Of a stretch of 64,000 bases of DNA, positions 1 through 64,000 are shown in pieces (the first letter of the stretch is position 1; every line of letters starts with the position of its first letter). The notes beneath the pieces were generated by a model. That model did not search any database and had not been told where the DNA came from. It saw nothing but the letters and a program-made list of their open reading frames with translations. Both the position numbers and the translations under genes were made by a program. The DNA comes from Halorussus vallis. GTDB lineage: Archaea; Halobacteriota; Halobacteria; Halobacteriales; Haladaptataceae. The stretch covers positions 1,798,001 to 1,862,000 of the forward strand of contig NZ_CP100000.1 of NCBI RefSeq assembly GCF_024138165.1. The letters run 5' to 3'.

Positions 1-453
1 GGCGAACTCAAGTACGGCAAGCGCGAGCGCCAGCACAACACCGTCAAGGCCATCGCCGACTACCAGTTCGGCGACGGCGCCGGCGACGCCCTGTTCGCCG
101 ACGTGCAGACCGAGAGCCGCTACCCGAAACTCCGGGTGCAGGACGCCGAGGGCACTCAGCTAGCCGCGATGGTTCCCCAGTACGGCGTGCTCTCGTTCAC
201 CCTCGAAGGTGGCCGCCACTGGGTCGAGTCCGACGCCCCGACCAAGCGGGTCGAGATCGACGATTTCGCACCCCACGGGAGCGTGCTCGCGCCCGGCGTG
301 ATCGACGCCGCCGACGACATCCGGGTCGGCGACGAGGTGGTCGTCGAGGGGCCGAGCGCGTTCGCGGTCGGTCGCGCGGAGATGACCGGCCCGGAGATGG
401 CCGAGAGCACCCGCGGCATCGCGACCACGGTCCGCCACGTCGAGGAGAAGTGA
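1..453 (+). CDS. arcS: Archaeosine synthase ArcS, C-terminal part (5' end outside window)
   Basis: This is the last 150 residues of a gene entering from the left. ArcS converts preQ0 at position 15 of tRNA towards archaeosine, acting with the radical SAM protein RaSEA. The visible start (GELKYGKRERQ then IADYQFGDGAG) resembles the region before the PUA domain of haloarchaeal ArcS/TgtA2, and residues of about 40-150 look like a PUA RNA-binding domain (GVLSFTLEGG, APGVIDAADDIRVGDEVVV). The catalytic part is not in the window, so the call rests on this C-terminal region. A plain TGT-type PUA protein is the alternative. RaSEA is encoded near 20 kb. Confidence 0.75.
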   Translation, partial: GELKYGKRERQHNTVKAIADYQFGDGAGDALFADVQTESRYPKLRVQDAEGTQLAAMVPQYGVLSFTLEGGRHWVESDAPTKRVEIDDFAPHGSVLAPGVIDAADDIRVGDEVVVEGPSAFAVGRAEMTGPEMAESTRGIATTVRHVEEK

Positions 454-515
454 GAGCATAACGCCGCCTTATCCGGGCAATAACCTTGGGCGGCGACGGC
501 GTAGCGAACACCGAC

Positions 516-1352
516 ATGGGGACACCCCGACTGGAGTTCGAAAGCGACGTCGAAAGTCGCATCTACCGCTACGTCGAGCGCCGCGGTGCCGCCACCCGCG
601 AGGAGGTCCGGGACGCGGTCCGCATCGAGGAAACCGACGGGGCCAAACCGCCCCGGTCGGGCACCGAATCCGCGGCCAGGCTCTCGGTCGCCGACTTCAA
701 CGAGTACATCGACGAACTGCTCGGCTCGGGACCGCTGACCGAGCGCGACGGGAAACTATACGTCTCGCCCGACGCCGAACCCGCGACCCACGAGACGGAC
801 GGGTTCGAGTACACCGTCCGGCCGGCCGACGAGTCCGACCGCGACGAGGTCGCCGAACTCATCCGCGAGATCGCCGCCGAGGGCGCCATCGTCGTCGACG
901 AGCGGGTGGCCGACGCTATCGAACGCGACGACGCGCTGGTCCGACTCAACGAGCGCGAGTCCCGGATGGTGTTCGTCGCCGAAATCGCGGGCGAGGACGC
1001 GGACAGTGAAAGCGAGGGGAGCGACGAGGGCGACGACGCCGACCGCGAGATAATCGGCTGGGTCCACGTCCAGGGATTCGAACTCCCGGCCCGGGACCAC
1101 ACCGCCGAACTCACGGTCGGCGTCGCGCCGGAGTACCGCGAGCGCGGCGTCGGCGGGACGCTGCTCGAACGCGGCGTGGCGTGGGCCGACGAGGAGGAGT
1201 GTCTCAAGGTCTACCAGAGCCTCCCGGCGACCAACGAGGATGCGCTGGAACTGCTCGACGAGTACGGCTGGGAGCGCGAGGCGACCCGCGCCGACCACTA
1301 CAACGTCGACGGCGACCTCGTCGACGAAGTCCAGATGGCGAAGCGACTTTAG
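516..1352 (+). CDS. GNAT-family N-acetyltransferase with N-terminal winged-helix-like region
   Basis: A 278-residue protein. Residues of about 1-90 resemble a small helix-turn-helix module (YRYVERRGAATREEVRDAV). Residues of about 100-278 form a GNAT fold with the acetyl-CoA loop RERGVGG after the strand ELTVGVAPEY. An acidic stretch of about 20 residues interrupts the GNAT domain (DADSESEGSDEGDDAD). The ATG at 516 is preferred over an in-frame TTG at 486 because homology-like sequence begins there. The substrate cannot be told. It starts about 60 nt after arcS and could share its transcript. Confidence 0.8.
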   Translation: MGTPRLEFESDVESRIYRYVERRGAATREEVRDAVRIEETDGAKPPRSGTESAARLSVADFNEYIDELLGSGPLTERDGKLYVSPDAEPATHETDGFEYTVRPADESDRDEVAELIREIAAEGAIVVDERVADAIERDDALVRLNERESRMVFVAEIAGEDADSESEGSDEGDDADREIIGWVHVQGFELPARDHTAELTVGVAPEYRERGVGGTLLERGVAWADEEECLKVYQSLPATNEDALELLDEYGWEREATRADHYNVDGDLVDEVQMAKRL

Positions 1353-1479
1353 CCGGTTCGGGCGTACACTCCCCGCCGCGACGTTCGATTCGGCTGGAAC
1401 GTTTATCTACAGCGTAGGACGATTCTCGGGTCTTTATCCGCCGAATAAGGAAATATTGGTTCGTCCACCGACTAGTCGC

Positions 1480-3261
1480 ATGTCCAACTACAACCGGCGG
1501 GCGTTCCTGAGCGCTGCTGCCGCGGCGGCAGCGCTCGACGGGACGGGAGTCGTGACGAGTACGGACTCGCAGTCGGGCGCGTCGGCCACGCGCGGGCAGT
1601 TCCAGTTCGACGCGGCCAACACCGGGTACGCGCCGGACCGCGTCGGTCCGAAGCGATATCTTGCCCAGCAGTGGAAATTCGAAGGGTCGTGGGCCGGCGT
1701 CCGCGGTGCCCCCGCCGTCGTCGACGGGACGATATACCTCGCCATGGTCCAGAGCGACATCCAGTCGGGGAAGGGAGCCGCCTACGCCGTCGACGCCGAG
1801 ACGGGGCGACCGCGTTGGAAGACGGAACTGACCGGGATGGCGCGTTCGGCGGCGGCCGTCGCCGACGGCACCGTCTACGTCGGCGACGAGCGAAACGTCC
1901 ACGCGCTCGACGCAGACACGGGGGACGTCCAGTGGTCGGTCGACCACGGCACGACCACGTCACCGACAGTCTCCGGCGACGCGGTGTACGTCAGCACCGA
2001 AGACGGGGTCTACGCGCTCGACGCGGGCGACGGGAGCGTCCGGTGGGGATACCGAACTGACGGCGGCTACGCCGACGAGAGCGTCGCGTCGACGCCAGCG
2101 GTGGCGGACGGCATCGTCTTCGTCGCCGACCGGGAGGGTCGGGTCGTCGCGCTCGACGCGGAGACGGGGTCCGAACGCTGGCGAAGGTCCGTCGGGTCGG
2201 TCTCGACACCGACGGTCGGAGACGGCACCGTCTACGTCGGAACCAACGTGCTGACCGCGCTGAACGCCGAGACGGGCAAGAGCCGGTGGCGAGTCGAAAT
2301 CGGCGACGGGTCGCCGCGCGTCGACCTGCACGGTTCCATCGCGGTCGCCGACGGGACGGTCTACCACGCCGACGGTGACCTCCGCGCGCTCGACGCGAAG
2401 ACGGGCGAGGCTCTGTGGACGTTCGACCACGAAGGGGTTTCGCTGCGGTCACCTCCGACCGTCGCCGACGGCACCGTCTACGTCGCCACGAGTCACGGCG
2501 GACTGCTCGCGTTCGATGTCGAAGACGGGTCGCTGTCGGGGCAGTTACTGCAGGTCGAAGCCGCAGACGGCGGATGGGCCGCCGTCACGGTAGCCGACGG
2601 ACGGGCATACCTCGGAACGTACAGCATCACGTCTGGCGGGGCGCTCCACGCGGTCGGCGAAGACGAGTCCGAGTGGGAGGCCGGTCCGGCCCTCTCGCCG
2701 GAGACGTACCCGAAAGAGCCGAGGAAGGGCGAACCGGTGACGTTCTGGGCCAACGCGCAGGCCAACGAGGGCATCACGGTCGTCGACCGAATCGTCGAGT
2801 ACCGCTGGGACTTCGGCGCCGGCGGCGAAGTCGACCGCACGACCGACTCCGGCGAGGTCGAACACGCCTTCGAGGAGGCGGGGACACACGAGGTCCGCGT
2901 CACCGTCGAGGACTCGTTCGGCTGGACGGCGAGCGAAACCGTGACCGTCGATGTCCGGGACGCCGAACACTCCCCGCCGACGGCGCGCATCGAGACGACG
3001 CCCGCCGACGCCGAGGAGCGGACGCTCCCGGCGGGCGCGACAGTGGAACTCGACGCATCGAGTTCCACTGTCGCCGAGGGAGAAATCACCAAATTCGAGT
3101 GGGACACCGGCGGGAGCAGCGCCGACTTCGAGCGAACCGGGCGGCGAATCGAGGTCGAGTTCGAGGACGCCTGCGGCACCCAGACCCGCGAGGTCGTCCT
3201 CCGGGTCACCGACGGGGACGGCGAAACCGACACCGCGACGATACGACTCCGGACGGAGTGA
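1480..3261 (+). CDS. Tat-exported PQQ-like beta-propeller protein with two PKD domains
   Basis: A 593-residue secreted protein. The N-terminus has a twin-arginine signal (NRRAFLSAAAAAAAL). Residues of about 40-400 carry repeated blades of the type VADGTVYVG...ALDAETG..RW, the PQQ-like/WD40-like outer-membrane-type propeller. Residues of about 410-490 and 495-590 are two PKD-like beta-sandwich domains (YRWDFGAGG, FEWDTGG). The ATG at 1480 directly precedes the signal peptide. PQQ-ligand residues of true quinoprotein dehydrogenases are not evident, so a binding or scaffold role at the cell surface is more likely than catalysis. The family is expanded in haloarchaea, and a second member lies at 16.5 kb. 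Confidence 0.85.
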   Translation: MSNYNRRAFLSAAAAAAALDGTGVVTSTDSQSGASATRGQFQFDAANTGYAPDRVGPKRYLAQQWKFEGSWAGVRGAPAVVDGTIYLAMVQSDIQSGKGAAYAVDAETGRPRWKTELTGMARSAAAVADGTVYVGDERNVHALDADTGDVQWSVDHGTTTSPTVSGDAVYVSTEDGVYALDAGDGSVRWGYRTDGGYADESVASTPAVADGIVFVADREGRVVALDAETGSERWRRSVGSVSTPTVGDGTVYVGTNVLTALNAETGKSRWRVEIGDGSPRVDLHGSIAVADGTVYHADGDLRALDAKTGEALWTFDHEGVSLRSPPTVADGTVYVATSHGGLLAFDVEDGSLSGQLLQVEAADGGWAAVTVADGRAYLGTYSITSGGALHAVGEDESEWEAGPALSPETYPKEPRKGEPVTFWANAQANEGITVVDRIVEYRWDFGAGGEVDRTTDSGEVEHAFEEAGTHEVRVTVEDSFGWTASETVTVDVRDAEHSPPTARIETTPADAEERTLPAGATVELDASSSTVAEGEITKFEWDTGGSSADFERTGRRIEVEFEDACGTQTREVVLRVTDGDGETDTATIRLRTE

Positions 3262-3271
3262 GTCGAGTCGG

Positions 3272-3691
3272 CTAACAGCAGTAGATGAATGGGTACACCA
3301 GCGACACCCGGTCGCCGGCTTCGAGTTCGGTATCTAAACCGTCGAGGTGCTCGTTGAACGTCCCGTTCACGAGTACCCGGGCGAACTGGCGGGTCTGCTT
3401 GCCCTCGGGGTTCTTCTCCCAGATGCCCGGGAGTTCGCCGGGCACCGCCGCCCACCCGCGGGTGGTGGCTTCGTCCTCGGTTTCGGCGATGAGGAGGTCC
3501 TTCACGTCGTGGGCCTCGAAGAACGAGTCGAGCAACGCCCGGAGCGTCGTCCCCTCGAACGTCCAGTCGAGTCGCGGGCGACCGACCGCCGACCGGACGT
3601 GGCCGGTACAGCGGACCGTCACGGTGGTTTCGGACGTTCCCGACCGGGCCGACCGCTCGTGAGCGTGCGCGCGTTCGTCAGTCGCTTCCAT
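3272..3691 (-). CDS. MoaD/ThiS-fold protein ending in Cys-Cys
   Basis: A 139-residue protein whose sequence looks like a beta-grasp MoaD/ThiS protein: TTVTVRCTGHVR, then LRALLDSFFEAHDVKDLL, then RVLVNGTFNEHLDGLDTELEAGDRVSLVYP. True sulfur carriers and SAMPs end in Gly-Gly, but this one ends FIYCC. It therefore cannot be adenylated and thiocarboxylated in the usual way. The two terminal cysteines might bind metal or form a persulfide, but that is inference. The ATG at 3691 is in frame and gives a short hydrophilic lead. It converges on the propeller gene, with about 10 nt between stops. Confidence 0.7.
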   Translation of the reverse strand: MEATDERAHAHERSARSGTSETTVTVRCTGHVRSAVGRPRLDWTFEGTTLRALLDSFFEAHDVKDLLIAETEDEATTRGWAAVPGELPGIWEKNPEGKQTRQFARVLVNGTFNEHLDGLDTELEAGDRVSLVYPFIYCC

Positions 3692-3799
3692 GTTCGCATG
3701 GAGGCGCTCGGGCGGCGAAAGAAGCACCCCGAACACGTTCGGCCGAGTCTCCGCGGCGACCTGCCTAGCTATTTGAACGATGCCGCACAACCGGGGAGC

Positions 3800-4177
3800 A
3801 TGGACGAGATTTCGCTCACCGTTCCCGAGCCGATTCTCGACTCGCTTCCGAGCGACGGCGAGGACGCCGCCCGCGACATGCGACGGGCGGTCGAGGGCTG
3901 GGAGAACCGGCTGAACCGCGCGATAGCCGACGAGGAAACCGACGGACCGGGCGCGGCGGTCGACGCGCTCGAACGCTTCGAGCACCGCTGGGAGCAGTAC
4001 GACGACTTCGTGGCCGAACTCCGGGCGTGGGGCCAGTCGCCCATCTACGCGATGGCGTGGCGCGACCTGATGTCGGCGCTCGCCCGACAGCTGTACGACC
4101 ACGAGGAACTCGCGGAGAACATCGACCGCGAGCGCCACGCCCGCCTCGTGAGCGACGGCATCCGACCCGGCAAGTGA
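3800..4177 (+). CDS. Conserved haloarchaeal protein of unknown function
   Basis: A 125-residue acidic, mostly helical protein (ILDSLPSDGEDAARDMRRAVEGW, then WRDLMSALARQLYDHEELA). It has no signal peptide, membrane segment or motif that I recognise. Its stop TGA overlaps the GTG start of the next gene, so the two are probably co-translated. The ATG at 3800 follows closely on a hydrophilic intergenic stretch shared with the divergent MoaD-like gene. Confidence 0.7.
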   Translation: MDEISLTVPEPILDSLPSDGEDAARDMRRAVEGWENRLNRAIADEETDGPGAAVDALERFEHRWEQYDDFVAELRAWGQSPIYAMAWRDLMSALARQLYDHEELAENIDRERHARLVSDGIRPGK

Positions 4178-4746
4178 CGACCGTGGGCGAGAGCGGCGAG
4201 GACGGAAATCCCGACGGGACCGCCGCGGCCGACGACTCCTCGGACGCGCTCGGGCGCGTCCGACGGGCCAAGGCGCGCCAGCGACGCGGCCGGCGACTCG
4301 ACGGCGGTGCAGTGGCCGCCGGCACAGTCGTCGTCCTCGGGTTCCAGACACTGCCCGCGTTCCTGCTGATGGCCGGACTCCCCGAGAACGCGGTCGCGAC
4401 GACCGCGGCGGCGACGGCGCTTTCGGTCCCGCTCGGGGCGTTCGGCGCCGGATGGCTCGGCGGTGCCGGCGGCCGAGGCCGCCGGCACCGCCGATGCGAC
4501 AGCGCGTCCTCCCGAAACGACTGGGGCGACGCGGGCCGTCGCGGCGCGCGCCACGGCGTCGCGACGGTCGCGCTGTCGACGCTCCTCGGCGTTTCGGCGG
4601 GCCTGCTCCTCGCAACCGGGCGGGTCGCGGCCCTCCTCGCCGGCCCAGCGCTCACCACTTTCGCCCTTCCCGCGGGCCTGCTCGCCGCGGTCGTCGGTGC
4701 GGTCGCCGGTTACCTCGGCGGGCACCGTCGCGGCCGTGCGGGGTAG
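4174..4746 (+). CDS. Four-helix membrane protein, unknown function
   Basis: A 190-residue protein with a basic/acidic N-terminal tail of about 50 residues and about four hydrophobic helices (VVVLGFQTLPAFLLMAGL, LSVPLGAFGAGWLG, TLLGVSAGLLLATG, LPAGLLAAVVGAVAGYLG). It starts with GTG at 4174 inside the previous stop (GTGA), or at a second in-frame GTG at 4183. The loop between helices 2 and 3 (GGAGGRGRRHRRC) is encoded by a perfect 18-bp inverted repeat at 4457-4494, which is unusual in coding DNA. Function unknown. Confidence 0.65.
   Translation: MTTVGESGEDGNPDGTAAADDSSDALGRVRRAKARQRRGRRLDGGAVAAGTVVVLGFQTLPAFLLMAGLPENAVATTAAATALSVPLGAFGAGWLGGAGGRGRRHRRCDSASSRNDWGDAGRRGARHGVATVALSTLLGVSAGLLLATGRVAALLAGPALTTFALPAGLLAAVVGAVAGYLGGHRRGRAG
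4457..4494. repeat. Perfect 18-bp inverted repeat inside a coding gene
   Basis: Bases 4457-4474 (TCGGCGGTGCCGGCGGCC) are exactly reverse-complementary to 4477-4494, with only GA between. The repeat lies in the loop between two membrane helices of the 4174-4746 gene, where protein sequence is little constrained. Confidence 0.9.
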
Positions 4747-4792
4747 CCCGCGCGGACCGACCGGCGGTGCGCCGCCGGCCGGAACGCCTCAG

Positions 4793-4800
4793 TATTTATG
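4793..4800 (+). promoter_or_regulatory. TATA-like box fixing the SAMP3 start
   Basis: TATTTATG at 4793-4800 lies 25-32 nt before the GTG at 4825. That is the spacing expected for a leaderless haloarchaeal gene. The ATG at 4798 falls inside the box itself and so is unlikely to be the start. Confidence 0.6.
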
Positions 4801-4824
4801 GCCGCCGCGTTCGAAGTTTCGGGC

Positions 4825-5094
4825 GTGAACCTCGAACTGCGCTTCTTCGCCACCTTCCGGGAGGCGGTCGGCCAGAAGACCCTCGAACGCGAGTTCGGCG
4901 ACGACGACACCGTGGGCGACGTGCTGAACTCGTTGGTCGAGGAGTACGACCTCGACCTCTTCGAGGACGGCGACATCCGGTCCCAGGTATCGGTGATGAA
5001 GAACGGCAAGGACGTCTACCACCTCGACGGCCAGGATACCGCGCTCGAAGACGGCGATACGCTGAGCGTGTTCCCGCCGGTCGCGGGAGGATAG
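4825..5094 (+). CDS. samp3: Ubiquitin-like small archaeal modifier, SAMP3/MoaD type
   Basis: An 89-residue beta-grasp protein with the opening LELRFFATFREAVGQKTLE and the closing sequence VFPPVAGG. The exposed C-terminal Gly-Gly is the hallmark of SAMPs, which are activated by the E1-like UbaA and conjugated to target lysines. The sequence resembles Haloferax SAMP3 more than SAMP1. Some MoaD-type proteins also serve in molybdopterin synthesis, so a dual role is possible. GTG 4825 is chosen over ATG 4798 because the latter overlaps the TATA-like box. It is followed immediately by two short genes (stop/start touching, then 4-nt overlap), forming a compact operon. Confidence 0.8.
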   Translation: MNLELRFFATFREAVGQKTLEREFGDDDTVGDVLNSLVEEYDLDLFEDGDIRSQVSVMKNGKDVYHLDGQDTALEDGDTLSVFPPVAGG

Positions 5095-5364
5095 ATGCGC
5101 CGCGAGAAGTCCTACCGGGGCATCTCCGAGCGCCTGGCACGACGGTACCTCTCGAACCTCGGCGGGGAGATAGAGGGCGGCGACGAGGAGGGCGACGGCG
5201 ACGTCGAGGGAGACGGCTGGCAGGCCAGCGTCTCCTCGGAGAAGGTCGGCATCGGTCCGTCGGTCGAACTCACCGAGGTGACCGTCGTCTTCGAGGGCGA
5301 CGAAGAAGTCCTCGACGAACTGGTCGAGGACTTCTCCCGGAAGGCGATGCGAGCGGGCGGATGA
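5095..5364 (+). CDS. Small conserved protein downstream of SAMP3
   Basis: An 89-residue protein. A basic N-terminus (RREKSYRGISERLARRYL) is followed by an acidic glycine-rich linker (GGDEEGDGDVEGDGW) and an alpha/beta end (VELTEVTVVFEGDEEVLDELVEDFSRKAMRAGG). Like SAMP3 it ends in Gly-Gly, but no beta-grasp fold is obvious. Its ATG abuts the SAMP3 stop and its TGA overlaps the next ATG, so it is surely co-transcribed. Function unknown. Confidence 0.7.
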   Translation: MRREKSYRGISERLARRYLSNLGGEIEGGDEEGDGDVEGDGWQASVSSEKVGIGPSVELTEVTVVFEGDEEVLDELVEDFSRKAMRAGG

Positions 5365-5738
5365 CCGAGGAGAATCCGGTCGAGGGGCAGGTGCTGGTGC
5401 TGACCGCGGCGAAAGCGAGCGTGAGCGGCGACCGGGTACCCGACCTGGTGGCCGCGGCCCGGCGCGAAATCGACCCCCGGGCGGACGAACTCCGGCGGCG
5501 CTTCGAGTGCGTCCACGAGGACGACGTTCGGACGATCTTGCTGGCCCCGGAGGGGTTCTGGGCCGAAGTCGGCGACGACCTCGGCTGGTCGCGCCGCGAG
5601 CGCGAGGCCGTGGCGCGCGCCCACGCCGAGCAACTGCTCCGGGTCGGTCGGCGCGAGGAACGACGCGAGGAGTTCGGAACCGCGCTGGACCTGCGCGAGG
5701 CGGTCGTCCTGCGCGCCGACGTCGAACGAGAGTCCTAG
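5361..5738 (+). CDS. Conserved haloarchaeal protein, third gene of SAMP3 operon
   Basis: A 125-residue protein of mixed alpha/beta character (VLVLTAAKASVSG, RREIDPRADELRRRFECVHED, SRREREAVARAHAEQLLRVG). No known motif is visible. It overlaps the preceding gene by ATGA. Its stop overlaps the stop of the convergent PLP-enzyme gene in the shared CTAG at 5735-5738. Function unknown; operon membership suggests a link to sulfur or modifier chemistry, but this is only context. Confidence 0.65.
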   Translation: MTEENPVEGQVLVLTAAKASVSGDRVPDLVAAARREIDPRADELRRRFECVHEDDVRTILLAPEGFWAEVGDDLGWSRREREAVARAHAEQLLRVGRREERREEFGTALDLREAVVLRADVERES

Positions 5739-6997
5739 TCCATCGACGCCGACGCCTCGGGGGCGTCGCGGCCGTTCTCGACCGCCTCGAAGGCGCGTTC
5801 GAGGTCGGCCACGAGGTCGCCGGGGTGTTCGATTCCCACCGAAACCCGCAGGAGAGTGTCGGTGATGCCGAGTTCGGCGCGTTCGTCGGCGGGGAGCGGC
5901 GAGTGGGTCATGCTCGCGGGGTGTTCGATCAGGCTCTCGACGCCGCCGAGGCTGACCGCGAGGGTGAACTCCTCTAACGCGGCGACGAAGTGTTCGACGT
6001 CTCGCAGGTCGCCGTCGAGTTCGAACGAGAGCACACCGCCGTAGCCGTCCATCTGCTCGGTCGCGAGGTCGTGCTGGGGGTGCGACCGGAGTCCGGGGTA
6101 GTGGACCGCCGAGACGAGGTCGTGGACTTCGAGGTAGCCCGCCACCTCGGCGGCGTTGGTTTCGTGCTGGCGCATTCGCACGGGAAGGGTCTTCAGCCCT
6201 CGAAGGACCATGTAGGCGTCGAACGGCGCCATCACGTTGCCCATCCCGACCTGCTGGAGGAAGCCGATTTCGACGGCGTAGTCGTCGTCGGAGGTGACCG
6301 CGACGCCGCCCAGCGAGTCGCTGTGGCCGTTGATGTACTTCGTGGTGCTGTGGACGACCACGTCGGCGCCGAGTTCGAGCGGGCGCTGGAAGTACGGGCT
6401 CATGAAGGTGTTGTCCACCCCGAGCAGGGCGCCGTGCTCGTCGGCTATGTCGGCGATGGCGGCCACGTCGCACAGTCGCATGAGGGGGTTCGTCGGCGTC
6501 TCCATCCAGAGCAGCGCGGTTTCGTCCCGCATCGCGTCGGCGACGTTCGCGGGGTCGACGGCGTCGACGAAGTCGACCGCGACGTTCAGCTTATCGCGGA
6601 ACAACTCCTTGAGCATGGTGTTGGTGCCGCCGTAGAGGTCCTCGAACGCGACCACGTGGTCGCCGGGTTCCACCGCGGCCATGATGGTCGAGACGACGGC
6701 GCTGGTGCCCGAGGCGAACGCCATGGCGTGCTCGCCGCCTTCGAGCGCCGTGACGCGCTTCTCGACCGCGTGGCGCGTCGGGTTCGACAGCCGCGTATAG
6801 AGGAACTCGTCGGCGTCGGGGTCGAGGTCTTCGAGCGCGGTGTCCATGTCGATGCCGTCGACCGCGTAGGTCGACGCGAGGTGGATGGGCGAGGTCACGT
6901 CGCCCACCCCGTTCGACAGGTCCGGTTCCTCGCCGTGGCTCACCGAGAGCGTTTCGAACCGTCTGTCGTCGGCCGCGGTCGGGTTGTCAGGGGACAT
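5735..6997 (-). CDS. Cystathionine gamma-synthase/lyase family PLP enzyme
   Basis: A 420-residue Cys/Met-metabolism PLP enzyme. It shows the family signatures YTRLSNPTRHAVEKR, FASGTSAVVSTIMA, DLYGGTNTM and VDNTFMSPYFQRPL, and the PLP-binding lysine in HSTTKYINGHSD. The C-terminal SLGGVESLIEHPASMTH is typical. It may be cystathionine gamma-synthase (metB), gamma-lyase or O-acetylhomoserine sulfhydrylase; sequence alone does not settle which. The full length matches the family. It is transcribed alone and ends tail-to-tail with the SAMP3 operon. Confidence 0.9.
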   Translation of the reverse strand: MSPDNPTAADDRRFETLSVSHGEEPDLSNGVGDVTSPIHLASTYAVDGIDMDTALEDLDPDADEFLYTRLSNPTRHAVEKRVTALEGGEHAMAFASGTSAVVSTIMAAVEPGDHVVAFEDLYGGTNTMLKELFRDKLNVAVDFVDAVDPANVADAMRDETALLWMETPTNPLMRLCDVAAIADIADEHGALLGVDNTFMSPYFQRPLELGADVVVHSTTKYINGHSDSLGGVAVTSDDDYAVEIGFLQQVGMGNVMAPFDAYMVLRGLKTLPVRMRQHETNAAEVAGYLEVHDLVSAVHYPGLRSHPQHDLATEQMDGYGGVLSFELDGDLRDVEHFVAALEEFTLAVSLGGVESLIEHPASMTHSPLPADERAELGITDTLLRVSVGIEHPGDLVADLERAFEAVENGRDAPEASASMD

Positions 6998-7186
6998 GTA
7001 CGACTACTGGTGGCAACACGGTGGGCCACATCATTCCTTCGACTGTGTAATGCACCGAAAGAATGGACGTTCGTGAGAGATTACCGGGGAGAATACCGGC
7101 AGAACTTGCCGCCCGCTTCGAGGAAATTTCAGGACACGGAGAGGACGGATGTAACGTCTCGGGCGTCGTGCGCGCGGTCGGCGGGG

Positions 7187-7672
7187 TCAGTGCGCGCGAG
7201 CGTAGACGTTCTCGGTCCGGGTCGTCCCGTCGAGGTTCGTCTCGGCCTCGCCGGTCTTCTCGAAGCCTCGCTCCTCGTAGAAGGCGTTGCCCATCTCGTT
7301 GTCGGCCAGCACCATCGCCTGGGTCATCTTCGCGCCCATCTCCCGGAGTCGCTCCTCGACCGCCTCCAGCAGGGCGGTCCCGATGCCTTCGTGCCAGCGG
7401 TCGGGGTGGACGTAGAGACGGAGGACGTCACCCTTGCCGTCGTCGGTCGCGCCGTGGGTGAAACCGACGATTTCGTCTTCGTCGACGGCGACGAGACACA
7501 CCTGCTCGTCGTCGCCGATGATGCGGTTCATGGTGTCTTCGGCGTACCACTCCGAGACGGCGGTGTCGATGACGGACTCGGGCACCGCGTCGGCGTACGC
7601 CTTCGTCCACGCTTCCCGGGCGACGGACCGGATGGTCGCCACGTCGTCGGCGGTCGCTTCGCGAATTTCCAT
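7187..7672 (-). CDS. GNAT-family N-acetyltransferase (RimI-like)
   Basis: A 161-residue single-domain acetyltransferase. IREATADDVATIRSVAREAW is the usual GNAT opening. The acetyl-CoA loop is seen in LYVHPDRWHEGIGTALLEAV, and the C-terminal strand in NAFYEERGFEKTGE. The substrate is unknown. It lies between the PLP enzyme and the histidine kinase, all on the minus strand but with gaps of about 100-190 nt, so an operon is not implied. Confidence 0.85.
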   Translation of the reverse strand: MEIREATADDVATIRSVAREAWTKAYADAVPESVIDTAVSEWYAEDTMNRIIGDDEQVCLVAVDEDEIVGFTHGATDDGKGDVLRLYVHPDRWHEGIGTALLEAVEERLREMGAKMTQAMVLADNEMGNAFYEERGFEKTGEAETNLDGTTRTENVYARAH

Positions 7673-7770
7673 GCACGGTGCTAGCGAGCAACGGGGTTAG
7701 CCGTAGCGGTGGGTTTCGTCCGGCGTGATGAAGGAACGATAGCACGACCGCGGGTCGCCGAGGGCCGGAA

Positions 7771-9237
7771 CTACTCGGTCGCGCGGGGCGCCGTGGCGAC
7801 GTTGGTGAACTCGAAGCGCGCGCCGCCCGCCTCGCTCTCGTCCACTCGACAGTCCCACTCGTACACGTCGGCCAGTTCGCGGACGAACGCCAGTCCGAGT
7901 CCGGTTCCGCCGTTCCCGGCGGCGGTCGTGTAGCCCGCCTCGAAGACGGTTTCGCGGTTCTCGGCCGGGATACCGCACCCGTCGTCTTCGACGTAGAACC
8001 CCGTCGGGAGTTCGCCGACTGATATCGCCGCGTCGTCGCCGCCGTGCTCGACGGCGTTCTCGAAGAGGTTCGCGAACAGGTGCTGGACGTACGTCTCGTC
8101 GGCCTGTATCTCGGCGTCGATATCGACCGACAGCGACGCGTCTGGCGGGCCCACGTCGTCCCACGCCGCCAGCGCCACGTCGGCGAGCGACACCGGCGAA
8201 CCCTCCGAGACGGCCTCCCGGCCCCGCGTGACGACCAACATCACGTCGATCATGTCCTCGATACGGTCGAACGCATCGGCGACGTACTCGACCGCCTCGG
8301 GTGCGGTGTCCCTCGGCAGTTGCTCGCTGTATATCTGGCCGATGGTGACGGGGTTGCGCAGTTCGTGGGCGAGCATGCTCGCGAAACTGTCCAGTTGGTC
8401 GTTCTGTCGTTCGAGGCGGCGCTCGCGTTCGACCCGTTCGGTGACGTCCCGAACGAGGCCGATCTCCTCGTACCCGCCGTCCCCGTCCGGAAGGGTAGCG
8501 AATGAGGCCTCGGCCCGCACCCGCTCGCCGTCGGCGGTCAGGAGGTCGGCCTCCAACTTGGCCGTCTCCTCGCCGGCCATCAGTTCCTCGACGGAGCCTT
8601 TCGCCATCTGGATGGTTTCCTCGTCGACGACCTGCGAGGCGTGCTCGCCGACGAGGTTCTCGCGGTCGTAGCCGGTCATCTCGGCGTACGCGTCGTTGAC
8701 CAGCGTGAAGTAGCCGTCCTCGTCCTTGACGTAGATGCCGTCGTTGACCGTCTCGACGATGGTCTGGTAGCGTTCGAGTTTCCGATTCGAGCGTTCGAGT
8801 TGCCGCCGGGCGCGGTCGGCTTCCCGGCCGCGTTCCTCGGCGTTTCTCGCGCGGGTCTGCGCCGTCGCGTTCTGGTACCCCGTGCCGAGGCCGGCGAGAC
8901 AGGCCAGCGACGTCAACAGGAGGACGTTCTGGACGACGTTGTCGAGGTCGGCGAGCAGGCCGACCAGGAGGAGGACGCCCAGCATCGCGCCGATGCCGGC
9001 GAGACACCACCCGGCGACCGTCGAGAAGTGTTCGGGCCGAATCTCCGTCCGCGGGAGCCAGTACGCCACGCCGAGCACGACGAGACTCGAACCCCCCACC
9101 AGGACGCCGACGACTTCGACGTGGCCGGGCGGCACCTCGCCGGGGACCGCGAACGGCCAGCCGACGGCTGCCACGAGGTAGATGCAGCCGAGCGCGAAGA
9201 CGACGCGTCGCCCGCCCAGCCTCGAAATCGGCGACAT
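7771..9237 (-). CDS. Membrane sensor histidine kinase with PAS domain
   Basis: A 488-residue kinase. Four hydrophobic helices occupy residues of about 10-120, followed by a coiled linker (RARRQLERSNRKLERYQ) and a PAS domain (IVETVNDGIYVKDEDGYFTLVN). The HisKA box FASMLAHELRNPVTIGQ holds the phosphorylated His, and the HATPase has N box NLFENAVEH, DDGCGIP and GTGLGLAF. No receiver domain is fused, and no response regulator is adjacent. The short receiver protein at 51.8 kb is a distant possibility. It shares its kinase core with the 52.4-kb kinase. The signal sensed is unknown. Confidence 0.9.
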   Translation of the reverse strand: MSPISRLGGRRVVFALGCIYLVAAVGWPFAVPGEVPPGHVEVVGVLVGGSSLVVLGVAYWLPRTEIRPEHFSTVAGWCLAGIGAMLGVLLLVGLLADLDNVVQNVLLLTSLACLAGLGTGYQNATAQTRARNAEERGREADRARRQLERSNRKLERYQTIVETVNDGIYVKDEDGYFTLVNDAYAEMTGYDRENLVGEHASQVVDEETIQMAKGSVEELMAGEETAKLEADLLTADGERVRAEASFATLPDGDGGYEEIGLVRDVTERVERERRLERQNDQLDSFASMLAHELRNPVTIGQIYSEQLPRDTAPEAVEYVADAFDRIEDMIDVMLVVTRGREAVSEGSPVSLADVALAAWDDVGPPDASLSVDIDAEIQADETYVQHLFANLFENAVEHGGDDAAISVGELPTGFYVEDDGCGIPAENRETVFEAGYTTAAGNGGTGLGLAFVRELADVYEWDCRVDESEAGGARFEFTNVATAPRATE

Positions 9238-9382
9238 GCTCTGTTCGATTCACCGCACGAAGCGAGAGACGAAGATTCTTTTGATTCTCGAGATACGTGC
9301 CTCGTCCGGCGCCGTCGCGGCGAAATCGTCCGCCGAAACCGAGGAGCGTCTCGTCCGCGGAGATTCACCCGGGCCTGACGAA

Positions 9383-10213
9383 TCAGGGTGACGCGGGGTC
9401 GACGTCGCGTTCGCGACGTCGGCCGTTACCGTTCGACAGCAGTACCTCGGCCACCTGCGCGTCGCACTCCGTGCAGACCGCGGTAAGGACGTCCTTCGGC
9501 GGCTGACAGCAGGACTCGACCCGCCGTTCGGTCTTCGAGAGCGACCCGCCGCAGGCCGGACACTCCCGACGGAGCGCCCGCAGTCGGGCGAGCGCCTCGA
9601 CGCGCTGGTCGACGCTCCAGGACCCCTCGGTCCACGCCGGACAGCGCTCCCGCAGTTCGCGGCCCGCGGCGACGTCGGCGAGCAGCGCCGCGTCCGACTC
9701 CCACTGGACGATGCGCTCGCCGTCGACGAGGTATCCGCGATTCCCGACGGCCGACGCGGCGTCGACGACGAAGAGTTCGGCGACCGCCTCGGCGTCGACA
9801 GTCTGTCCGTCGCGGAGCGCGCGAATCCGGTCGTTCCACGCCGAGCGGAACGGCGGGGCGAGTCGCCGGTCGTCCGACGCCGACCGCTCGACGACGCCGC
9901 AACTACCGAGGAAGCCGTCATCCTCGGGCGGCGATTCGAGGCCGTCTTCCGCCGGCACCTTGCCGAACAATCGAAGAACTCGATTCGGAAGATACCGGGC
10001 GGTCAGCGTTGGCGTCCCGGGCACGAGGTAGCCCCGGAGGTAGACGACGAGCGCCGCGGCGGCGAATGCGAGCGCGCCCGCCGCGGGCGTGCCGACGACG
10101 GCGAGGCCGGCGCTCAGCGCGGCCGCGACGGCCAGATTCACTGCGGTACACGGAAGGCACCGATTTTCGCCCGTGTACTCCGGTCGACGGAGCGTCTCCC
10201 CGATCCGTCGCAT
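9383..10213 (-). CDS. Membrane protein with C-terminal zinc-ribbon
   Basis: A 276-residue haloarchaeal protein of unknown function. An N-terminal motif TGENRCLPCTAVNL precedes two hydrophobic helices (AVAAALSAGLAVVG, ALAFAAAALVVYL). A soluble alpha/beta domain follows, then a C-terminal zinc-ribbon-like cluster (CPACGG, a CC pair, then CTEC). The start at ATG 10213 is chosen because upstream in-frame sequence is not protein-like. It is divergent from the quinoprotein operon, which lies across a 266-nt promoter region. Confidence 0.7.
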   Translation of the reverse strand: MRRIGETLRRPEYTGENRCLPCTAVNLAVAAALSAGLAVVGTPAAGALAFAAAALVVYLRGYLVPGTPTLTARYLPNRVLRLFGKVPAEDGLESPPEDDGFLGSCGVVERSASDDRRLAPPFRSAWNDRIRALRDGQTVDAEAVAELFVVDAASAVGNRGYLVDGERIVQWESDAALLADVAAGRELRERCPAWTEGSWSVDQRVEALARLRALRRECPACGGSLSKTERRVESCCQPPKDVLTAVCTECDAQVAEVLLSNGNGRRRERDVDPASP

Positions 10214-10385
10214 GCGTCGGAGGTTCGACGGCGTCCGACGGGAAATAACTACCCGTGGGTCGGGTCGCTCGACGGGGGTAGCGGGGAAATCAACCGCGTT
10301 CGAGCCGAGCGCGGCGTTTCGCGTCGTCCAAGCGTAGTGATTGGTTTTTCGTGAGACGGTTACGCACGATTCGATTACGTCGTCC

Positions 10386-10412
10386 CGGTACGTACCGTTA
10401 CATAATGATAAA
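10386..10412 (+). promoter_or_regulatory. Palindrome and AT-rich promoter ahead of quinoprotein operon
   Basis: CGGTACGTACCG at 10386-10397 is a perfect 12-bp palindrome. It abuts an AT-rich stretch (TTACATAATGATAAAATG) that looks like a TATA region, about 70-80 nt before the ATG at 10480. An operator next to the promoter is the natural reading, but the regulator is unknown. Confidence 0.45.
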
Positions 10413-10479
10413 ATGTTAACCTGTCGTGCTGTATGGGGAGAGTTAGCAAGCAACACTCTCGGCAGGGAGAAGGTACAAC

Positions 10480-11382
10480 ATGACATACCGAACGCCCGAA
10501 ATCGACTCGGAGGAACGACGGCGGTTCCTCAAGGTGTTGGGGGCGACGAGCGCGGTCGCCGCGGGGACCGAACTCACGGTCGACGAACTCCGGAACGCGA
10601 TGGAGGCGGGAACGGAAGCCGAGTTGGCCGCGATGGGGCAGGCAATCCGGAGCGACCTGACCGGACGGCTCGACCCCGGCCTCCTCGGAACGGAGTTGGC
10701 GAACGTCGCGGCGAGCGCCGAGCGACTGCCCGAACTCCGCGCCGCCGGCATCCCAGCGAGGGACAGTACGACGTACCGTGAACTGGCCGAACCCGTCCGC
10801 CGGGTGTACGAGCACCTCGGCGCGGTCGGGTTCTTCGAGAGCGCCGAGACGCACCTCCCGGCGTTCACCGAGGACCACATCGAATCGACCGCCCGAGAAC
10901 TCGTACGGGCCGAACCGCTGACGGCGCTGCTCTCGGAGGCCGGCTTCGACGAGAAGGAGAAGACGCTGTTGGTGGCCAACGTCGCCAACAGGCGCGAGCG
11001 ACTCGCGCTGTGGGTACCGACCAAGGACATCCCCGAAGAGGTCGAGTACGACCTCGAACACGTTGCGCCGCTCCACCAGCGCGCGCTCGGCGGCGCGATG
11101 CTGTGGATAGAGGACCTCGACGACCACCTCTGGCAGAAGGAGTACCTCATCACCGACCGACTGCTCGACGAGGGGTTCTGGGACCTGAAGGTGATGCTCG
11201 GCGGGGCGCAACTGCTGACGAAGGCCGCCCACGACGTCGCGGGCGCGGCCGAACTCACCGACAGTCAGTTGACGGCGGCGCTGACCGCCGGCACCGCGAG
11301 CGCGATACTCGGCCAGGAGGACCTGACCGACGACATGCACAGAATCACCGACGACGTGCGAGCACCCTCGGAGGTGCGATAA
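10480..11382 (+). CDS. Tat-signal protein encoded with quinoprotein dehydrogenase
   Basis: A 300-residue protein with a twin-arginine motif (EERRRFLKVLGATSAVAAG) and no lipobox. The rest is acidic and mainly helical (LDPGLLGTELANVAASAERL, KTLLVANVANRRERLALWV). I do not recognise a named family. Its layout resembles small Tat-bearing partner subunits of periplasmic dehydrogenases, such as gluconate dehydrogenase subunit 3. The next gene starts 2 nt after the stop and its dehydrogenase product has no signal peptide, so this protein may carry it through the Tat pore. That role is inferred from context. Confidence 0.75.
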   Translation: MTYRTPEIDSEERRRFLKVLGATSAVAAGTELTVDELRNAMEAGTEAELAAMGQAIRSDLTGRLDPGLLGTELANVAASAERLPELRAAGIPARDSTTYRELAEPVRRVYEHLGAVGFFESAETHLPAFTEDHIESTARELVRAEPLTALLSEAGFDEKEKTLLVANVANRRERLALWVPTKDIPEEVEYDLEHVAPLHQRALGGAMLWIEDLDDHLWQKEYLITDRLLDEGFWDLKVMLGGAQLLTKAAHDVAGAAELTDSQLTAALTAGTASAILGQEDLTDDMHRITDDVRAPSEVR

Positions 11383-11384
11383 CG

Positions 11385-13133
11385 ATGTCGACAGACCTGA
11401 GCAACGACCCGGCCGTCCAGGCCGCCAAGGAGATAGAACTGAAGGAGGTGGACGACGGCTACACGCTGGTCAACACGCCCGAGAAGTCGGTTTCCCACCA
11501 GTACGCCAACGTCCAGGACATCCCGGAGAAGGACGTCACCCAGCAGATGCTGTCGAACTCGGGGCAGAACCCCGAGGCGTGGCTGATGTACGGCGGCGAC
11601 TACACACAGAAGCGCCACAGCACCGCCGACGTCATCACCAAGGAGAACGTCTCGAACCTCAGCATCGAGTATCTGGTCCAGACGGGCGTCTCCTCCAGCA
11701 TGGAGGGGACGCCGCTGGTCGTGCCGGGCGACCCGCCGGTGATGTACCAGACCAACGGGCCGAACCACGCGAAGGCGCTCAACGCCAGGACCGGCGACGT
11801 GCTGTGGTCGTACACCTACTCGAACCCGACCGACGTCCACGGCAATCAGCCGGCGGAAGAGCGACTGTTGCTCTGCTGTGACGCCAACAACCGCGGGTTC
11901 GCCATCCTCGGCGACAAGGTGTTCATGACCACGCTCGACTCGGGGATGGTGGCGCTCGACCGCTACACCGGCGAACAGCAGTGGTACACCTCGACGGCCA
12001 ACTACGAGGTCGGCTACTCGGCGACGTGGGCGCCGGTCATCTACGACGGGCTGTTGCTGACCGGGAGCGCGGGCGGCGAGTACGGCGTCCGGGGCTTCCT
12101 CGCGGCGCTCGACCCCGAGAACGGCGACATCGTCTGGCGACGGTGGACCACGCCGAAGGACCGGTGGGTCGGCACCAGCTACGAGCAGGGCTGCGCAACG
12201 AGCTGGATGACCCCGACCATCGACGAGAAGCGCGACGTGATGTACGCGCCGGTCGGCAACCCCGGACCCGACTTCGACGGCGCGGTCCGGCCCGGCCCGA
12301 ACGCCTTCACCTGCGGGACGGTGTCGGTGGACATCGCGTCCGGCGACGTCAACTGGAACTTCCAGGAGAGCCCCCACGACACGTGGGACTACGACTCCAT
12401 CGCGCCGCGCATCCTGCTGCGCGACAAGGAGGTCCGCGGTCAGACCCGCGACGTGGTGGTCAACCCCGGCAAGACGGGGTGGAACTACACGACCGACGCC
12501 GAAACCGGCAAACTGCTGGTGCGGAGCCAACCGACGGTCCAGCACCTCAACATGTGGGAGATGGTGCCCCACGTCGACAGCGACGAGAGCATCTCGTACG
12601 TGCCCGGCCCGCAGGGCGGCAACGACTGGCAGCCGCCGTCCTACAGCCCGCAGACCGGGCTAGTCTACCTCAAACAGCAGAACACGCCGGTCGAGATGTG
12701 GTGGGACCACGCCGAGTACGAACCCGGCACCGCCTACTTCGGCGGCACCTTCGACGACTGGCCCCACGTCGACACCCCGGAGGGCTGGAACGGTCACACC
12801 AGCGCCATCATCGCGGTGAACCCGCTCACCGGCGAGCGGGTCTGGCGCGAGTGGATAGACGACCCCAACTACCTCTGGGGCGGGTCGATGACGACCGCGA
12901 CCGGATTGATGTTCCTGGGCACCCAGAAGGGGAAGTTCATCGCCTACGACGGCGAAACTGGCGAGCACCTCTGGGAGTCGCCCCACCTCGGCGCGCCCAT
13001 CAGTTCCTCGCCGATGAGCTGGTACGACCCCGGCACCCAGAAGCAGTACGTCGCCGTGCAAGTCGGCGGAAGCGGCTGGCTGCGACACGGCCCGCGCGGA
13101 AGCACGGTCGCCGTGTTCGCGCTCAAGAAGTGA
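11385..13133 (+). CDS. PQQ-dependent alcohol dehydrogenase, lanthanide-type active site
   Basis: A 582-residue eight-bladed quinoprotein of the methanol/ethanol dehydrogenase family. W-motifs recur (LNARTGDVLW, LDPENGDIVW, VNPLTGERVW). Family ligands are present: the vicinal disulfide Cys164-Cys165, Glu232 in GGEYGVRG, Asn292 in GNPGP and catalytic Asp335 in HDTWDYDS. Asp337, two residues later, sits where calcium enzymes have Ala or Ser and lanthanide enzymes (XoxF, ExaF/PedH) have Asp. No signal peptide is visible at the N-terminus (MSTDLSNDPAVQAAKE). Neighbours are a Tat-signal protein upstream and a cupredoxin downstream. Substrate and true cofactor are inferred; no PQQ synthesis genes are in the window. 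Confidence 0.88.
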   Translation: MSTDLSNDPAVQAAKEIELKEVDDGYTLVNTPEKSVSHQYANVQDIPEKDVTQQMLSNSGQNPEAWLMYGGDYTQKRHSTADVITKENVSNLSIEYLVQTGVSSSMEGTPLVVPGDPPVMYQTNGPNHAKALNARTGDVLWSYTYSNPTDVHGNQPAEERLLLCCDANNRGFAILGDKVFMTTLDSGMVALDRYTGEQQWYTSTANYEVGYSATWAPVIYDGLLLTGSAGGEYGVRGFLAALDPENGDIVWRRWTTPKDRWVGTSYEQGCATSWMTPTIDEKRDVMYAPVGNPGPDFDGAVRPGPNAFTCGTVSVDIASGDVNWNFQESPHDTWDYDSIAPRILLRDKEVRGQTRDVVVNPGKTGWNYTTDAETGKLLVRSQPTVQHLNMWEMVPHVDSDESISYVPGPQGGNDWQPPSYSPQTGLVYLKQQNTPVEMWWDHAEYEPGTAYFGGTFDDWPHVDTPEGWNGHTSAIIAVNPLTGERVWREWIDDPNYLWGGSMTTATGLMFLGTQKGKFIAYDGETGEHLWESPHLGAPISSSPMSWYDPGTQKQYVAVQVGGSGWLRHGPRGSTVAVFALKK

Positions 13134-13163
13134 ACTCGAACCAAGACACAGGAGAACACGACT

Positions 13164-14297
13164 ATGTCACACGACTTCACGCGGCGGGCGTTCCTCTCGG
13201 CGGCCTCGGGCGCGGGTGCGGTGGCGTTCGGCGTCGGCGCGACGGGCGCCGAACAGTCGCCGACCTACTCGCTCGCGCTGACCCGGGACGGCTGGGTCGG
13301 ACGGTCGCCGTCGGAGATTCGGGGCCAGAACGCCCCGACGCTCAACCTCGACCCCGGACAGCGAGTCACGGTCGAGTGGACGAACAGGACGAACGAGATA
13401 CACAACTTCGTCGTCACGAAGCGGTACCCCGGCGGGAACGCGCTGTTCCGGTCGGACTACGTCGCGTCGGGCGACAGCCAGACGGTCACCTTCCAGGCGC
13501 AGGAGGGGCTGGCGGCGTACTACTGCGAGAACCACCTCGAGGAGAAGGGCGACATCGTGGTCGGCCAGGGGCAGGCCACGGCCACCCAAACGGCGACGGT
13601 CGAGGACCGCAACCTCACGCAAGCCGCCTCCCAACCCGTCCAGACGTTCCGGTTCGCGGGGTCGACGACGGGATGGCAGGCGCTCGCACCTTCCTCGATA
13701 GCGGGTCAGACGAACCCGACCCTCAGGCTAGTGCCCGGACGGCTCTACGGGGTCGAGTGGATAAACGCCGACGGCGCGCCCCACAACTGGGAGATGGAGA
13801 ACGACCAGGACGAGACGCTCGTCCGTTCGGACGTGATCGCCCGCAGCGGCGCGCGACAGACGGTCAGGTTCGTCGCGACCGAGGACATGTCGGTGTACTA
13901 CTGTCAGTACCACCCGATCGGTATGCGCGGGCAGGTACAGACGGTGAGCGAGGAGGAGGTCACCCAGCGGACGACCGCGCAGGGCCGGAAGACGACGGCC
14001 GCCAACCGCACCGGCGCCCAGCCGACGACTGACTCGGAGTTCCAGCACGCCACCGTCGCTCGCGACATCGGTCAGGAGAACGCGACCCGGACGACGACCG
14101 CCGGAAACCGGACGACGACGCCCGGCAACGGGACTGCCGGCGGAAATAACCGGGGCGACCGCGCGAACGGCGGCGTCGACGCCGAGGACGTCGTCCAAAC
14201 GGCGAGAGCGCCGGGTTTCGGTCCGCTCGCGGCGCTCGGGGGAATCGCCGGCGCGGCGGGCTACCTGCTGTCCGGGGCGGACGACGACGAGGAGTAG
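13164..14297 (+). CDS. Tat-exported two-domain cupredoxin, likely electron acceptor of the quinoprotein
   Basis: A 377-residue protein with the Tat signal TRRAFLSAASGAGAVAFG. Two plastocyanin-like domains follow. Domain 1 has His in IHNFVV and Cys/His in YYCENH. Domain 2 has His in PHNWEM and Cys-His-Met in YYCQYHPIGM. Domain 1 lacks the Met of the CxxHxxxM pattern, so its copper site may differ. A Thr/Asn-rich linker leads to a C-terminal APGFGPLAALGGIAGAAGY helix resembling PGF-CTERM, but it ends in acidic DDDEE rather than basic residues. Starting 30 nt after the dehydrogenase, it probably replaces the cytochrome c used by bacterial homologues. Confidence 0.85.
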   Translation: MSHDFTRRAFLSAASGAGAVAFGVGATGAEQSPTYSLALTRDGWVGRSPSEIRGQNAPTLNLDPGQRVTVEWTNRTNEIHNFVVTKRYPGGNALFRSDYVASGDSQTVTFQAQEGLAAYYCENHLEEKGDIVVGQGQATATQTATVEDRNLTQAASQPVQTFRFAGSTTGWQALAPSSIAGQTNPTLRLVPGRLYGVEWINADGAPHNWEMENDQDETLVRSDVIARSGARQTVRFVATEDMSVYYCQYHPIGMRGQVQTVSEEEVTQRTTAQGRKTTAANRTGAQPTTDSEFQHATVARDIGQENATRTTTAGNRTTTPGNGTAGGNNRGDRANGGVDAEDVVQTARAPGFGPLAALGGIAGAAGYLLSGADDDEE

Positions 14298-14397
14298 CCC
14301 CGCCGACTCGTACTCGTTTTTCCGCGCGAGCGAGAGCCGCGACCCACCTGTCGGTACCCACCGGAGCCGACCGAAAGAAAACGAACCGCGGAAGCGC
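14298..14397. terminator. Convergent terminator region
   Basis: The 100 nt between the convergent cupredoxin and aldehyde oxidoreductase genes hold a T5 run (14317-14321) on the plus strand. On the minus strand there is a T-rich run opposite AAAGAAAAC (14374-14382). These fit U-tract archaeal termination in each direction. Confidence 0.4.
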
Positions 14398-16323
14398 TCA
14401 GTCGTCGCCGGAGGCCGCCGCGCCGCCGGAACTGACGCCCGTGCCCGGCCCGACGTCGATGCCGAGTTCGTCGAGCTTCTCGTCGGGCACCACGCCGTCC
14501 TCCCAGCCGCGGACCTCGTAGTACTCGTCTTTGAGCTGGTCGAGTTCGACGAGCGAGCCCTCCGAACCGCCCTGTCCGGGGATGGCCTTCTCGTGGCCCT
14601 CGACGAACCGGACCGGCAGGTCGTCGTCGCTCCCGTCGAAGCCGACGAGGTTGTTGTAGTAGCGTTCGAGGTTGTAGATGCGCTCGCCCGCCTCCAGCAG
14701 TTCGTCCTCCGAGAGGTCGAGGCCGGTCATGCCGTTGTACTGCATGACGTACTCCTCGATGCCCTCCGCGAAGGCGTTGAACTTGCAGATGTCGAAGGAG
14801 TCGCTGATGGCGTGGAGATCCTGGAAGGTCGCGCAGAGTTCGCCCTTCCCCTCGGCCTCGTGGGGGTCGACCTTCTCGGGGATGCCGAGCAGTTCGGCCG
14901 CCGGCGTGTAGCCCCGGAGGTGGCAGGCGCCGCGGTTCGAGGTGGCGTAGCCGATGGCCATCCCCTTCATCGCCCGCGGGTCGTAGGCCGCCATCGTCTG
15001 GCCCTTCACGTCGAGGCTCATGTCGGGGTCGCCGAGCTCCTCGGCGGCCCGCATCGCGCCCTCCGCCAGCAGGTCGGCCAGGTCGTCCTCGCGGTTGGCG
15101 ACGCGCTCGATCATCTCGATCATGGTGTCGGCGTCGCCCCAGTCGAGGCCCTCGTCGAGGTGGCCGGCCTCGGTCGCCTCCATCGCCATCGCCATCGTGT
15201 TACCCATGTCGATGGTGTCGAGGCCCATGTCGTTGCACCGGTCGATCATCATCGCGATCTTGTCGCGGTCGTCGGTGGCGGAGTTCGGGCCGAGCGCCCA
15301 CGCCGACTCGTACTCGTAGGACTCCATCCGGACGTTGTGGTCCTCGCCCTTGTGGTGGACGTCGACCTCGACCTCCTTCTTGCAGGCGACCGGGCAGGAG
15401 TGGCAGGTCGGCTCGTCGACCAGGATGTTCTCCCGGACGTTCTCGCCCGAGACGTTCTCGGCGTCGATGTCGGGGTCCTCGTCTGCCGAGTAGCTACTCG
15501 TGGACGTGTAGCGGGCGTTCTTGGTCGGCAGACCGTCCATCTCGTTGGTGACGTTCATCAGGACGTTCGTGCCGAACAGCGACAGGCCGCCCTCGTTGGG
15601 CGCGGTCACGTCGGACTCCTGGATGACCCGCATCGCCTGCTTGTGGCCCTGCTGGAACGTCTCGGGGTCGGCCGGCTTGGGCATCCTCGTCGAGGACTTG
15701 ACGACGACCGCCTTGAGGTTCTTCGACCCCATCACCGCGCCGGTGCCGCCCCGGCCCGACGCACGGTCGTCCTCGTTCATGATGCAGGCGTACCGGACCT
15801 GGTTCTCGCCGCCCGGCCCGATGGCCATCACCGAGAGGTTCTTGCCGAACTGGCCGTCTATCTCGTCTTCGAGTTCGCTCATCGCGTCGTGGACGCCCCA
15901 GCCCCACATGTGGGAGGCGTCCCGGAGTTCGACCTCGCCGTCCTCGACGACGGCGTAGACGGGGTCCTCGGCCTTCCCCTCGAACAGCAGGCCGTCGAAG
16001 CCCGACCACTTCAGGCGCGCGCCCGACCAACCGCCGTGGTGGCTGTCGGTGACGGTGTTCGTGAGCGGCGACTTCGTGACGACCGCGATGCGGCCGCTCA
16101 TCACGGTCTGGGTCCCCGTCAGCGGGCCGTTCATGAACGCCAGCAGGTTGTCCGGGCCGAGCGGGTCGACGTCGGTCCCGTTGTCGAAGACGTACTTTAC
16201 CCCCAGTCCCCGCGCGCCGATGTACTTGCGAGCGTCCTCGTCGTCGATGCCCTCGTAGTCGACCGCCCCCTCCGTCAGGTCGACGCGGGCGACGTGGTTC
16301 TGGAATCCACCTAGTTCGGTCAT
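14398..16323 (-). CDS. aor: Tungsten-type aldehyde:ferredoxin oxidoreductase
   Basis: A 641-residue AOR-family enzyme, which oxidises aldehydes to carboxylic acids with a tungsto-bispterin and a 4Fe-4S cluster, passing electrons to ferredoxin. The cluster cysteines are visible as CHSCPVAC plus a later Cys in DSFDICKFN, matching the four Cys of Pyrococcus AOR. Other family marks are YIGARGLGVKYVFD, GPLTGT, SHHGGWSGARLKWSGFD and ASGRGGTGAVMGSKNLKAVVV. It is cytoplasmic (no signal). It converges on the quinoprotein operon, so the two could act in sequence on alcohol and aldehyde. The Wtp transporter at 45-48 kb may supply tungsten. Confidence 0.92.
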   Translation of the reverse strand: MTELGGFQNHVARVDLTEGAVDYEGIDDEDARKYIGARGLGVKYVFDNGTDVDPLGPDNLLAFMNGPLTGTQTVMSGRIAVVTKSPLTNTVTDSHHGGWSGARLKWSGFDGLLFEGKAEDPVYAVVEDGEVELRDASHMWGWGVHDAMSELEDEIDGQFGKNLSVMAIGPGGENQVRYACIMNEDDRASGRGGTGAVMGSKNLKAVVVKSSTRMPKPADPETFQQGHKQAMRVIQESDVTAPNEGGLSLFGTNVLMNVTNEMDGLPTKNARYTSTSSYSADEDPDIDAENVSGENVRENILVDEPTCHSCPVACKKEVEVDVHHKGEDHNVRMESYEYESAWALGPNSATDDRDKIAMMIDRCNDMGLDTIDMGNTMAMAMEATEAGHLDEGLDWGDADTMIEMIERVANREDDLADLLAEGAMRAAEELGDPDMSLDVKGQTMAAYDPRAMKGMAIGYATSNRGACHLRGYTPAAELLGIPEKVDPHEAEGKGELCATFQDLHAISDSFDICKFNAFAEGIEEYVMQYNGMTGLDLSEDELLEAGERIYNLERYYNNLVGFDGSDDDLPVRFVEGHEKAIPGQGGSEGSLVELDQLKDEYYEVRGWEDGVVPDEKLDELGIDVGPGTGVSSGGAAASGDD

Positions 16324-16516
16324 GGTAACTTCGTACCCTTATGTTGGACCGGGAATGTGTTAGTCGTTGTCGTGCACGTGTAACGGGTTTCGGTTACGTC
16401 AGTATCTGCCGGGCGCCGAATCGCCGACGGCGGCGACTTCCGTCACCGACCCGCCGCGACCCGAGGGGACGTAAAATAGCGGCCGAACGCCGACCGAAAT
16501 CCGGCGACCGGGCGTC

Positions 16517-18985
16517 TCAGTTTCCGCGCTCGAAGGCGTAGACTCGACCGTCCGCGTCGCCGACGTAGACGCCGGTGTCGTCGACCGCGGGCGTCCCGTA
16601 GAGACAGCCGAACGTCTCGTACCGAGCCGTCTCGGAGCCGTCGGCCGCGTCGAGCGCGTAGATTCGCCGGTCGTCGGAGGCGACGTAGACCGACCCGCCG
16701 GCGACCGCCGGGGCGCTGACGGACTGGCCGGTCCGCATGAAGTGCGGGAGGTCGTCGGCGAGGTCGAAGCGCCACCGCTTCGACCCGTCGGCCGCGTCGT
16801 ACGCGAGCAGTTCGCCGTCCGAACCGGCCTCCGACCCGCCGATGGACTGGCCGGCGTCGTAGACGCCGACGGCGTACACCGCTCCGTCGGCCGCGACGAG
16901 CGAGTCGACGGCGTTCGAGTCGTCCGAGAGCGGGGCGCGCCAGCGCTCGGTCCCGTCGGCCGAGCGAGCGACGAGCGCGCCGTCGCCCGCCGACTCGCCG
17001 ACGTAGAGGGTGCTGTCGGCGGCCGCCAGCGCCGAGGTCGACTCCCCGACGGTCGCCCGGCGTTCGCCGGTTTCGCCGTCGAGAATCCAGACGCAGTTCT
17101 CGGTCGGGACGTAGACCGCGCCGTCCATCGCGACCACCGAACCGGTGATCACGTCGTCGATACGCTCCTCGTCGGGCGAGGACCGGTAGACCCACCGGCG
17201 CTCGCCCGTCTTCGCGTCGAGCGCGGTGACCGCCGAGTCGGTCTCGGCCGCGTCCTCGTTCGCGAAGTAGACCGCGCCGCCGGCGACCGCCGGTCGGCCG
17301 ACGCCGTCGGCCACGCGGGTCCGCCACCGCTTGTCGCCGGTTTCGGCGTCGAACGCGTACATCGTCCACGGCGACTCGGCGCGCTCGCCGACGCCGTAGT
17401 AGACTGTGCCGTCGGCGACGACCGGCCGGTAGCTCATCGGCCCCTCGTAGCCGGTCGGCGCGTGCTTCCACTTCACCTCGCCGGACTCCGCGTCGAACGC
17501 CCGGAGGACGCCCTCGAAGTCGACCACGTAGGCGACGCCGTCGGCGACAGTCGCGTCGGTCCGGGTACCTGCGGTCACGTCGGCCCGCCAGCGCGCGGCC
17601 GACTCGCCCGAGATGGCGTAGACGTAGCCCGCCCGGCCGGAGACGAACACCGCGCCGTCGAGGACCGCGACGCTGCTCGGCGAGGCGTAGGGCTGGGGCG
17701 CCCGCAGGGGGACCCGCCAGCGCTCGGTCCCGTCGGACGGGTCGAGTTCCACGACCGACTCGGGTTCGGACTGGTCTTCGCTCAGGGTCGTGCAGTAGAC
17801 CGCGTCGCTCCCGGCAGATATCGACCGGCCGAGGCCGTCGACCTTCCACTCGATGGACCCGTCTTCGGCGTTCGCGGCCCAGATCAGTTCGGGGACGTAG
17901 ACCCGACCGTGGGCGACGGTCGGCGGGCGCGCGAGGCGCTTGGGTTCGAGGTCGGTCCGCCAGCGGACCGACGACCCGGCGACGTCGACCGCGAGCAGTT
18001 GGGCCGTGAGCCCCGAGAAGTCGCCCGAGTCCGTGCGAGTTTCGTAATAGTGGCCGGTGAGGTAGACCGTCCCATCGTCGACCGCGGGCGCCGAGAGCCG
18101 GGGGTTGTGGGTGTCGTCGCCAAAGACGTCGACGCGGCTCTCGGTCGTGCCGTCGGCGGCGTTCAGGCGGAACAGCGTCCCGTGGTCGACCGCGTAGACC
18201 GAGCCGTCGCCGACCGCCAGCGAGAACGGCGTCGAGCGGTAGCGGGTTCCCACCGTCCCGCTCCCGGAGAGTTCGGTCTTCCAGGTCCGGTCGCCGGACG
18301 CGGCGTCGAGCGCGTAGGCGAACCGCCGGTCGTCGCCGCCCAAGATCATCGTCACGTAGGCCGCGTCGCCGTCGACCGTCACGGCCGACGACTGGTCGGT
18401 TTCGTCGGTGGGGGCCGACCCGCAGGAGTCGCCGCTCGCGGCGTCGTTGCGCTCGGGGGCCGTGAACGTCCACTTTCGAGCGCCGTCGCCCGCTCCGAGC
18501 GCGTAGACGTGCGGGCCGGTGGCGACGAAGACGGTGTCGCCCTCGACGGTCACCGGACCGACGTCGGAAACCGAGCCGAGTTCCGTCTGCCACTCGACGG
18601 ACCCGGACGCGACGTCGAGCGCGCTGACGGTGCCGCCGTCGTCGAAGGTGTACGCGGTGCCGTCGGCGACGACCGGCGAGGCGAGGTCGGGTTCCCGGTC
18701 GTCGCAGACCTTCGTGCTCCAGTCGATCCACGGCGTCGACGCGACGCCGCGCGCGTCGGGATTCGCGCCGGTGTTGCGGGCGTCGCTGTGGTAGGTCGTC
18801 CACGCGCCGCCGACGGAGGGGGAGTCGGCGGGCGACCGGTCGACGGTCTGCGGGTCGCTCCGGGCCGCGCGCTCGGGGGCCGCGTCGGCCGACGTCCCGG
18901 TGCCGACGCCGGCGAGGGTCGCCGCGCCGAGCGAGAGACCGACAGTCTTCAGGAGGGTGCGCCGTTGGGCGTGTGGCTCGTTCAT
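16517..18985 (-). CDS. Large Tat-exported PQQ-like beta-propeller protein
   Basis: An 822-residue secreted protein. The twin-arginine signal HAQRRTLLKTVGLSLGAA is followed by about a dozen or more repeats of the kind VADGTVYVG...ALDAASGD.RW across the whole length, probably two propellers. Active-site residues of quinoprotein dehydrogenases (vicinal Cys pair, WDYD) are absent, so it is likely structural or ligand-binding. ATG 18985 is preferred over an in-frame ATG at 19030 because a TATA-like TTTATTAT (read on the other strand) lies about 28-35 nt upstream of it. It is related to the 1.5-kb propeller but lacks PKD domains. Confidence 0.85.
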   Translation of the reverse strand: MNEPHAQRRTLLKTVGLSLGAATLAGVGTGTSADAAPERAARSDPQTVDRSPADSPSVGGAWTTYHSDARNTGANPDARGVASTPWIDWSTKVCDDREPDLASPVVADGTAYTFDDGGTVSALDVASGSVEWQTELGSVSDVGPVTVEGDTVFVATGPHVYALGAGDGARKWTFTAPERNDAASGDSCGSAPTDETDQSSAVTVDGDAAYVTMILGGDDRRFAYALDAASGDRTWKTELSGSGTVGTRYRSTPFSLAVGDGSVYAVDHGTLFRLNAADGTTESRVDVFGDDTHNPRLSAPAVDDGTVYLTGHYYETRTDSGDFSGLTAQLLAVDVAGSSVRWRTDLEPKRLARPPTVAHGRVYVPELIWAANAEDGSIEWKVDGLGRSISAGSDAVYCTTLSEDQSEPESVVELDPSDGTERWRVPLRAPQPYASPSSVAVLDGAVFVSGRAGYVYAISGESAARWRADVTAGTRTDATVADGVAYVVDFEGVLRAFDAESGEVKWKHAPTGYEGPMSYRPVVADGTVYYGVGERAESPWTMYAFDAETGDKRWRTRVADGVGRPAVAGGAVYFANEDAAETDSAVTALDAKTGERRWVYRSSPDEERIDDVITGSVVAMDGAVYVPTENCVWILDGETGERRATVGESTSALAAADSTLYVGESAGDGALVARSADGTERWRAPLSDDSNAVDSLVAADGAVYAVGVYDAGQSIGGSEAGSDGELLAYDAADGSKRWRFDLADDLPHFMRTGQSVSAPAVAGGSVYVASDDRRIYALDAADGSETARYETFGCLYGTPAVDDTGVYVGDADGRVYAFERGN

Positions 18986-19012
18986 CCACGCGGCTTTTCG
19001 ATGCACGACAAG

Positions 19013-19020
19013 TTTATTAT
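19013..19020 (-). promoter_or_regulatory. TATA-like box of the 16.5-19.0 kb propeller gene
   Basis: On the minus strand ATAATAAA at 19020-19013 stands 28-35 nt before ATG 18985. This supports that start over the ATG at 19030. Confidence 0.5.
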
Positions 19021-19137
19021 CGGGAGGCAAAACTGTGTCAGAAAATCGGACGAACCGCTTATGGACCGGCTAGACGTTCCATCTCGGCGGAACGTCCATC
19101 GCAACACCTTTCCTCGTCATGGCGCAACCGGCTACCG

Positions 19138-19551
19138 ATGGAGGTTCGTCTCGGCCGCAGGTTCCAGTGGGTCGGCGTCGCGCTCGTCGCGGGAGTCATC
19201 TTCTACGGGTCCGTCCTCGACTCGCCGGGTGCGAGCCTATCGCCGACCGGTCCGCTCGGACTGGTCGGCCTGGACAAGTGGCTCCACGCGCTGGGGTACG
19301 CCGCGCTCGGGGCCGCGCTGGCGGTCGCGCTCCGGGGCGACGCCGACCGCGCGATTCTCCTCGCGGTCGTCGTCTCGGTCGGCTACGGCGTCGGCATCGA
19401 GTTCGTGCAGGCCGCGATTCCCGCCCGCCACTTCTCGGTGGCAGACATGGCGGCAGACACCGTCGGGGCCGCGGTCGGCGCGGGGGCGACCGCAGGCCTG
19501 CTCCGCCTGCTGGAGCGCGTTCGGCGGCGCGCCGCCGCCGAACGCATGTAG
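19138..19551 (+). CDS. VanZ-like membrane protein
   Basis: A 137-residue protein with about four helices and the VanZ family marks DKWLHALGYAALGA and IEFVQAAIPARHFSVADMAADTVGA. VanZ-type proteins are small integral membrane proteins of poorly known biochemical role, first linked to teicoplanin resistance in bacteria. In archaea no cell-wall role is expected. The start ATG 19138 gives MEVRLGRRFQW before helix 1. The last codons (VRRRAAAER) are encoded by a perfect 13-bp hairpin just before the stop. Confidence 0.85.
   Translation: MEVRLGRRFQWVGVALVAGVIFYGSVLDSPGASLSPTGPLGLVGLDKWLHALGYAALGAALAVALRGDADRAILLAVVVSVGYGVGIEFVQAAIPARHFSVADMAADTVGAAVGAGATAGLLRLLERVRRRAAAERM
19517..19545. terminator. 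Perfect 13-bp hairpin overlapping the vanZ 3' end
   Basis: GCGTTCGGCGGCG (19517-19529) and its exact complement (19533-19545) enclose CGC. It ends 3 nt before the TAG at 19549, so coding and hairpin functions overlap. No T-run follows directly, so a processing or stability role is as likely as termination. Confidence 0.6.
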
Positions 19552-19598
19552 CGCTCGACTAAACGTTCGACCGGTTTCGTGAATCTTCACCAGCCGCC

Positions 19599-19835
19599 GG
19601 AAGCGCTCGGTGACACGAACCACCGGGAGCGCCCGACCGACTGAACCGCCGGAAGCGCTCTACCGACCAGCCGGCAGAAGCGCCCGACTGACCAACTGCC
19701 GGGCGGGACTGAAAGGGGCCGCCCGCTCGCGGGCCGGAGGCCCGTGGTCGTCTCAGCGACCCCTATCCGGCGAGCGGCGGAGCCGCGAGGCGGATATGTC
19801 GGTGAGCGACCGCGAGCGGGCGGGGGCTTTCGAAG
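19599..19835 (+). repeat. Family A dispersed element, copy 1 (upstream of raSEA)
   Basis: The 452-nt gap 19552-20003 holds no gene. Four 25-26-nt units with GGAAGCGCTC-like cores (19599, 19625, 19651, 19676) lead into GGGCGGGACTGAAAGGGGCC (19701-19720). After CAGCGACCCC comes a hairpin, TATCCG (19764-19769) with CGGATA (19791-19796), nesting GCGGC-gga-GCCGC. Then ATGTCGGTGAGCGACCGCGA and the closing GGGGGCTTTCGA at 19822-19833. The closing motif lies about 170 nt before the RaSEA start. Two further copies are at 21.2 and 29.9 kb. Confidence 0.75.
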
Positions 19836-20003
19836 TATTCGCTGTCGCAGTTACGATTTTCTCATCACGAAACGGGCGGCCAGCGATTTCCGGGGCGGTC
19901 ACATTTCCCGCGAGTCCGCCGGTCTAATACCAGCAATCGAGGACCCAGACCCCTTCTTCTCGTAGCGAAGCCGCTTTACGGACCCGACCGCTACGTCCCG
20001 CCA

Positions 20004-21089
20004 ATGAGCAAGCCGAGTCCCGACGTGTACGAGCAGGGCCGGGGGATGGACGCGCACAACAAGGTGATGCGCGAGATACGGGCCCAGAAGGACAAGACGT
20101 ACGACCCCCACGAGCCCACCCGGGTGTGGATCGACGAGGACCGGACGCCCGACGGTGTCTACCAGAGTCTCACCATCATCCTCAACACCGGCGGGTGTCG
20201 GTGGGCGCGGGCCGGCGGGTGCACGATGTGCGGCTACGTCGCCGAGTCGGTCGAGGGCGGGTCGGTGGCCCACGAGGCACTGATGGACCAGATTCAGGCC
20301 TGCCTCGACCACGAACAGGAGCAGATAGAGGCCGGCGAGGCCGACGGAAAGTGCGGCCTGGTGAAGATGTACACCTCCGGGTCGTTCCTCGACGAGCGCG
20401 AGGTCGGCGCCGAAACCCGCCGGGCCATCGCCGAGACGTTCGCCGACCGCGACCGCGTCGTGGTCGAGAGCCTGCCGGACTTCGTCGACCGCGAGAAAAT
20501 CGAGGACTTCACCGACCAGGGCCTGGAAACCGACATCGCGGTCGGCCTCGAAACTGCGACCGACCGAGTGCGCCACGACTGCGTGAACAAGTACTTCGAC
20601 TTTGAGGACTTCGTCTCGGCGAGCGAACACGCCGAGGCCGCTGGCGCGGGCATCAAGGCCTACCTGCTGATGAAGCCGCCGTTCCTCAGCGAGTCCGAGG
20701 CCGTCGAGGACATGAAGTCCTCCGTGCGCCGCTGCGCGGAGTACGCCCACACCGTCTCGATGAACCCCACGAACGTCCAGCGCTACACCATGGTCGACCA
20801 ACTCTACTTCCGGGACGGCTACCGCCCGCCGTGGCTCTGGTCGGTCGCCGACGTCCTGGAGGACACCGCCGACGCCGACGCAATCGTGGTGTCGGACCCC
20901 GTGGGCCACGGGAGCGACCGCGGCCCCCACAACTGCGGCGAGTGCGACGACCGGGTCCAGAAGGCCATCAAGGACTTCGACCTCCGCCAGGACCCCTCGG
21001 TGTTCTCGGAAGTGTCCTGCGAGTGCGAGGCGACCTGGGAGGCCGTGATGGAGCGCGAGAAGAGCTACAGCCTGCCGCTGGCGCGGTAG
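20004..21089 (+). CDS. raSEA: Archaeosine biosynthesis radical SAM protein RaSEA
   Basis: A 361-residue radical SAM enzyme. The cluster motif is C-x7-C-x2-C (GGCRWARAGGCTMCGY), the spacing found in the Elp3-like RaSEA family. Other marks are KMYTSGSFLDEREV and LPDFVDREKIEDF. Cysteine-rich pairs near the C-terminus (CGECDDR, CECEATW) may bind metal. RaSEA works with ArcS to turn the lysine adduct of preQ0 at tRNA position 15 into archaeosine. ArcS itself ends at the left edge of the window, about 20 kb away. It is monocistronic, flanked on both sides by Family A elements. Confidence 0.88.
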   Translation: MSKPSPDVYEQGRGMDAHNKVMREIRAQKDKTYDPHEPTRVWIDEDRTPDGVYQSLTIILNTGGCRWARAGGCTMCGYVAESVEGGSVAHEALMDQIQACLDHEQEQIEAGEADGKCGLVKMYTSGSFLDEREVGAETRRAIAETFADRDRVVVESLPDFVDREKIEDFTDQGLETDIAVGLETATDRVRHDCVNKYFDFEDFVSASEHAEAAGAGIKAYLLMKPPFLSESEAVEDMKSSVRRCAEYAHTVSMNPTNVQRYTMVDQLYFRDGYRPPWLWSVADVLEDTADADAIVVSDPVGHGSDRGPHNCGECDDRVQKAIKDFDLRQDPSVFSEVSCECEATWEAVMEREKSYSLPLAR

Positions 21090-21203
21090 CGATTCGAGAC
21101 GGGCGAGCATAGCTCTAACCGGCCACCCGCGGTTCTCGGCGACGTTTTCCACCGCCTCTCAACGACGACCAGCCGACGGTGAGGCTCGGCGACACAGCTC
21201 GTA

Positions 21204-21386
21204 GGGCGGGACCGAAAGGGACCGGGCGCTACACGAACCCCGGCGACGTGTTCGTGAGCGAAGCGAACGAACGCTCGGAAGACGAGCGAAGCGATGTCTT
21301 CCGGTGTAAGCACCGCATGGAATACCCTTCGGGCACGACCGAGGGGCGCAACGAGTTGCGAGAGTCGAGCGTCCGGGGGCTTTCGA
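21204..21386 (+). repeat. Family A dispersed element, copy 2 (upstream of a lipoprotein gene)
   Basis: The 393-nt gap 21090-21482 holds this copy. Opening motif GGGCGGGACCGAAAGGGACC (21204-21223) and closing motif GGGGGCTTTCGA (21375-21386) match copies 1 and 3. The middle is unrelated in sequence but contains its own hairpins, GGAAGAC/GTCTTCC and CGCAA-cgag-TTGCG. The closing motif is 97 nt before the next gene. Confidence 0.7.
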
Positions 21387-21453
21387 GGCGGTGCTGTTCA
21401 CAGTTGTTGCGGTCTTCTACAGCGAGCAGATATGATTCCAGTGAAACAGCATG

Positions 21454-21462
21454 CTTATTTTT
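21454..21462 (+). promoter_or_regulatory. TATA-like box for GTG-started lipoprotein gene
   Basis: CTTATTTTT lies 21-29 nt before the GTG at 21483, fitting a leaderless transcript and supporting that start. Confidence 0.5.
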
Positions 21463-21482
21463 GACGGCTGTAGACACTATCT

Positions 21483-22307
21483 GTGAACCGCCGCCCCTTC
21501 CTCCAATCGCTCGCAGCGGGGAGTGCACTCCTGACGGCAGGATGTGCCTCGTCACTTCCCGGAACCGCCAACCAACCGGAAACTGCCGACGTGTTCGAGG
21601 AGTATCGGTTCGAGGGAACGGAGCTCGTCGTCGAGTTCCGAGACACTGCCGACGTTCGAAAGGTGGTCCTCTATAACTCGTCCACGGACGAAGAGTACGA
21701 GGTCATCGAGCACCCACCGAGTGTGGTCCGGTTTCGAGTCGTATTCCCGGACCGGATGGACACGTCCATCGCTGACTCTCTCCACGTCAAGGCCAAGACC
21801 TCGGACGGGTGGGCCGAGGAGTGGATTTCCGAAACCGTTCACGCTCACTTGGAGGGCATCGAAGTCCTCCAGGATGGCCGCGCTCGATTTGACGTGATGA
21901 ACCAGGGTCGAGCGCCGCTTCTCATTCAGTTCGTCGGGATTTACGGCGATGTCCCGAACCCGACGGTCGACCCGCAAAACGACTCGTTCGACCGGTCGTC
22001 GCTCGACTACGGTCCGAGCATCATCGGCATCGGAGAAAACCGACCGCTCACTCCGTCTCGAACCGATCTCGTCGTTCCCTCGGGGGAAACGGCATCATTT
22101 GAGACAAGGTACGCCCCGTTCGCGTTCCTAAACGGTGCTGACGCAGCGGACTGCAGCGGCAAAGAGCGAACGGGCCAGCTTGCGGTCGTGCACGCGTCGG
22201 GAGGCAGTGCCTCGTACTCGTTCTCGTACCGCCTCAGCGGGGACCCGACTGCCGTCGAGGGACGCTCGGCAGAAATCTGCAATCTCACGGATTCTCCACG
22301 GAATTGA
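21483..22307 (+). CDS. Tat lipoprotein of unknown function
   Basis: A 274-residue secreted protein. The N-terminus NRRPFLQSLAAGSALLTAGC combines a twin-arginine signal with a lipobox (TAGC), so it should be lipid-anchored outside the cell. The body is beta-rich (TELVVEFRDTADVRKVVLYN, FETRYAPFAFLNG) with two later cysteines (ADCSGK, EICNLT) that could pair. No known domain is recognised. It starts with GTG, supported by a well-placed TATA-like box. Confidence 0.75.
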   Translation: MNRRPFLQSLAAGSALLTAGCASSLPGTANQPETADVFEEYRFEGTELVVEFRDTADVRKVVLYNSSTDEEYEVIEHPPSVVRFRVVFPDRMDTSIADSLHVKAKTSDGWAEEWISETVHAHLEGIEVLQDGRARFDVMNQGRAPLLIQFVGIYGDVPNPTVDPQNDSFDRSSLDYGPSIIGIGENRPLTPSRTDLVVPSGETASFETRYAPFAFLNGADAADCSGKERTGQLAVVHASGGSASYSFSYRLSGDPTAVEGRSAEICNLTDSPRN

Positions 22308-22452
22308 TTTAGTCTCGCCGGCTGTGTCGAAATCGTCGTCACGCCCTTCGATTTGCTACGAAGGTAGTTTCCGGCCGCATCCCCGGAAACCAGTGAGGAG
22401 AGCAGCTCTTCGCTGTGTTAACTTTAAGGGGTGTCAAAAGAGCGAAAACGAC

Positions 22453-22983
22453 CTAAAACCACTCGCCGCCACAGCCCATGCTCGTTTGAACCGTCTGGCT
22501 CCGCGTCTTCCCTTCCTCGACCAACACGTCGGTCGCCGACTCGTTGCAGTCGAACTGCGAGCGCGGGACCCCGACCGTCTTCGACCGGTTGCCGACGGCG
22601 ATTCCGATTCCGTATTTCCGGGACTTCCTCAACTCCATCGCGAGCACCGACTCTGGTTCGAAATCGTAGCTTCGCTCGAACCACGGATTCTGACTCCCGC
22701 CCGGACCGATTCCCACCTTAATCTCCCGACGCTCGCCGGTCCGATTCCAGACCCACACTTGGTGGGTCTGCGTACCGCTTTTGCCGACCACCAGCGCGGC
22801 GAACGGCGTCGGGGTTTCCTCGGCAAAGGGTATCGGAAGACGTCGTTTCACGGTATCTCCGGACTCCTGGCGAACGGCCGGAGGACCGCCGACGAACGGT
22901 ACCGACGACGCACAGCCAGCGAGTCCGGCGATGAGCGCGGTTCCGGCGAGTCCGAGGAAACGGCGTCTCGTGGGCGCGCTCAT
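22453..22983 (-). CDS. Tat lipoprotein, second of a paralogous pair
   Basis: A 176-residue lipoprotein: TRRRFLGLAGTALIAGLAGC is a Tat signal with lipobox. The C-terminus FDCNESATDVLVEEG...TSMGC closely matches that of its neighbour, with two conserved cysteines that may form a disulfide. The middle (QVWVWNRTGERREIKVGIG, FEPESVLAMELRKSRKYGI) looks like a small beta-sandwich. Its ATG overlaps the stop of the upstream paralogue by 4 nt. Function unknown. Confidence 0.75.
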   Translation of the reverse strand: MSAPTRRRFLGLAGTALIAGLAGCASSVPFVGGPPAVRQESGDTVKRRLPIPFAEETPTPFAALVVGKSGTQTHQVWVWNRTGERREIKVGIGPGGSQNPWFERSYDFEPESVLAMELRKSRKYGIGIAVGNRSKTVGVPRSQFDCNESATDVLVEEGKTRSQTVQTSMGCGGEWF

Positions 22984-23657
22984 GCGGTCGTCGTCGAGCA
23001 GGCCATGCTGGTCGTGATGGTGCTCGTCTCGACGTTCTCGGGGCCGACGAGAACGTCCGTGGCCGAGTTGTTGCAGTCGAGTCGCGAGCGCTCGACGGTG
23101 ACGGTTTCGGCGCGGTCGCCCGCCCGTATCGTCAGTTCGTACGCGCGGGGTTCGCGCAGTTCCACGAGACCCGGCTGACCCGGGTCGAGTTCGACGGTGC
23201 GGTCGAGCAGCGTCGTCCCGTCGGTGGTCAGCACGAGGGCGACCGACAGCGCCGCCTCGGTGTCGTTCCACACCGCCACGACGTGGGTCTTGTGCGCGAA
23301 CGTGTCGGCCGGGCGCTCGCCGACCGCGAACGCGAGTTCGGGGTCGGTCGCCTCGGTCCGCCGGAGGTCGCGCGCCCGCGGAACGCCGCGGTCGACGTCG
23401 CTCGGAGCGACTTCCCGGACCGCCGGAGGTTCGCTGTCGGTCGTCGGCGCACCGGTCGTGGTCTTCTCGGTGCCGCCCGCGGTCGTGTCGGTGCTGGTGG
23501 TGAGCGCCGTCGTCCCGCCAGTCGTGTCCGTCGTCGTCTCGTCGCCCGTCGATTCGGGGGTCGAACCGAGACAGCCGGCGAGCGCGAGGGAACCCGCGCA
23601 CGCCCCGGCGGCGGTTCGGAGCAGTCGTCGTCTGGGGAGCGTTCGTCCGGAGGGCAT
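22980..23657 (-). CDS. Tat lipoprotein, first of a paralogous pair
   Basis: A 225-residue lipoprotein: PRRRLLRTAAGACAGSLALAGC is the Tat signal and lipobox, followed by a Thr-rich linker of about 45 residues. The folded part (THVVAVWNDTEAALSVALVL, VELREPRAYELTIRAGDR) ends LDCNNSATDVLVGPE...TSMAC, matching the next gene. ATG 23657 is chosen because it directly precedes the signal. The pair is probably a tandem duplication that has diverged in all but the C-terminal Cys motif. Confidence 0.75.
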   Translation of the reverse strand: MPSGRTLPRRRLLRTAAGACAGSLALAGCLGSTPESTGDETTTDTTGGTTALTTSTDTTAGGTEKTTTGAPTTDSEPPAVREVAPSDVDRGVPRARDLRRTEATDPELAFAVGERPADTFAHKTHVVAVWNDTEAALSVALVLTTDGTTLLDRTVELDPGQPGLVELREPRAYELTIRAGDRAETVTVERSRLDCNNSATDVLVGPENVETSTITTSMACSTTTA

Positions 23658-23943
23658 ACCGTTCGCGTCAGTTCGCCAAGGTAAGTGTCTTCTGCTGCTA
23701 TGCGGGCCGATTTCGCCCGACGGCACGGCGACGTTTCCGCGGTTACGGGGGTTTCCGTCGCGGCCTGACTCGCGGTAAAGCGGCGTTCCCGGACGTAGGT
23801 TCGTCCTACCGGCGAGATACGCGGCGGATAACAAAGTCCTCCTCCGGCCAACGCCTGTCCCGGGGGTGGCACACCGAGGGCGGCGCGGTCGGCGTCCGGG
23901 GGAATTCGCCGTCGCGCCGCCGACCCGGTGTGTCGGACGATAA

Positions 23944-24069
23944 ATGTCCGAGGCAAGGGGCGACTACGAAACCGTCTTCTGTTCGAACGGCTGGATAGAG
24001 ATACGCGACCGGAGCGACACCGACGACCAGTGGATAGCCACCGACGCGCCCGTCGAGGTCGAGCGATGA
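23944..24069 (+). CDS. 41-residue haloarchaeal mini-protein
   Basis: A short acidic protein with the pattern YETVFCSNGWIEIRDRSD then DDQWIATDAPVEVER, like a family of tiny haloarchaeal proteins of unknown role (DUF7331-like, from memory). Its TGA overlaps the ATG of the next mini-gene (ATGA). High-G+C codon choice matches its neighbours, which supports it being real. Confidence 0.65.
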   Translation: MSEARGDYETVFCSNGWIEIRDRSDTDDQWIATDAPVEVER

Positions 24070-24239
24070 CCGCGGCGGCGGCGCTGGCGGTATCCGCACT
24101 GTTCGCGGTGTCGGCGACGCCGGCGGCCACCGCGGGACCGCTATCGACGTGGTCGCTGCTGATGGTCGTCGCGTGGATGGCCGTCGTCGGCGTGGTCTGG
24201 TTGCTGTTGATAGCCTACGGGCGAGCGACGCCGGGCTAG
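24066..24239 (+). CDS. 57-residue membrane mini-protein
   Basis: Two hydrophobic stretches (LAVSALFAVSATPAATA and LLMVVAWMAVVGVVWLLLIAY), either a signal peptide plus one helix or two helices. It overlaps the preceding 41-residue gene by 4 nt, so the two are co-translated. Function unknown. Confidence 0.6.
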   Translation: MTAAAALAVSALFAVSATPAATAGPLSTWSLLMVVAWMAVVGVVWLLLIAYGRATPG

Positions 24240-24360
24240 AGCGATTGGAGGTCTGCGAATCTGTGGGGGTTTCCGGGCGAGTTTGGATAGGATAGTTCGG
24301 TCGGATTCGGTTTTTCTCTGCGGATTTTGGCGCACTCGAATCCACACCGTCACTCCGAGT

Positions 24361-24430
24361 GACTGCAACGGTACCTGTGACGACTACCGTGACCGCTACT
24401 TACACTCCACATACGAGTGTCCGTGGCGGC
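24361..24430 (+). repeat. Family B dispersed element, copy 1 (3' of purQ)
   Basis: The 312-nt gap 24240-24551 has no gene. A T-rich stretch (GGTTTTTCTCTGCGG near 24310) is followed by an ACYGCN-type tract, ACTGCAACGGTACCTGTGAC then GTGACCGCTACTTACACTCC. This resembles copies at 28.4, 34.4 and 49.3 kb. It lies about 130 nt past the purQ stop, antisense to it. Confidence 0.5.
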
Positions 24431-24551
24431 TCGCGGTGCTGTCGTTGTCTTCTCGTGGTACAGTTACCGAATCGTGAACTGCGAACGACACCCAGAAGAT
24501 ACCCAGAACACGGAATCCAGAAACCGACGCCAAAATCGCCACGCGAGGAGA

Positions 24552-25229
24552 CTACGACTCGAATCCGCGGAGGATGCCCTGTCCGTCGGTCCCGCCAATG
24601 TCGGGGAGCGAGATACGCTCGGGGTGGGGCATCAGCACCGCCACGTTCTCGCGCTCGCCGGCGATGCCCGCGACGTTGCCCTTCGAACCGTTGGGGTTGG
24701 CCTCGGGGGAGACCTCGCCGTCCTCGTCGCAGTACCGGAAGAGCACCCGATTCTCGTCCTCAAGTTCCGCGAGCTCATCGTCGGTGATCTCGAAGCGGCC
24801 CTCGCCGTGGGCGATGGGGAGTTCGACGACTTCGCCCTCGTCGTAGTGGCGGGTCCAAGGCGTGTCGGCGTTCTCGACGCGGACGTGGATGCGCTCGCAC
24901 TGGAAGCGCGCCGACTCGTTGGTGGTGAACGCTCCGGGGGTCAGCCGCGACTCGCAGCCGATTTGCGCGCCGTTGCAGACGCCCAGCAGGGGCAGGCCAT
25001 CCTCGGCGGCCTCGCGAACTTCGGCCATGATGGGGCTGTTGGCGGCGATGGCGCCCGCCCGGAGGTAGTCGCCGTAGGAGAACCCGCCGGGGAGCATCAC
25101 GCCCGTGGCGTCCTCGGGCAGGCCGTCCTCGTGCCAGACGAGTTCCGCGTCGACGCCGATTTCGGCGAGCGCGCGCTTCGCGTCGCGGTCGCAGTTGCTG
25201 CCGCCGAACTGGACGATGGCGACGGTCAT
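24552..25229 (-). CDS. purQ: Phosphoribosylformylglycinamidine synthase subunit PurQ
   Basis: A 225-residue class I glutamine amidotransferase that supplies ammonia from glutamine to the PurL/PurS complex in purine synthesis. The nucleophile Cys is in LLGVCNGAQIG and the catalytic His in LMPHPERI. The opening IVQFGGSNCDRDA and LPGGFSYGDYLRAGAIAA are PurQ signatures. Its start overlaps the purS stop by 4 nt. PurL is not in the window. Confidence 0.95.
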   Translation of the reverse strand: MTVAIVQFGGSNCDRDAKRALAEIGVDAELVWHEDGLPEDATGVMLPGGFSYGDYLRAGAIAANSPIMAEVREAAEDGLPLLGVCNGAQIGCESRLTPGAFTTNESARFQCERIHVRVENADTPWTRHYDEGEVVELPIAHGEGRFEITDDELAELEDENRVLFRYCDEDGEVSPEANPNGSKGNVAGIAGERENVAVLMPHPERISLPDIGGTDGQGILRGFES

Positions 25230-25480
25230 TCTCGGGGTTCGACCTCGACGGCGTAGTCGTGGATGGTCGGGTTGGCGAGCAGTCGCTCGGTCATCTCCTC
25301 GGCGCGCTCGGCCGCCGACTCAGCCGAGTCGGCGTCGAGGTCGAGTTCGAACCGGTCGGCCGAGCGCAGGGCCGAAAGCTCGAAACCGAGGCGTTCGAGC
25401 GCCCGCTTGGTCGTCTCGGCCTCGGGGTCGAGGACGCCCCGTTTTAAGCGCACGGTGACCGTGGCGGTGTAGCCAGTCAT
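25226..25480 (-). CDS. purS: Phosphoribosylformylglycinamidine synthase subunit PurS
   Basis: An 84-residue PurS, the small bridging subunit of the archaeal/Gram-positive FGAM synthase. TATVTVRLKRGVLDPEAETT is the family signature, and the C-terminus carries the usual MTERLLANPTIHDYAVE. ATG 25480 is chosen over ATG 25501 because a TATA-like CTTTTG lies 24-29 nt upstream on the minus strand. It is translationally coupled to purQ. Confidence 0.93.
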   Translation of the reverse strand: MTGYTATVTVRLKRGVLDPEAETTKRALERLGFELSALRSADRFELDLDADSAESAAERAEEMTERLLANPTIHDYAVEVEPRE

Positions 25481-25635
25481 CACCCGAAGGTGGTCGTCCA
25501 TGCTCAAAAGCTCTTTTGGAATCGAGGTTCGTTGCACGTTCGTGTATATCGTTCGGTGAGTGTTGCGCCGAAGCGGTCCCTTTTTCTTCGTGGCGTCGTA
25601 GATAACGGAACCATGTCCTCCGTTCCGGTGGTACG

Positions 25636-26637
25636 ATGAGTGCGAACGAGCTGACCGAAATCACCGTCATCGGCGACGACGACACCGGGCTCATCGCCCA
25701 AGTGACGTCGCTGCTGTTCGAGCGCGGAATCAACATCGAGGACCTCGACCAGGCGGTCCGAGAGGGGCTGTTCCGGATGACGATGCGGGTCGACACCGCC
25801 GAGATGGTCACGACCAAGGAGAAGCTTCGGGACGACCTCCACGAACTCGGGCGCGAACTGGGCGTCGACGTCCGAGTTCGGTTCCCCGCCGACCGCGAAA
25901 CCCGCCAGATAGCGGTGCTCGTGACCAAGGAGTCTCACTGCCTCGAACGCCTCTGTGAAGCCCAGGAAGCCGGAGAGCTCGACGCCGAAATCGGCGTCGT
26001 CGTCGGCAACCACCCCGACCTCGAACCGGTCGCTGCGGAGTACGACATCCCGTTCCACGACGTGGGCGACGAGAACGGCAACCCCGACGAGGACGAACTG
26101 CTCGACCTGCTCGCGGAGTACGACACCGACCTCGTGGTGCTGGCCCGCTACATGCGCATCCTCAGCCCGAACGTCGTGTTCCGCTACGAGAGCCGCATCA
26201 TCAACATCCACCCGAGCCTGCTGCCCGCCTTCCCCGGCGCGAAGGCTTACCGGCAGGCCAAGGAGGCGGGCGTCCGCATCGCGGGCGTGACCGCCCACTA
26301 CGTCACGACCGACCTCGACCAGGGGCCGGTTATCACCCAGCGGGCGTTCAACGTCCCCGACAGCGCCGCCCGAAGCGCGGGCGAGCAGAACCAGCCGGGC
26401 GGGACGACCATCGAAGAGATCAAGGCCCGCGGCCAGCCCCTCGAAGCCGACGCGCTGTTGGAGGCCGTGAAACTCCACCTCAACGACGACGTCGCGGTCC
26501 ACCGCGGCCGGACCGAGGTCCGCGACAGCGACCGGGACTACCAACTCGGGATGCCCGACGAACTTGCGGAGATCACCCCCGACGCGCCGACCGACGGCGC
26601 GCCGGCCGAGCCAGAACCCGACCCCGCCGACGACTGA
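25636..26637 (+). CDS. purU: Formyltetrahydrofolate deformylase PurU
   Basis: A 333-residue enzyme with an N-terminal ACT domain (TEITVIGDDDTGLIAQVTSLL) and a C-terminal formyltransferase domain. Catalytic residues are visible in INIHPSLLPAFPG (His) and TTDLDQGPVI (Asp). PurU releases formate from 10-formyl-THF, feeding formate-dependent purine steps or balancing one-carbon pools. A 50-residue acidic tail (AEPEPDPADD) extends past the usual end. It is divergent from purSQ across about 155 nt. Confidence 0.88.
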   Translation: MSANELTEITVIGDDDTGLIAQVTSLLFERGINIEDLDQAVREGLFRMTMRVDTAEMVTTKEKLRDDLHELGRELGVDVRVRFPADRETRQIAVLVTKESHCLERLCEAQEAGELDAEIGVVVGNHPDLEPVAAEYDIPFHDVGDENGNPDEDELLDLLAEYDTDLVVLARYMRILSPNVVFRYESRIINIHPSLLPAFPGAKAYRQAKEAGVRIAGVTAHYVTTDLDQGPVITQRAFNVPDSAARSAGEQNQPGGTTIEEIKARGQPLEADALLEAVKLHLNDDVAVHRGRTEVRDSDRDYQLGMPDELAEITPDAPTDGAPAEPEPDPADD

Positions 26638-26704
26638 ACCGTCGACTGAATCGTCATACGGTCGAAACCGGCCGTGTCAACGTCTCTCGTTCCGTGACGA
26701 CTAA

Positions 26705-26766
26705 TCGTACCCCAATCGGGCGCTCGAACGGCCTATGGACCGTTCGAGCGCCCGATTGGGGTACGA
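26705..26766. repeat. Perfect 27-bp inverted repeat with 8-nt loop
   Basis: Bases 26705-26731 are exactly reverse-complementary to 26740-26766, with CCTATGGA between. It lies 68 nt after purU and about 90 nt before the frameshifted gene. No T-run follows. It could be a very strong hairpin terminator, an RNA-processing site, or the footprint of a mobile element. Confidence 0.95.
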
Positions 26767-26856
26767 GGCCGGGCCGACGGTTGCGGCCGTTGCAGCGAAA
26801 CGTGGCAGTTCGGTAACGGTGTACTTCCTCGTCTAGCCGGTGGATAACAAAGAGAG

Positions 26857-28270
26857 ATGAACGAGACGGTCCGACAAATGCGTTCTCGGGACGTCGTTAG
26901 AGTGCTGATAGCCGGACTCATAGTCGCCGCCGCGGTCCCCGTGGCGACGGGCTATCTCTCCGCCGAGGCCAGTTCGGGCGCGGGACGCCCGACGTTCGAC
27001 GCAGAACCGCGGGAGGGAATCACGGTCGTCGCGACCGACTCCAACACCTGGATGGGCAAGTCGGGCGGCGGTCCCCGCGCCCGGGCCGAACTCGTGGCGT
27101 TCGCCCCGAACGGGTCGACGATGTACTACAACGACACCCACACCCGCTACTGGGACGTCGACCCGGTGAAGAACGAGTCGAAGACGGTGATGTACGTCGC
27201 CGCCGACCACCTCAACGAGTCGGAGTGCCACGCCACGACGGTGTGTACCCGTTAACGTGGTCGAGCGCGTCAACCTCTCGACCGGCGAGGTCACGCGACT
27301 CTACTCGCGGGTCACACCGCGCAAGCACTCGACGCGGTGGCACGACGCCGACCGCCTCGACAACGACAGCCTTGTCGTCGCCGACATCGCCCAGGACCGG
27401 GTGTACGTCGTCAACACCACGAGCGGCCTCATCGAGTGGGAGTGGGACGCCCAGAGCGAGTACCCGCTGAAAGGCGGCGGGCCGTACCCCCACGACTGGA
27501 CCCACGTCAACGACGTGGAGGTGCTCGACAACGGCACCATCATGGCGAGTCTGCGCAATCAGGACCAGGTGGTGTTCCTCAACCGGAGCACGGGCCTGCT
27601 GGAGAACTACACTCTCGGGAAGGAGAACCAGCACGGCATCCTCTACGAACAGCACAACCCCGACTACATCAACGAGTCCCACGGCGGGCCGGCGGTGCTG
27701 GTCGCCGACAGCGAGAACAACCGCGTCGTCGAGTACCAGCGTCGGAACGGGTCGTGGAACCGGTCGTGGACCTGGAAGGACGCCCGGATGCAGTGGGCGC
27801 GCGACGCCGACCGCCTGCCCAACGGCCACACGCTCATCACCGACTCGAACGGGAACCGCGTCTTCGAGGTGAACGAGCGGGGCAAGATCGTCTGGAGCGT
27901 CGACGTGGCGTTCCCCTACGAGGCCGAACGACTGAGCACGGGTGACGAGAGCACGGGCGGCCCCTCCGCGAAGAAGGCCGGCATCCCCTCGCGCACCGGC
28001 GGCGGCAGTGCGGGCGACCCCTACGTGGGCCAATCGGGAGGGACCGACCGCGGAGTCCTCGATAGGGCCTGGCACCAGATAGAGGGTCTGCTCCCCGGCC
28101 GGACCGCCAACGCGGTGATGTACGTCACGCCTGTCTGGATGGGCGGCGGCGAGGTGCTGGCGCTGGCGATAATCGCGCTGCTGCTGTTGGCGTGGGTCGT
28201 CGCCGAACTCTACTGGTCGCCGTGGACCGCCTCGGTCCACAAGCCGATGTCCATCTCTAGGAAGCGCTGA
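26857..28270 (+). pseudogene. Arylsulfotransferase-family (ASST) membrane protein, frameshifted
   Basis: Two reading frames, 26857-27255 (132 aa) and 27257-28270 (337 aa), make one family protein if a T at 27252/27253 is removed: ...TTVCTR | NVVERVNLSTGEV. An N-terminal helix (VVRVLIAGLIVAAAVPVATG) anchors an outward propeller-like domain (HDWTHVNDVEVLDNGTIMAS, RLPNGHTLITDSNGN), and a C-terminal helix (LALAIIALLLLAWVV) closes it. The family includes bacterial aryl-sulfate sulfotransferases; the reaction in archaea is unknown. Both halves keep clean coding character, so a sequencing error or very recent mutation is likely. Confidence 0.8.
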
Positions 28271-28399
28271 AGGCCGTCGCGGATTTTCGCGATGAATTTC
28301 GGTAGCGGTGTTCGGAGACGCGAGTTCGGTGCCGTCTCGACCGTTCTCCGTTGCCTTCGAAGCTAACGGCTCACGCTCTGCATCTACAATCAGACTGCC

Positions 28400-28485
28400 G
28401 TTACCAAATGACTCAACCGCAACTGCGACCGCTACTTGCACGATACACCTGAGTACCGCTACCTCGACCGCCCCGCGCCACACGC
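28400..28485 (+). repeat. Family B dispersed element, copy 2 (3' of purC)
   Basis: The 358-nt gap 28271-28628 has no gene. After a small hairpin (TCGCG-gatttt-CGCGA) beyond the previous stop comes AACTGCGACCGCTACTTGCA followed by CGATACACCTGAGTACCGCT, matching the other Family B copies. It lies about 150 nt past the purC stop, antisense to it. Confidence 0.5.
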
Positions 28486-28628
28486 CCCCAGCCGATTCGC
28501 TCGTTCGCGGACGCTCACTCGCTCATCCCTCGCGCGACGTGGACGCGACTCCAAACAGCGGAGTCGCGCCAGCGCGCGCCGGAGGTTGACGCACAGTCGT
28601 GAAACCGTAAAACGAGTGAAAAGCTCTC

Positions 28629-29702
28629 TCAGAGGTCCCGGACTTCCGCGACCGCATCCTCCAGCGAGGGCACGTCGAACAGGTCCCGGCCGGTGTAGGC
28701 GTTCGTGCCGGCGCAGTAGAGGTCGCGCACCGCCCGAATCACGTCGTCGTCGAGCGGTTCGGGGTCGACGTCGCACAGCGACTTCCAGTCGGCGATACCT
28801 CGCTCTTTGGCCTCGTCCTTGGCCGCGTCGACGGCCTCGACCCAGTCGGGTTGGGTGCGCTTGTGGTACTGGCGGACGCACTCCTTGCTGACCTGCTGGC
28901 CGTGGAAGGAGAAGCGGTTCTCGTCGAAGGTGCCGACCACGTCCGCGACCCGGATTTCCCCGTCGAAGTAGAGGCACTCGATCTTGCCGTCCTCGTGGGT
29001 GAGGTCGGCCTTCGAGGCGCGCTCGGTCAGGAGGCGGTTGACCGTCCGGGCGACCGATTCGAGGTCGTCGACGCTGGCCTTCCCGGCGATGCGGTCGGCC
29101 TCCTCGCGCGAGAGGTAGCGGTCGCCCTCCTCGTACTTGGTGGAGAACTCCACGATGGGTTCGGTGAGTTGGACGACGCCGTCGGGCCACTCCGCGAAGT
29201 CGAGGTTATGGTCGGCGGGGTCGGTGCGCCGCCGAAGGCTGGACCCGACCGGGACGCTGTTGCGGAAGACGACCTCCAGCGGGATGAGATAGTTGTCGCC
29301 CGCGGCGGCGTGGTAGGCGTCGTAGTCGTAGTCGCGGCCCTCGCGGGGGAGGTCGGGGACCTGGGTCAGGTCGATGGCCATCTCGGTCGGCGGTTCGGTC
29401 GCCTCGATGAGCGGGACGACCTCGCCGCCGGCGTCTCGCGGGTCGTCCCGCCCCGCTCGACCGTCCGAGGCGCTTTTCCCCTCGCGGACGACGCCCCGGT
29501 AGTGGGTCGGGACGCCCTCCGCTTCCAGCATCTCGAAGTTGAACGCGCCCATGGCGCAGAGGCTCGCGCCCTTGTCCGGAATCTCGTCGGGCATCTTGCC
29601 CCAGTCGAACACCGAGTAGTCGTCGGTGAAGACGAACGCCCCGCGCCCGAGTTCGTCGGCCGTGGGTTCTGCCTCGACGCGGAACTCCTTGACGCTCGTC
29701 AC
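28629..29702 (-). CDS. purC: SAICAR synthetase PurC
   Basis: A 357-residue phosphoribosylaminoimidazole-succinocarboxamide synthase, joining aspartate to CAIR with ATP. Family marks include the [15 protein letters not shown] active-site loop, [17 protein letters not shown] and [14 protein letters not shown]. It is longer than bacterial PurC (about 240 residues), with an acidic hydrophilic insert near residue 80-100 ([15 protein letters not shown]). It is monocistronic and lies near purQ, purS and purU, although oriented separately. Confidence 0.95.
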
Positions 29703-29858
29703 GCCGACCGCCTCCGGTCGTCGGTCATGTGCGGGGAGTGGCCGCCGCCGGACTAAGTAGTTTCCATTCCCGTGGGCATGTCCGGGAGCGAACTACCCCG
29801 ATGTATGCATATTCATGCTCCTTTTCCGAGTTCGAAGGAGTGGGATGTTCACACACGA

Positions 29859-29885
29859 GGGGGTTCGGCCGACGGCCGAACCCCC
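29859..29885. repeat. Perfect 13-bp inverted repeat next to Family A copy 3
   Basis: GGGGGTTCGGCCG (29859-29871) and its complement (29873-29885) are separated by one A. It lies immediately before the 26-nt units of Family A copy 3, in the 496-nt gap 29703-30198. Confidence 0.85.
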
Positions 29886-30064
29886 GGACGCTCTCGGTGA
29901 CGCTAACCACCGGAAACGCTCGGTCACACAGCCACTAGGGCGGGACTGAAAGGGGCCGGCCGCTCGCGTTCACTTCAGTCGCCTCAGCGACCCCTGTTCG
30001 GGGAGGGCCGCAGGCCCGACCCGAATATGTCGCTGAGCGACCGCGAGCGGCCGGGGGCTTTCGA
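29886..30064 (+). repeat. Family A dispersed element, copy 3 (upstream of cofH)
   Basis: Two 26-nt units (GGACGCTCTC at 29886, GGAAACGCTC at 29912) precede GGGCGGGACTGAAAGGGGCC (29938-29957). CAGCGACCCC leads to a hairpin TTCGGG (29997-30002) with CCCGAA (30020-30025), nesting GGGCC-gca-GGCCC. Then ATGTCGCTGAGCGACCGCGA and GGGGGCTTTCGA (30053-30064). Relative to copy 1 the stem bases change on both sides, keeping pairing. It ends 135 nt before cofH. Confidence 0.8.
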
Positions 30065-30167
30065 AACCGTAGCAATCACGCTGGTCGCCGTTGTTCATCG
30101 CGAGCGGACAGATACTTTCGAACAGACCACGGTCACGACGACTCCACCCCCTGCCGGAACCCCGCGG

Positions 30168-30175
30168 TTTTTACG
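30168..30175 (+). promoter_or_regulatory. TATA-like box of cofH
   Basis: TTTTTACG lies about 24-31 nt before the ATG at 30199, fitting a leaderless start there rather than at upstream in-frame codons. Confidence 0.45.
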
Positions 30176-30198
30176 CCTCGCCGCCTTCGAGAGGGACG

Positions 30199-31593
30199 AT
30201 GGCAGGCGAGGCCCGGACCAACGTTCCGCGCGACCGGTTCGACTTCGAGCACGTCCCGGAAACCGACCAGTCGTTCGAGAACGCGCTGGCGAACGTCCGC
30301 GACGGCGAACGGCTGACGGTCGCCGACGGCGTGGAACTGCTGACCACCGGCACCGACCGCGAGGGCATCGACCTCGCGCGCAAGGAGCGCGTGCTGGAGG
30401 TCGCCGACCGCCGCCGGGCCGAGGTCGTCGGCGACGACGTCACGTTCGTCGCCAACCTCAACAACAACGTCACGACCGCCTGCAACACCGGTTGTCTGTT
30501 CTGCAACTTCAAGAACACCGCCCAGAACTTCGAGGTCGAGAGCGACGTCGACCACGGCGGATTCACCAAGACGCCCGCCGAATCGCGGGAAATCGTCGCC
30601 GACGCCCGCGAGATGGGCATCTACGAGGTCACCTCCGTGAGCGGCCTCCACCCGGCGTTCGCGCTGGACGACGAACACCTCGAGATCCTCGAATCGAGCG
30701 ACCGCGGCGACCTCAACTACAAGTCGCCGGCGGCCTACGACACCGACCCGGGCACCTACGTCGAGCAGATGGACGCCATGAGCGTCGGCGGCGTCCACCT
30801 CCACTCGATGACCCCCGAGGAGGCCTATCACGGCCGCCGGGGCACCGACTGGAGCTACGAGGAGGTGTACGGACGGCTGAAGGACGCGGGCCTCGACAGC
30901 GTGCCCGGCACCGCCGCCGAAATCCTCGTCGACGAGGTCCGCGGGGTTATCTGCCCCGGGAAGATCGGGACCGACGAGTGGGTCGAGGCGATGGAGGCCG
31001 CGGCGGCGGTCGGCCTCGACACCACCGCGACCATCATGTACGGCCACGTCGAGAACGAGATGCACAGGGTCATGCACCTGAAACGGATTCGGGACCTCCA
31101 GGACCGCACCGGGGCGATCACGGAGTTCGTCCCCCTCTCGTTCGTCCACCGAAACACCCCGCTGGTCGAGCGCGGGATGATAGACTCGGGGGCGACGACC
31201 CACGAGGACGAACTGATGATCGCGGTCTCGCGGCTCTTCCTCGACAACGTCGAGAACCTCCAGTCGTCGTGGGTGAAGTACGGCGACGAGCAGGGGTTGA
31301 AGATGCTGTCGTGCGGCGCCAACGACTTCATGGGTACCATCCTCAGCGAGGAGATCACCAAGCGCGCCGGCGGGGAGTTCGGCGAGTTCCGCTCCTTTGC
31401 GGAGTACGTCGAGATGATAACCGCGGTGGGCCGAACCCCCGTCGAGCGCTCGACCGACTACCGCCAGCGGAGGGCCATCGACCCCGCCGACCCGCCGTTC
31501 GGCCCGGAACTCGGCCCGGCGGCCGACGGGACGCCGCTGGTCGATTCGGACGCCGCGAACGCCGCCGAGGGGCCGTCGGTCGCCGACGACTGA
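30199..31593 (+). CDS. cofH: FO synthase subunit 2 (CofH), radical SAM
   Basis: A 464-residue radical SAM enzyme. With CofG it builds the deazaflavin FO of coenzyme F420; CofH joins the pyrimidine to tyrosine. The cluster motif is CNTGCLFC (C-x3-C-x2-C). Other family marks are EVTSVSGLHPAF, GVHLHSMTPEE, GRTPVERSTDYRQR and TAAEILVDEVRGVICPGKI. The last 40 residues are an acidic tail. The next gene starts 7 nt later. CofG and CofC lie just downstream on the other strand, so this is an F420 cluster. Confidence 0.93.
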   Translation: MAGEARTNVPRDRFDFEHVPETDQSFENALANVRDGERLTVADGVELLTTGTDREGIDLARKERVLEVADRRRAEVVGDDVTFVANLNNNVTTACNTGCLFCNFKNTAQNFEVESDVDHGGFTKTPAESREIVADAREMGIYEVTSVSGLHPAFALDDEHLEILESSDRGDLNYKSPAAYDTDPGTYVEQMDAMSVGGVHLHSMTPEEAYHGRRGTDWSYEEVYGRLKDAGLDSVPGTAAEILVDEVRGVICPGKIGTDEWVEAMEAAAAVGLDTTATIMYGHVENEMHRVMHLKRIRDLQDRTGAITEFVPLSFVHRNTPLVERGMIDSGATTHEDELMIAVSRLFLDNVENLQSSWVKYGDEQGLKMLSCGANDFMGTILSEEITKRAGGEFGEFRSFAEYVEMITAVGRTPVERSTDYRQRRAIDPADPPFGPELGPAADGTPLVDSDAANAAEGPSVADD

Positions 31594-31600
31594 TTCCCGC

Positions 31601-32164
31601 ATGATGAACACCACCCACGCGGCGATGGGGGTCGCGCTTGCGGCCCCGCTGACGGTCCTGGCACCCGAACTCGCGCCCGCCGCCGCGCTCGCCGCCATCG
31701 CGGGCGGCGTCTTTCCCGACCTCGACCTCTTCGGCGGGCAGCACCGCCGGACGCTCCACTTTCCGGTCTACTACGCGGTCGCCGCGCTCGTCGCGGGTGC
31801 GGCGGCCGCCGTCTGGCCGTCGGTCGAGACGGTCGCGGTCGCGTTCTTTCTGCTGTCGGCCGCGCTCCACGCCGCCACGGACGCGCTGGGCGGCGGCCTC
31901 GAACTCCGACCGTGGGAACCCAGCGACGACCGCGGAGTGTACCTCCACCCGGCGAAGCGGTGGATTCGGCCGCGCCGGTGGATTCGCTACGACGGCGCGC
32001 CCGAGGACCTGGTGCTCGCCGCCGTCCTGTCGCTTCCGGGACTCCTGCTGTTCGACGGCTTGGTTCGAAAGCTCACGGTCGCCGGCCTCGCGGTGTCGGT
32101 CGTCTACACCGCCGTCCGGAAGCGACTGCCGGAGCTAGAGGGTCGGCTCTCGGGCGAGCAGTAG
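31601..32164 (+). CDS. YdjM-type membrane-bound metal-dependent hydrolase family protein
   Basis: A 187-residue membrane protein beginning MMNTTHAAMGVALAAPL. His in NTTHA, the pair FPDLDLFGG and a later HAATDALGGGLELRPW match the family, whose conserved His/Asp residues may bind a metal. Four helices are seen. The substrate is unknown. It starts 7 nt after cofH and is probably co-transcribed. The ATG at 31604 is an equally good start. Confidence 0.8.
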   Translation: MMNTTHAAMGVALAAPLTVLAPELAPAAALAAIAGGVFPDLDLFGGQHRRTLHFPVYYAVAALVAGAAAAVWPSVETVAVAFFLLSAALHAATDALGGGLELRPWEPSDDRGVYLHPAKRWIRPRRWIRYDGAPEDLVLAAVLSLPGLLLFDGLVRKLTVAGLAVSVVYTAVRKRLPELEGRLSGEQ

Positions 32165-32193
32165 ACCGAACGAAGAGTGAGAGTCGTGCGGCG

Positions 32194-32388
32194 CTATCCT
32201 TCCAGCAGTTCGGTGTCGCGCTCCCTGACGTCGATTTCGAGGAACGGGCCGATAACGCTCGAAACGACGAGCCACGTCTCGCCGCCCTCCTCGTAGCGGT
32301 CGATCACGCGGAGACTGTCGGTGCTGGAGGAGTTGCGGTTAGAACGGGCGGGGCCGAAGCGGTCTTCGTTTCTGCGGTACCTGGTCAT
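32194..32388 (-). CDS. Small conserved haloarchaeal protein
   Basis: A 64-residue protein with a basic, Ser/Asn-rich N-terminal half (RYRRNEDRFGPARSNRNSSS) and a beta-rich acidic C-terminal half (VIDRYEEGGETWLVVSSVIG). No domain is recognised. It stands alone between convergent and co-directional neighbours. A weak TATA-like GTTAAGAG lies about 25-30 nt upstream. Moderately confident that it is a gene. Confidence 0.55.
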   Translation of the reverse strand: MTRYRRNEDRFGPARSNRNSSSTDSLRVIDRYEEGGETWLVVSSVIGPFLEIDVRERDTELLEG

Positions 32389-32532
32389 AGTTGGCGTGTG
32401 GCATGGACCCCTCTTAACTGTTCTCTGTTATCGGTACCCCCTGCTATCGATTCCTTATACGATATAGAGTCGTCGGTCGGACACGTCGGGGCCACGGGGC
32501 GATACCGGTCGAACGAAAACAGGTGGCGGCGA

Positions 32533-33651
32533 CTATCGGTCGAGGACGGCCCGATACCGGGCGCCGGCCTCGTCGTCGGCCTCGATCGCTCCCCGGACCG
32601 ACTCGGGAATCCAGTCCCGGTCGTCACCCTCGGCGTCGCCGCCTACCTCCTCGGGGAGATACCGCCGGTACACCGGCAGGCGCTCTCGGAGCGGGACACC
32701 GGCCTCGTCGGCGATGTCCTCCAGTTCCCGGAGGGCGGGCCACTCGTAGTCGGGGTTGATGTAGTCGTCCGTGATGGGCGACACCCCGCCCAGGTCGTCG
32801 ACGCCGCAGTCGAGCAGTTCGCGGGTCGGCGAGAGGTTCGGCGGCACCTGGACCGACACCTCCTCGGGCAGGCAGTACCGTGCCATCGCCACGACCCGGC
32901 GCATCGTCTCGACCGAGGGCTTCTCGAAGCGCGAGCGCTCGTTGGGCACCACGTTCTGGACGATGACCTCCTGGACGTGGCCGTAGCGCTCGTGGAGTTC
33001 GCGGATGGCGAGCAGGCTCTCGGCCCGGTCGCGCCAGTCCTCGCCGATGCCCACCAGGATGCCGGTGGTGAACGGGACGCCGAGTTCGCCCGCGGTCCGG
33101 ATGGTGGCCAGTCGCTGGCCGGGCGACTTCACCCGCGGGCCGGCGTGGGCGTCGACGTCGGCGGTCGTCTCCAGCATCACGCCCATCGAAGCGTTGACGT
33201 CGGCGACCAGTTCCATCTGCTCGCGGGTCTGGTCGCCGGGGTTGCTGTGGGGAAGGAGTCCTTCGTCCAGCGCGAGTTCGCAGACCTCCCGGAGGTAGGA
33301 GTGGATGGAGTCGTGGTCCCACTCCGCTAGCTGGTCGTGAATCCGGTCGTAGCGGTCGTCGGGGTCGTCGCCGAACGTGAAGAGCGCCTCCGTACAGCCG
33401 GCGTCGGCGCCGGTCCGGAGGACGTCCCGCACCTCCTCGCGCGAGAGTAGCGACGCCTCACCCGGCGCGTCGAAGTAGGTGCAGTAGGTGCAGGTGTACC
33501 GGCAGGCGGTCGTCAGCGGAACGAAGACGTTCTTCGCGAAGGTGAGTTCGTCGGCCGGGGAGACGTCCTCGGGTCCGACGGCGAGCAAGCGTTCGACGTC
33601 GGCGTCGTCGGGCGAAACCTCCACGTCGTACTCGGCAGCCCCCGGAATCAT
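32533..33651 (-). CDS. cofG: FO synthase subunit 1 (CofG), radical SAM
   Basis: A 372-residue partner of CofH in making FO. The radical SAM motif CRYTCTYC (C-x3-C-x2-C) is near residue 50. LLPHSNPGDQTREQMELVADVN, MLETTADVDAHAG and GVDDLGGVSPITDDYINPDYEW are strong CofG signatures. The C-terminus is an acidic stretch. It follows cofC on the same strand with a 36-nt gap, so cofC-cofG are likely one transcript. Confidence 0.93.
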   Translation of the reverse strand: MIPGAAEYDVEVSPDDADVERLLAVGPEDVSPADELTFAKNVFVPLTTACRYTCTYCTYFDAPGEASLLSREEVRDVLRTGADAGCTEALFTFGDDPDDRYDRIHDQLAEWDHDSIHSYLREVCELALDEGLLPHSNPGDQTREQMELVADVNASMGVMLETTADVDAHAGPRVKSPGQRLATIRTAGELGVPFTTGILVGIGEDWRDRAESLLAIRELHERYGHVQEVIVQNVVPNERSRFEKPSVETMRRVVAMARYCLPEEVSVQVPPNLSPTRELLDCGVDDLGGVSPITDDYINPDYEWPALRELEDIADEAGVPLRERLPVYRRYLPEEVGGDAEGDDRDWIPESVRGAIEADDEAGARYRAVLDR

Positions 33652-33687
33652 CGTCGTGACGTTTCGGCGCGGGCCGGAAAACGGTTG

Positions 33688-34323
33688 CTACTCCCGGACG
33701 GCGCGGACCCGACCGCCGTCGGTCGAGAGGACGAATCCGGCGTCGGCGAGCCACGCGCAGGCTCGACCGTCGGAGTGTACCAGCACCTCCGCCAGGTCGA
33801 CTCGCTCGTCGACGTCGGTCGCTAGCCGGTGGGAGTCGACCGTGGCGACGGACGCATCTACCTCGCGTGCGCGCGCGAGGTGGTCGAGGTAGGACGCGCC
33901 GTGGTAGTCGGTCCGGAACTCCGGGTGGGCGACGACCATCGCGTTCGTCCCGCCGCCCCGGCCCGGCGCGAGCACGACGTCGGCCCCCTCGTCCGGGTCG
34001 GTCGCGCGGCTCGCGTCGAACAGCCGCGAGAGCGCCTCGGGGGTCGCCAGCGCGAGGTCGGCCATCACGACGGCGACGGGATCGTCCGTCTCGGCGAGCG
34101 CGGCGTCGACGGCGGGCGTGAGCGCCCGCTCGTCGACCGTGACCGGGGCGTCGGCGGCCACCGGCGCGGTTGCAAGGACTTCGGGTTCGCGGCCGGCCGC
34201 CCGGACGGTCGCTAGCACGTCGGCCAGCATCGCCGCCGCGAACTCGACGCGCTCCTCGGGCGAGAGCGCGTCGGCTAGGCGGGTCTTGGGCTCCTCGGCG
34301 GCGTAGGGAACGACGACTCGCAT
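33688..34323 (-). CDS. cofC: 2-phospho-L-lactate guanylyltransferase CofC
   Basis: A 211-residue nucleotidyltransferase that activates 2-phospholactate with GTP for F420 assembly. RVVVPYAAEEPKTRLADALSP is the nucleotide-binding start, VAVVMADLALATPEAL carries the metal-binding Asp, and LAPGRGGGTNAMVV is a clear CofC signature. It is upstream of cofG in the same direction. CofD and CofE are not in this window. Confidence 0.9.
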   Translation of the reverse strand: MRVVVPYAAEEPKTRLADALSPEERVEFAAAMLADVLATVRAAGREPEVLATAPVAADAPVTVDERALTPAVDAALAETDDPVAVVMADLALATPEALSRLFDASRATDPDEGADVVLAPGRGGGTNAMVVAHPEFRTDYHGASYLDHLARAREVDASVATVDSHRLATDVDERVDLAEVLVHSDGRACAWLADAGFVLSTDGGRVRAVRE

Positions 34324-34419
34324 GGGACTCGTTTCGTCTCTGAGTTCCGTCGGCTTGGCTTAAGAGACTGTGGAATGGCGGCGGGTCTGGAATCGAGTTC
34401 CAACCTCACCGCGACCGTG

Positions 34420-34500
34420 AAACCGTGGCTGCGACCGCGACCGCACCGCAGACCGTGACTCACACGACTCGAATGAAGACCGCCACCGCAGGCCACTCAT
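34420..34500 (+). repeat. Family B dispersed element, copy 3
   Basis: The 344-nt gap 34324-34667 has no gene. GACCGCGACCGCACCGCAGA is followed by CCGTGACTCACACGACTCGA and ATGAAGACCGCCACCGC. This is the copy closest to that at 49.3 kb, about 75-80 percent identical by eye over roughly 50 nt. It lies about 170 nt past the stop of the minus-strand gene at 34668. Confidence 0.6.
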
Positions 34501-34667
34501 CTGCATCGGGAGTAGCTAGCGACTCGTCTTCGAATCACCGTCCTCATACTGCTCTCTATGCATCATCTCATTACCGACGCAATCACTCAGCAGCGTCGAG
34601 AGTCGCGAAAAAGGTAGTCGGAAAACGAAGCCCGCAGTCGGCGCGACGCCGGAACTCCGAGGTACGT

Positions 34668-35459
34668 CTACCGCAGTTTGTCGTAGCTGTCCTGCTGGGA
34701 CCGGTACCAGAGGACGCCGCCGACCACGACGACCAGCGCGAGCAGTCCCGCGCCGCCGTACAGCAGCATCTGGGTCTGCTGGTTGGATTTCTGGGCGCTG
34801 TCGGCCGTCTTCTTCGCGTCGCCCGCCAACTTCTCCGCGTTCGCGAAGTTCTCGTGGTCGAACGCCGAAACCGCGCTGTCGAGGGTGTTCTTCGCCTCCG
34901 AGACGCTCGCGCCGGCGCTTTCGGCCTCGTCGATGGCGTCCTCGGCGTCGGCGATGGCCTGCCGGGCCGCCGCGCTCTCGTCGGTGTAGGGCCGGAACTG
35001 CCAACTGTCGATGGACTGGCTGTTGCCGCCCTTCCGGACCTGGTTGAACTCCGCGAGCAGCGTCTGCTGCTTGGCGGTGTCGTAGCTGAAGTCCTCGACC
35101 TCGGCGACGGTGCCTTCGAGGGTGACTCGGACCTCGGCCACGTCGTTCTCGACGTTCACCGACTTGTTGAACGACTGGCCGTCGTAGGACTTCTGATTGA
35201 CCTTGTTGCCGGCCTGGTCGTACATCCGGACCGTCCAGGTGACCTCCGAGAGGTTGGTCCGACCGTTGAGCGTCCACTGTTCGTAGTCGGTGTAGAGTTC
35301 CGTCAACGTGAACGTCGACTTGACCTCCTCGCCGACCCGCTTCTTCTCGGGCGCATCGCTGGCCTCGGCCGAAACCGCCGCGGCGGGCGCGACCGCCGAA
35401 GCGACCAGCGCCACCGCCAACAGGAGGGTCAGGAGCTTAGAACAGTGGTTCGAGTTCAT
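34668..35459 (-). CDS. Exported single-pass membrane protein overlapping cetZ1
   Basis: A 263-residue protein with an N-terminal signal peptide (KLLTLLLAVALVASAVAPAAA), an extracellular beta-rich region, a helical segment (DAEDAIDEAESAGASVSEAK) likely to form a coiled coil, and a C-terminal helix (LLYGGAGLLALVVVVGGVLWY) with a short cytoplasmic tail. Its ATG lies 23 nt inside the end of cetZ1, so translation is probably coupled. A link between CetZ1 and a surface protein is therefore suggested but unproven. No known family recognised. Confidence 0.75.
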   Translation of the reverse strand: MNSNHCSKLLTLLLAVALVASAVAPAAAVSAEASDAPEKKRVGEEVKSTFTLTELYTDYEQWTLNGRTNLSEVTWTVRMYDQAGNKVNQKSYDGQSFNKSVNVENDVAEVRVTLEGTVAEVEDFSYDTAKQQTLLAEFNQVRKGGNSQSIDSWQFRPYTDESAAARQAIADAEDAIDEAESAGASVSEAKNTLDSAVSAFDHENFANAEKLAGDAKKTADSAQKSNQQTQMLLYGGAGLLALVVVVGGVLWYRSQQDSYDKLR

Positions 35460-36618
35460 CGTCGTCGTCCTCCACGAGTTGTTCTAAGTTCTCCTCGCTC
35501 TCTTGTTGAATCTCGTCGATGTTCTCCTGAGCCTCGATGGCGACCTGCTGGAGCTCCTTGATGCGCGGGACGTTGTTCACGCCCGACAGCAGTACGACAC
35601 TGGCGACGTACTGCGAGTCGGCGACTGGGTAGTCGCCGCCCCGGACCTCCATCGAACCGGTCTGCTCTTCGAGCCACTTCCGCCCGCGCTCTATACCTTT
35701 CCGGTTGAGGTGCTGGGGCGGGCCGCTCATAACCAGCAGCGCGCGCTCGGTGCCCTCGATTTCGCAGGGGAGGGTGAGCCGTCCGAGCGCCGCCTTCCGG
35801 ACCAGGCTGGTGATGCGATTGGTCGTGTTGGCGGTGTCGTTCGACCCGTCGTCGTCGCCGCCGGTGAACCGCGAGAGTAGGCCGCCGCCGGCGTTGGCGT
35901 TCTCGACTTCCTCGGCCGCGTAGCCGATGGTCGAGACGCCGCCGCCGGCCAGCGTGTTGATGATCTCGCTGGAGTCGACGACGCTCTCTGCGACCTGGTC
36001 GCCGCCGCCGACCTCGCCGGCGCCGAAGAGGATGCCGAACCGTCGGACGATCTCCTCGTTGATTTCGGCGTAGCCGCCCGTGATGGACTCGCCGGACTGA
36101 CGCCAGGCGTCGTTGTCGAACACCATCAGGTTGTCCACCTCGCGGACGAACGTCTGGAACGACCGCGCGGCGTTCAGCGTGTAGATGCCGCCCTCGTCGC
36201 CGCCGGGGAGGACACCCAGGCCGTACACCGGTTCGGTGTATATGCGCTTGAGGTGTTTCGCGATTACCGGCGCGCCGCCGGACCCGGTACCGCCGCCCAT
36301 GCCGGCCACGATGAGGAACGCGTCGACCTCGTGGACCGGGATGTTGTCGATGGCACCCTGGATTTCGTCGATATCTTCTTCGGCGATTTCCGCGCCGAGT
36401 TCGTTGTCTGCCCCCACACCGTGACCTTTGACTCGGGACTGGCCGATGAGGACGCGATTGTCCTGAGGAACATTGTCGAGACCCATCAGGTCTGCCTTCG
36501 CGGAATTGACCGCGACTGCCGACCGGACGATGTCGCTCCCAGTTCGCTGGTCGTACTCCAGGAACTGGTCGACGATCTTCCCACCTGCCTGCCCGAAACC
36601 TATCATTGCGAGCTTCAT
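35437..36618 (-). CDS. cetZ1: Archaeal tubulin-like GTPase CetZ1
   Basis: A 393-residue CetZ protein. Haloferax CetZ1 controls rod shape and motility through GTP-dependent filaments. The start MKLAMIGFGQAGGKIVDQFL, the tubulin signature GMGGGTGSGGAPV and the loop NSAKADLMGLDN are clear. The acidic C-terminal tail (QLVEDDDDELEPLF) is typical. The length agrees with Haloferax CetZ1 (about 395). ATG 36618 is chosen; longer in-frame sequence upstream is not protein-like. A TATA-like GATTATC lies about 45-50 nt upstream, leaving a short leader. Confidence 0.93.
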   Translation of the reverse strand: MKLAMIGFGQAGGKIVDQFLEYDQRTGSDIVRSAVAVNSAKADLMGLDNVPQDNRVLIGQSRVKGHGVGADNELGAEIAEEDIDEIQGAIDNIPVHEVDAFLIVAGMGGGTGSGGAPVIAKHLKRIYTEPVYGLGVLPGGDEGGIYTLNAARSFQTFVREVDNLMVFDNDAWRQSGESITGGYAEINEEIVRRFGILFGAGEVGGGDQVAESVVDSSEIINTLAGGGVSTIGYAAEEVENANAGGGLLSRFTGGDDDGSNDTANTTNRITSLVRKAALGRLTLPCEIEGTERALLVMSGPPQHLNRKGIERGRKWLEEQTGSMEVRGGDYPVADSQYVASVVLLSGVNNVPRIKELQQVAIEAQENIDEIQQESEENLEQLVEDDDDELEPLF

Positions 36619-36878
36619 TTTCCGGACCGTACTCCGTTGGGAGAAACACAGCCACGACGGGGTGATAATCCTTTTGGTCCGTTGGCCGACAACCAGAAAC
36701 ACGCGATTACCGAAAATCGCAAGACGGTAACGGGGTGTTTCACCCCTTCCCTCGGCGACAACAGTTCCCGGACATGTCCGTTTAAGTTTATAGACGAACA
36801 GACGTATCAGAGTTAACTGGAAAAGTTACGGAGAGGACGCGGAGGGGAGCGCGGCGACGACCCGCCGAAGGACGCCAC

Positions 36879-37796
36879 TCAGACCGACGCCGACGCGGAG
36901 CGAGCGCCCGGCCGGGCGTCGACGCCGAGGTACTCCGCGAGCGTCGTGAGGTCGGCCACCGAGATGCCAAAGGCGTCGATGTCGTTGTCCGGGACGGTGT
37001 TGTCGAACCGGAGCGACCGGTACTGGTCGCTGCCAAACGGGACGAACGGGACCGGGTCCGCGAGTCGAAGTCCGAGTCGCGCGAGGGGCATGGGGAGCGG
37101 GAGAATCGTCACCGACTTCCCCTCGGCCCGGTAGGCGAGTCGGGTGACGTCGGCGAGCGTCAGCACCTCCGGACCGCCGACCTCGTACGTCTCGCCGTCG
37201 TGTTCCTCCTCGACGCAGGCGCCGAGCATCGGCGCGGCGTCCTCGACCCAGATGGGTTGGAAACGCGTGCGCCCGCCGCCGGGCAGGGCGGTGACGTAGG
37301 GCGTCGTCAGCTTCTTCGTGAACGAGACGAACTCGCCGCCGTCGCCGAAGATGACCGAGGGCCGGAAGAGGGTGTGGGCGAGTTCCGACTCCTCCACGAC
37401 CGTCTCGGCCTCGCCCTTCGTGCGGATGTATTCTGTCGGACCGTCGGGATGGGCGCCGAGCGCGCTCATCTGGACGATCTTCCGGACGCCGTGACTTTCG
37501 GCGGCCTCGACGACGTTCCGCGTCCCGCCGAGGTGGACCTCGGCGTGGGTGACCCCGCCCGAGGGCTTGGACAGCGGCGACAACGCCACGAGGTTGACCA
37601 CCGCGTCCTGGCCCTCGAACGCCGACTCGATGGAGTCGTAAGCGGTCACGTCCCCCCGCACGCGCTCGACGTTCGCGGGGAGGTCGGCCTCGTCGGGGTC
37701 GCGCGCGAGCACAGTCACGTCGTGCCCGCGGCCGACCAGTTCGTCCACGAGGTTCGTGCCGATGAAGCCGGTTCCGCCGGCGACCAAAATGTTCAT
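36879..37796 (-). CDS. NAD(P)-binding SDR-family protein (NDUFA9-like)
   Basis: A 305-residue atypical/extended SDR. MNILVAGGTGFIGTNLVDEL is the Rossmann loop, VVNLVALSP follows, and YIRTK gives the YxxxK motif. The C-terminal part (LPLPMPLARLGLRLADPVPF) resembles complex I NDUFA9-type proteins in archaea. The reaction is unknown; nucleotide-sugar or quinone-related roles are possible. ATG 37796 is supported by CCTTTAC on the minus strand 25-31 nt upstream. Confidence 0.85.
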   Translation of the reverse strand: MNILVAGGTGFIGTNLVDELVGRGHDVTVLARDPDEADLPANVERVRGDVTAYDSIESAFEGQDAVVNLVALSPLSKPSGGVTHAEVHLGGTRNVVEAAESHGVRKIVQMSALGAHPDGPTEYIRTKGEAETVVEESELAHTLFRPSVIFGDGGEFVSFTKKLTTPYVTALPGGGRTRFQPIWVEDAAPMLGACVEEEHDGETYEVGGPEVLTLADVTRLAYRAEGKSVTILPLPMPLARLGLRLADPVPFVPFGSDQYRSLRFDNTVPDNDIDAFGISVADLTTLAEYLGVDARPGARSASASV

Positions 37797-37991
37797 ACAT
37801 CGATATTTGTCGGTCGGAACGTAAAGGTAACTGCCGTCGGTCGGGTTTCTGCGGCCCCGTTGAAACCCTCGAGTGGTGACCGGTCCCGGCGAGCGTGCCG
37901 AGTACAAAGCACGTATCGGTCACGTGCCCGCGTGTGTCCAACGTTCCGTGCGGAAGAATGGCACGACAGTAATCGCGGGAGAGACGGCGAG

Positions 37992-38390
37992 TTAGACGAT
38001 GGAGACGCGGAGGTAGTACCACCGGTTCTCGTACTTCACGTACTCGATTCGGGTCTTGTCGTTGAACTCGAACACGTCCTGTTGGAGGTTACACGAGCAA
38101 TTGTAGGCCTTCAGGAACGCGTCCCGTTGGGTTTCATTCAGAGCGGAGAAGTTTGCTCGCTTGCTCTCGTTCACCTTCTTCGCGGTCGAGTTACTGATTT
38201 CGGTGATAGAGAGTAGATTGTCGCCTTTCTCCGGCTCTGCGGTCGTCGTCGTGGTCGTCGCCGTGGTGGTCGTCGTCGTCGTGGTCGTCGTCGCGGAGGT
38301 CGTGTCCGTTCCGGACTGCGTTCCCGCACAACCGGCGGGGGCGATGCCGCTTACGACGAGCAGGGACACGAGGGCTATCCGTAGTCGCAT
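37992..38390 (-). CDS. Small lipoprotein with poly-Thr linker
   Basis: A 132-residue secreted protein. A Sec-type signal and lipobox (ALVSLLVVSGIAPAGC, no twin-arginine) anchor it to the membrane. A run of almost pure Thr with a few Ala (about 25 residues), probably O-glycosylated, links to an 75-residue domain with CxC (NCSCNL) and an end rich in aromatic residues (RIEYVKYENRWYYLRVSIV). The simple-sequence linker explains the repetitive DNA here. Function unknown. Confidence 0.7.
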   Translation of the reverse strand: MRLRIALVSLLVVSGIAPAGCAGTQSGTDTTSATTTTTTTTTTATTTTTTAEPEKGDNLLSITEISNSTAKKVNESKRANFSALNETQRDAFLKAYNCSCNLQQDVFEFNDKTRIEYVKYENRWYYLRVSIV

Positions 38391-38524
38391 ACCGTGAGCA
38401 AAATCCGCCCCCGGTAAGTGCTTTCTGAGCACCGACGCACGTACCGGCGGAGTTCTGCGGTTACCGTCGACGCGAATCTTCCGACGAAGCCACGTCGCAC
38501 CTTCGCGCCAACGTCCCGTGTCCC

Positions 38525-38530
38525 TTTATA
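38525..38530 (+). promoter_or_regulatory. TATA box of tmk
   Basis: TTTATA lies 24-29 nt before ATG 38554. It supports a leaderless start there instead of an in-frame codon at 38518. Confidence 0.6.
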
Positions 38531-38553
38531 CGAAGCCGAAACCAACTCGCGGT

Positions 38554-39171
38554 ATGCTCATCACGCTCGAGGGCCTCGACGGGAGCGGCAAGACGACGGC
38601 CCGGGAGGTGCTCGCCGAGGAGTACCCGGAGTTCGTCTTCACCCGCGAGCCGACGACCTCGTGGTACGGCGACGCGGTCCAGCGGTCGGTCGAGGACGAC
38701 GACGCCGACCCGGTGGCCGAACTCTTCCTCTACACCGCCGACCACGCCGCCCACCTCGCCGACGTCGTGCGGCCCGCGCTCGCGGAGGGGAACGTGGTAA
38801 TCTCGGACCGCTACTCTGACTCCCGGTACGCCTACCAGGCGGTTAGCATCGAGGAACACGTCAAGCGCCCGCTGGAGTACATCCGCGGCGTCCACCAGCC
38901 GTGGACCCGCCCACCGGACGCGACCATCTACCTCGACGTCGACCCCGAGACGGGCGCGGCCCGGAGCGGCGCGACGAACAAGTTCGAGCAAGCCGCCTTC
39001 CTGAGCCGAGTCCAGGAGAACTACGAGCGACTGATGAAGGCCGAACCCGAACGGTTCGTCCGAATCGACACCTCCCGCTCGCCCGAGGAGGTTCTCGACG
39101 CCGTGGTCTACACCGTCGGCCGCCTCGTCGAGGAGCACGACGCCCGGACGAACTCCGAGGGACGCGACTGA
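38554..39171 (+). CDS. tmk: Thymidylate kinase
   Basis: A 205-residue kinase that phosphorylates dTMP to dTDP. The P-loop is GLDGSGKTT, the substrate loop [11 protein letters not shown], and the DRY motif and LID region appear in [14 protein letters not shown] and [17 protein letters not shown]. It is full length for the family. The well-placed TATA box fixes the start at 38554. Confidence 0.93.
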
Positions 39172-39226
39172 CGCCGCCCGGTAACGCCCCGGTGACGCTT
39201 TGAAGCCCGCTACCGTAGAACGCGCC

Positions 39227-39832
39227 ATGGCAGAGGAGGGCGGCGACCGGACCCGTCGGAGCCGAAATCGTCCCCCGCATCCCGCTCGCCGAATCGAGGA
39301 CCGACGGCGCGAGCAGAAGGAGGCCCGCACCGACCGGCGAGTGCGGGCCGACGGGAGCGCCGACGAAACCGATTCCGACGCGGGCGCTTCTCCCGGCCGC
39401 GAGGCCGAAGGAAGCGCCCGCGCGGAGCCGACCACCCGCGCCGAGCGCGACGACGAGCGGAGCGGTTTCAGCTTCACGCTCCCGCCGATGACGTTGCCGC
39501 GGATGGAACTCCCCGAGCGCATCCGTCTGCTCTTTCCGCTTCCGGAGCCTCCGGAGCGGAGTTACCCGACGCTACGCGTTCGGGTTTCGCACGTCCTGCT
39601 GGTCGCGCTGCTAGTCGACCTCCTCGACGCCGCGACGGTGCTGTGGGTCGGGGGCGAACCCTTCTGGTGGGCGAGAGGGGCCGTCGGCCTCGCTGTCTCG
39701 CTGGCGGTCGCCGGTCCCGCGGGCCTGCTGTACGGGTGGGAGTCGCTCGCGACCCTCGGAGGATTCGGACTGCTGGCGCTCGCGCCGACGGCGACCCTGC
39801 TGGTGCTCGTTCGGGCGGTCTTCGCAGAATAG
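39227..39832 (+). CDS. Membrane protein with long charged N-terminal tail
   Basis: A 201-residue haloarchaeal protein. The first 100 residues are charged and disordered-looking (RIEDRRREQKEARTDRR). The rest holds three hydrophobic helices (HVLLVALLVDLLDAATVLWV, GLAVSLAVAGPAGLLYG, LGGFGLLALAPTATLLVLV). ATG 39227 is chosen over a TTG at 39200. It follows tmk by about 55 nt. Function unknown. Confidence 0.65.
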   Translation: MAEEGGDRTRRSRNRPPHPARRIEDRRREQKEARTDRRVRADGSADETDSDAGASPGREAEGSARAEPTTRAERDDERSGFSFTLPPMTLPRMELPERIRLLFPLPEPPERSYPTLRVRVSHVLLVALLVDLLDAATVLWVGGEPFWWARGAVGLAVSLAVAGPAGLLYGWESLATLGGFGLLALAPTATLLVLVRAVFAE

Positions 39833-39878
39833 TGGGGAGCGGCGGGGGAGCCGCGACGGAGCGGCGACGACTCGGCGG

Positions 39879-40202
39879 TCAGCCCGCCTGGTCGGGGAGT
39901 TCGACTTCGTCGGGCGCGGGCATCCAGAACAGTTCGAGCGACAGCGCCAGCGTGAACGGGAGCACCCACACCACGATGAGCGCCGTCCCGGTGTCGCTGA
40001 CCCCCTCGCCGCCGAAGCCGACGAAGCCCGACAGGACGAGCGTCGTCACGAAGTACACCAGCGGAACGAACACGGCGGTGTACACCGCCGCGCCCCACCG
40101 CGTCGACAGTCGCAGGCGGAAGAACCGGATGGCGACCGCCGCGACGACGGTGTTGACGACGACGATGAGCAGGAACCCGAAGACGGTCGCGGCCCAAGCC
40201 AT
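39879..40202 (-). CDS. Small membrane protein, three to four helices
   Basis: A 107-residue integral membrane protein (VFGFLLIVVVNTVVAAVAI, YTAVFVPLVYFVTTLVLSGF, ALIVVWVLPFTLALSLELF) with an acidic C-terminal tail. It looks like a conserved haloarchaeal family of unknown function. It is convergent with the upstream gene and divergent from the XTP pyrophosphatase gene. Confidence 0.7.
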   Translation of the reverse strand: MAWAATVFGFLLIVVVNTVVAAVAIRFFRLRLSTRWGAAVYTAVFVPLVYFVTTLVLSGFVGFGGEGVSDTGTALIVVWVLPFTLALSLELFWMPAPDEVELPDQAG

Positions 40203-40268
40203 GCCCGAGGGTTAGGAGCGCGCGGCCTTGTGGCTACCGGATGCGGCCGAGGGTCGGCGAACCAACGC

Positions 40269-40275
40269 CTATTTG
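40269..40275 (+). promoter_or_regulatory. TATA-like box of rdgB
   Basis: CTATTTG lies 25-31 nt before ATG 40300, giving a leaderless transcript. Confidence 0.5.
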
Positions 40276-40299
40276 CCCGGGCCGGGCCGACTCTCGGGC

Positions 40300-40842
40300 A
40301 TGACGATTCGGTTCGTGACCTCCAACGAGGGCAAGGTCCGGGAGGCCCGCGAGTACCTCGGCGAGGAGGAAGTCGAGCAGGTGAACTACGATTACACCGA
40401 GATACAGAGCGACGACCTCGCCGACATCGCGGTCGCGGGCGCGCGGGAGGCCTTCGAGGAAACCGGCGGCGAGGACCCCGTCGTCGTCGACGACGCCGGC
40501 CTGTTCGTCGACGCGCTCGGCGGCTTTCCGGGGCCCTACTCATCGTACGTCGAGGACACCGTGGGCGTCGAGCGCGTCTGGAACCTCGCGAAGGCCGAGG
40601 AGAACCGCCGGGCGCGCTTCCGCTGTGTCATCGCGTACTACGACGGCGAGACGACCGAGACGTTCGACGGTGCGGTGCCGGGCCGCCTCGTCGCGCCGCG
40701 AGGTGACGGCGGCTTCGGCTACGACCCCATCTTCGAACACGAGGGCGAGACGATGGCCGAGATGTCCACCGAGCGCAAGAACGCCGTCTCCCACCGCGGC
40801 CGGGCGCTGGCGAAGTTCGCCGACTGGCTCGCAGAGCGGTAG
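40300..40842 (+). CDS. rdgB: Non-canonical purine NTP pyrophosphatase (RdgB/HAM1)
   Basis: A 180-residue XTP/dITP diphosphatase that removes deaminated purine nucleotides before they enter DNA or RNA. The family marks are FVTSNEGKVREAREYLG, VVVDDAGLFVDALGGFPGPYS, GDGGFGYDPIFEHEG and the C-terminal NAVSHRGRALAKF. Full length. The TATA-like box supports the start. Confidence 0.93.
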   Translation: MTIRFVTSNEGKVREAREYLGEEEVEQVNYDYTEIQSDDLADIAVAGAREAFEETGGEDPVVVDDAGLFVDALGGFPGPYSSYVEDTVGVERVWNLAKAEENRRARFRCVIAYYDGETTETFDGAVPGRLVAPRGDGGFGYDPIFEHEGETMAEMSTERKNAVSHRGRALAKFADWLAER

Positions 40843-40914
40843 TCGGCCGACGCGGCCCCCGAACTGAGTCGGCACTTCGCGCCGACGGCTCATTCGAAAA
40901 GAGCTATCACGACG

Positions 40915-41490
40915 GTGAGAGCAACTCCGAACGTGACGCAGATTCTTCGCCGACTGGCCGACCGGCCGGGCCTCGCGTTCGGCCTCGCTGGCGCGACGTT
41001 CACCGTGCTGTACCTGTTCGTCCGCCCGGTCGAGGAGTTCGCTTCGTTCTTCGTGGGCGAGCGCGAGGCGTTCCTGCTCGGCCCGCTACTGGTCGTCGCG
41101 AGCGCGCTCTCGGCGTTCGCCGTCGGGACCGCGCTCTGGCGTCGGTTCGCGGGCGAACGCGCGGCCGACTCGCGGTGGCGCCCCGCCGTCGTCGGCGCCC
41201 TCGTCGGGACGCTCTCGATGCCGCCGACGATGCTCGCGCTCACGGTCGGCCGCTACCTCGTCGTCGGACTCCCGGACGACCTGGTGGTCGGGTCCCCGCC
41301 TCCGGGGGCGACCCACTGGGTTTCGGCGACCGACCTCGTCCTCCAGGACGCGGTGATGACGCTCTACGTGAGCCTGTTCGGCTTCGTCCTCACGGGTGGG
41401 TCGACGGTAATCGTTGGCGCCGCGACCGGCGAAGTCCTGCGGCGACTCGCCGCCGCGTCGGACTCCGACACGATGATAACGGAACGGTGA
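40915..41490 (+). CDS. Multi-pass membrane protein, unknown function
   Basis: A 191-residue protein with about four helices (GLAFGLAGATFTVLYLF, LLGPLLVVASALSAFAVG, VVGALVGTLSMPPTMLALTVG, LYVSLFGFVLTGGSTVIVG). It starts with GTG at 40915, or possibly a later GTG at 40933. A short membrane-protein gene follows 13 nt after the stop, so the pair is probably an operon. No family recognised. Confidence 0.65.
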   Translation: MRATPNVTQILRRLADRPGLAFGLAGATFTVLYLFVRPVEEFASFFVGEREAFLLGPLLVVASALSAFAVGTALWRRFAGERAADSRWRPAVVGALVGTLSMPPTMLALTVGRYLVVGLPDDLVVGSPPPGATHWVSATDLVLQDAVMTLYVSLFGFVLTGGSTVIVGAATGEVLRRLAAASDSDTMITER

Positions 41491-41503
41491 GCAGTTCGCC
41501 GAC

Positions 41504-41752
41504 ATGAGCACCGACGACTCGCCCGCCCGCGGTCTCGGCGTCCTCCCCGCCTCGCTGGCGTTCGCGCTCGGAAGTCTCCTCGCGCTGTTCGGCGCGACGG
41601 AGTTCGCCACGCAGGTCCACCTCCACGTCGTCAGGGACACCGGGTTCGTCACGTTCGACAGCGTATTCCTGCCCGCGCTCGCGTTCCTCGCCGGGACCGC
41701 GGTGGCGTTCAGCGCGTTCTTCGCCGCGTCACTGCGGATTCGCCGCGACTGA
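41504..41752 (+). CDS. Small two-helix membrane protein
   Basis: An 82-residue protein with two hydrophobic helices (LPASLAFALGSLLALFG, FLPALAFLAGTAVAFSAFFAA) joined by a short loop containing His residues (ATQVHLHVV). Its start is 13 nt after the preceding membrane-protein gene. Function unknown. Confidence 0.65.
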   Translation: MSTDDSPARGLGVLPASLAFALGSLLALFGATEFATQVHLHVVRDTGFVTFDSVFLPALAFLAGTAVAFSAFFAASLRIRRD

Positions 41753-41848
41753 CCGGGTTCGCCGCGGCCGACCCTTCGACCGCCGTCCGGGGCGACTGTT
41801 CCAATTGGAAACACGTTTCTCGCGGGAGCGGAGATACCGGGACCAACG

Positions 41849-42160
41849 ATGGTTGCGCTCACCCCACCCGTCGACGTGAAGTGCGAGAAAATCGAGGACG
41901 GGCTATACCGCGGCACCGTCGTCGACGAGACGGACGAACGCGACGCCGTGGAGCTGAGCCTGGAGGAGTACGAGCGGACGAAGTTCGTCGAACTCCTAGA
42001 GGCGACCCAGACCCCGGGTCCGGTGACGGAGTCGCCGTGGCGCTACGTCGGCTACGTCTACGTCGAGCGCGACCGGCTTCCGGTCGAGTACGCGAACCCC
42101 GGCCCGCAGTTCCGCGTCGTCGTCGAGGACCGTCTGGCCGTCGAGATAGAAGAAGCGTAG
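41849..42160 (+). CDS. Conserved haloarchaeal soluble protein
   Basis: A 103-residue acidic alpha/beta protein (VDVKCEKIEDGLYRGTVVDET, WRYVGYVYVERDRLPVEYAN). No motif or domain is recognised and there is no signal or helix. It converges on the PIN-like gene with only 3 nt between stops. Confidence 0.65.
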   Translation: MVALTPPVDVKCEKIEDGLYRGTVVDETDERDAVELSLEEYERTKFVELLEATQTPGPVTESPWRYVGYVYVERDRLPVEYANPGPQFRVVVEDRLAVEIEEA

Positions 42161-42163
42161 GTT

Positions 42164-42643
42164 CTACGCGCGCGGGTCGCGGTCCGGTCCCGGATACTCG
42201 TCGCCCTCGACCGCTCCGTAGAGGCTCTCGGCGTCGAACAGTCGGGCGAATCCCGCGGGCGTCTTGACGCTGACATTCAGGCGCGACCCGAGCGCCGCCC
42301 CGGCCTTCGCGCTCCGGAGCGACTCGTCGTAGCTCAGCACGTGGGCGGCCTCGCCGCGGTAGGCGCTCGCCAGCGCGGGGTGGTCGCCTGCAGGGTGGTC
42401 GACGGGGACGCGCACCGTCTCTATCTTCTCGCGCCACGCGCGCGCGAGGTCGTCGTCCGCGAGTTCACGGATTACGGCCTCGGCGTCGTCGAGCAGGCGG
42501 TCGCTCGCGACCAGTTCGAGCCACGAGTGGGACCGCACGGCGTCCAGCGCCTCCCTGGCGTCGCCGCCGACGAGGAGGTCGGCGGCCAGCACGTCGGCGT
42601 CGGCGACGATTCGGGCGGGGTCGGTTTCGGGCGTCTCAGGCAT
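42164..42643 (-). CDS. PIN-like domain protein
   Basis: A 159-residue protein with PIN-type acid residues: Asp in RIVADADVLAADLL, Glu in AEAVIRELADDDL, Asp in VDHPAGDHPALASAY, and a late VLSYDESL. PIN domains are metal-dependent ribonucleases, often toxins. It overlaps by 8 nt the end of a 51-residue acidic gene upstream, a toxin-antitoxin-like layout. Because the family appears to be a chromosomal haloarchaeal one, a housekeeping nuclease role is equally possible. Confidence 0.7.
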   Translation of the reverse strand: MPETPETDPARIVADADVLAADLLVGGDAREALDAVRSHSWLELVASDRLLDDAEAVIRELADDDLARAWREKIETVRVPVDHPAGDHPALASAYRGEAAHVLSYDESLRSAKAGAALGSRLNVSVKTPAGFARLFDAESLYGAVEGDEYPGPDRDPRA

Positions 42644-42791
42644 CTTCGCTCTCCCCGGATTCGTTCACCGCCGATTCGCCCGCCGGCGATTCGCTCGCGA
42701 GGCGCTCGCGGCGCGCCGCGAGCGCCTCGCGAACCGATTCGACGTCGGCGTCGGCGGCGTCCGCCCGCTCGAAGAGGTCGGCCCAGTCCAT
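42636..42791 (-). CDS. 51-residue acidic mini-protein paired with PIN-like gene
   Basis: A short, helical, strongly acidic protein (DWADLFERADAADADVESVR then ALAARRERLASESPAG). Its stop lies 8 nt inside the start of the PIN-like gene, so the two are translationally coupled. It could be a regulator or antitoxin of the PIN-like protein, but no DNA-binding motif is visible. Confidence 0.6.
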   Translation of the reverse strand: MDWADLFERADAADADVESVREALAARRERLASESPAGESAVNESGESEDA

Positions 42792-42840
42792 GCTCGCAGT
42801 CGGTGACGGGCGGGGAAAAGTCTGGTTTTCCGGCGAGTCG

Positions 42841-44655
42841 CTACTTCCCGCCGAAGACGTCGGTTTCGACGGTCTGCTCGTAACCCATCTCCTCCAGGGA
42901 CACCCGGTGTCGCTGGCCGCGGTACTCCACAACCGCGTAGTAGGAGACGGTCAGCGTCGACCGCTCGCCGTTCCGGAGGTGGCCGACCCACCACTCGCCC
43001 ATCTTCGAGTTGTCGAGGTACCCCGTCGCGTCGATGCGGCGCGTCTCGCCGCCGGGCACCGTCGCCCCGACCGAAGCGGTGTCGTCGGCCAGCACCACGT
43101 CGTTCAGCCGAACCTCGTAGCCGAGTTCGACGATTTCGAGCGGCCGGGACCGCCGGTTGGTCACGTCGCCGGCGATCAGCATCGGGGTCCGGGCCATCGT
43201 CGCCTCGCCCCAGCGGGACTCCATGTCGTGGAGCGTGGCGACCCGCCGGCCGCGAATCTCGACATCCTGCTCGGCCGACCCGAACCCGGCGAGCAGGTCG
43301 GTTTCGAAGGTACGGTCGTCGGTGGGGAGCGGGACCGGTAGCGAGGCGAACCCGAGGTCGGCGAGCACGCCGGCCTTGACCCGCATCTCGGTCTTCTCGC
43401 CGTTGTTGACGTGGCTGACCCACCACCGCTGGATGCGCTCGTCGGGGACCGAACTCTCCAAGACGAGTTCGGTTCGTCCGGGGCCGAGGACGGCCTCCTC
43501 GCCGTCTTCGACGAGCGTCACGTCGTTGAGTCTGACCCGATAGCTGGCGTTGACCGGCACCTCGCCGAGCGGCGAGTTCTCGCCGTTGGGGTTGTCGACC
43601 ACGACGCGGGTCGAGAGCGTCGACCCCTCGTCGGCGGCCCGCCAGTCGGTCTCCATCGCCGAGACCGCCGGCGGTTCGAAGCCGACGCCCGAGTCGGTCT
43701 TGACCGCCCGTGTGGTCGCCTGCCCGCCGGCGAGGATGTCGGTTTCGAAGACGACGCTCTCGCTGAGGAACGGGAGCGGGACGCGCCTGGTACCGTCGTC
43801 GGTCTCCATCACCGCGAACGCCCGCACGTCGAGGCGGGTGGTCTCGCCGTTCCGGAGGTGGCTCACCCACCACTCGTCGAGTTTCGAGTTGTCGAGCGCC
43901 GAGTCGATTCGGATGGTGCCGGTGGCGTTCGCGTCGATTCGGACCTCGCCGTCGGTTCGGCCCTCCGCGACCGTCACGTCGTTCATCCGGACCTCGTAGC
44001 CGATCCGCGAGAAGGTGATGGGCGCGTCGTTGGGGTTGCGGACCGTGCCCGAGAACCGGAGTGGCGTCCGGTTCGCGGTCACCTCGCCCCACGAGGCGTC
44101 GGTTCCGGTGACCGTCAGTAGCGTCTCGTTGCCCACCTCGACCGACTGGCCCGAGTCGCTCTCGAACGCCGCGAGCAGGTCGGTCGAGAAGGTCCGCTTC
44201 TGGGCGGGCAGCCCCTGCTTCAGGGGGCCGACGCCGACGTTCGGTTCGACCGCAACCGTGGTTTCCTCGCCGTTGTTGATGTGACTCGCCCACCAGACCG
44301 GAATCTTCCGGTTGTCGATGCCGGTCGAGAGGGTAAGTTCGTTCCGGCCGGGCGCGAGCCGCAGGCCGCCGCTTGACCCGCTGGCGACCGTCACGTCGTT
44401 CATCCGCACGTCGTAGGAGACGCCCGCCAGGCCGGGGAGGCCGACCCGGTTGGGGTTGTTCACGACGACCGTCGTGCGGATCTCGCTCTCCTCCTTCGAG
44501 ATTTCGCCCCACTCGTTCTCGATGGACTCGACCGACGGCGGTTCGGTCGTCAGCGTTCCGGTCGTGAGCGCCGCGCCGAGGCCGACCGTCGTGAGCACCA
44601 TCCCCGCCGCGAGGACGGCTGCGACCTTGCCGAGCGTGCCGGCGAGCAGACTCAT
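42841..44655 (-). CDS. Membrane-anchored protein with four LEA14/WHy-like repeats
   Basis: A 604-residue protein. An N-terminal helix (VAAVLAAGMVLTTVGLGAAL) anchors it. Four repeats of about 140 residues follow, each with a YEVRMNDVTVAEG-like strand (YDVRMNDVTVASG, YEVRMNDVTVAEG, YRVRLNDVTLVED, YEVRLNDVVLADD) and a WWVSHLRNGE-like motif. These resemble LEA14/water-stress-hypersensitivity beta-sandwich domains, linked to desiccation or osmotic stress in other organisms. The domains probably sit outside the cell. The usual archaeal LEA14 protein has one or two repeats. Function here is inferred only. Confidence 0.75.
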   Translation of the reverse strand: MSLLAGTLGKVAAVLAAGMVLTTVGLGAALTTGTLTTEPPSVESIENEWGEISKEESEIRTTVVVNNPNRVGLPGLAGVSYDVRMNDVTVASGSSGGLRLAPGRNELTLSTGIDNRKIPVWWASHINNGEETTVAVEPNVGVGPLKQGLPAQKRTFSTDLLAAFESDSGQSVEVGNETLLTVTGTDASWGEVTANRTPLRFSGTVRNPNDAPITFSRIGYEVRMNDVTVAEGRTDGEVRIDANATGTIRIDSALDNSKLDEWWVSHLRNGETTRLDVRAFAVMETDDGTRRVPLPFLSESVVFETDILAGGQATTRAVKTDSGVGFEPPAVSAMETDWRAADEGSTLSTRVVVDNPNGENSPLGEVPVNASYRVRLNDVTLVEDGEEAVLGPGRTELVLESSVPDERIQRWWVSHVNNGEKTEMRVKAGVLADLGFASLPVPLPTDDRTFETDLLAGFGSAEQDVEIRGRRVATLHDMESRWGEATMARTPMLIAGDVTNRRSRPLEIVELGYEVRLNDVVLADDTASVGATVPGGETRRIDATGYLDNSKMGEWWVGHLRNGERSTLTVSYYAVVEYRGQRHRVSLEEMGYEQTVETDVFGGK

Positions 44656-44782
44656 CTCGTCACCACCCGAAGTTGCTGTACGCGTGCCATGGCGGGCGCT
44701 TTCGAGGGACCTACCAAGTAGCTTACGCGCGGGTGAACGAACTGATAATCGGGGCGGTCGACCGAGAACGGAGCCGCGTCGG

Positions 44783-45850
44783 TTACTCCGCCAGCAGCGT
44801 CGTCCGCTCACGCGGGAGTACGACGCCGACGCTGTCGCCGGCGGGCCCGGTCGGCGCGTAGGCGTCGAGGCGCTGGCCCGCGACGTCGAGCACCACGCGA
44901 CACCGGCCGTCCTCCCTGAGGACGCGCTCGACGGGCGCGACGAACTCGAAGTCGCCGTCGCCGGGTCCGTCGGCGCTGGCGGCGACGGACCCGGCGTCTC
45001 CCCCGCCGGATTCGTCGGTGTCGGCCTCGCCGGTCGGCGAGGCCGACGGCGCGTCCCTCGGTCGGAGTTCGACGTGTTCCGGTCGAATCGCGAGATGTTC
45101 GCCATCGCCGACTACGAGTCGGCCGCCGGGCACCCTGAGGGCGCCGCCGTCGAGGGCGAGGCAGTTCGCGCCGGTGAACCGGGCGACGAACGGCGAGTCG
45201 GGGCGCTCGAACAACTCGTCGGGCGTGCCGGTCTGGACGATTCGGCCGTCCCGGATGACCGCGATGCGGTCTGCGAGCACCCGGGCCGTCGTCCGGTTGT
45301 GGGTGACGTAAACCGCCGTCTCGTCGGCCATGACGTCGGCCAGCAGTTCCCGAAGTTCCGCCCGGGTCGGCACGTCGAGCGCCGAGAGCGGTTCGTCGAG
45401 CAGGAAGGCGTCGGGACCGACCGCGAGCGCCCGCGCCAGCGCGACCCGCTGGCGCTCGCCGCCCGAGAGCGTCGGCGGGTAGCGCTCGGCGAGGTCGGCG
45501 ACGCCGAACTCCGCGAGCAGGGCGTCGGGGTCGCGGATGTCGTGGTAGCGACCGCCGAACGCGACGTTCTCCCGGACCGAGAGGTGCGGGAACAGCGCGT
45601 AGTCCTGGAAGACGAAGCCGAGGCCGCGGTCCTCGGGCGGCAGGTCGGTGAGGTCGCGGCCGCCGAGCGAAACCGACCCCTCGTGGTCGTGGAACCCCGC
45701 GACGGTTTCGAGCAGGAGGCTCTTGCCCGACCCGCTGGGGCCGAGAATCACGAGCGTCTCGCCGGCGGGGATTTCGAGGTCGGCGAGCACCTCGAAGCGG
45801 TCGGCACCCTCGGCGGTGAAGCCGGCCCGGACGTCAATTTCGAGGCTCAT
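44783..45850 (-). CDS. wtpC: Tungstate/molybdate ABC transporter ATPase (WtpC/ModC)
   Basis: A 355-residue ATPase. Walker A is GPSGSGKS, the signature LSGGERQRVALARAL, Walker B FLLDEPLSALD, and the switch His is in YVTHNRTTA. The C-terminal third is a TOBE-like domain (CRVVLDVAGQRLDAYAP). A Ser/Asp/Gly-rich linker (SPTGEADTDESGGGDAGS) is encoded by DNA holding two perfect inverted repeats. It overlaps the permease gene by 4 nt and completes a WtpABC set. Confidence 0.88.
   Translation of the reverse strand: MSLEIDVRAGFTAEGADRFEVLADLEIPAGETLVILGPSGSGKSLLLETVAGFHDHEGSVSLGGRDLTDLPPEDRGLGFVFQDYALFPHLSVRENVAFGGRYHDIRDPDALLAEFGVADLAERYPPTLSGGERQRVALARALAVGPDAFLLDEPLSALDVPTRAELRELLADVMADETAVYVTHNRTTARVLADRIAVIRDGRIVQTGTPDELFERPDSPFVARFTGANCLALDGGALRVPGGRLVVGDGEHLAIRPEHVELRPRDAPSASPTGEADTDESGGGDAGSVAASADGPGDGDFEFVAPVERVLREDGRCRVVLDVAGQRLDAYAPTGPAGDSVGVVLPRERTTLLAE
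44961..44994. repeat. Perfect 12-bp inverted repeat in wtpC linker
   Basis: CCGGGTCCGTCG (44961-44972) and its complement (44983-44994) enclose 10 nt. It lies within the codons for the low-complexity linker of the ATPase. Confidence 0.8.
45020..45047. repeat. Second perfect 12-bp inverted repeat in wtpC linker
   Basis: GTCGGCCTCGCC (45020-45031) and its complement (45036-45047) enclose GGTC, only 26 nt from the previous inverted repeat and in the same linker. Confidence 0.8.
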
Positions 45851-46866
45851 GGCCACCCTCCGTCGTCGTAGGCCAGCGTACGGACGACCACGAAGATGGC
45901 CGCCGAGAGCGCGAGCAGCAGGGTGGCGACCGCGCCGCTCTCTTCGAGGCCCGACGAGAGGTAGGTGTTGTAGATGAAGACGGGGGCGTGCTGGCCCGTG
46001 ACGCTCTCGCCCTTCGGCAGGAAGAAGAAGTCGACGCTGTAGGCGACGATGGCGACCGCGCCGAACTCCGAAACCGCCCGCGCCCACGCCAGGACGCCGC
46101 CGGTCAGCATCCCGCGCCAGGCCAGCGGCGCGGTCACCCGCCGGAACGTCTCGAACTCGCTGGCGCCGAGGGTCCGGGCGGCCCACTCGACCCGGGTGTC
46201 GACCGACTCGAACGCCTCGCGGGCGGCGTTGACCGCGAACGGCGCCGAGACGAACGTCATCGCCAGCACCATCCCGAGCATCGTCCCGAGTATCTTCAGT
46301 TGCGGGAAGGCCCCGCCCTTGCCGAAGCCGAACAGAATCGCGAGTCCGGCGACGCTGTGGGGCACCACCAGCGGGAGGTCGACCAGGCTCTCGACGAGCG
46401 CCCGGCCCGGGAAGCCCCGGGCCAGCACCCACGCCAGCGGGACGCTGAACGCGACGCTGGCCAGCGCCGCCAGCAGGGGCGCGTACACCGAGAGGTACAG
46501 CGCCTGCCTGACCGCCGGGTCGGCGGCCATTTCGGCTACCAGCGCGGGGTCCTGGCGGGCGACCAGGAGCGCCAGCGGTAGACCGAGCGCGACCAGCAAA
46601 ACGGTGCCGAGCGTGGCCGCCAGCGCGCCGAACGCGCCGCGCTCGCGGACGACCGCGAGCGCGAGCGCCGACAGCACCGCGAACCCGGCGTAGAGCGTCG
46701 GCCGACCGGCGGCGACCGCGGCCGCGAACGCGGCGACCTGAACGGTCACCACCGCCAGGACGGTCGCCCCGGCGGGGACGCGAGCGGTCACCGCTCGCGT
46801 CCCCGCACGCCGTCCGGACTCCGCCGCAGTTCCGCGTTCGCCGCCGGTTTCGGTGTCGGCGCTCAC
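45847..46866 (-). CDS. wtpB: Tungstate/molybdate ABC transporter permease (WtpB)
   Basis: A 339-residue permease with about eight hydrophobic helices. The EAA-like loop that contacts the ATPase is AARTLGASEFETFRRVTAPLA. YLSVYAPLLAALASVAFSVPLAW is the start of the permease domain. The first 30 residues are a charged tail (ETGGERGTAAESGRRAGTR) whose coding DNA includes a perfect 17-bp inverted repeat at 46772-46806. It sits between wtpA (4-nt gap) and wtpC (4-nt overlap). Confidence 0.88.
   Translation of the reverse strand: MSADTETGGERGTAAESGRRAGTRAVTARVPAGATVLAVVTVQVAAFAAAVAAGRPTLYAGFAVLSALALAVVRERGAFGALAATLGTVLLVALGLPLALLVARQDPALVAEMAADPAVRQALYLSVYAPLLAALASVAFSVPLAWVLARGFPGRALVESLVDLPLVVPHSVAGLAILFGFGKGGAFPQLKILGTMLGMVLAMTFVSAPFAVNAAREAFESVDTRVEWAARTLGASEFETFRRVTAPLAWRGMLTGGVLAWARAVSEFGAVAIVAYSVDFFFLPKGESVTGQHAPVFIYNTYLSSGLEESGAVATLLLALSAAIFVVVRTLAYDDGGWP
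46772..46806. repeat. Perfect 17-bp inverted repeat in wtpB N-terminal tail
   Basis: GCGGGGACGCGAGCGGT (46772-46788) and its complement (46790-46806) are separated by one base. It encodes part of the variable cytoplasmic tail before helix 1. Confidence 0.9.
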
Positions 46867-46870
46867 GGTA

Positions 46871-47956
46871 TCAGAGTTTCAGCGGACCCACTGAAGTCTT
46901 TGCTTCCGCGTGCCGGGCGACCCGCCGGGGAACGTCCCCGCTCTCGGTGACCACGGCGGGTTGCTTCGGGATGAGGCCCTTCTCCTTCAGAATCTTCCGG
47001 CCGGGTTCGGTTATCATGTACTCGACCCAGCGGGCGCCGAGGCCGGGCGCCTCGGCCACGCTCGGCACCGTGATGCCGTAGGCGATAGGTGCGCCGGTGT
47101 AGGTGGTGTCGCCCGCCTCGACTTTCGCCTTCGCGTAGTGCTCGGCGTACTTCTGGGAGAACTTCGAGAGGTCGACCTGGGGCTGGAGGTCGACGTACGG
47201 CAGGCCCGACTGCGAGGAGATGGACCGGTAGTAGATGGCGTAGTCCAGTTTTCCGGACTCGAGTTGGCCTTCGAGTTTGGTTTCGGTGCCGGTCGGCACC
47301 GTCATGTTGTCCCGAATCTTCTGGAAGGTCTGTTCGTCGTAGAGGCGCTCGCCCTCGAACTGCTCCTTGCCGAGTTGTATCGACATCACGGCGCGATAGC
47401 CGCCGGGGTCGATGGCCGGGTCGCTGTGGCCGACGGTGACGCCGTCCCGGCTCAGCACCTCCCACCAGTTGTCCGTCCCGATGTCGCCCGCGCCCGGCGA
47501 ATCCTCGCGGTACTGGACGGTCATCGCGTTGGTGGCGAAGATGCCGTACCAGTCGCCGAACTTCGGGAGTACCGAGTCTCGGATGAGCCGGAAGTCGGAG
47601 ACTCCGAGCACGTCGGCTTTCCGACGCTGCCGGGTGATCTTCTTGGTGGACGCGACCGACCCCTTGGCCTCGCGGTCGACCTCGACGCCGTACTTCTTTT
47701 CGAACTTCGGCTCGGCCGCGCTGAACGGCGGCGCGAGGCTCCCGGCGTGGAAGATGGTCGCCGAGTCGGCGAGGTCGGCGCTCGCCGAGGTGGTTTCGGC
47801 GGTCGTTCCGCCGCCGGACCCGGTCGTTCCCGACCCGCCCGAGTCGGTTGTCGTCCCCTGGTTCGACCCCTCGCCGCCCGTACAGCCCGCCAGCCCGGCG
47901 ATTCCGACGGCCCCCGCCGTCGTCAGGAACCGCCGTCGCGTGCGTTGTTCCGTCAT
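46871..47956 (-). CDS. wtpA: Tungstate/molybdate-binding lipoprotein (WtpA)
   Basis: A 361-residue substrate-binding protein. RRRFLTTAGAVGIAGLAGC is a Tat signal with lipobox. The binding domain opens with TIFHAGSLAPPFSAAEPKFE, the HAGSL motif typical of WtpA/ModA oxyanion binders, and contains YAIYYRSISSQSGLPYVDL. ATG 47956 is chosen over 47980 and 47962 because a TATA-like CGTTATG lies about 28-35 nt upstream on this strand. Tungstate rather than molybdate is suggested by the archaeal Wtp likeness and by the AOR in the window. Confidence 0.88.
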   Translation of the reverse strand: MTEQRTRRRFLTTAGAVGIAGLAGCTGGEGSNQGTTTDSGGSGTTGSGGGTTAETTSASADLADSATIFHAGSLAPPFSAAEPKFEKKYGVEVDREAKGSVASTKKITRQRRKADVLGVSDFRLIRDSVLPKFGDWYGIFATNAMTVQYREDSPGAGDIGTDNWWEVLSRDGVTVGHSDPAIDPGGYRAVMSIQLGKEQFEGERLYDEQTFQKIRDNMTVPTGTETKLEGQLESGKLDYAIYYRSISSQSGLPYVDLQPQVDLSKFSQKYAEHYAKAKVEAGDTTYTGAPIAYGITVPSVAEAPGLGARWVEYMITEPGRKILKEKGLIPKQPAVVTESGDVPRRVARHAEAKTSVGPLKL

Positions 47957-48021
47957 GGACATAACCCCGTTCAGTCGCACGTGACATAACGGTTATCCTC
48001 CGCCGCGTTCCAGAGGCGGGC
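47957..48021. promoter_or_regulatory. Divergent wtp/modE promoter with repeated GACATAAC sites
   Basis: The 65-nt intergenic region carries GACATAAC twice (47958-47965 and 47983-47990), 25 nt apart. The second is followed by g and GTTAT, forming ATAAC-g-GTTAT (47986-47996). Bacterial ModE sites are TATAAC/GTTATA-like, so these are plausible operators for the ModE-like protein encoded next door. It also holds the TATA for wtpA. Confidence 0.5.
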
Positions 48022-48741
48022 ATGGACGCGGGATTCGACGCCCACCTCCGGGCCGGCGGGGTCCGGTTCGACGCCGACGACGCCACCCTCCTGCGAGCGG
48101 TGGACGAACACGGCTCGCTCAATCGCGCCGCCGACGCGCTCGGTCGGTCGTACTCCCGGTCGCACGGCCGACTCACCGACCTCGAGGACACCTTCGGACC
48201 GCTCGTGGTCCGGCGCCGCGGCGGGTCCGGCGGCGGCGGGAGCGAACTCACCGACGAGGCCCGGGAACTGCTCGCGCGCTTCGACCGACTTCGGGCGGAG
48301 TTCACCGGCACTGCGGAGGTCGAGGAGACGGTTCTGCCCGGCCGAGTCGTCACGCGCGAGGGCGAACTCGGCGTCGTCGAAACCGACGCCGGGCGACTCC
48401 GCGCGCTGGTCGTCGCGGCCGGCGGGGACGGCGGGAACGACGAGACTGCCGCCGACGTGGACGTGGAGGTCGCCGTGCGCGCGGACGCGGTGACGCTCAA
48501 CGACCCGGCCGACGCACCCGCCGGGGAGGCGACCAGCGCCCGGAACCGCTTCGCCGGGGAAGTCGTCGCGGTCGACCGCGGCGAGGCGGTCGCCCGGGTC
48601 GTCGTCGACGTGGGTGCAGACGTTCCGCTCGTGGCGTTGGTCACGACGGCGAGCGTCGAGAAACTGGACTTGAAAGCGGGGTCCGACGTGGTCGCGTCGT
48701 TCAAGGCGACCGCGACGCGGGCGAGCCCGCGAGAGACGTGA
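48022..48741 (+). CDS. ModE-type oxyanion-responsive regulator
   Basis: A 239-residue regulator. The N-terminal winged helix (LLRAVDEHGSLNRAADALGR, then SYSRSHGRLTDLEDTFG) and RRRGGSGGGGSELTDEA match the ModE DNA-binding domain. Two TOBE/Mop-like domains follow (VLPGRVVTREGELGVVETDA and NRFAGEVVAVDRGEAVARVV), expected to bind molybdate or tungstate. It is divergent from wtpABC, which it probably represses when the oxyanion is plentiful. Confidence 0.88.
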   Translation: MDAGFDAHLRAGGVRFDADDATLLRAVDEHGSLNRAADALGRSYSRSHGRLTDLEDTFGPLVVRRRGGSGGGGSELTDEARELLARFDRLRAEFTGTAEVEETVLPGRVVTREGELGVVETDAGRLRALVVAAGGDGGNDETAADVDVEVAVRADAVTLNDPADAPAGEATSARNRFAGEVVAVDRGEAVARVVVDVGADVPLVALVTTASVEKLDLKAGSDVVASFKATATRASPRET

Positions 48742-48751
48742 GATACCCAAC

Positions 48752-48759
48752 ACTTTTGC
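48752..48759 (+). promoter_or_regulatory. TATA-like box deciding a GTG start
   Basis: ACTTTTGC lies 23-30 nt before the GTG at 48782, so that codon is favoured over earlier in-frame codons. Confidence 0.45.
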
Positions 48760-48781
48760 GGTGGTGCTCCGAAGCGCAGGC

Positions 48782-49183
48782 GTGAACAGACGGTGGCACT
48801 TCCGAGGCGGCGTCGTTCTCCTGCTCGCGACGGCGGCGCTGGTGGTGGTGCTCGGCGACGGGCCGGTCGTCGAGAAGTTCGGACACGCCGGACTTCCGCA
48901 GGTCGCCCAACTGAGCGCGATGGTCGCCGCGGGCGGCCTCTACGTCCTCGGCGGGTCCGAGAACTCGGTATCCGAGCGCGCAGGCTGGTATCGGCTCGTC
49001 GGGCTGGGCGACGTGCTCCTCGGACTGAGTCTGCCGCTCGGGGCCGTCGGTGGCGGATTCGGCGGTTCGAACGCGTCCGCCGCCGTGCTCGTGGCGATGA
49101 CCGGCGGCGGCTTCTCGATAGCCTTCGTCGGCGTCGACAGGATGCGCGGCGGTCGGCACGGCGAAATCGAGGGTGCGGCGTAG
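48782..49183 (+). CDS. Small multi-helix membrane protein
   Basis: A 133-residue protein starting with GTG (NRRWHFRGG), with about four helices (VVLLLATAALVVVLG, LSAMVAAGGLYVLGG, LVGLGDVLLGLSLPLGAVG, AAVLVAMTGGGFSIAFVG). No family recognised. It follows the ModE-like gene in the same direction by about 40 nt but has its own TATA-like box. Confidence 0.65.
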   Translation: MNRRWHFRGGVVLLLATAALVVVLGDGPVVEKFGHAGLPQVAQLSAMVAAGGLYVLGGSENSVSERAGWYRLVGLGDVLLGLSLPLGAVGGGFGGSNASAAVLVAMTGGGFSIAFVGVDRMRGGRHGEIEGAA

Positions 49184-49289
49184 ACCGCAGGCGGAATACG
49201 GGAGCAGTAACGGAGGGTCGCCCGGTTTCGCCCGGTGCCACCGACCCGGGGATGCGCGAGGGGTCGAAGACCCCGAGCGGGGAGGTACG

Positions 49290-49400
49290 GGGCGCGGTGG
49301 CGGTGCTGTGCGGTTAGCGGTGCGGTACTCATTCGATTCGTGCGAGTAGCGGTCTGCAGTGCGGTGGCGGTCACCGACACGGTCGGAGTCGAAGTTACAA
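49290..49400 (-). repeat. Family B dispersed element, copy 4 (inverted)
   Basis: The 289-nt gap 49184-49472 has no gene. On the minus strand it reads GTGACCGCCACCGCACTGCA, GACCGCTACTCGCACGAATC, then GAATGAGTACCGCACCGC, closely matching copy 3 at 34.4 kb. It lies about 110 nt past the stop of the plus-strand membrane-protein gene and antisense to it, as the other copies are to their genes. Confidence 0.6.
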
Positions 49401-49472
49401 GTACAGCGGCGGTCGAACGGAGGGAGAAACTGCCCGTCAGCGCCTCTAAGCCGTAAAACCGAAAACGAGGTT

Positions 49473-50339
49473 TCAGGGCGAGGCCGACTCGACCAGTCGC
49501 GCGAGTTCGTCCTTCGCGTCCTCGGCGACGTCGCGGTGGGGTTTGCGGGGGTAGCCCGCCGGCGCGCCGCGTTCGCGCATCGCGGCCTTCAGGCCTGGGA
49601 CACCGTACTTCGCGGTGATGGCGTGGTTGAGTTCGACCAGTAGGGTGTTCAACTGGCGGGCCTGCTCGTCGTCGGCCGTCTCGTGGAGCCGGTGTATCTC
49701 GCTCGCGCGCCTGGGCGCGACGTTCGCCAGCGCGAGCACGCCGCCGTCGGCGCCCGAGGCCAGGGCGTGGGCGTAGACGCTCCCGCTGCCGACGAGCAGG
49801 TCGAAGTTCTCGTTCTCCGTGCGCGTGCGTTCGCGCTGGAGGGTCGTCAGGTCGCCCGACGAGTCCTTCATCCCCGCGACGTTCCCGTGGTCGGCGAGGC
49901 GACCGACGGCCTCGGGCGAGAGTTTCACGCCGGTGTAGGCGGGCGCGCTGTAGAGGTGGACAGGAATCGGGCTCTCGTCCGCGACCTCGCGGTAGTACGC
50001 CTCCAGGGTCGCCTCGTCGTGGCCGAAGTAGAACGGCGTGATGACGAGCGCGGCGTCGGCGCCGGCCTCGGCCGCGAGTTCGGTCTGGCGGAGCGTCTCG
50101 CGGAGTCCGGGGTGACCAGTACCGGCGAGAACCGGAACGTCGGCCTCCTCGACGGCGATTTCGGTGACGCGGGCGCGCTCCTCGACGCTCATCAGTTCGG
50201 CCTCGCTGTTCGACCCGCAGGGGACCAGGAAGTCCACGCCGCGCTCCTGGACCCACGCGAGAAGTTCCCGCAGGCGCGATTCGTCCACGTCGCCGTCCTC
50301 GTCGAAGGGCGTGATCAGCGGCACGCCGGTTCCGTGCAT
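49473..50339 (-). CDS. DapA/KdgA-family Schiff-base aldolase
   Basis: A 288-residue TIM-barrel enzyme of the dihydrodipicolinate synthase family. The Schiff-base lysine is in VAGMKDSSGDL, the catalytic Tyr in VHLYSAPAYTG, and the early motif is LVPCGSNSEAELMSVEE. In haloarchaea this family covers dapA-like enzymes and 2-keto-3-deoxygluconate aldolases; the sequence does not decide between them. MHGTGVPLITPF is the natural start. A TATA-like CTTAAAA (minus strand, 50447-50441) about 100 nt upstream implies a leader of about 75 nt. Confidence 0.85.
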   Translation of the reverse strand: MHGTGVPLITPFDEDGDVDESRLRELLAWVQERGVDFLVPCGSNSEAELMSVEERARVTEIAVEEADVPVLAGTGHPGLRETLRQTELAAEAGADAALVITPFYFGHDEATLEAYYREVADESPIPVHLYSAPAYTGVKLSPEAVGRLADHGNVAGMKDSSGDLTTLQRERTRTENENFDLLVGSGSVYAHALASGADGGVLALANVAPRRASEIHRLHETADDEQARQLNTLLVELNHAITAKYGVPGLKAAMRERGAPAGYPRKPHRDVAEDAKDELARLVESASP

Positions 50340-51040
50340 ACGCGAGACTCGTCGCGCCAGTCCTTGAAACTGTTCGACCCGGAAACACCGACCGGGGACG
50401 ACCGGCGGCCCCGCCGCCGTCGGCCGACCGTCTGACGCAGTTTTAAGTTCATGCCGTCCAGACCCCCGACTGGGCGCGCACGCGGTCTCTCTCCCCCCAT
50501 CCTCCCACACGCGCGCCCGGCACACCACCACACACACGCACACCTCCCACCCTCTCCCCCTTTCCGACGCTCGAGAGCGGCGACGCCGGCGGTAACTACC
50601 ACTTACCGCCGATTCAGGCGGAGTCTGAAGGATTTCCGAGTATTTCGGGAGCCGGACAGACGCCGCCTACAGGCCCACAGATAGCCCATAACAAAGTCCG
50701 AATCCGCCAAAGAAAGGAACGCGCCCGACGGCTCGGGCGCATCGCGTGCAGCAGTCTCCCGGTCGGGCATTCCGACGGAGCCGGAGGCCCTGGCGGCGAG
50801 CTGGCCTCTCGCCACCGTGTCACCAACCCTCCCACGAAAGTTCTCGTCTCGGATGCCCGCCCCAACCCCGCGCTACCCGAATCCTGCCCTCCCGTTTTTC
50901 GCGCGAGTCGGTAGTCCCCCCAAATCGGCGCCGAGGCGGTGCCTCGGCGCCGACGTACTTCACTCCTTTACGTACTTCGTTCGCCGGCTTCGACGAGGCG
51001 AGGCCGCGGTTTCCGGCCGGCGGTCGCCGACCGAGACGCC
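50340..51040. other. 701-nt gene-free region with strand-asymmetric tract
   Basis: No convincing gene. From about 50486 to 50562 the plus strand is almost free of G (CCCCCCATCCTCCCACAC, then CACACCACCACACACACG), so the minus strand is G/T-rich with several G-runs. A short hairpin GCGCCCGA-cggc-TCGGGCGC lies at 50721-50740. The minus strand could encode a 28-residue basic peptide (50695-50609) preceded by TTTGTT, but I cannot support it. The right end holds the trkA terminator hairpin. Confidence 0.5.
50925..50953 (-). terminator. Perfect 13-bp hairpin downstream of trkA
   Basis: TCGGCGCCGAGGC (50925-50937) and its complement (50941-50953) enclose GGT. It lies about 90 nt past the trkA stop. 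On the transcribed minus strand it is followed by ATTTGGGGGG, a weak T-run. Confidence 0.6.
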
Positions 51041-51715
51041 TCAGTCGCCGGCTTCGGCGGTTCCGCCCTGGAGCCCCGTGCGGACCCGCTCGAGCGCCTC
51101 CCGCCTGGCGATGATGGCCAGGCGGTCGTTCGCCTCGACGGTCGTGCCGGGCAGCGGAATGGTCATGCGCTCGCGGTCGCGGCCGTGAGCGTACACGCGA
51201 GCCTCTTCGGGGAGTTCGAGGTCCGAAACCCGTTCGCCGACTATCGGGGCGTCCTCGGCGACCTTGAGCGTCGTCAGTTGCAGGCCCGCCGTGAGGTCGG
51301 CGATGACGTTGAAGTCGCCGCCGAGCAGCGCGGTCTTGGCTCCGGCCGCACCGAGTCGCTCGGGGTAGACCACGTCGTCGACGTCGTCCGCGAACTTGTG
51401 GTAGATGTCCTCGCGGTAGTCCTCGTCGATGCGCAGGACAGTGCGACAGCCGTAGTGTTTGCCGATCATGCACGCCGCGAAGTTGACGTTCAGGTCGCCG
51501 GTCAGTCCGCCGACCGCGTCGACGGTTTGGAGGTCGGCCTGTTCGAGCACCTCCTCGCTCGCCCCGTCACCCTCGATGACCAGGAACCCCTCGTCCCGAG
51601 CGCGGTCGGCCTTCTCCGGGTCGTTCTCGACGATGACGGCCTCGTGTCCCTCCTCCTGCAGGATGCGGGCGGTCCGGAACCCGACGCGTCCCGCACCGAC
51701 GATAACTAGTCGCAT
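51041..51715 (-). CDS. trkA: TrkA-type potassium uptake regulator (RCK domains)
   Basis: A 224-residue protein with an N-terminal Rossmann RCK domain (RLVIVGAGRVGFRTARIL, acid ENDPEKAD for NAD binding) and a C-terminal TrkA-C domain (PIVGERVSDLELPEEARVYA, GTTVEANDRLAII). It gates K+ transporters in response to NAD(H) or ATP, important for a salt-in halophile. No Trk channel gene is adjacent. ATG 51715 is supported by CCTTTTG on the minus strand 24-31 nt upstream. Confidence 0.9.
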   Translation of the reverse strand: MRLVIVGAGRVGFRTARILQEEGHEAVIVENDPEKADRARDEGFLVIEGDGASEEVLEQADLQTVDAVGGLTGDLNVNFAACMIGKHYGCRTVLRIDEDYREDIYHKFADDVDDVVYPERLGAAGAKTALLGGDFNVIADLTAGLQLTTLKVAEDAPIVGERVSDLELPEEARVYAHGRDRERMTIPLPGTTVEANDRLAIIARREALERVRTGLQGGTAEAGD

Positions 51716-51838
51716 GCCAACACCTACCGCGGGAAGGAGCAAAAGGATTCGGTGCGGTGCGTCCCCCATCAGCGGCGCATCCCCCAGGAGCGACGCGCCG
51801 AAGGAACGCGTTGCTCGAACGCCGGCGCTCGCGGGGGC

Positions 51839-52228
51839 TCACACGGTCTGAGTGCGGTTGCCGCCGTCGGTCGACCGGCCGTCCTCGTCGAGCAGGTCGG
51901 TGACGGTGTCCCGAAGCACGTCCGACCCCCAGACGGGCTTGGTCAGATACGCCTCGCAGTCCAAATCGGAGTTCGGGTCGGCCGCGGAGACGACCGCGAC
52001 CCGGCAGTCGTAGTCGCCGGTGCGAATCTCCCGGAGGACGTCGTCGCCCGGGATGTCGGGCAGCCGGCGGTCCAGCAGAACCGCATCTATGGAGTCGTCG
52101 AGCAGGTTCAGGGCTTCCTCACCGCCGTAGGCGGTCAGCACCTCGTACTCGTCTTCGAGTATCTTGGCGAATCCGTCGGCCAGCGGTCGGTTGTCGTCGA
52201 CCACCAGTACAGTAGGTTCATCAGACAT
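51839..52228 (-). CDS. Stand-alone receiver-domain response regulator
   Basis: A 129-residue CheY-like receiver. TVLVVDDNRPLADGFAKIL has the acidic pair, AVLLDRRLPDIPGDDVL the phospho-accepting Asp, VAVVSAADP the Thr/Ser switch position and AYLTKPVWGSDVL the conserved Lys. No output domain or HalX tail follows. It is divergent from the PAS histidine kinase at 52.4 kb, a likely partner. Confidence 0.9.
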   Translation of the reverse strand: MSDEPTVLVVDDNRPLADGFAKILEDEYEVLTAYGGEEALNLLDDSIDAVLLDRRLPDIPGDDVLREIRTGDYDCRVAVVSAADPNSDLDCEAYLTKPVWGSDVLRDTVTDLLDEDGRSTDGGNRTQTV

Positions 52229-52451
52229 CTTGCGAATCCTTCGTCCCCAACGGGGCTTACCTCGATAGATACCACTCGGGGTACGTGAGTGGGGCAGGTC
52301 GTTCCGACCGTTGCAGTGCGTTCCGCGCCCGGAACGTACCGTTCAACCGGGGGCGAGAACCGTTCGTTCCCCGAAGTTCGGGGGGAGTGCCGGTTTAAAC
52401 GCCATGGAAAGTAAAGGCGGTAGCTGTTAACGGCCCGTATCCTATCCACGG

Positions 52452-54464
52452 ATGAATGACCGCCGACTCTGGCCTGGACCGAAGCCGACGGCGGAACCGA
52501 CGACCCGCCGAAATCGGCTGTTTCGGACGTCGAGGAGCACGATGAACGGTTCGGGCGACCCCGAGTTGCCGGTCGACGACCCGCCGGGGGAGAGCGACCC
52601 CGGGCCGCGCGCGGACCGACCGGACGACGACTTCTTTCGACGGCTGGTTCGGCAATCGACCGACGCAGTCGTCACGGTGGACGAGGAAGGCCGTATCGTG
52701 TACGCCAACCCCGCCGTCGAGTCGGTGTTCGGCCACGCTCCCTCGGACCTGGTGGGCCGACCGCTGACCCGACTGATGCCCGAACGGTTCCGCCGCCCGC
52801 ACGCCGAAGCGTTCGCGCGGTACCTCGAAACCGGCGAGTCCACCCTCGACTGGCGGGATATCGAACTCCACGGCCTCAGGGCCGACGGGACTGAAGTTCC
52901 GCTCTCGGTGTCGTTCCACGTCCAGAACTCCGATTCCGGCATCGACGCCGACGTCGACGCCGACGGCGAGCGGCTGTTCACCGGCGTGATACGCGAGCTA
53001 GCCGAGCGGAAGGATGTCGAACGGCAGTTGCGCCGGGAGGAGGAGCGCCGCGACGAGATCTTCGAGGCGAGTCCGGTCGCGCTCGCCATCCGAACCGCCG
53101 ACGGCGAGGTGCTCCAGCGCAACGACCGCGCCGACGAACTCCTCGACGCGCTCGGCGTCGAGGAGGGCGAGACGGCCGGAGTCGACGTGTACGACGCCGA
53201 CGGCGACCCCCTGACGCCCGACCGCTACCCGTTCGCGCGCGTCCTCGAAACCGGGTCGGCGGTGTCGGACGCGGAGATTCGAATCGACGCGCCGGACGCC
53301 GAGTCGCGGTGGTTCCTCGTGAACGCGACGCCGGTCGAAGCCCCCGACGACGGGGTCGAACAGGTCATCACGGCCGCCAAGGACATCACCGACGTCAAGC
53401 GGTACCAGCGGGAACTCGAACGCGAACGCGACGAACTCGAAACCGAACTGGACGACGTCTTCGACCGGGTGACCGACGCGTTCTTCGGACTCGACACCGA
53501 CTGGGAGTTCAGCTACGTCAACGCCCGGGCCGAGGAACTGCTGGGCAACGACGCCGGGGAACTGCTCGGCAGGAACATCTGGGAGGTCTACCCCGACGCG
53601 GTCGGGACGGAGTTCGAAACCCGATACCGTCAGGCCGTCGAAACCCAGACGTCGGTCGCGTTCGAGGAGTACTTCGCGCCGCTCGAAACCTGGTTCGAGG
53701 TGCGGGCGTACCCCTCCGAGACGGGACTGTCGGTGTACTTCCGGGACATCGGCGAACGGAAACGCCGCGAGGCGGAGTTGGAGCGCCAGAACGAGCGCCT
53801 CGAATCGTTCGCCAGCATGCTCGCCCACGAACTCCGGAATCCGCTGAACATCGCCCACGTCTACCTCGAAAACGCGAAGAACGGCGATCCCGACGCGTTC
53901 GAACAGGTGGGCGACGCGCTCCGGCGCATCAACGAGATAATCGACGTCCTCCTGGTGCTGGCCCGCGGCGTCGAACCCGTCGGCGCCGACGGACGCGTGG
54001 CGCTGGCCGACGTGGCCGCCGACGCGTGGGCGAACCTCGACGTAGGGGCGGCGGTCCTCGAAGTCGAAACCGACCGCGTGATTCGGGCCCAGCGGAACCA
54101 CGTCCAGCACCTGCTCGAGAACCTGTTCCGGAACGCTGTGGAACACGGCGTCGCGGGCCTCGGTCGGAACGACGAGAACGGCGCGGAGCGCGGCGACCCG
54201 ACGGTGACGATACGCATCGGCGACCTCCCGGACGCGGCCGGCTTCTACGTCGAGGACGACGGAAGAGGCATTCCGGAGGACGTTCGCGGGACGGTGTTCG
54301 AGGCGGGCTACTCGACCGACGAGGCCGGCATCGGTCTCGGCCTCACCTTCGTGGGACAACTCGTCGACGCCTACGGCTGGGACTGCGAGATAACCGAGAG
54401 CGAGGCGGGCGGCGCGCGCTTCGAGTTCAGGGGCGTCGACGTGGTTTCGGAAGACGCGCAGTGA
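52452..54464 (+). CDS. Multi-PAS soluble sensor histidine kinase
   Basis: A 670-residue kinase without membrane helices. Three PAS-like domains are seen: RQSTDAVVTVDEEGRIVYAN, then FEASPVALAIRTADGEVLQRN, then DAFFGLDTDWEFSYVN with EELLGNDAGELLG. The HisKA box is FASMLAHELRNPLNIAHVY. The HATPase has N box NLFRNAVEHG, DDGRGIP and GIGLGLTF. ATG 52452 is the first start, but MNGSGD at 52542 is also possible. It probably signals to the divergent receiver protein. The cue is likely cytoplasmic (redox, oxygen or light). Confidence 0.88.
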   Translation: MNDRRLWPGPKPTAEPTTRRNRLFRTSRSTMNGSGDPELPVDDPPGESDPGPRADRPDDDFFRRLVRQSTDAVVTVDEEGRIVYANPAVESVFGHAPSDLVGRPLTRLMPERFRRPHAEAFARYLETGESTLDWRDIELHGLRADGTEVPLSVSFHVQNSDSGIDADVDADGERLFTGVIRELAERKDVERQLRREEERRDEIFEASPVALAIRTADGEVLQRNDRADELLDALGVEEGETAGVDVYDADGDPLTPDRYPFARVLETGSAVSDAEIRIDAPDAESRWFLVNATPVEAPDDGVEQVITAAKDITDVKRYQRELERERDELETELDDVFDRVTDAFFGLDTDWEFSYVNARAEELLGNDAGELLGRNIWEVYPDAVGTEFETRYRQAVETQTSVAFEEYFAPLETWFEVRAYPSETGLSVYFRDIGERKRREAELERQNERLESFASMLAHELRNPLNIAHVYLENAKNGDPDAFEQVGDALRRINEIIDVLLVLARGVEPVGADGRVALADVAADAWANLDVGAAVLEVETDRVIRAQRNHVQHLLENLFRNAVEHGVAGLGRNDENGAERGDPTVTIRIGDLPDAAGFYVEDDGRGIPEDVRGTVFEAGYSTDEAGIGLGLTFVGQLVDAYGWDCEITESEAGGARFEFRGVDVVSEDAQ

Positions 54465-54518
54465 GCGGAGGCGGCGAAGGTCGAACTCGGCCGAGCCGAC
54501 GTCGGGACTCCGGGCCGT

Positions 54519-54544
54519 GACCGACCGACGGCCGTCGGTCGGTC
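54519..54544. repeat. Perfect 26-bp palindrome after the kinase gene
   Basis: GACCGACCGACGG (54519-54531) is immediately followed by its exact complement (54532-54544), 55 nt past the kinase stop. A hairpin terminator or a protein-binding palindrome are both possible. Confidence 0.85.
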
Positions 54545-54580
54545 GCGCGCCGGACCTCGAATTGGTTCTCGAAGGGATTT

Positions 54581-54638
54581 CGGAACGTCGCCCGGCGTAC
54601 GCCCCGCCGGCTCGAACCGGGCCGTCAGCGACGTTCCG
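54581..54638 (+). repeat. Nested stem structure in the 54465-54957 gap
   Basis: CGGAACGTCGC (54581-54591) pairs with GCGACGTTCCG (54628-54638). Just inside, CCCGG (54591-54595) can pair with CCGGG (54617-54621), and GGCGTACGCC within the loop is itself palindromic. No coding sequence is evident in the 493-nt gap, so an RNA element or multi-part terminator is possible. Confidence 0.5.
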
Positions 54639-54879
54639 GGCCGGTCATCTCTGTGTGCATCACGACGACGCCGGCCTTGCGCCATCGTGACGCACGGCGA
54701 GAAGCCGGAGACGCTCCGAGGACCGACGACCGGGGGTCCTCGCTCGGACCGATTCCGTCCGACCGGGGATACATTTAGACCGCGACCGGCGGAGCAGTAT
54801 CGTCTCCGCCATCTCCAGAAACCGTTGACCGGCGAATTCTGTAAACGATTTCTGAATGCCCCCACTACATTAACCATTA

Positions 54880-54888
54880 CCTTTATTG
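54880..54888 (+). promoter_or_regulatory. Promoter of the dpp operon
   Basis: CCTTTATTG in an AT-rich stretch (CATTAACCATTACCTTTATT) is the best TATA candidate. Transcription would start near 54910-54915, leaving a leader of about 45 nt before ATG 54958. This differs from the leaderless genes elsewhere in the window. Confidence 0.5.
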
Positions 54889-54957
54889 GCTCCAAGCGAG
54901 ACAGTCTGTAGCGTGTCATCAGTTCGCGTATGGCAAACAGAGGGCTAGATCAGAGCT

Positions 54958-56646
54958 ATGACAGACAAACCGATATCCGACGAAGAACTGAGCGGGCCGG
55001 TCGTCGACCGGCGCACGACCATGAAGCTGTTCGGCGCGGGGGCGACGGCCGCGCTGGCCGGATGCGCCGGACAGGGCCAGCAAACCGAGTCGAAGTCGTC
55101 GAGCCAGTCGGGCGGAACCGCCGAGGAGAAGGGCGGCGTCCAGAGTCAGAAGAGCGGCGGGCAACTGACCGCCGGGTGGAACATCAGCGAGATTCCGAAC
55201 CTCGACCCGGTGCTCAACAGCACCGAGGGCTACGAACACGCGTCGATGAACGTGTTCAACGGGCTGTTGCGGACCACGCCCAAGTTCAAGATAAAGGGTG
55301 AAGCGGCCAAGGACTGGACCGTCAATAAGGGGACCCAGTACGTGTTCACGCTCCGGAAGGGGATGCAGTTCCAGAAGGGGTACGGTGAGGTCACCGCCCA
55401 GGACGTGAAGTACTCCATCAAACGCGGGCGGAACGCCAAGGGGAGCCAGGTCCAGTCGAAGCTCTCGGCGCTCAAACCCATCGAGAAGGGCGGGGTCGTC
55501 GTCCGGGACAAATACACGGTCGAACTCAACCTGAAACACCGGTTCGCGCCGTTCCTGAAGTTCCTGACCGCGTCGGGCGGCGCGGCCCAGATAATGCCGA
55601 AGAAGGCCGTCGAAAAACTCGGGAAGAAGTACCAGGTCGAGCCCGTCGGCTCCGGCCCCTTCGAAGTCGCCAAGCACAGCGTCGGGTCGTCGCTGGTCCT
55701 CGAGAGCTTCGACAAGTACTGGGAAACCGACGATCAGGGCACGTCGCTGCCCTACCTCGACCGGGTCACGATCAAACCGATTCCCTCGCCGTCGACGCTC
55801 GTCAACGCGCTTCGGTCGGGCGACATCAAGTACACGAACAAGGTCCCGTTCCAGAACGTGGACACCGTCAAATCGGCGCGCGGCGTCAACGTCATGCAAG
55901 GTCCGGCGGGCGGCTGGGAGGGTCTGTACTTCAACCTCGCGAAGAAACCCTGGAAGGACAACCCGAAGCTCCGCCGGGGCGTCGCGAAGGTCATCGACCG
56001 CAAGCAGTACATCAACGCCGCGTTCCTCGGCAACCACGAGAAGGCCGTCGGCCCCATCGGGCCGGTTCACGGCCGGGCGTTCCGGTCCCAGCAGAAGAAA
56101 CCCGACTACCAGAAGGCAAACGAGAAGGAGGGCAAACGGCTCATCAAGGAGAGCGGCGCGATGGGGTCGGAGCTGAAGATCATGGTCTGGAAGGCCGGCG
56201 TGCGCCGGGGTCGGGCGCTCTCTCAGCAACTCGGCCAGTACTTCGACGTCAAGGTCAACGCCTACGACATGTCGACGTACCTCGAACGCCTCAAGGCCAA
56301 GCCCGGCAGTCAGTACTACGACGTCACCCCCTGGGGGAGCGACATCGACGTCGCGACCGACACCTCGCTGTACAACTTCTTCAAATCTCCCGACAAGGGC
56401 GGCGTGTTCAACAGGATGGGCTACTCGAACCAGAAAGTCGACAAGTTGCTCGAGAAGGCCCGGCGCACCACCGACCCGAAGAAGCGCGCCAACGTCTACC
56501 AGAAGGCCGAGGACCAGATCATGAAGGACGCGCCCGCCGCGTTCACCCACCACTACATCCCGTGGCAGGCGGCCGCGAAGTCGGTCAAGGGGTACACGCC
56601 CCATCCGACCCGCCGCGACTTCACGAAGGTGTATCTCTCGAACTGA
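54958..56646 (+). CDS. dppA: Peptide-type ABC transporter substrate-binding lipoprotein
   Basis: A 562-residue SBP family 5 protein. VDRRTTMKLFGAGATAALAGC is a Tat signal with lipobox, followed by a Ser/Gln/Gly-rich spacer. The binding domain has YVFTLRKGMQFQKGYGEVTA, QDVKYSIKRG and LSNPKLRRGVAKVIDR-like features (KLRRGVAKVIDRKQYINAA). It is unusually lysine-rich for a haloarchaeal protein. It heads a five-gene ABC set; dipeptides, oligopeptides or other organic ligands are possible. Confidence 0.9.
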   Translation: MTDKPISDEELSGPVVDRRTTMKLFGAGATAALAGCAGQGQQTESKSSSQSGGTAEEKGGVQSQKSGGQLTAGWNISEIPNLDPVLNSTEGYEHASMNVFNGLLRTTPKFKIKGEAAKDWTVNKGTQYVFTLRKGMQFQKGYGEVTAQDVKYSIKRGRNAKGSQVQSKLSALKPIEKGGVVVRDKYTVELNLKHRFAPFLKFLTASGGAAQIMPKKAVEKLGKKYQVEPVGSGPFEVAKHSVGSSLVLESFDKYWETDDQGTSLPYLDRVTIKPIPSPSTLVNALRSGDIKYTNKVPFQNVDTVKSARGVNVMQGPAGGWEGLYFNLAKKPWKDNPKLRRGVAKVIDRKQYINAAFLGNHEKAVGPIGPVHGRAFRSQQKKPDYQKANEKEGKRLIKESGAMGSELKIMVWKAGVRRGRALSQQLGQYFDVKVNAYDMSTYLERLKAKPGSQYYDVTPWGSDIDVATDTSLYNFFKSPDKGGVFNRMGYSNQKVDKLLEKARRTTDPKKRANVYQKAEDQIMKDAPAAFTHHYIPWQAAAKSVKGYTPHPTRRDFTKVYLSN

Positions 56647-56765
56647 ACGACCGAATTTCCAGCCGAATCAACACATGGACTACGCGCTCTCTCGCCGTCG
56701 CGTCGCCGTTGGGGTAGCCCGAGCGCCGGCACAACGGCGAGCGACTCCACTTTCACGCACGTAAC

Positions 56766-57722
56766 ATGCGCAGATACATCGCCAAACGGACGCTCTACGC
56801 GCTGTTCATCGTCTGGGCGGTCGCGACCATCGTGTTCTTCGCGACGCGCGCGCTGCCCGGCGGTCCCGCACAGACGATACTCGGACAGAACGCCTCCCCC
56901 GAGGCGGTGGCCGAACTCAGACAGAAACTCGGCCTGAACCGACCGCTGCTGGTCCAGTACGCCGACTGGATGGTCGCGCTCGTCACCTTCGACTTCGGAC
57001 AGAGCCTGACCAGCGGCAAACAGATCGAAACCATCGTCTCGAACGCCGCGCTCCGGACGTTCTCTATCGGACTCGTCGGCATCGTCATCGGCCTTGCGGT
57101 CGCGATTCCGACTGGACTCATCAGCGCGCTGTACAAGGACCAACCGCTCGACTACGGCGCGACGGTGACGGCCTTCCTCGGCCTGTCGATGCCGGCGTTC
57201 TTCATCGGCATCCTGCTGGCCGTGGCGTTCGGGGTGTGGTTGTCGGTGTTGCCGGTATACGGCTACGTCCCCATCGGAAAGGGCGTCGTCCCGTGGTTCA
57301 CGCACCTCATCCTGCCGGGTATCGCAGTCGGACTGCCGTACGCCGCGATAATCATGCGGATGACGCGGTCGTCGCTGCTCGAAGTGCTCGGCCAACCGTA
57401 CATGAAGACCGCGAAGGCCAAGGGCGTCTCCTCGAAGGTCCGACTCTGGAAGCACGCCTTCCAGAACGCGATGATACCGGTGGTGACGGTCGCCGGCATC
57501 CAGATCGCGGTCATCATCGTCGGCACCGTGACCGTCGAAATCGTGTTCGCGATTCAGGGAATCGGACGCCTCCTGGTGGACTCGATACTCACCCGCAACT
57601 ACCCCCTGACGCAGGTCGTCATCGTGCTCACGTCGGTGATCCTGGTGTTCGCGAACCTCCTGGTCGACGTCACCTACACGTTCATCGACCCGCGCATCCG
57701 GTACGGAGGTGAGGGACAGTGA
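56766..57722 (+). CDS. dppB: Dpp/Opp-type ABC permease subunit B
   Basis: A 318-residue permease with six helices. The N-terminal MRRYIAKRTLYALFIVWAV and FFATRALPGGPAQ are typical of DppB, and the EAA loop is YMKTAKAKGVSSKVRLWKHA. It begins 119 nt after dppA; that gap holds no gene. It overlaps dppC by 4 nt (GTGA). Confidence 0.92.
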   Translation: MRRYIAKRTLYALFIVWAVATIVFFATRALPGGPAQTILGQNASPEAVAELRQKLGLNRPLLVQYADWMVALVTFDFGQSLTSGKQIETIVSNAALRTFSIGLVGIVIGLAVAIPTGLISALYKDQPLDYGATVTAFLGLSMPAFFIGILLAVAFGVWLSVLPVYGYVPIGKGVVPWFTHLILPGIAVGLPYAAIIMRMTRSSLLEVLGQPYMKTAKAKGVSSKVRLWKHAFQNAMIPVVTVAGIQIAVIIVGTVTVEIVFAIQGIGRLLVDSILTRNYPLTQVVIVLTSVILVFANLLVDVTYTFIDPRIRYGGEGQ

Positions 57723-58720
57723 GCGACGACCGGCCGGTCGGGCGAGTCGACTTCGACGTCGAGGAGGCGGCGAATCCCGACCGCATCCCGCCCGAGTACC
57801 GGACCGAGGGAGCCGAGATTCCCGAGTACGAGTCGACGTTCCAGCGACTCGCCAAGGGACTGCTGGGGGACAAGAAGGCGCTGTTCGGCATCGTCGTCGT
57901 CGCCGCGTTCGTCCTCATGGCGGTGTTCGCGCCGTACCTGGCGCCCCACGACCCCGAGAAGATATTTATGCCGATGAAGGAGCCGATGACACACTCGGTC
58001 GGGAACTTCGACTCCGACGCCGGGACCGAGCGGGTGCTCCACGTGCTCGGGACCGACTCGTACGGCCACGACATCCTCTCGCGCATCATCTTGGGGTCGC
58101 GGCTCTCGCTCGCGGTCGCGGCGGCGACGATGCTCGTCGCGTTCGTCTTCGGCACCGCCATCGGCCTCATCGCCGCCTACTACGGGAAGTGGGTCGACAA
58201 CCTGCTGATGCGGCTGGTCGACTTCCAGTGGGCGTTCCCCGAACTGATACTGGCGGTCGGCATCATCGCGTTCACCGGCGGTCGGGGCTTCGTCAACGTG
58301 GTGCTGGCCATCGGCATCGCGTACATCGACGACTTCGCCCGGCTGATACGCGGGGAGGTGCTCTCCATCCGCGAACAGGAGTACGTCCTCGCGGCGCGGT
58401 CGGTCGGGATGCACGACGTCAGGATCATGACCCGCGAGGTCCTGCCGAACGCCATCGCGCCGCTCATCGTCCAGGCGACCATCATGATTCCGCTGGCGAT
58501 AATCGCGTCGGCGTCGCTGTCGTTCATCGGCCTGGGCGTCCGGCCCACGACGCCCACCTGGGGCATCCTGCTCAACTCCGGGCGCGACTTCATCACCCGT
58601 GCGCCCTGGATCAGCATCGCGCCGGGAATCGCCATCGCGATAACCGTCCTCGGGTTCAACCTGCTCGGCGACGGACTGCGCGACATCTTCGACATCTCCG
58701 AGGAGGTTTCGGACCGATGA
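57719..58720 (+). CDS. dppC: Dpp/Opp-type ABC permease subunit C
   Basis: A 333-residue permease starting with GTG inside the dppB stop. A cytoplasmic N-terminal tail of about 50 residues precedes helix 1 (FGIVVVAAFVLMAVFAPYLA). LGTDSYGHDILSRIILGSRLS is the DppC signature, and the EAA loop is YVLAARSVGMHDVRIMTREV. Its stop overlaps dppD by 4 nt. Confidence 0.92.
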   Translation: MSDDRPVGRVDFDVEEAANPDRIPPEYRTEGAEIPEYESTFQRLAKGLLGDKKALFGIVVVAAFVLMAVFAPYLAPHDPEKIFMPMKEPMTHSVGNFDSDAGTERVLHVLGTDSYGHDILSRIILGSRLSLAVAAATMLVAFVFGTAIGLIAAYYGKWVDNLLMRLVDFQWAFPELILAVGIIAFTGGRGFVNVVLAIGIAYIDDFARLIRGEVLSIREQEYVLAARSVGMHDVRIMTREVLPNAIAPLIVQATIMIPLAIIASASLSFIGLGVRPTTPTWGILLNSGRDFITRAPWISIAPGIAIAITVLGFNLLGDGLRDIFDISEEVSDR

Positions 58721-59757
58721 CGCTGCTCGAAATCGAGGGACTCCGGACGGAGTTCCCGACCGACCGCGGGGTCGTCGAGGCGGTCGACGGCGTCGACATG
58801 ACCATCGAGAACGGCGAGATCGTCGGCCTCGTCGGCGAGAGCGGCAGCGGGAAGTCGGTGCTCGCAGACAGCGTCCAGCGCATCGTCGACGAACCCGGGC
58901 GCATCGCCGACGGCGACGTTCGCCTCGAGGGCGAGTCGATACTGGAGATGGACGAGGCCGAGATGGCCGAGGTCCGGGGCGACCGCATCTCGCGCATCTT
59001 CCAGGACCCGATGAACAGCCTGAACCCCACGATTCGGGTGGGCGAACAGATCGCCGAGACGATTCGGCTCCACCAGGACGTCGAGGGCGGAGCGTCTCTC
59101 CCGACCGAGATTCGCCGAAAGCTCCTCGGCGCGACCGAGAACAGTCGGGCCTGGCGGCGCGCGGTCGAACTGCTGGAGACGGTCGGCATCCCCGAACCCG
59201 ACAGTCGGGCGACCGACTACCCCCACCAGTTCTCGGGCGGGATGCGCCAGCGCGCGATGATCGCCATGGCGCTGTCGTGCGAACCCGACCTGCTGGTGGC
59301 CGACGAACCCACGACCGCGCTCGACGTCACCATCCAGGCCCAGATACTCCGGGAACTCGAACAGCTACAGGACGAGTTCGACACCGCCATCCTGCTCATC
59401 ACCCACGACCTCTCGGTCGTGGCCGAAACCTGCGACAGAGTGAACGTCATGTACGCCGGCGAAATCGTCGAGCGCGCCGATACCGAGGAACTGTTCGCCG
59501 ACCCTCAGCACCCCTACACCCAGGGGCTGATAGCGAGCACGCCCCGAATCGACGACCCGCGCGACGAGTTGACCCCGATTCCCGGGAGCGTCCCGTCGCT
59601 GATCGACATCCCCTATGCGTGCCACTTCGCGCCCCGGTGTCCGGAGGCGAAACCCGAGTGCTTCGAGCGGGACCCCGAGTTCAGACCGGTGGGCGACGAC
59701 GGCGACGGCCACGTCGCCGCCTGTCTCCGCCGGGGACCGGAGGGGGAACGACTATGA
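58717..59757 (+). CDS. dppD: Dpp/Opp-type ABC ATPase D
   Basis: A 346-residue ATPase. Walker A is GESGSGKS, the signature [15 protein letters not shown], Walker [14 protein letters not shown], and the switch His is in [10 protein letters not shown]. The C-terminal oligopeptide-transporter motif with cysteines ([14 protein letters not shown] and a final AACLRRG) probably binds an iron-sulfur cluster or zinc. It overlaps dppC and dppF by 4 nt at each end. Confidence 0.93.
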
Positions 59758-61133
59758 GCCGCGAACGGTCGGTCGGCGCGGGCGGCGACGCCGGTGCCGG
59801 TGCCGACGCCGACGCCACCACGGCGCAATCGGGCGAGACGACCCCGCTGCTCGAAGTTCGGGACCTGAAGAAGTACTTCTCGGTGGAGGACGGGTTCCTC
59901 GACAATCTGTTCGGGTCGGCGGGGAAGGTCCACGCCGTCGACGGGACCAGCCTCACCGTCGAGGAGGGCGAGACGCTCGCGCTCGTCGGCGAGTCGGGAT
60001 GCGGGAAGACGACGCTGGGCCAGACCATCACGAAGCTCCAGGAGCCGACGGCGGGCACGATACGGTTCAAGGGCGAGGACATCACCGACCTCTCGTCGGG
60101 CGAGATGCGGTCGTACCGCGAGGACATCCAGATGATCTTCCAGGACCCCTCGGCGTCGCTGAACCCGCGACAGACCATCGGGGACATCCTCCGCACGCCG
60201 ATGAAGGTCCACGGAATCGGGTCGAGCAAGCGCGAGCGGACCGAGCGCGCCCGCGAGTTGCTCGAGCGCGTCGGCCTCAAGGGCGAACACCTCGAACGCT
60301 ATCCGAACCAGTTCTCGGGCGGCCAGCAGCAGCGCATCGGACTCGCCCGGGCGCTGACCGTGGAACCGGACCTGGTGGTCGCCGACGAACCGGTGAGCGC
60401 GCTCGACGTGTCGGTCCAGGCCCAGGTGCTCAACCGCCTCGACCGCCTCCAGGAGGAGTTCGGGCTCTCCATCGTCTTCATCGCCCACGACCTGAGCGTG
60501 GTCCGCCACATCGCCGACCGCGTCGCGGTGATGTACCTCGGCCAGATAGTCGAGCAGGCGCCGGTCGACGAACTGTTCGAAGCGCCCGAGCACCCCTACA
60601 CGAAGTCGCTGTTGTCGTCGGTGCCGCGCATCGACCCGGGACAGCGGACCGACCGAATCGTCCTCCGGGGCACCGTCCCGTCGCCCATCGACCCGCCCGA
60701 CGGCTGTCGGTTCCACACCCGGTGTCCGGCGATCATCCCGCCCGAGGACTGGCCGGGGAGCCAGGCGGCGTTCCGGCGGGCGTTCACGTTCCGGTCGCGC
60801 CTCGAAGCCGACGAGATGAATCCCGACGCGATCCGCGACCGCCTCGAAAGCGACGGCGAGACGACCGACGCCGAGGCGGTCGCCGACCGCCTGCTCGAGG
60901 TGAACCTGCCCGGCGAGGTCGAGGACCTCCCGGGCGACGTCGCGCGGTCGCTCGCGGACGTCGCGCTCCTGGTCGCGGAGGGTCGGCGGGACGAGGCCGT
61001 CGACAGCGTCCGCGACCTCCTGCCGTCGCCCTGTGCGGGGGAGGCGCCGCGGATGGTGGGCGACGACCACCGGGCGAAGTGCCACCGCGTCGACCCAGAA
61101 CATCCGGCCGGGGAACTACTCGACGATGTCTGA
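59754..61133 (+). CDS. dppF: Dpp/Opp-type ABC ATPase F with extended C-terminus
   Basis: A 459-residue ATPase. Walker A is GESGCGKT, the signature FSGGQQQRIGLARAL, Walker B LVVADEPVSALDV, and the switch His is in FIAHDLSVVR. It is about 110-120 residues longer than usual. An extra acidic helical segment (SRLEADEMNPDAIRDRLESD through LVAEGRRDEAVDSV) separates the first half of the Cys motif (CRFHTRCP) from the last (AKCHRVD). The extra segment's role is unknown. Confidence 0.9.
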   Translation: MSRERSVGAGGDAGAGADADATTAQSGETTPLLEVRDLKKYFSVEDGFLDNLFGSAGKVHAVDGTSLTVEEGETLALVGESGCGKTTLGQTITKLQEPTAGTIRFKGEDITDLSSGEMRSYREDIQMIFQDPSASLNPRQTIGDILRTPMKVHGIGSSKRERTERARELLERVGLKGEHLERYPNQFSGGQQQRIGLARALTVEPDLVVADEPVSALDVSVQAQVLNRLDRLQEEFGLSIVFIAHDLSVVRHIADRVAVMYLGQIVEQAPVDELFEAPEHPYTKSLLSSVPRIDPGQRTDRIVLRGTVPSPIDPPDGCRFHTRCPAIIPPEDWPGSQAAFRRAFTFRSRLEADEMNPDAIRDRLESDGETTDAEAVADRLLEVNLPGEVEDLPGDVARSLADVALLVAEGRRDEAVDSVRDLLPSPCAGEAPRMVGDDHRAKCHRVDPEHPAGELLDDV

Positions 61134-61144
61134 GGGGCGCGAGG

Positions 61145-63184
61145 ATGGCTGAGCAAAGCGACGTCAGGCGGCACGAAGACGTCCGGATTCCCGTCGGCGG
61201 CGAGACGGTCGCCGCGACCCGGTACGAACCGGTCGACGGTTCGGGGGCCTCGCCGGCGGTGCTGATGTACGTTCCCTACCACCACCAGGACGGCATCACC
61301 TACGGGGCCTACGACCCACTCAACCGCTACCTCGCCGCCGCGGGCTACGAGGTCGTGGTGGCCGACATGGTCGGCACCGGCGCGTCGACCGGATTTATCG
61401 AGGAACCGTTCACGCGCCGGGAGGGGACCGAACCCGCCGAAATCGTCGAGTGGCTCGCCGACCGGGAGTGGACCACCGGCCGAATCGGGATGTTCGGCAA
61501 GTCCTACGGCGGCATCACCGCGCTCGACGCCGCCGCACAGCGCCCGGACGCCCTGGAGGCCATCGTCCCGATTCACACGCCCTTCCAGGGGTTCAGGAAC
61601 GCCTACACCTACGGCGGCCTGTTCGAGTTCCTGACCATCGGGATGGACTGGCTCACCCTGATGCAGGCGCTCGACGCCAAGCCGCCGTCCAATCCCGACG
61701 CCGGGGACGACGCGTTCGACGCCTGGCGGGAGCGCCTCGACCGCCTCGACGACCGCGACCCCTGGCTCTTCCAGTTCCTCGACCACGAGCCCCACGAGGC
61801 GTACTGGGACGACAAGAACATCCCCGTCGAGCGCATCGACGTCCCGGTGCTGGCCGTCGACGGCTGGCGCGACCCCTACACCGAGGACACGCTCCGGTAC
61901 GTCGACCGAATCGACGCGCCCACCAGACTACTGCTCGGACCGTGGCGCCACCGGATGCCCCACCGCGGCCGCGAGTCGGCCGTCGACTTCCGGCGGCAGG
62001 TCCGGTCGTGGTTCGACCACTTCCTGACCGACGCCGAAACCGGCGCCCTCGACGTCCCGAAAGTACGGGCCTGGACCGAACTCGACGGCGGCGGGACCGC
62101 CGACGGGCGCTGGCGAGGGTTCGACCGCTGGCCGACGCTCGGCGAACCCGAGGACGACGCGCCGACGGGCGTGTCGTCCTCGGGTCAGTCGTCGGCAGGT
62201 GCATCGTCGACAGGTCCGTCGTCGGCCGAAGACGCCGTCTCGCTCGCGCTCGCGCCGGGAGGGCTCTCGGCCCCGGACGCCTACGACGGCGAGTCGGTCG
62301 CCGCGACCTGTCGGTGCGACCCGACCGTCGGACTGGCCAGCACCGACCCCTACGGCGTCGCCATCGCGCCGCTCGCCACGAACGACGACGACGCCCGCGC
62401 CTTGACGTTCGACTCGGAACCGCTCGACCGACCGGTCGAACTGACGGGGACCGGCGCGGCGTCGCTCCGCGTCGAACCGACCACCGAAGACCCGACCGTC
62501 GCGGTCCGGGTCGTCGACGTCGAACCTGGCGGTCGAGGAACCGTCGTGACGAAGGGAGCGATACGGGGCGTCTACCGCGACGGGTTCGCCGACCCGGAGC
62601 CGGCGACCCCCGGCGAAGAGCACCGGTTCGACGTTCCGCTCGAACCGAAGTCGCACGTCTTCGAGGCGGGCCACCGGATTCGGGTCGCCGTCGAGTCGGC
62701 GCGTTTCCCCGACCTCCTCCAGTCGGCCGACGCCGGCCCGTTCACGCTCCTGTCGAGCCCCGACGAGCCATCGACCGTCACGTTCCCCGGCGGTCGCCTG
62801 GAACGGGTCGCCTTCGACGATACGGTCCCGATGGCGCCGCCGGACGACGCCCTCTCGCCCGACCCCGAGCGCGTCTCGGGGACGACCGCCTGGGAGACGA
62901 CCCGGGAACACGTCTCCGGCGAGGCCAGGGTTGCGAAGACCCACCGGCAGACGGTCGACCTCCCGCACGGAACGCTGCGCCGGGAGTCGGTCTGCGAGGC
63001 GTCGGTGACGGCCGACGACCCCTCGTCGGCGTCGGCCGAGAACGAACTCCGCCTGACGGTCGAGAACGACCGCGGGACGTTCGAAGTGGCGGCCTCGAAC
63101 TACGTCTCCCGGTCGCTGTGCAGGGTCGACACCTCAGTCCGTCACGACGGCGAACTCGTCTACGAGGGGTCGTGGGTCAGATGA
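61145..63184 (+). CDS. CocE/NonD-type serine hydrolase (S15 family)
   Basis: A 679-residue alpha/beta hydrolase. The nucleophile Ser is in GMFGKSYGGITAL, the Asp in VDGWRDPYTED and the His in GPWRHRMPH, the usual order. The C-terminal jelly-roll (VFEAGHRIRVAVESARFPDLL) matches X-Pro dipeptidyl-peptidases and cocaine-esterase-like acylases. A Ser/Gly-rich linker (SSSGQSSAGASSTGPSSA) separates the two parts. It lacks a signal peptide, so it acts in the cytoplasm. It starts 11 nt after dppF, so it may cleave peptides or esters imported by the Dpp system. Confidence 0.9.
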   Translation: MAEQSDVRRHEDVRIPVGGETVAATRYEPVDGSGASPAVLMYVPYHHQDGITYGAYDPLNRYLAAAGYEVVVADMVGTGASTGFIEEPFTRREGTEPAEIVEWLADREWTTGRIGMFGKSYGGITALDAAAQRPDALEAIVPIHTPFQGFRNAYTYGGLFEFLTIGMDWLTLMQALDAKPPSNPDAGDDAFDAWRERLDRLDDRDPWLFQFLDHEPHEAYWDDKNIPVERIDVPVLAVDGWRDPYTEDTLRYVDRIDAPTRLLLGPWRHRMPHRGRESAVDFRRQVRSWFDHFLTDAETGALDVPKVRAWTELDGGGTADGRWRGFDRWPTLGEPEDDAPTGVSSSGQSSAGASSTGPSSAEDAVSLALAPGGLSAPDAYDGESVAATCRCDPTVGLASTDPYGVAIAPLATNDDDARALTFDSEPLDRPVELTGTGAASLRVEPTTEDPTVAVRVVDVEPGGRGTVVTKGAIRGVYRDGFADPEPATPGEEHRFDVPLEPKSHVFEAGHRIRVAVESARFPDLLQSADAGPFTLLSSPDEPSTVTFPGGRLERVAFDDTVPMAPPDDALSPDPERVSGTTAWETTREHVSGEARVAKTHRQTVDLPHGTLRRESVCEASVTADDPSSASAENELRLTVENDRGTFEVAASNYVSRSLCRVDTSVRHDGELVYEGSWVR

Positions 63185-63341
63185 GCGAGCACGCCGACGC
63201 AGACGCGGAAGACGAACGTCACGATTCGCGGAGAGTTCAGGATTCAAAGACAGCTTACGATTCGCGGTAGTTCACGACGAAACCCATGCAAACCACATCA
63301 GCGAGTCCGAACGACGCGTACCGAACGAGGAGCGACCGCCG

Positions 63342-64000
63342 ATGAAGGTCGGAACGGCGGAGACGAGTCCGGGCGAGTCCGACGCCGGCTACCTGTCGGT
63401 CACCGACCTTCCGACGGGCGGGGCCGATCGACTCCCGGTCGTCGTCGTCGACGGCGAGGAGTCCGGTCCGACGGTCTGGGTGACGGGCGCGGTACACGGC
63501 GACGAGACGACGGGGATGGCGGCGGCCCAGGACTTCGCGGCCCACGTTCGCGGCGACCTGCGCCGGGGCACGGTCGTCTGCGTCCCGGTTGCGAACCCGG
63601 CCGGCCTCCGGACGAACGCTCGCACCTCCTACTACCACGACGACGACCCGAACCGCCACTTCGAGAGCGTCGACCCGGAGTCGGCGCGCCCGCCGCGCGT
63701 CCAGCAGGTCGTCGACGAACGGCTCTACGAGCGCATCGCCGACACCGCCGACGCGCTCGTGGACCTCCACACGTCCTGGGTCGCGACCTACCCCTACACG
63801 ATTCAGCCCCGGGTTCCGTACGGCGAGAACCGCGACGAGTCGGCGGCGAGCGACCTCAGCGACCGCATCACCGCGCTCGTCGAGGCGTTCGGGCTCCCCG
63901 TCGTCCGACAGTTCGGTCGCGAGGAGATTCGCCGCCGGTCGCTACAGGGCACCCTGACCGGCGCGGCGGTCGGTCGGGACGGCATCCCGGCGTTCACGCC
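63342..64000 (+). CDS. Succinylglutamate desuccinylase/aspartoacylase-like zinc hydrolase (3' end outside window)
   Basis: The first 219 residues of a zinc carboxypeptidase-fold (M14-like) deacylase. The zinc motif GAVHGDETTGM (His and Glu) and a later VDLHTSWVATYPY (His) are visible, along with VCVPVANPAGL. Such enzymes remove acyl groups from amino acids or act on related amides. The gene runs off the right edge in an open frame. It follows the S15 hydrolase by 157 nt in the same direction and may belong to the same uptake and breakdown pathway. Confidence 0.8.
   Translation, partial: MKVGTAETSPGESDAGYLSVTDLPTGGADRLPVVVVDGEESGPTVWVTGAVHGDETTGMAAAQDFAAHVRGDLRRGTVVCVPVANPAGLRTNARTSYYHDDDPNRHFESVDPESARPPRVQQVVDERLYERIADTADALVDLHTSWVATYPYTIQPRVPYGENRDESAASDLSDRITALVEAFGLPVVRQFGREEIRRRSLQGTLTGAAVGRDGIPAFT

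Follow-up and report, generated by a model that had tools for sequence, protein, structure and literature searches.

The window, the 64,000-nucleotide stretch of Halorussus vallis DNA analysed here, contains a unit of three co-directional genes (10480-11382, 11385-13133 and 13164-14297), the first of which we call G1. The features of the unit and its neighbours are the following.

10480..11382, + strand: G1, a partner protein of 300 aa, all-helical and without a known family (ORF, profile searches, predicted model)
10516..10533, + strand: Tat-like RRRFLK motif of G1, residues 13-18 (sequence)
11385..13133, + strand: PQQ-dehydrogenase-family enzyme, 582 aa, without signal peptide (profile, PDB-sequence and structure matches)
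11874..11879, + strand: vicinal Cys164-Cys165 of the dehydrogenase (alignment; CC in 46/64 relatives)
12078..12080, + strand: Glu232 of the dehydrogenase, metal ligand column (E in 56/64 relatives, D in 6, Y in 2)
12204..12206, + strand: Trp274 of the dehydrogenase, PQQ-stacking column (64/64 relatives)
12258..12260, + strand: Asn292 of the dehydrogenase, metal ligand column (64/64 relatives)
12387..12395, + strand: Asp335-Tyr336-Asp337 of the dehydrogenase, catalytic Asp and lanthanide-column Asp (both Asp in 64/64 relatives; alignment)
13164..14297, + strand: two-cupredoxin-domain protein with Tat start RRAFLS, likely electron acceptor (PF00127, PF13473)
14398..16323, - strand: aldehyde ferredoxin oxidoreductase (AOR), convergent neighbour (PF01314/PF02730)
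9383..10486, - strand: divergent gene without Pfam family, its true start probably further inside; also near the dehydrogenase gene in 13 other loci

The product of the second gene matched PF01011 with an E-value of 4.8e-56 and 191.1 bits, above the gathering score of 26.7. Its top-scoring NCBIfam model was TIGR03075, at 391.5 bits under the curated cut-off of 480.05, so that by NCBI's rule it is classed as a divergent relative outside this subfamily. Among the PDB sequences, 26 PQQ dehydrogenases matched the enzyme, headed by XoxF (6dam, 4mae) and PedH (6zcv), and PedH was also the best PDB match of the predicted structure (Z 47.2, 505 residues, rmsd 1.7 A). The dehydrogenase is a beta-propeller of the PQQ-dehydrogenase family. 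The initial annotation had recognized in it the Cys pair, the metal-binding Glu and Asn and the catalytic Asp of this family, together with an extra Asp two residues past the catalytic one. All of these were borne out by alignment with XoxF and PedH, in which C164-C165, E232, N292, D335 and D337 correspond to CC, E, N and D-x-D, with D337 in the lanthanide column. At the level of sequence alignment, D335-Y-D337 falls on WDYD in XoxF and WDFD in PedH, and Thr occupies the D337 column in the Ca-enzyme 1kb0. Residues R170, W274, N292, D335, D337 and K363 are invariant in all 64 haloarchaeal relatives, which were picked without regard to the D-x-D motif, and this conservation is far beyond chance.

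The 64 relatives group together in a single clade, separate from the bacterial enzymes sampled and from XoxF and PedH (SH-aLRT 100), in a tree that was built by a quick method with only four reference enzymes; XoxF2/5 fall with the bacterial enzymes, and the H. vallis dehydrogenase is not in the XoxF clade. Relatives of the dehydrogenase are present in 70 of the 391 sampled haloarchaeal genomes, and a 2020 paper on Thaumarchaeota had already described PQQ enzymes of the DYD type and proposed a blue-copper acceptor for them (PMC7300363), so the rarity of such enzymes in archaea had been overstated. The H. vallis genome itself encodes two further paralogues of the dehydrogenase, one of them fused to a cupredoxin domain.

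As initially annotated, the unit pairs the dehydrogenase with a copper protein, and no cytochrome c gene was found within the three genes. The third gene product contains two cupredoxin domains (PF13473 at residues 59-133 and PF00127 at residues 197-259, E 3.4e-12) with H-C-H motifs at 80/121-124 and 207/247-250; the full H-C-H-M type 1 ligand set is seen only in the second domain. A cupredoxin is fused to the dehydrogenase in four loci (L003, L055, L056, L057) and encoded by an adjoining gene in many others. The copper protein is likely to be the electron acceptor of the dehydrogenase.

The newest feature of the locus is the upstream gene G1, annotated simply as 'hypothetical protein'. No Pfam or NCBIfam family matched G1, and a profile search against PDB sequences detected no remote homologue. 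Its AF2 model is confident (pLDDT 90, pTM 0.90) and all-helical; a fold search gave no clear PDB match (best Foldseek E 0.16), and the best Z-score of 6.3, to the helices of acyl-CoA dehydrogenase, may reflect only a common helical arrangement in the model. G1 lies immediately upstream of the dehydrogenase gene in 64/64 loci, with a gap of about -3 to +26 bases where the starts are resolved. The two genes occur in identical sets of genomes, G1 being present in all 70 that encode the dehydrogenase and in none of the remaining 321 of the 391 sampled. Matches in a phylum-wide sample, whose share outside the class is not stated, came from Halobacteria only. G1 is thus an obligate partner of the dehydrogenase.

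What G1 does for its partner is suggested by the two N-termini. The H. vallis dehydrogenase has no signal peptide, and none of the 64 dehydrogenases has an N-terminal hydrophobic stretch; because the start of G1 is Tat-like, the sequences suggest that the two proteins, presumably in a complex, are co-exported. RRxFLK or a close variant is found in 25/64 G1 relatives. The Pfam TAT_signal model matches H. vallis G1 with an E-value of 0.052 and, at best among the relatives, an A3 member with 0.00035, which is weak. Since 39/64 G1 proteins lack the motif, G1 cannot be a Tat carrier alone and some of the enzymes may be cytoplasmic. In one clade without the motif, the neighbouring gene encodes a 2Fe-2S ferredoxin. 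A dedicated chaperone for folding or cofactor loading, or a structural subunit, whose RRxFLK helix is no signal at all, would explain why the motif is so often missing although G1 is always retained, and in the G1 model residues 10-20 form no more than a short helix. We regard this role as a strong contender that falls somewhat short of an even chance; against it stand the spread of the motif across deep branches of the tree (as judged by eye), the TAT_signal match of the A3 member and the export of the copper partner.

On the preferred interpretation, the unit would encode a respiratory alcohol or aldehyde dehydrogenase whose clade, within the PQQ methanol/ethanol dehydrogenase family, is specific to haloarchaea. 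The enzyme would hold PQQ and a metal in a site of the XoxF/PedH type, one that can probably take a lanthanide, with Ca2+ or Mg2+ possible. PQQ would be taken from outside by a haloarchaeon that has no known route for its synthesis. The signal-less dehydrogenase would pair with G1, Tat-like at its start in the H. vallis lineage, which most likely takes the folded enzyme across the membrane, and the product of the downstream gene, the Tat-exported copper protein with its two domains, would receive the electrons. We consider this explanation, taken as a whole, about evenly poised between right and wrong. Its most specific form, an extracytoplasmic alcohol oxidation of haloarchaea that depends on a lanthanide and on PQQ acquired from neighbours, with an obligate partner of new fold exporting the enzyme and a copper protein being reduced on the membrane side, is unlikely to hold in every part.

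The cofactor and the metal both leave room for other readings. A search for pqq genes, proposed in the initial annotation, yielded no pqqC over cut-off in the H. vallis genome or in any of the 391 genomes of the class, and the same profile search was positive in 7/8 bacterial controls; none of the haloarchaea examined has the gene known to encode the final step of PQQ synthesis. Matches to the PqqE and PqqB models are weak, below cut-off and also found in unrelated genomes, and therefore are not evidence for PQQ synthesis. Because pqqC is missing from the genome and the sampled class, either PQQ is scavenged or the cofactor is a different one. The latter would make the enzyme an 'empty' or other-cofactor quinoprotein, as in the NCBIfam model name for an acidobacterial group, and TIGR04528 (acido-empty-quinoprotein) does give 285 bits, under its cut-off of 650. 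However, TIGR03075 outscores that model, the residues contacting PQQ and metal are invariant, and use of PQQ without its synthesis is common among bacteria (PMC12124388), which makes a propeller without PQQ improbable; we infer that the H. vallis dehydrogenase uses PQQ. Judging from its ligands, the site formed by E232, N292, D335 and D337 can probably take a lanthanide, for which the second Asp is reported to be essential (Good et al. 2020, as summarised in PMC11996626). Lanthanide use is a prediction because the membrane glucose dehydrogenase (mGDH) of E. coli also has D-x-D, yet its metal can be Ca, Mg, Zn or Sr (PMC11996626). The same PQQ enzyme and module could likewise run on cellular Ca2+ or Mg2+ and tolerate the second Asp. 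Consistent with this, none of 10 haloarchaea tested encodes TIGR03863, the PQQ-dehydrogenase-linked ABC binding protein that exceeds its cut-off in Bradyrhizobium and Hyphomicrobium, and 11/51 neighbourhoods of the dehydrogenase gene include a member of the Na/Ca exchanger family. In at least one species an NMT1-type ABC transporter is encoded beside the dehydrogenase gene. The lack of TIGR03863 in these 10 haloarchaea and the sub-cut-off TIGR03075 score also count against the preferred interpretation as a whole. With D-x-D invariant in 64/64 and lanthanide enzymes as the nearest structures, we hold Ca2+ or Mg2+ to be plausible, at clearly less than an even chance.

As for the substrate, oxidation of methanol within a C1 pathway to CO2 could be read from the gene neighbourhoods: 7 loci have a gene resembling formate dehydrogenase (TIGR01591 over cut-off) close by, and 5 have AOR near the dehydrogenase. 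However, the formate dehydrogenase family is found in 287/391 haloarchaea and is missing from the H. vallis genome at E 1e-150; this reading was therefore dropped as a general explanation and appears highly improbable.

Tat hitch-hiker complexes, such as the FAD gluconate and fructose dehydrogenases, carry the Tat signal on a small subunit and none on the catalytic subunit. The G1/dehydrogenase pair resembles them in having a Tat-like start on the small partner only, but G1 has no Pfam family and no clear solved fold. With PedH of P. putida and XoxF (6zcw, 6dam, 4mae), the H. vallis enzyme shares CC, E, N, D-x-D and a propeller of eight blades; some 505 residues superpose with an rmsd of 1.7-1.9 A, and identity is about 31-33%. 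In contrast to them, the H. vallis enzyme belongs to a separate clade, lacks a signal peptide, has the obligate G1, is paired with a copper protein rather than cytochrome c and occurs in a host without pqqC. The enzymes of marine heterotrophic Thaumarchaeota (PMC7300363), compared by description, are likewise archaeal D-x-D enzymes with a proposed blue copper acceptor but have no Cys pair; most have signal peptides, and a PQQ synthase is reported for their hosts. Quinohemoprotein alcohol dehydrogenase 1kb0 has the same fold and Lys at the K363 position, but differs in the Thr at the D337 column and in a fused cytochrome c domain. The E. coli glucose dehydrogenase shares D-x-D and relies on scavenged PQQ (PMC11996626, PMC12124388); unlike the H. 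vallis enzyme, it has a membrane domain and belongs to another subfamily (for H. vallis, TIGR03074 135 vs TIGR03075 391 bits).

If the proposed scheme is true, rare-earth biochemistry reaches haloarchaea, PQQ is cross-fed in brines, copper proteins stand in for cytochrome c in a PQQ respiratory chain, and an enzyme class includes an uncharacterised family, G1, as an obligate component. Haloarchaeal genetic systems make each of these points testable. The missing pqqC, the signal-less dehydrogenase, the obligate G1 and the two paralogues go beyond the initial annotation. The AOR encoded at 14398..16323 could possibly catalyse the next step of the pathway. AOR is also encoded close to the dehydrogenase gene in L067, L074, L075 and L087.

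The dehydrogenase of the PQQ family (DH) in the H. vallis window occupies the middle of a three-gene unit, in which its ATG is located two bases past the stop codon of the upstream gene, G1:

10480-11382, plus strand: G1, 300 aa
11385-13133, plus strand: DH, 582 aa, PF01011 match
13164-14297, plus strand: copper protein, 377 aa

The same genome encodes two additional DH paralogues (53% and 37% identity). DH scores 391.5 bits against TIGR03075, below the curated 480, and its top PDB relatives by sequence are XoxF and PedH. The residues singled out in the initial annotation (C164-C165, E232, N292, D335 and D337) are all correct, and alignments to PDB sequences place D337, as proposed, in the column of the last Asp in the WDYD motif of XoxF and the WDFD motif of PedH; the calcium enzyme 1kb0 has Thr in this column of the sequence alignment. 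Among solved chains, the AlphaFold2 model of DH (pLDDT 88.9, pTM 0.92) ranked PedH 6zcw first (Z 47.2, 505 residues, 1.7 Å), followed by PedH 6zcv, XoxF 6dam and the quinoprotein ethanol dehydrogenase 1flg. Because lanthanide and calcium enzymes differ little in Z, this ranking alone is not decisive, and the metal assignment rests on the D-x-D column (Asp335-Tyr336-Asp337) instead. Since D-x-D is also present in E. coli mGDH, for which complexes with Ca, Mg, Zn and Sr are possible (PMC11996626), lanthanide use by DH, as predicted from its sequence, has a somewhat better than even chance. The initial observation is confirmed, and its interpretation as a lanthanide-type alcohol dehydrogenase is supported only in part. 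Genes of the Na/Ca exchanger family are found near DH in eleven loci (3461-4678 in L043 and ten others) and may be relevant to the metal question.

A search with DH revealed strong relatives (E < 1e-15) in 70 of the 391 Halobacteria genomes, all other matches being weak and short. In the 64 haloarchaeal loci examined, which were picked by overall similarity without use of the motif, R170, W274, N292, D335, D337 and K363 are invariant, column 232 has Glu in 56 and Asp in six, and the Cys pair is present in 46. All 64 proteins form a single clade (SH-aLRT 100) in a quick, midpoint-rooted tree with four PDB references and 75 bacterial enzymes, the latter selected by patterns that included D-x-D. 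PQQ enzymes with DYD and DXD motifs and a proposed blue-copper acceptor are already on record in archaea, for Thaumarchaeota (PMC7300363). In contrast to DH, those enzymes have no Cys pair, and PQQ synthesis is attributed to their hosts (PMC7300363). DH represents a new clade of an already known kind; a literature search of partial coverage found no description of the haloarchaeal family.

G1 was located immediately upstream of DH by script in 63 of the 64 loci, and it is also present in the remaining one, where an over-long DH ORF call overlaps it. The genome distributions of G1 and DH are identical, the two occurring together in 70 of 391 genomes (Fisher p 3e-79, without correction for kinship), and no G1 was found in the flanks of about 70 bacterial DH relatives. 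In one genome (G193:C1:1281353-1282338), decayed fragments of both genes lie side by side, the remnants of a joint loss. G1 is an obligate partner of DH. Annotated as 'hypothetical protein' in plasmid records, it matched no Pfam or NCBIfam family; its confident model (pLDDT 90.4) is all helical and had no clear match in a PDB fold search, which does not by itself prove a novel fold.

A hydrophobic stretch at the N-terminus is absent from all 64 haloarchaeal DHs. The motif RRxFLK, or one closely similar, is found in 25 of the 64 G1s, including all three copies in the H. vallis genome. Judged by eye on the DH tree, it is present in the deepest branches of the haloarchaeal clade, and two subclades lack it. 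This distribution fits an ancestral Tat 'hitch-hiker' role for G1. The 39 G1s without the motif show that either G1 has a further function or some complexes are cytoplasmic.

The copper protein, correctly recognized in the initial annotation, is the likely electron acceptor. It begins with a Tat-type sequence and contains two cupredoxin domains, of which the second has the complete His-Cys-His-Met set. Cupredoxin genes also adjoin DH in its closest relatives and several other branches. Four genomes of the genus, that of H. vallis among them, encode a DH paralogue with a cupredoxin domain fused to its N-terminus (L003, 1456-3552; also L055, L056 and L057). A 2Fe-2S ferredoxin gene is found near DH in nine loci (L070-L075, L077, L084 and L087), confined to a subclade without a cupredoxin neighbour and without a Tat-type G1; the two kinds of neighbour never co-occur.

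The whole-genome search proposed initially found no pqqC in H. vallis. None of the 391 class genomes had a PqqC match above the cut-off (top stray hit, E 7e-4); the same model was positive in seven of eight bacterial genomes and in none of seven named haloarchaea carrying DH. PQQ users that do not synthesize the cofactor are common among bacteria (PMC12124388), so PQQ is most simply explained as scavenged. In 22 of 51 neighbourhoods, DH lies near NMT1/THI5-type ABC transporter genes, which are candidate importers of PQQ or substrate. What is most original about this system is that DH has G1 as an obligate partner and that its PQQ site is perfectly conserved although the PQQ pathway is missing.

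Some of the transporter neighbourhoods contain a divergent gene in which an HTH-like start is joined to the same ligand-binding domain. Such HTH-NMT1/SsuA-type proteins, mostly divergent to G1-DH and near the ABC transporter, may be sensors of PQQ or substrate:

L061, 2743-4023
L063, 9119-10396
L066, 3500-4867
L077, 336-1583
L081, 3499-4782

An aldehyde ferredoxin oxidoreductase gene (14398-16323) adjoins the H. vallis unit and is also near DH in four other loci (L067, L074, L075 and L087), so an alcohol to aldehyde to acid route is plausible. Formate dehydrogenase is a neighbour in seven DH loci, yet is not specific. A CDC48-like AAA ATPase near G1 (L069, 2599-4761, and nine other loci), divergent where checked, may be a counterpart of MoxR, which acts in the activation of methanol dehydrogenase. 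The divergent gene at 9383-10486 in the window encodes a hydrophobic stretch, matches no Pfam family and recurs near DH in 13 further loci; the start listed for it, which overlaps G1, is probably too early. Also near the unit are an 837-aa multi-repeat PQQ_2/BamB-like propeller protein (16517-19030), which a second protein at 1240-3261 resembles, and a PAS-domain histidine kinase with an archaeal 4TM region (7771-9237).
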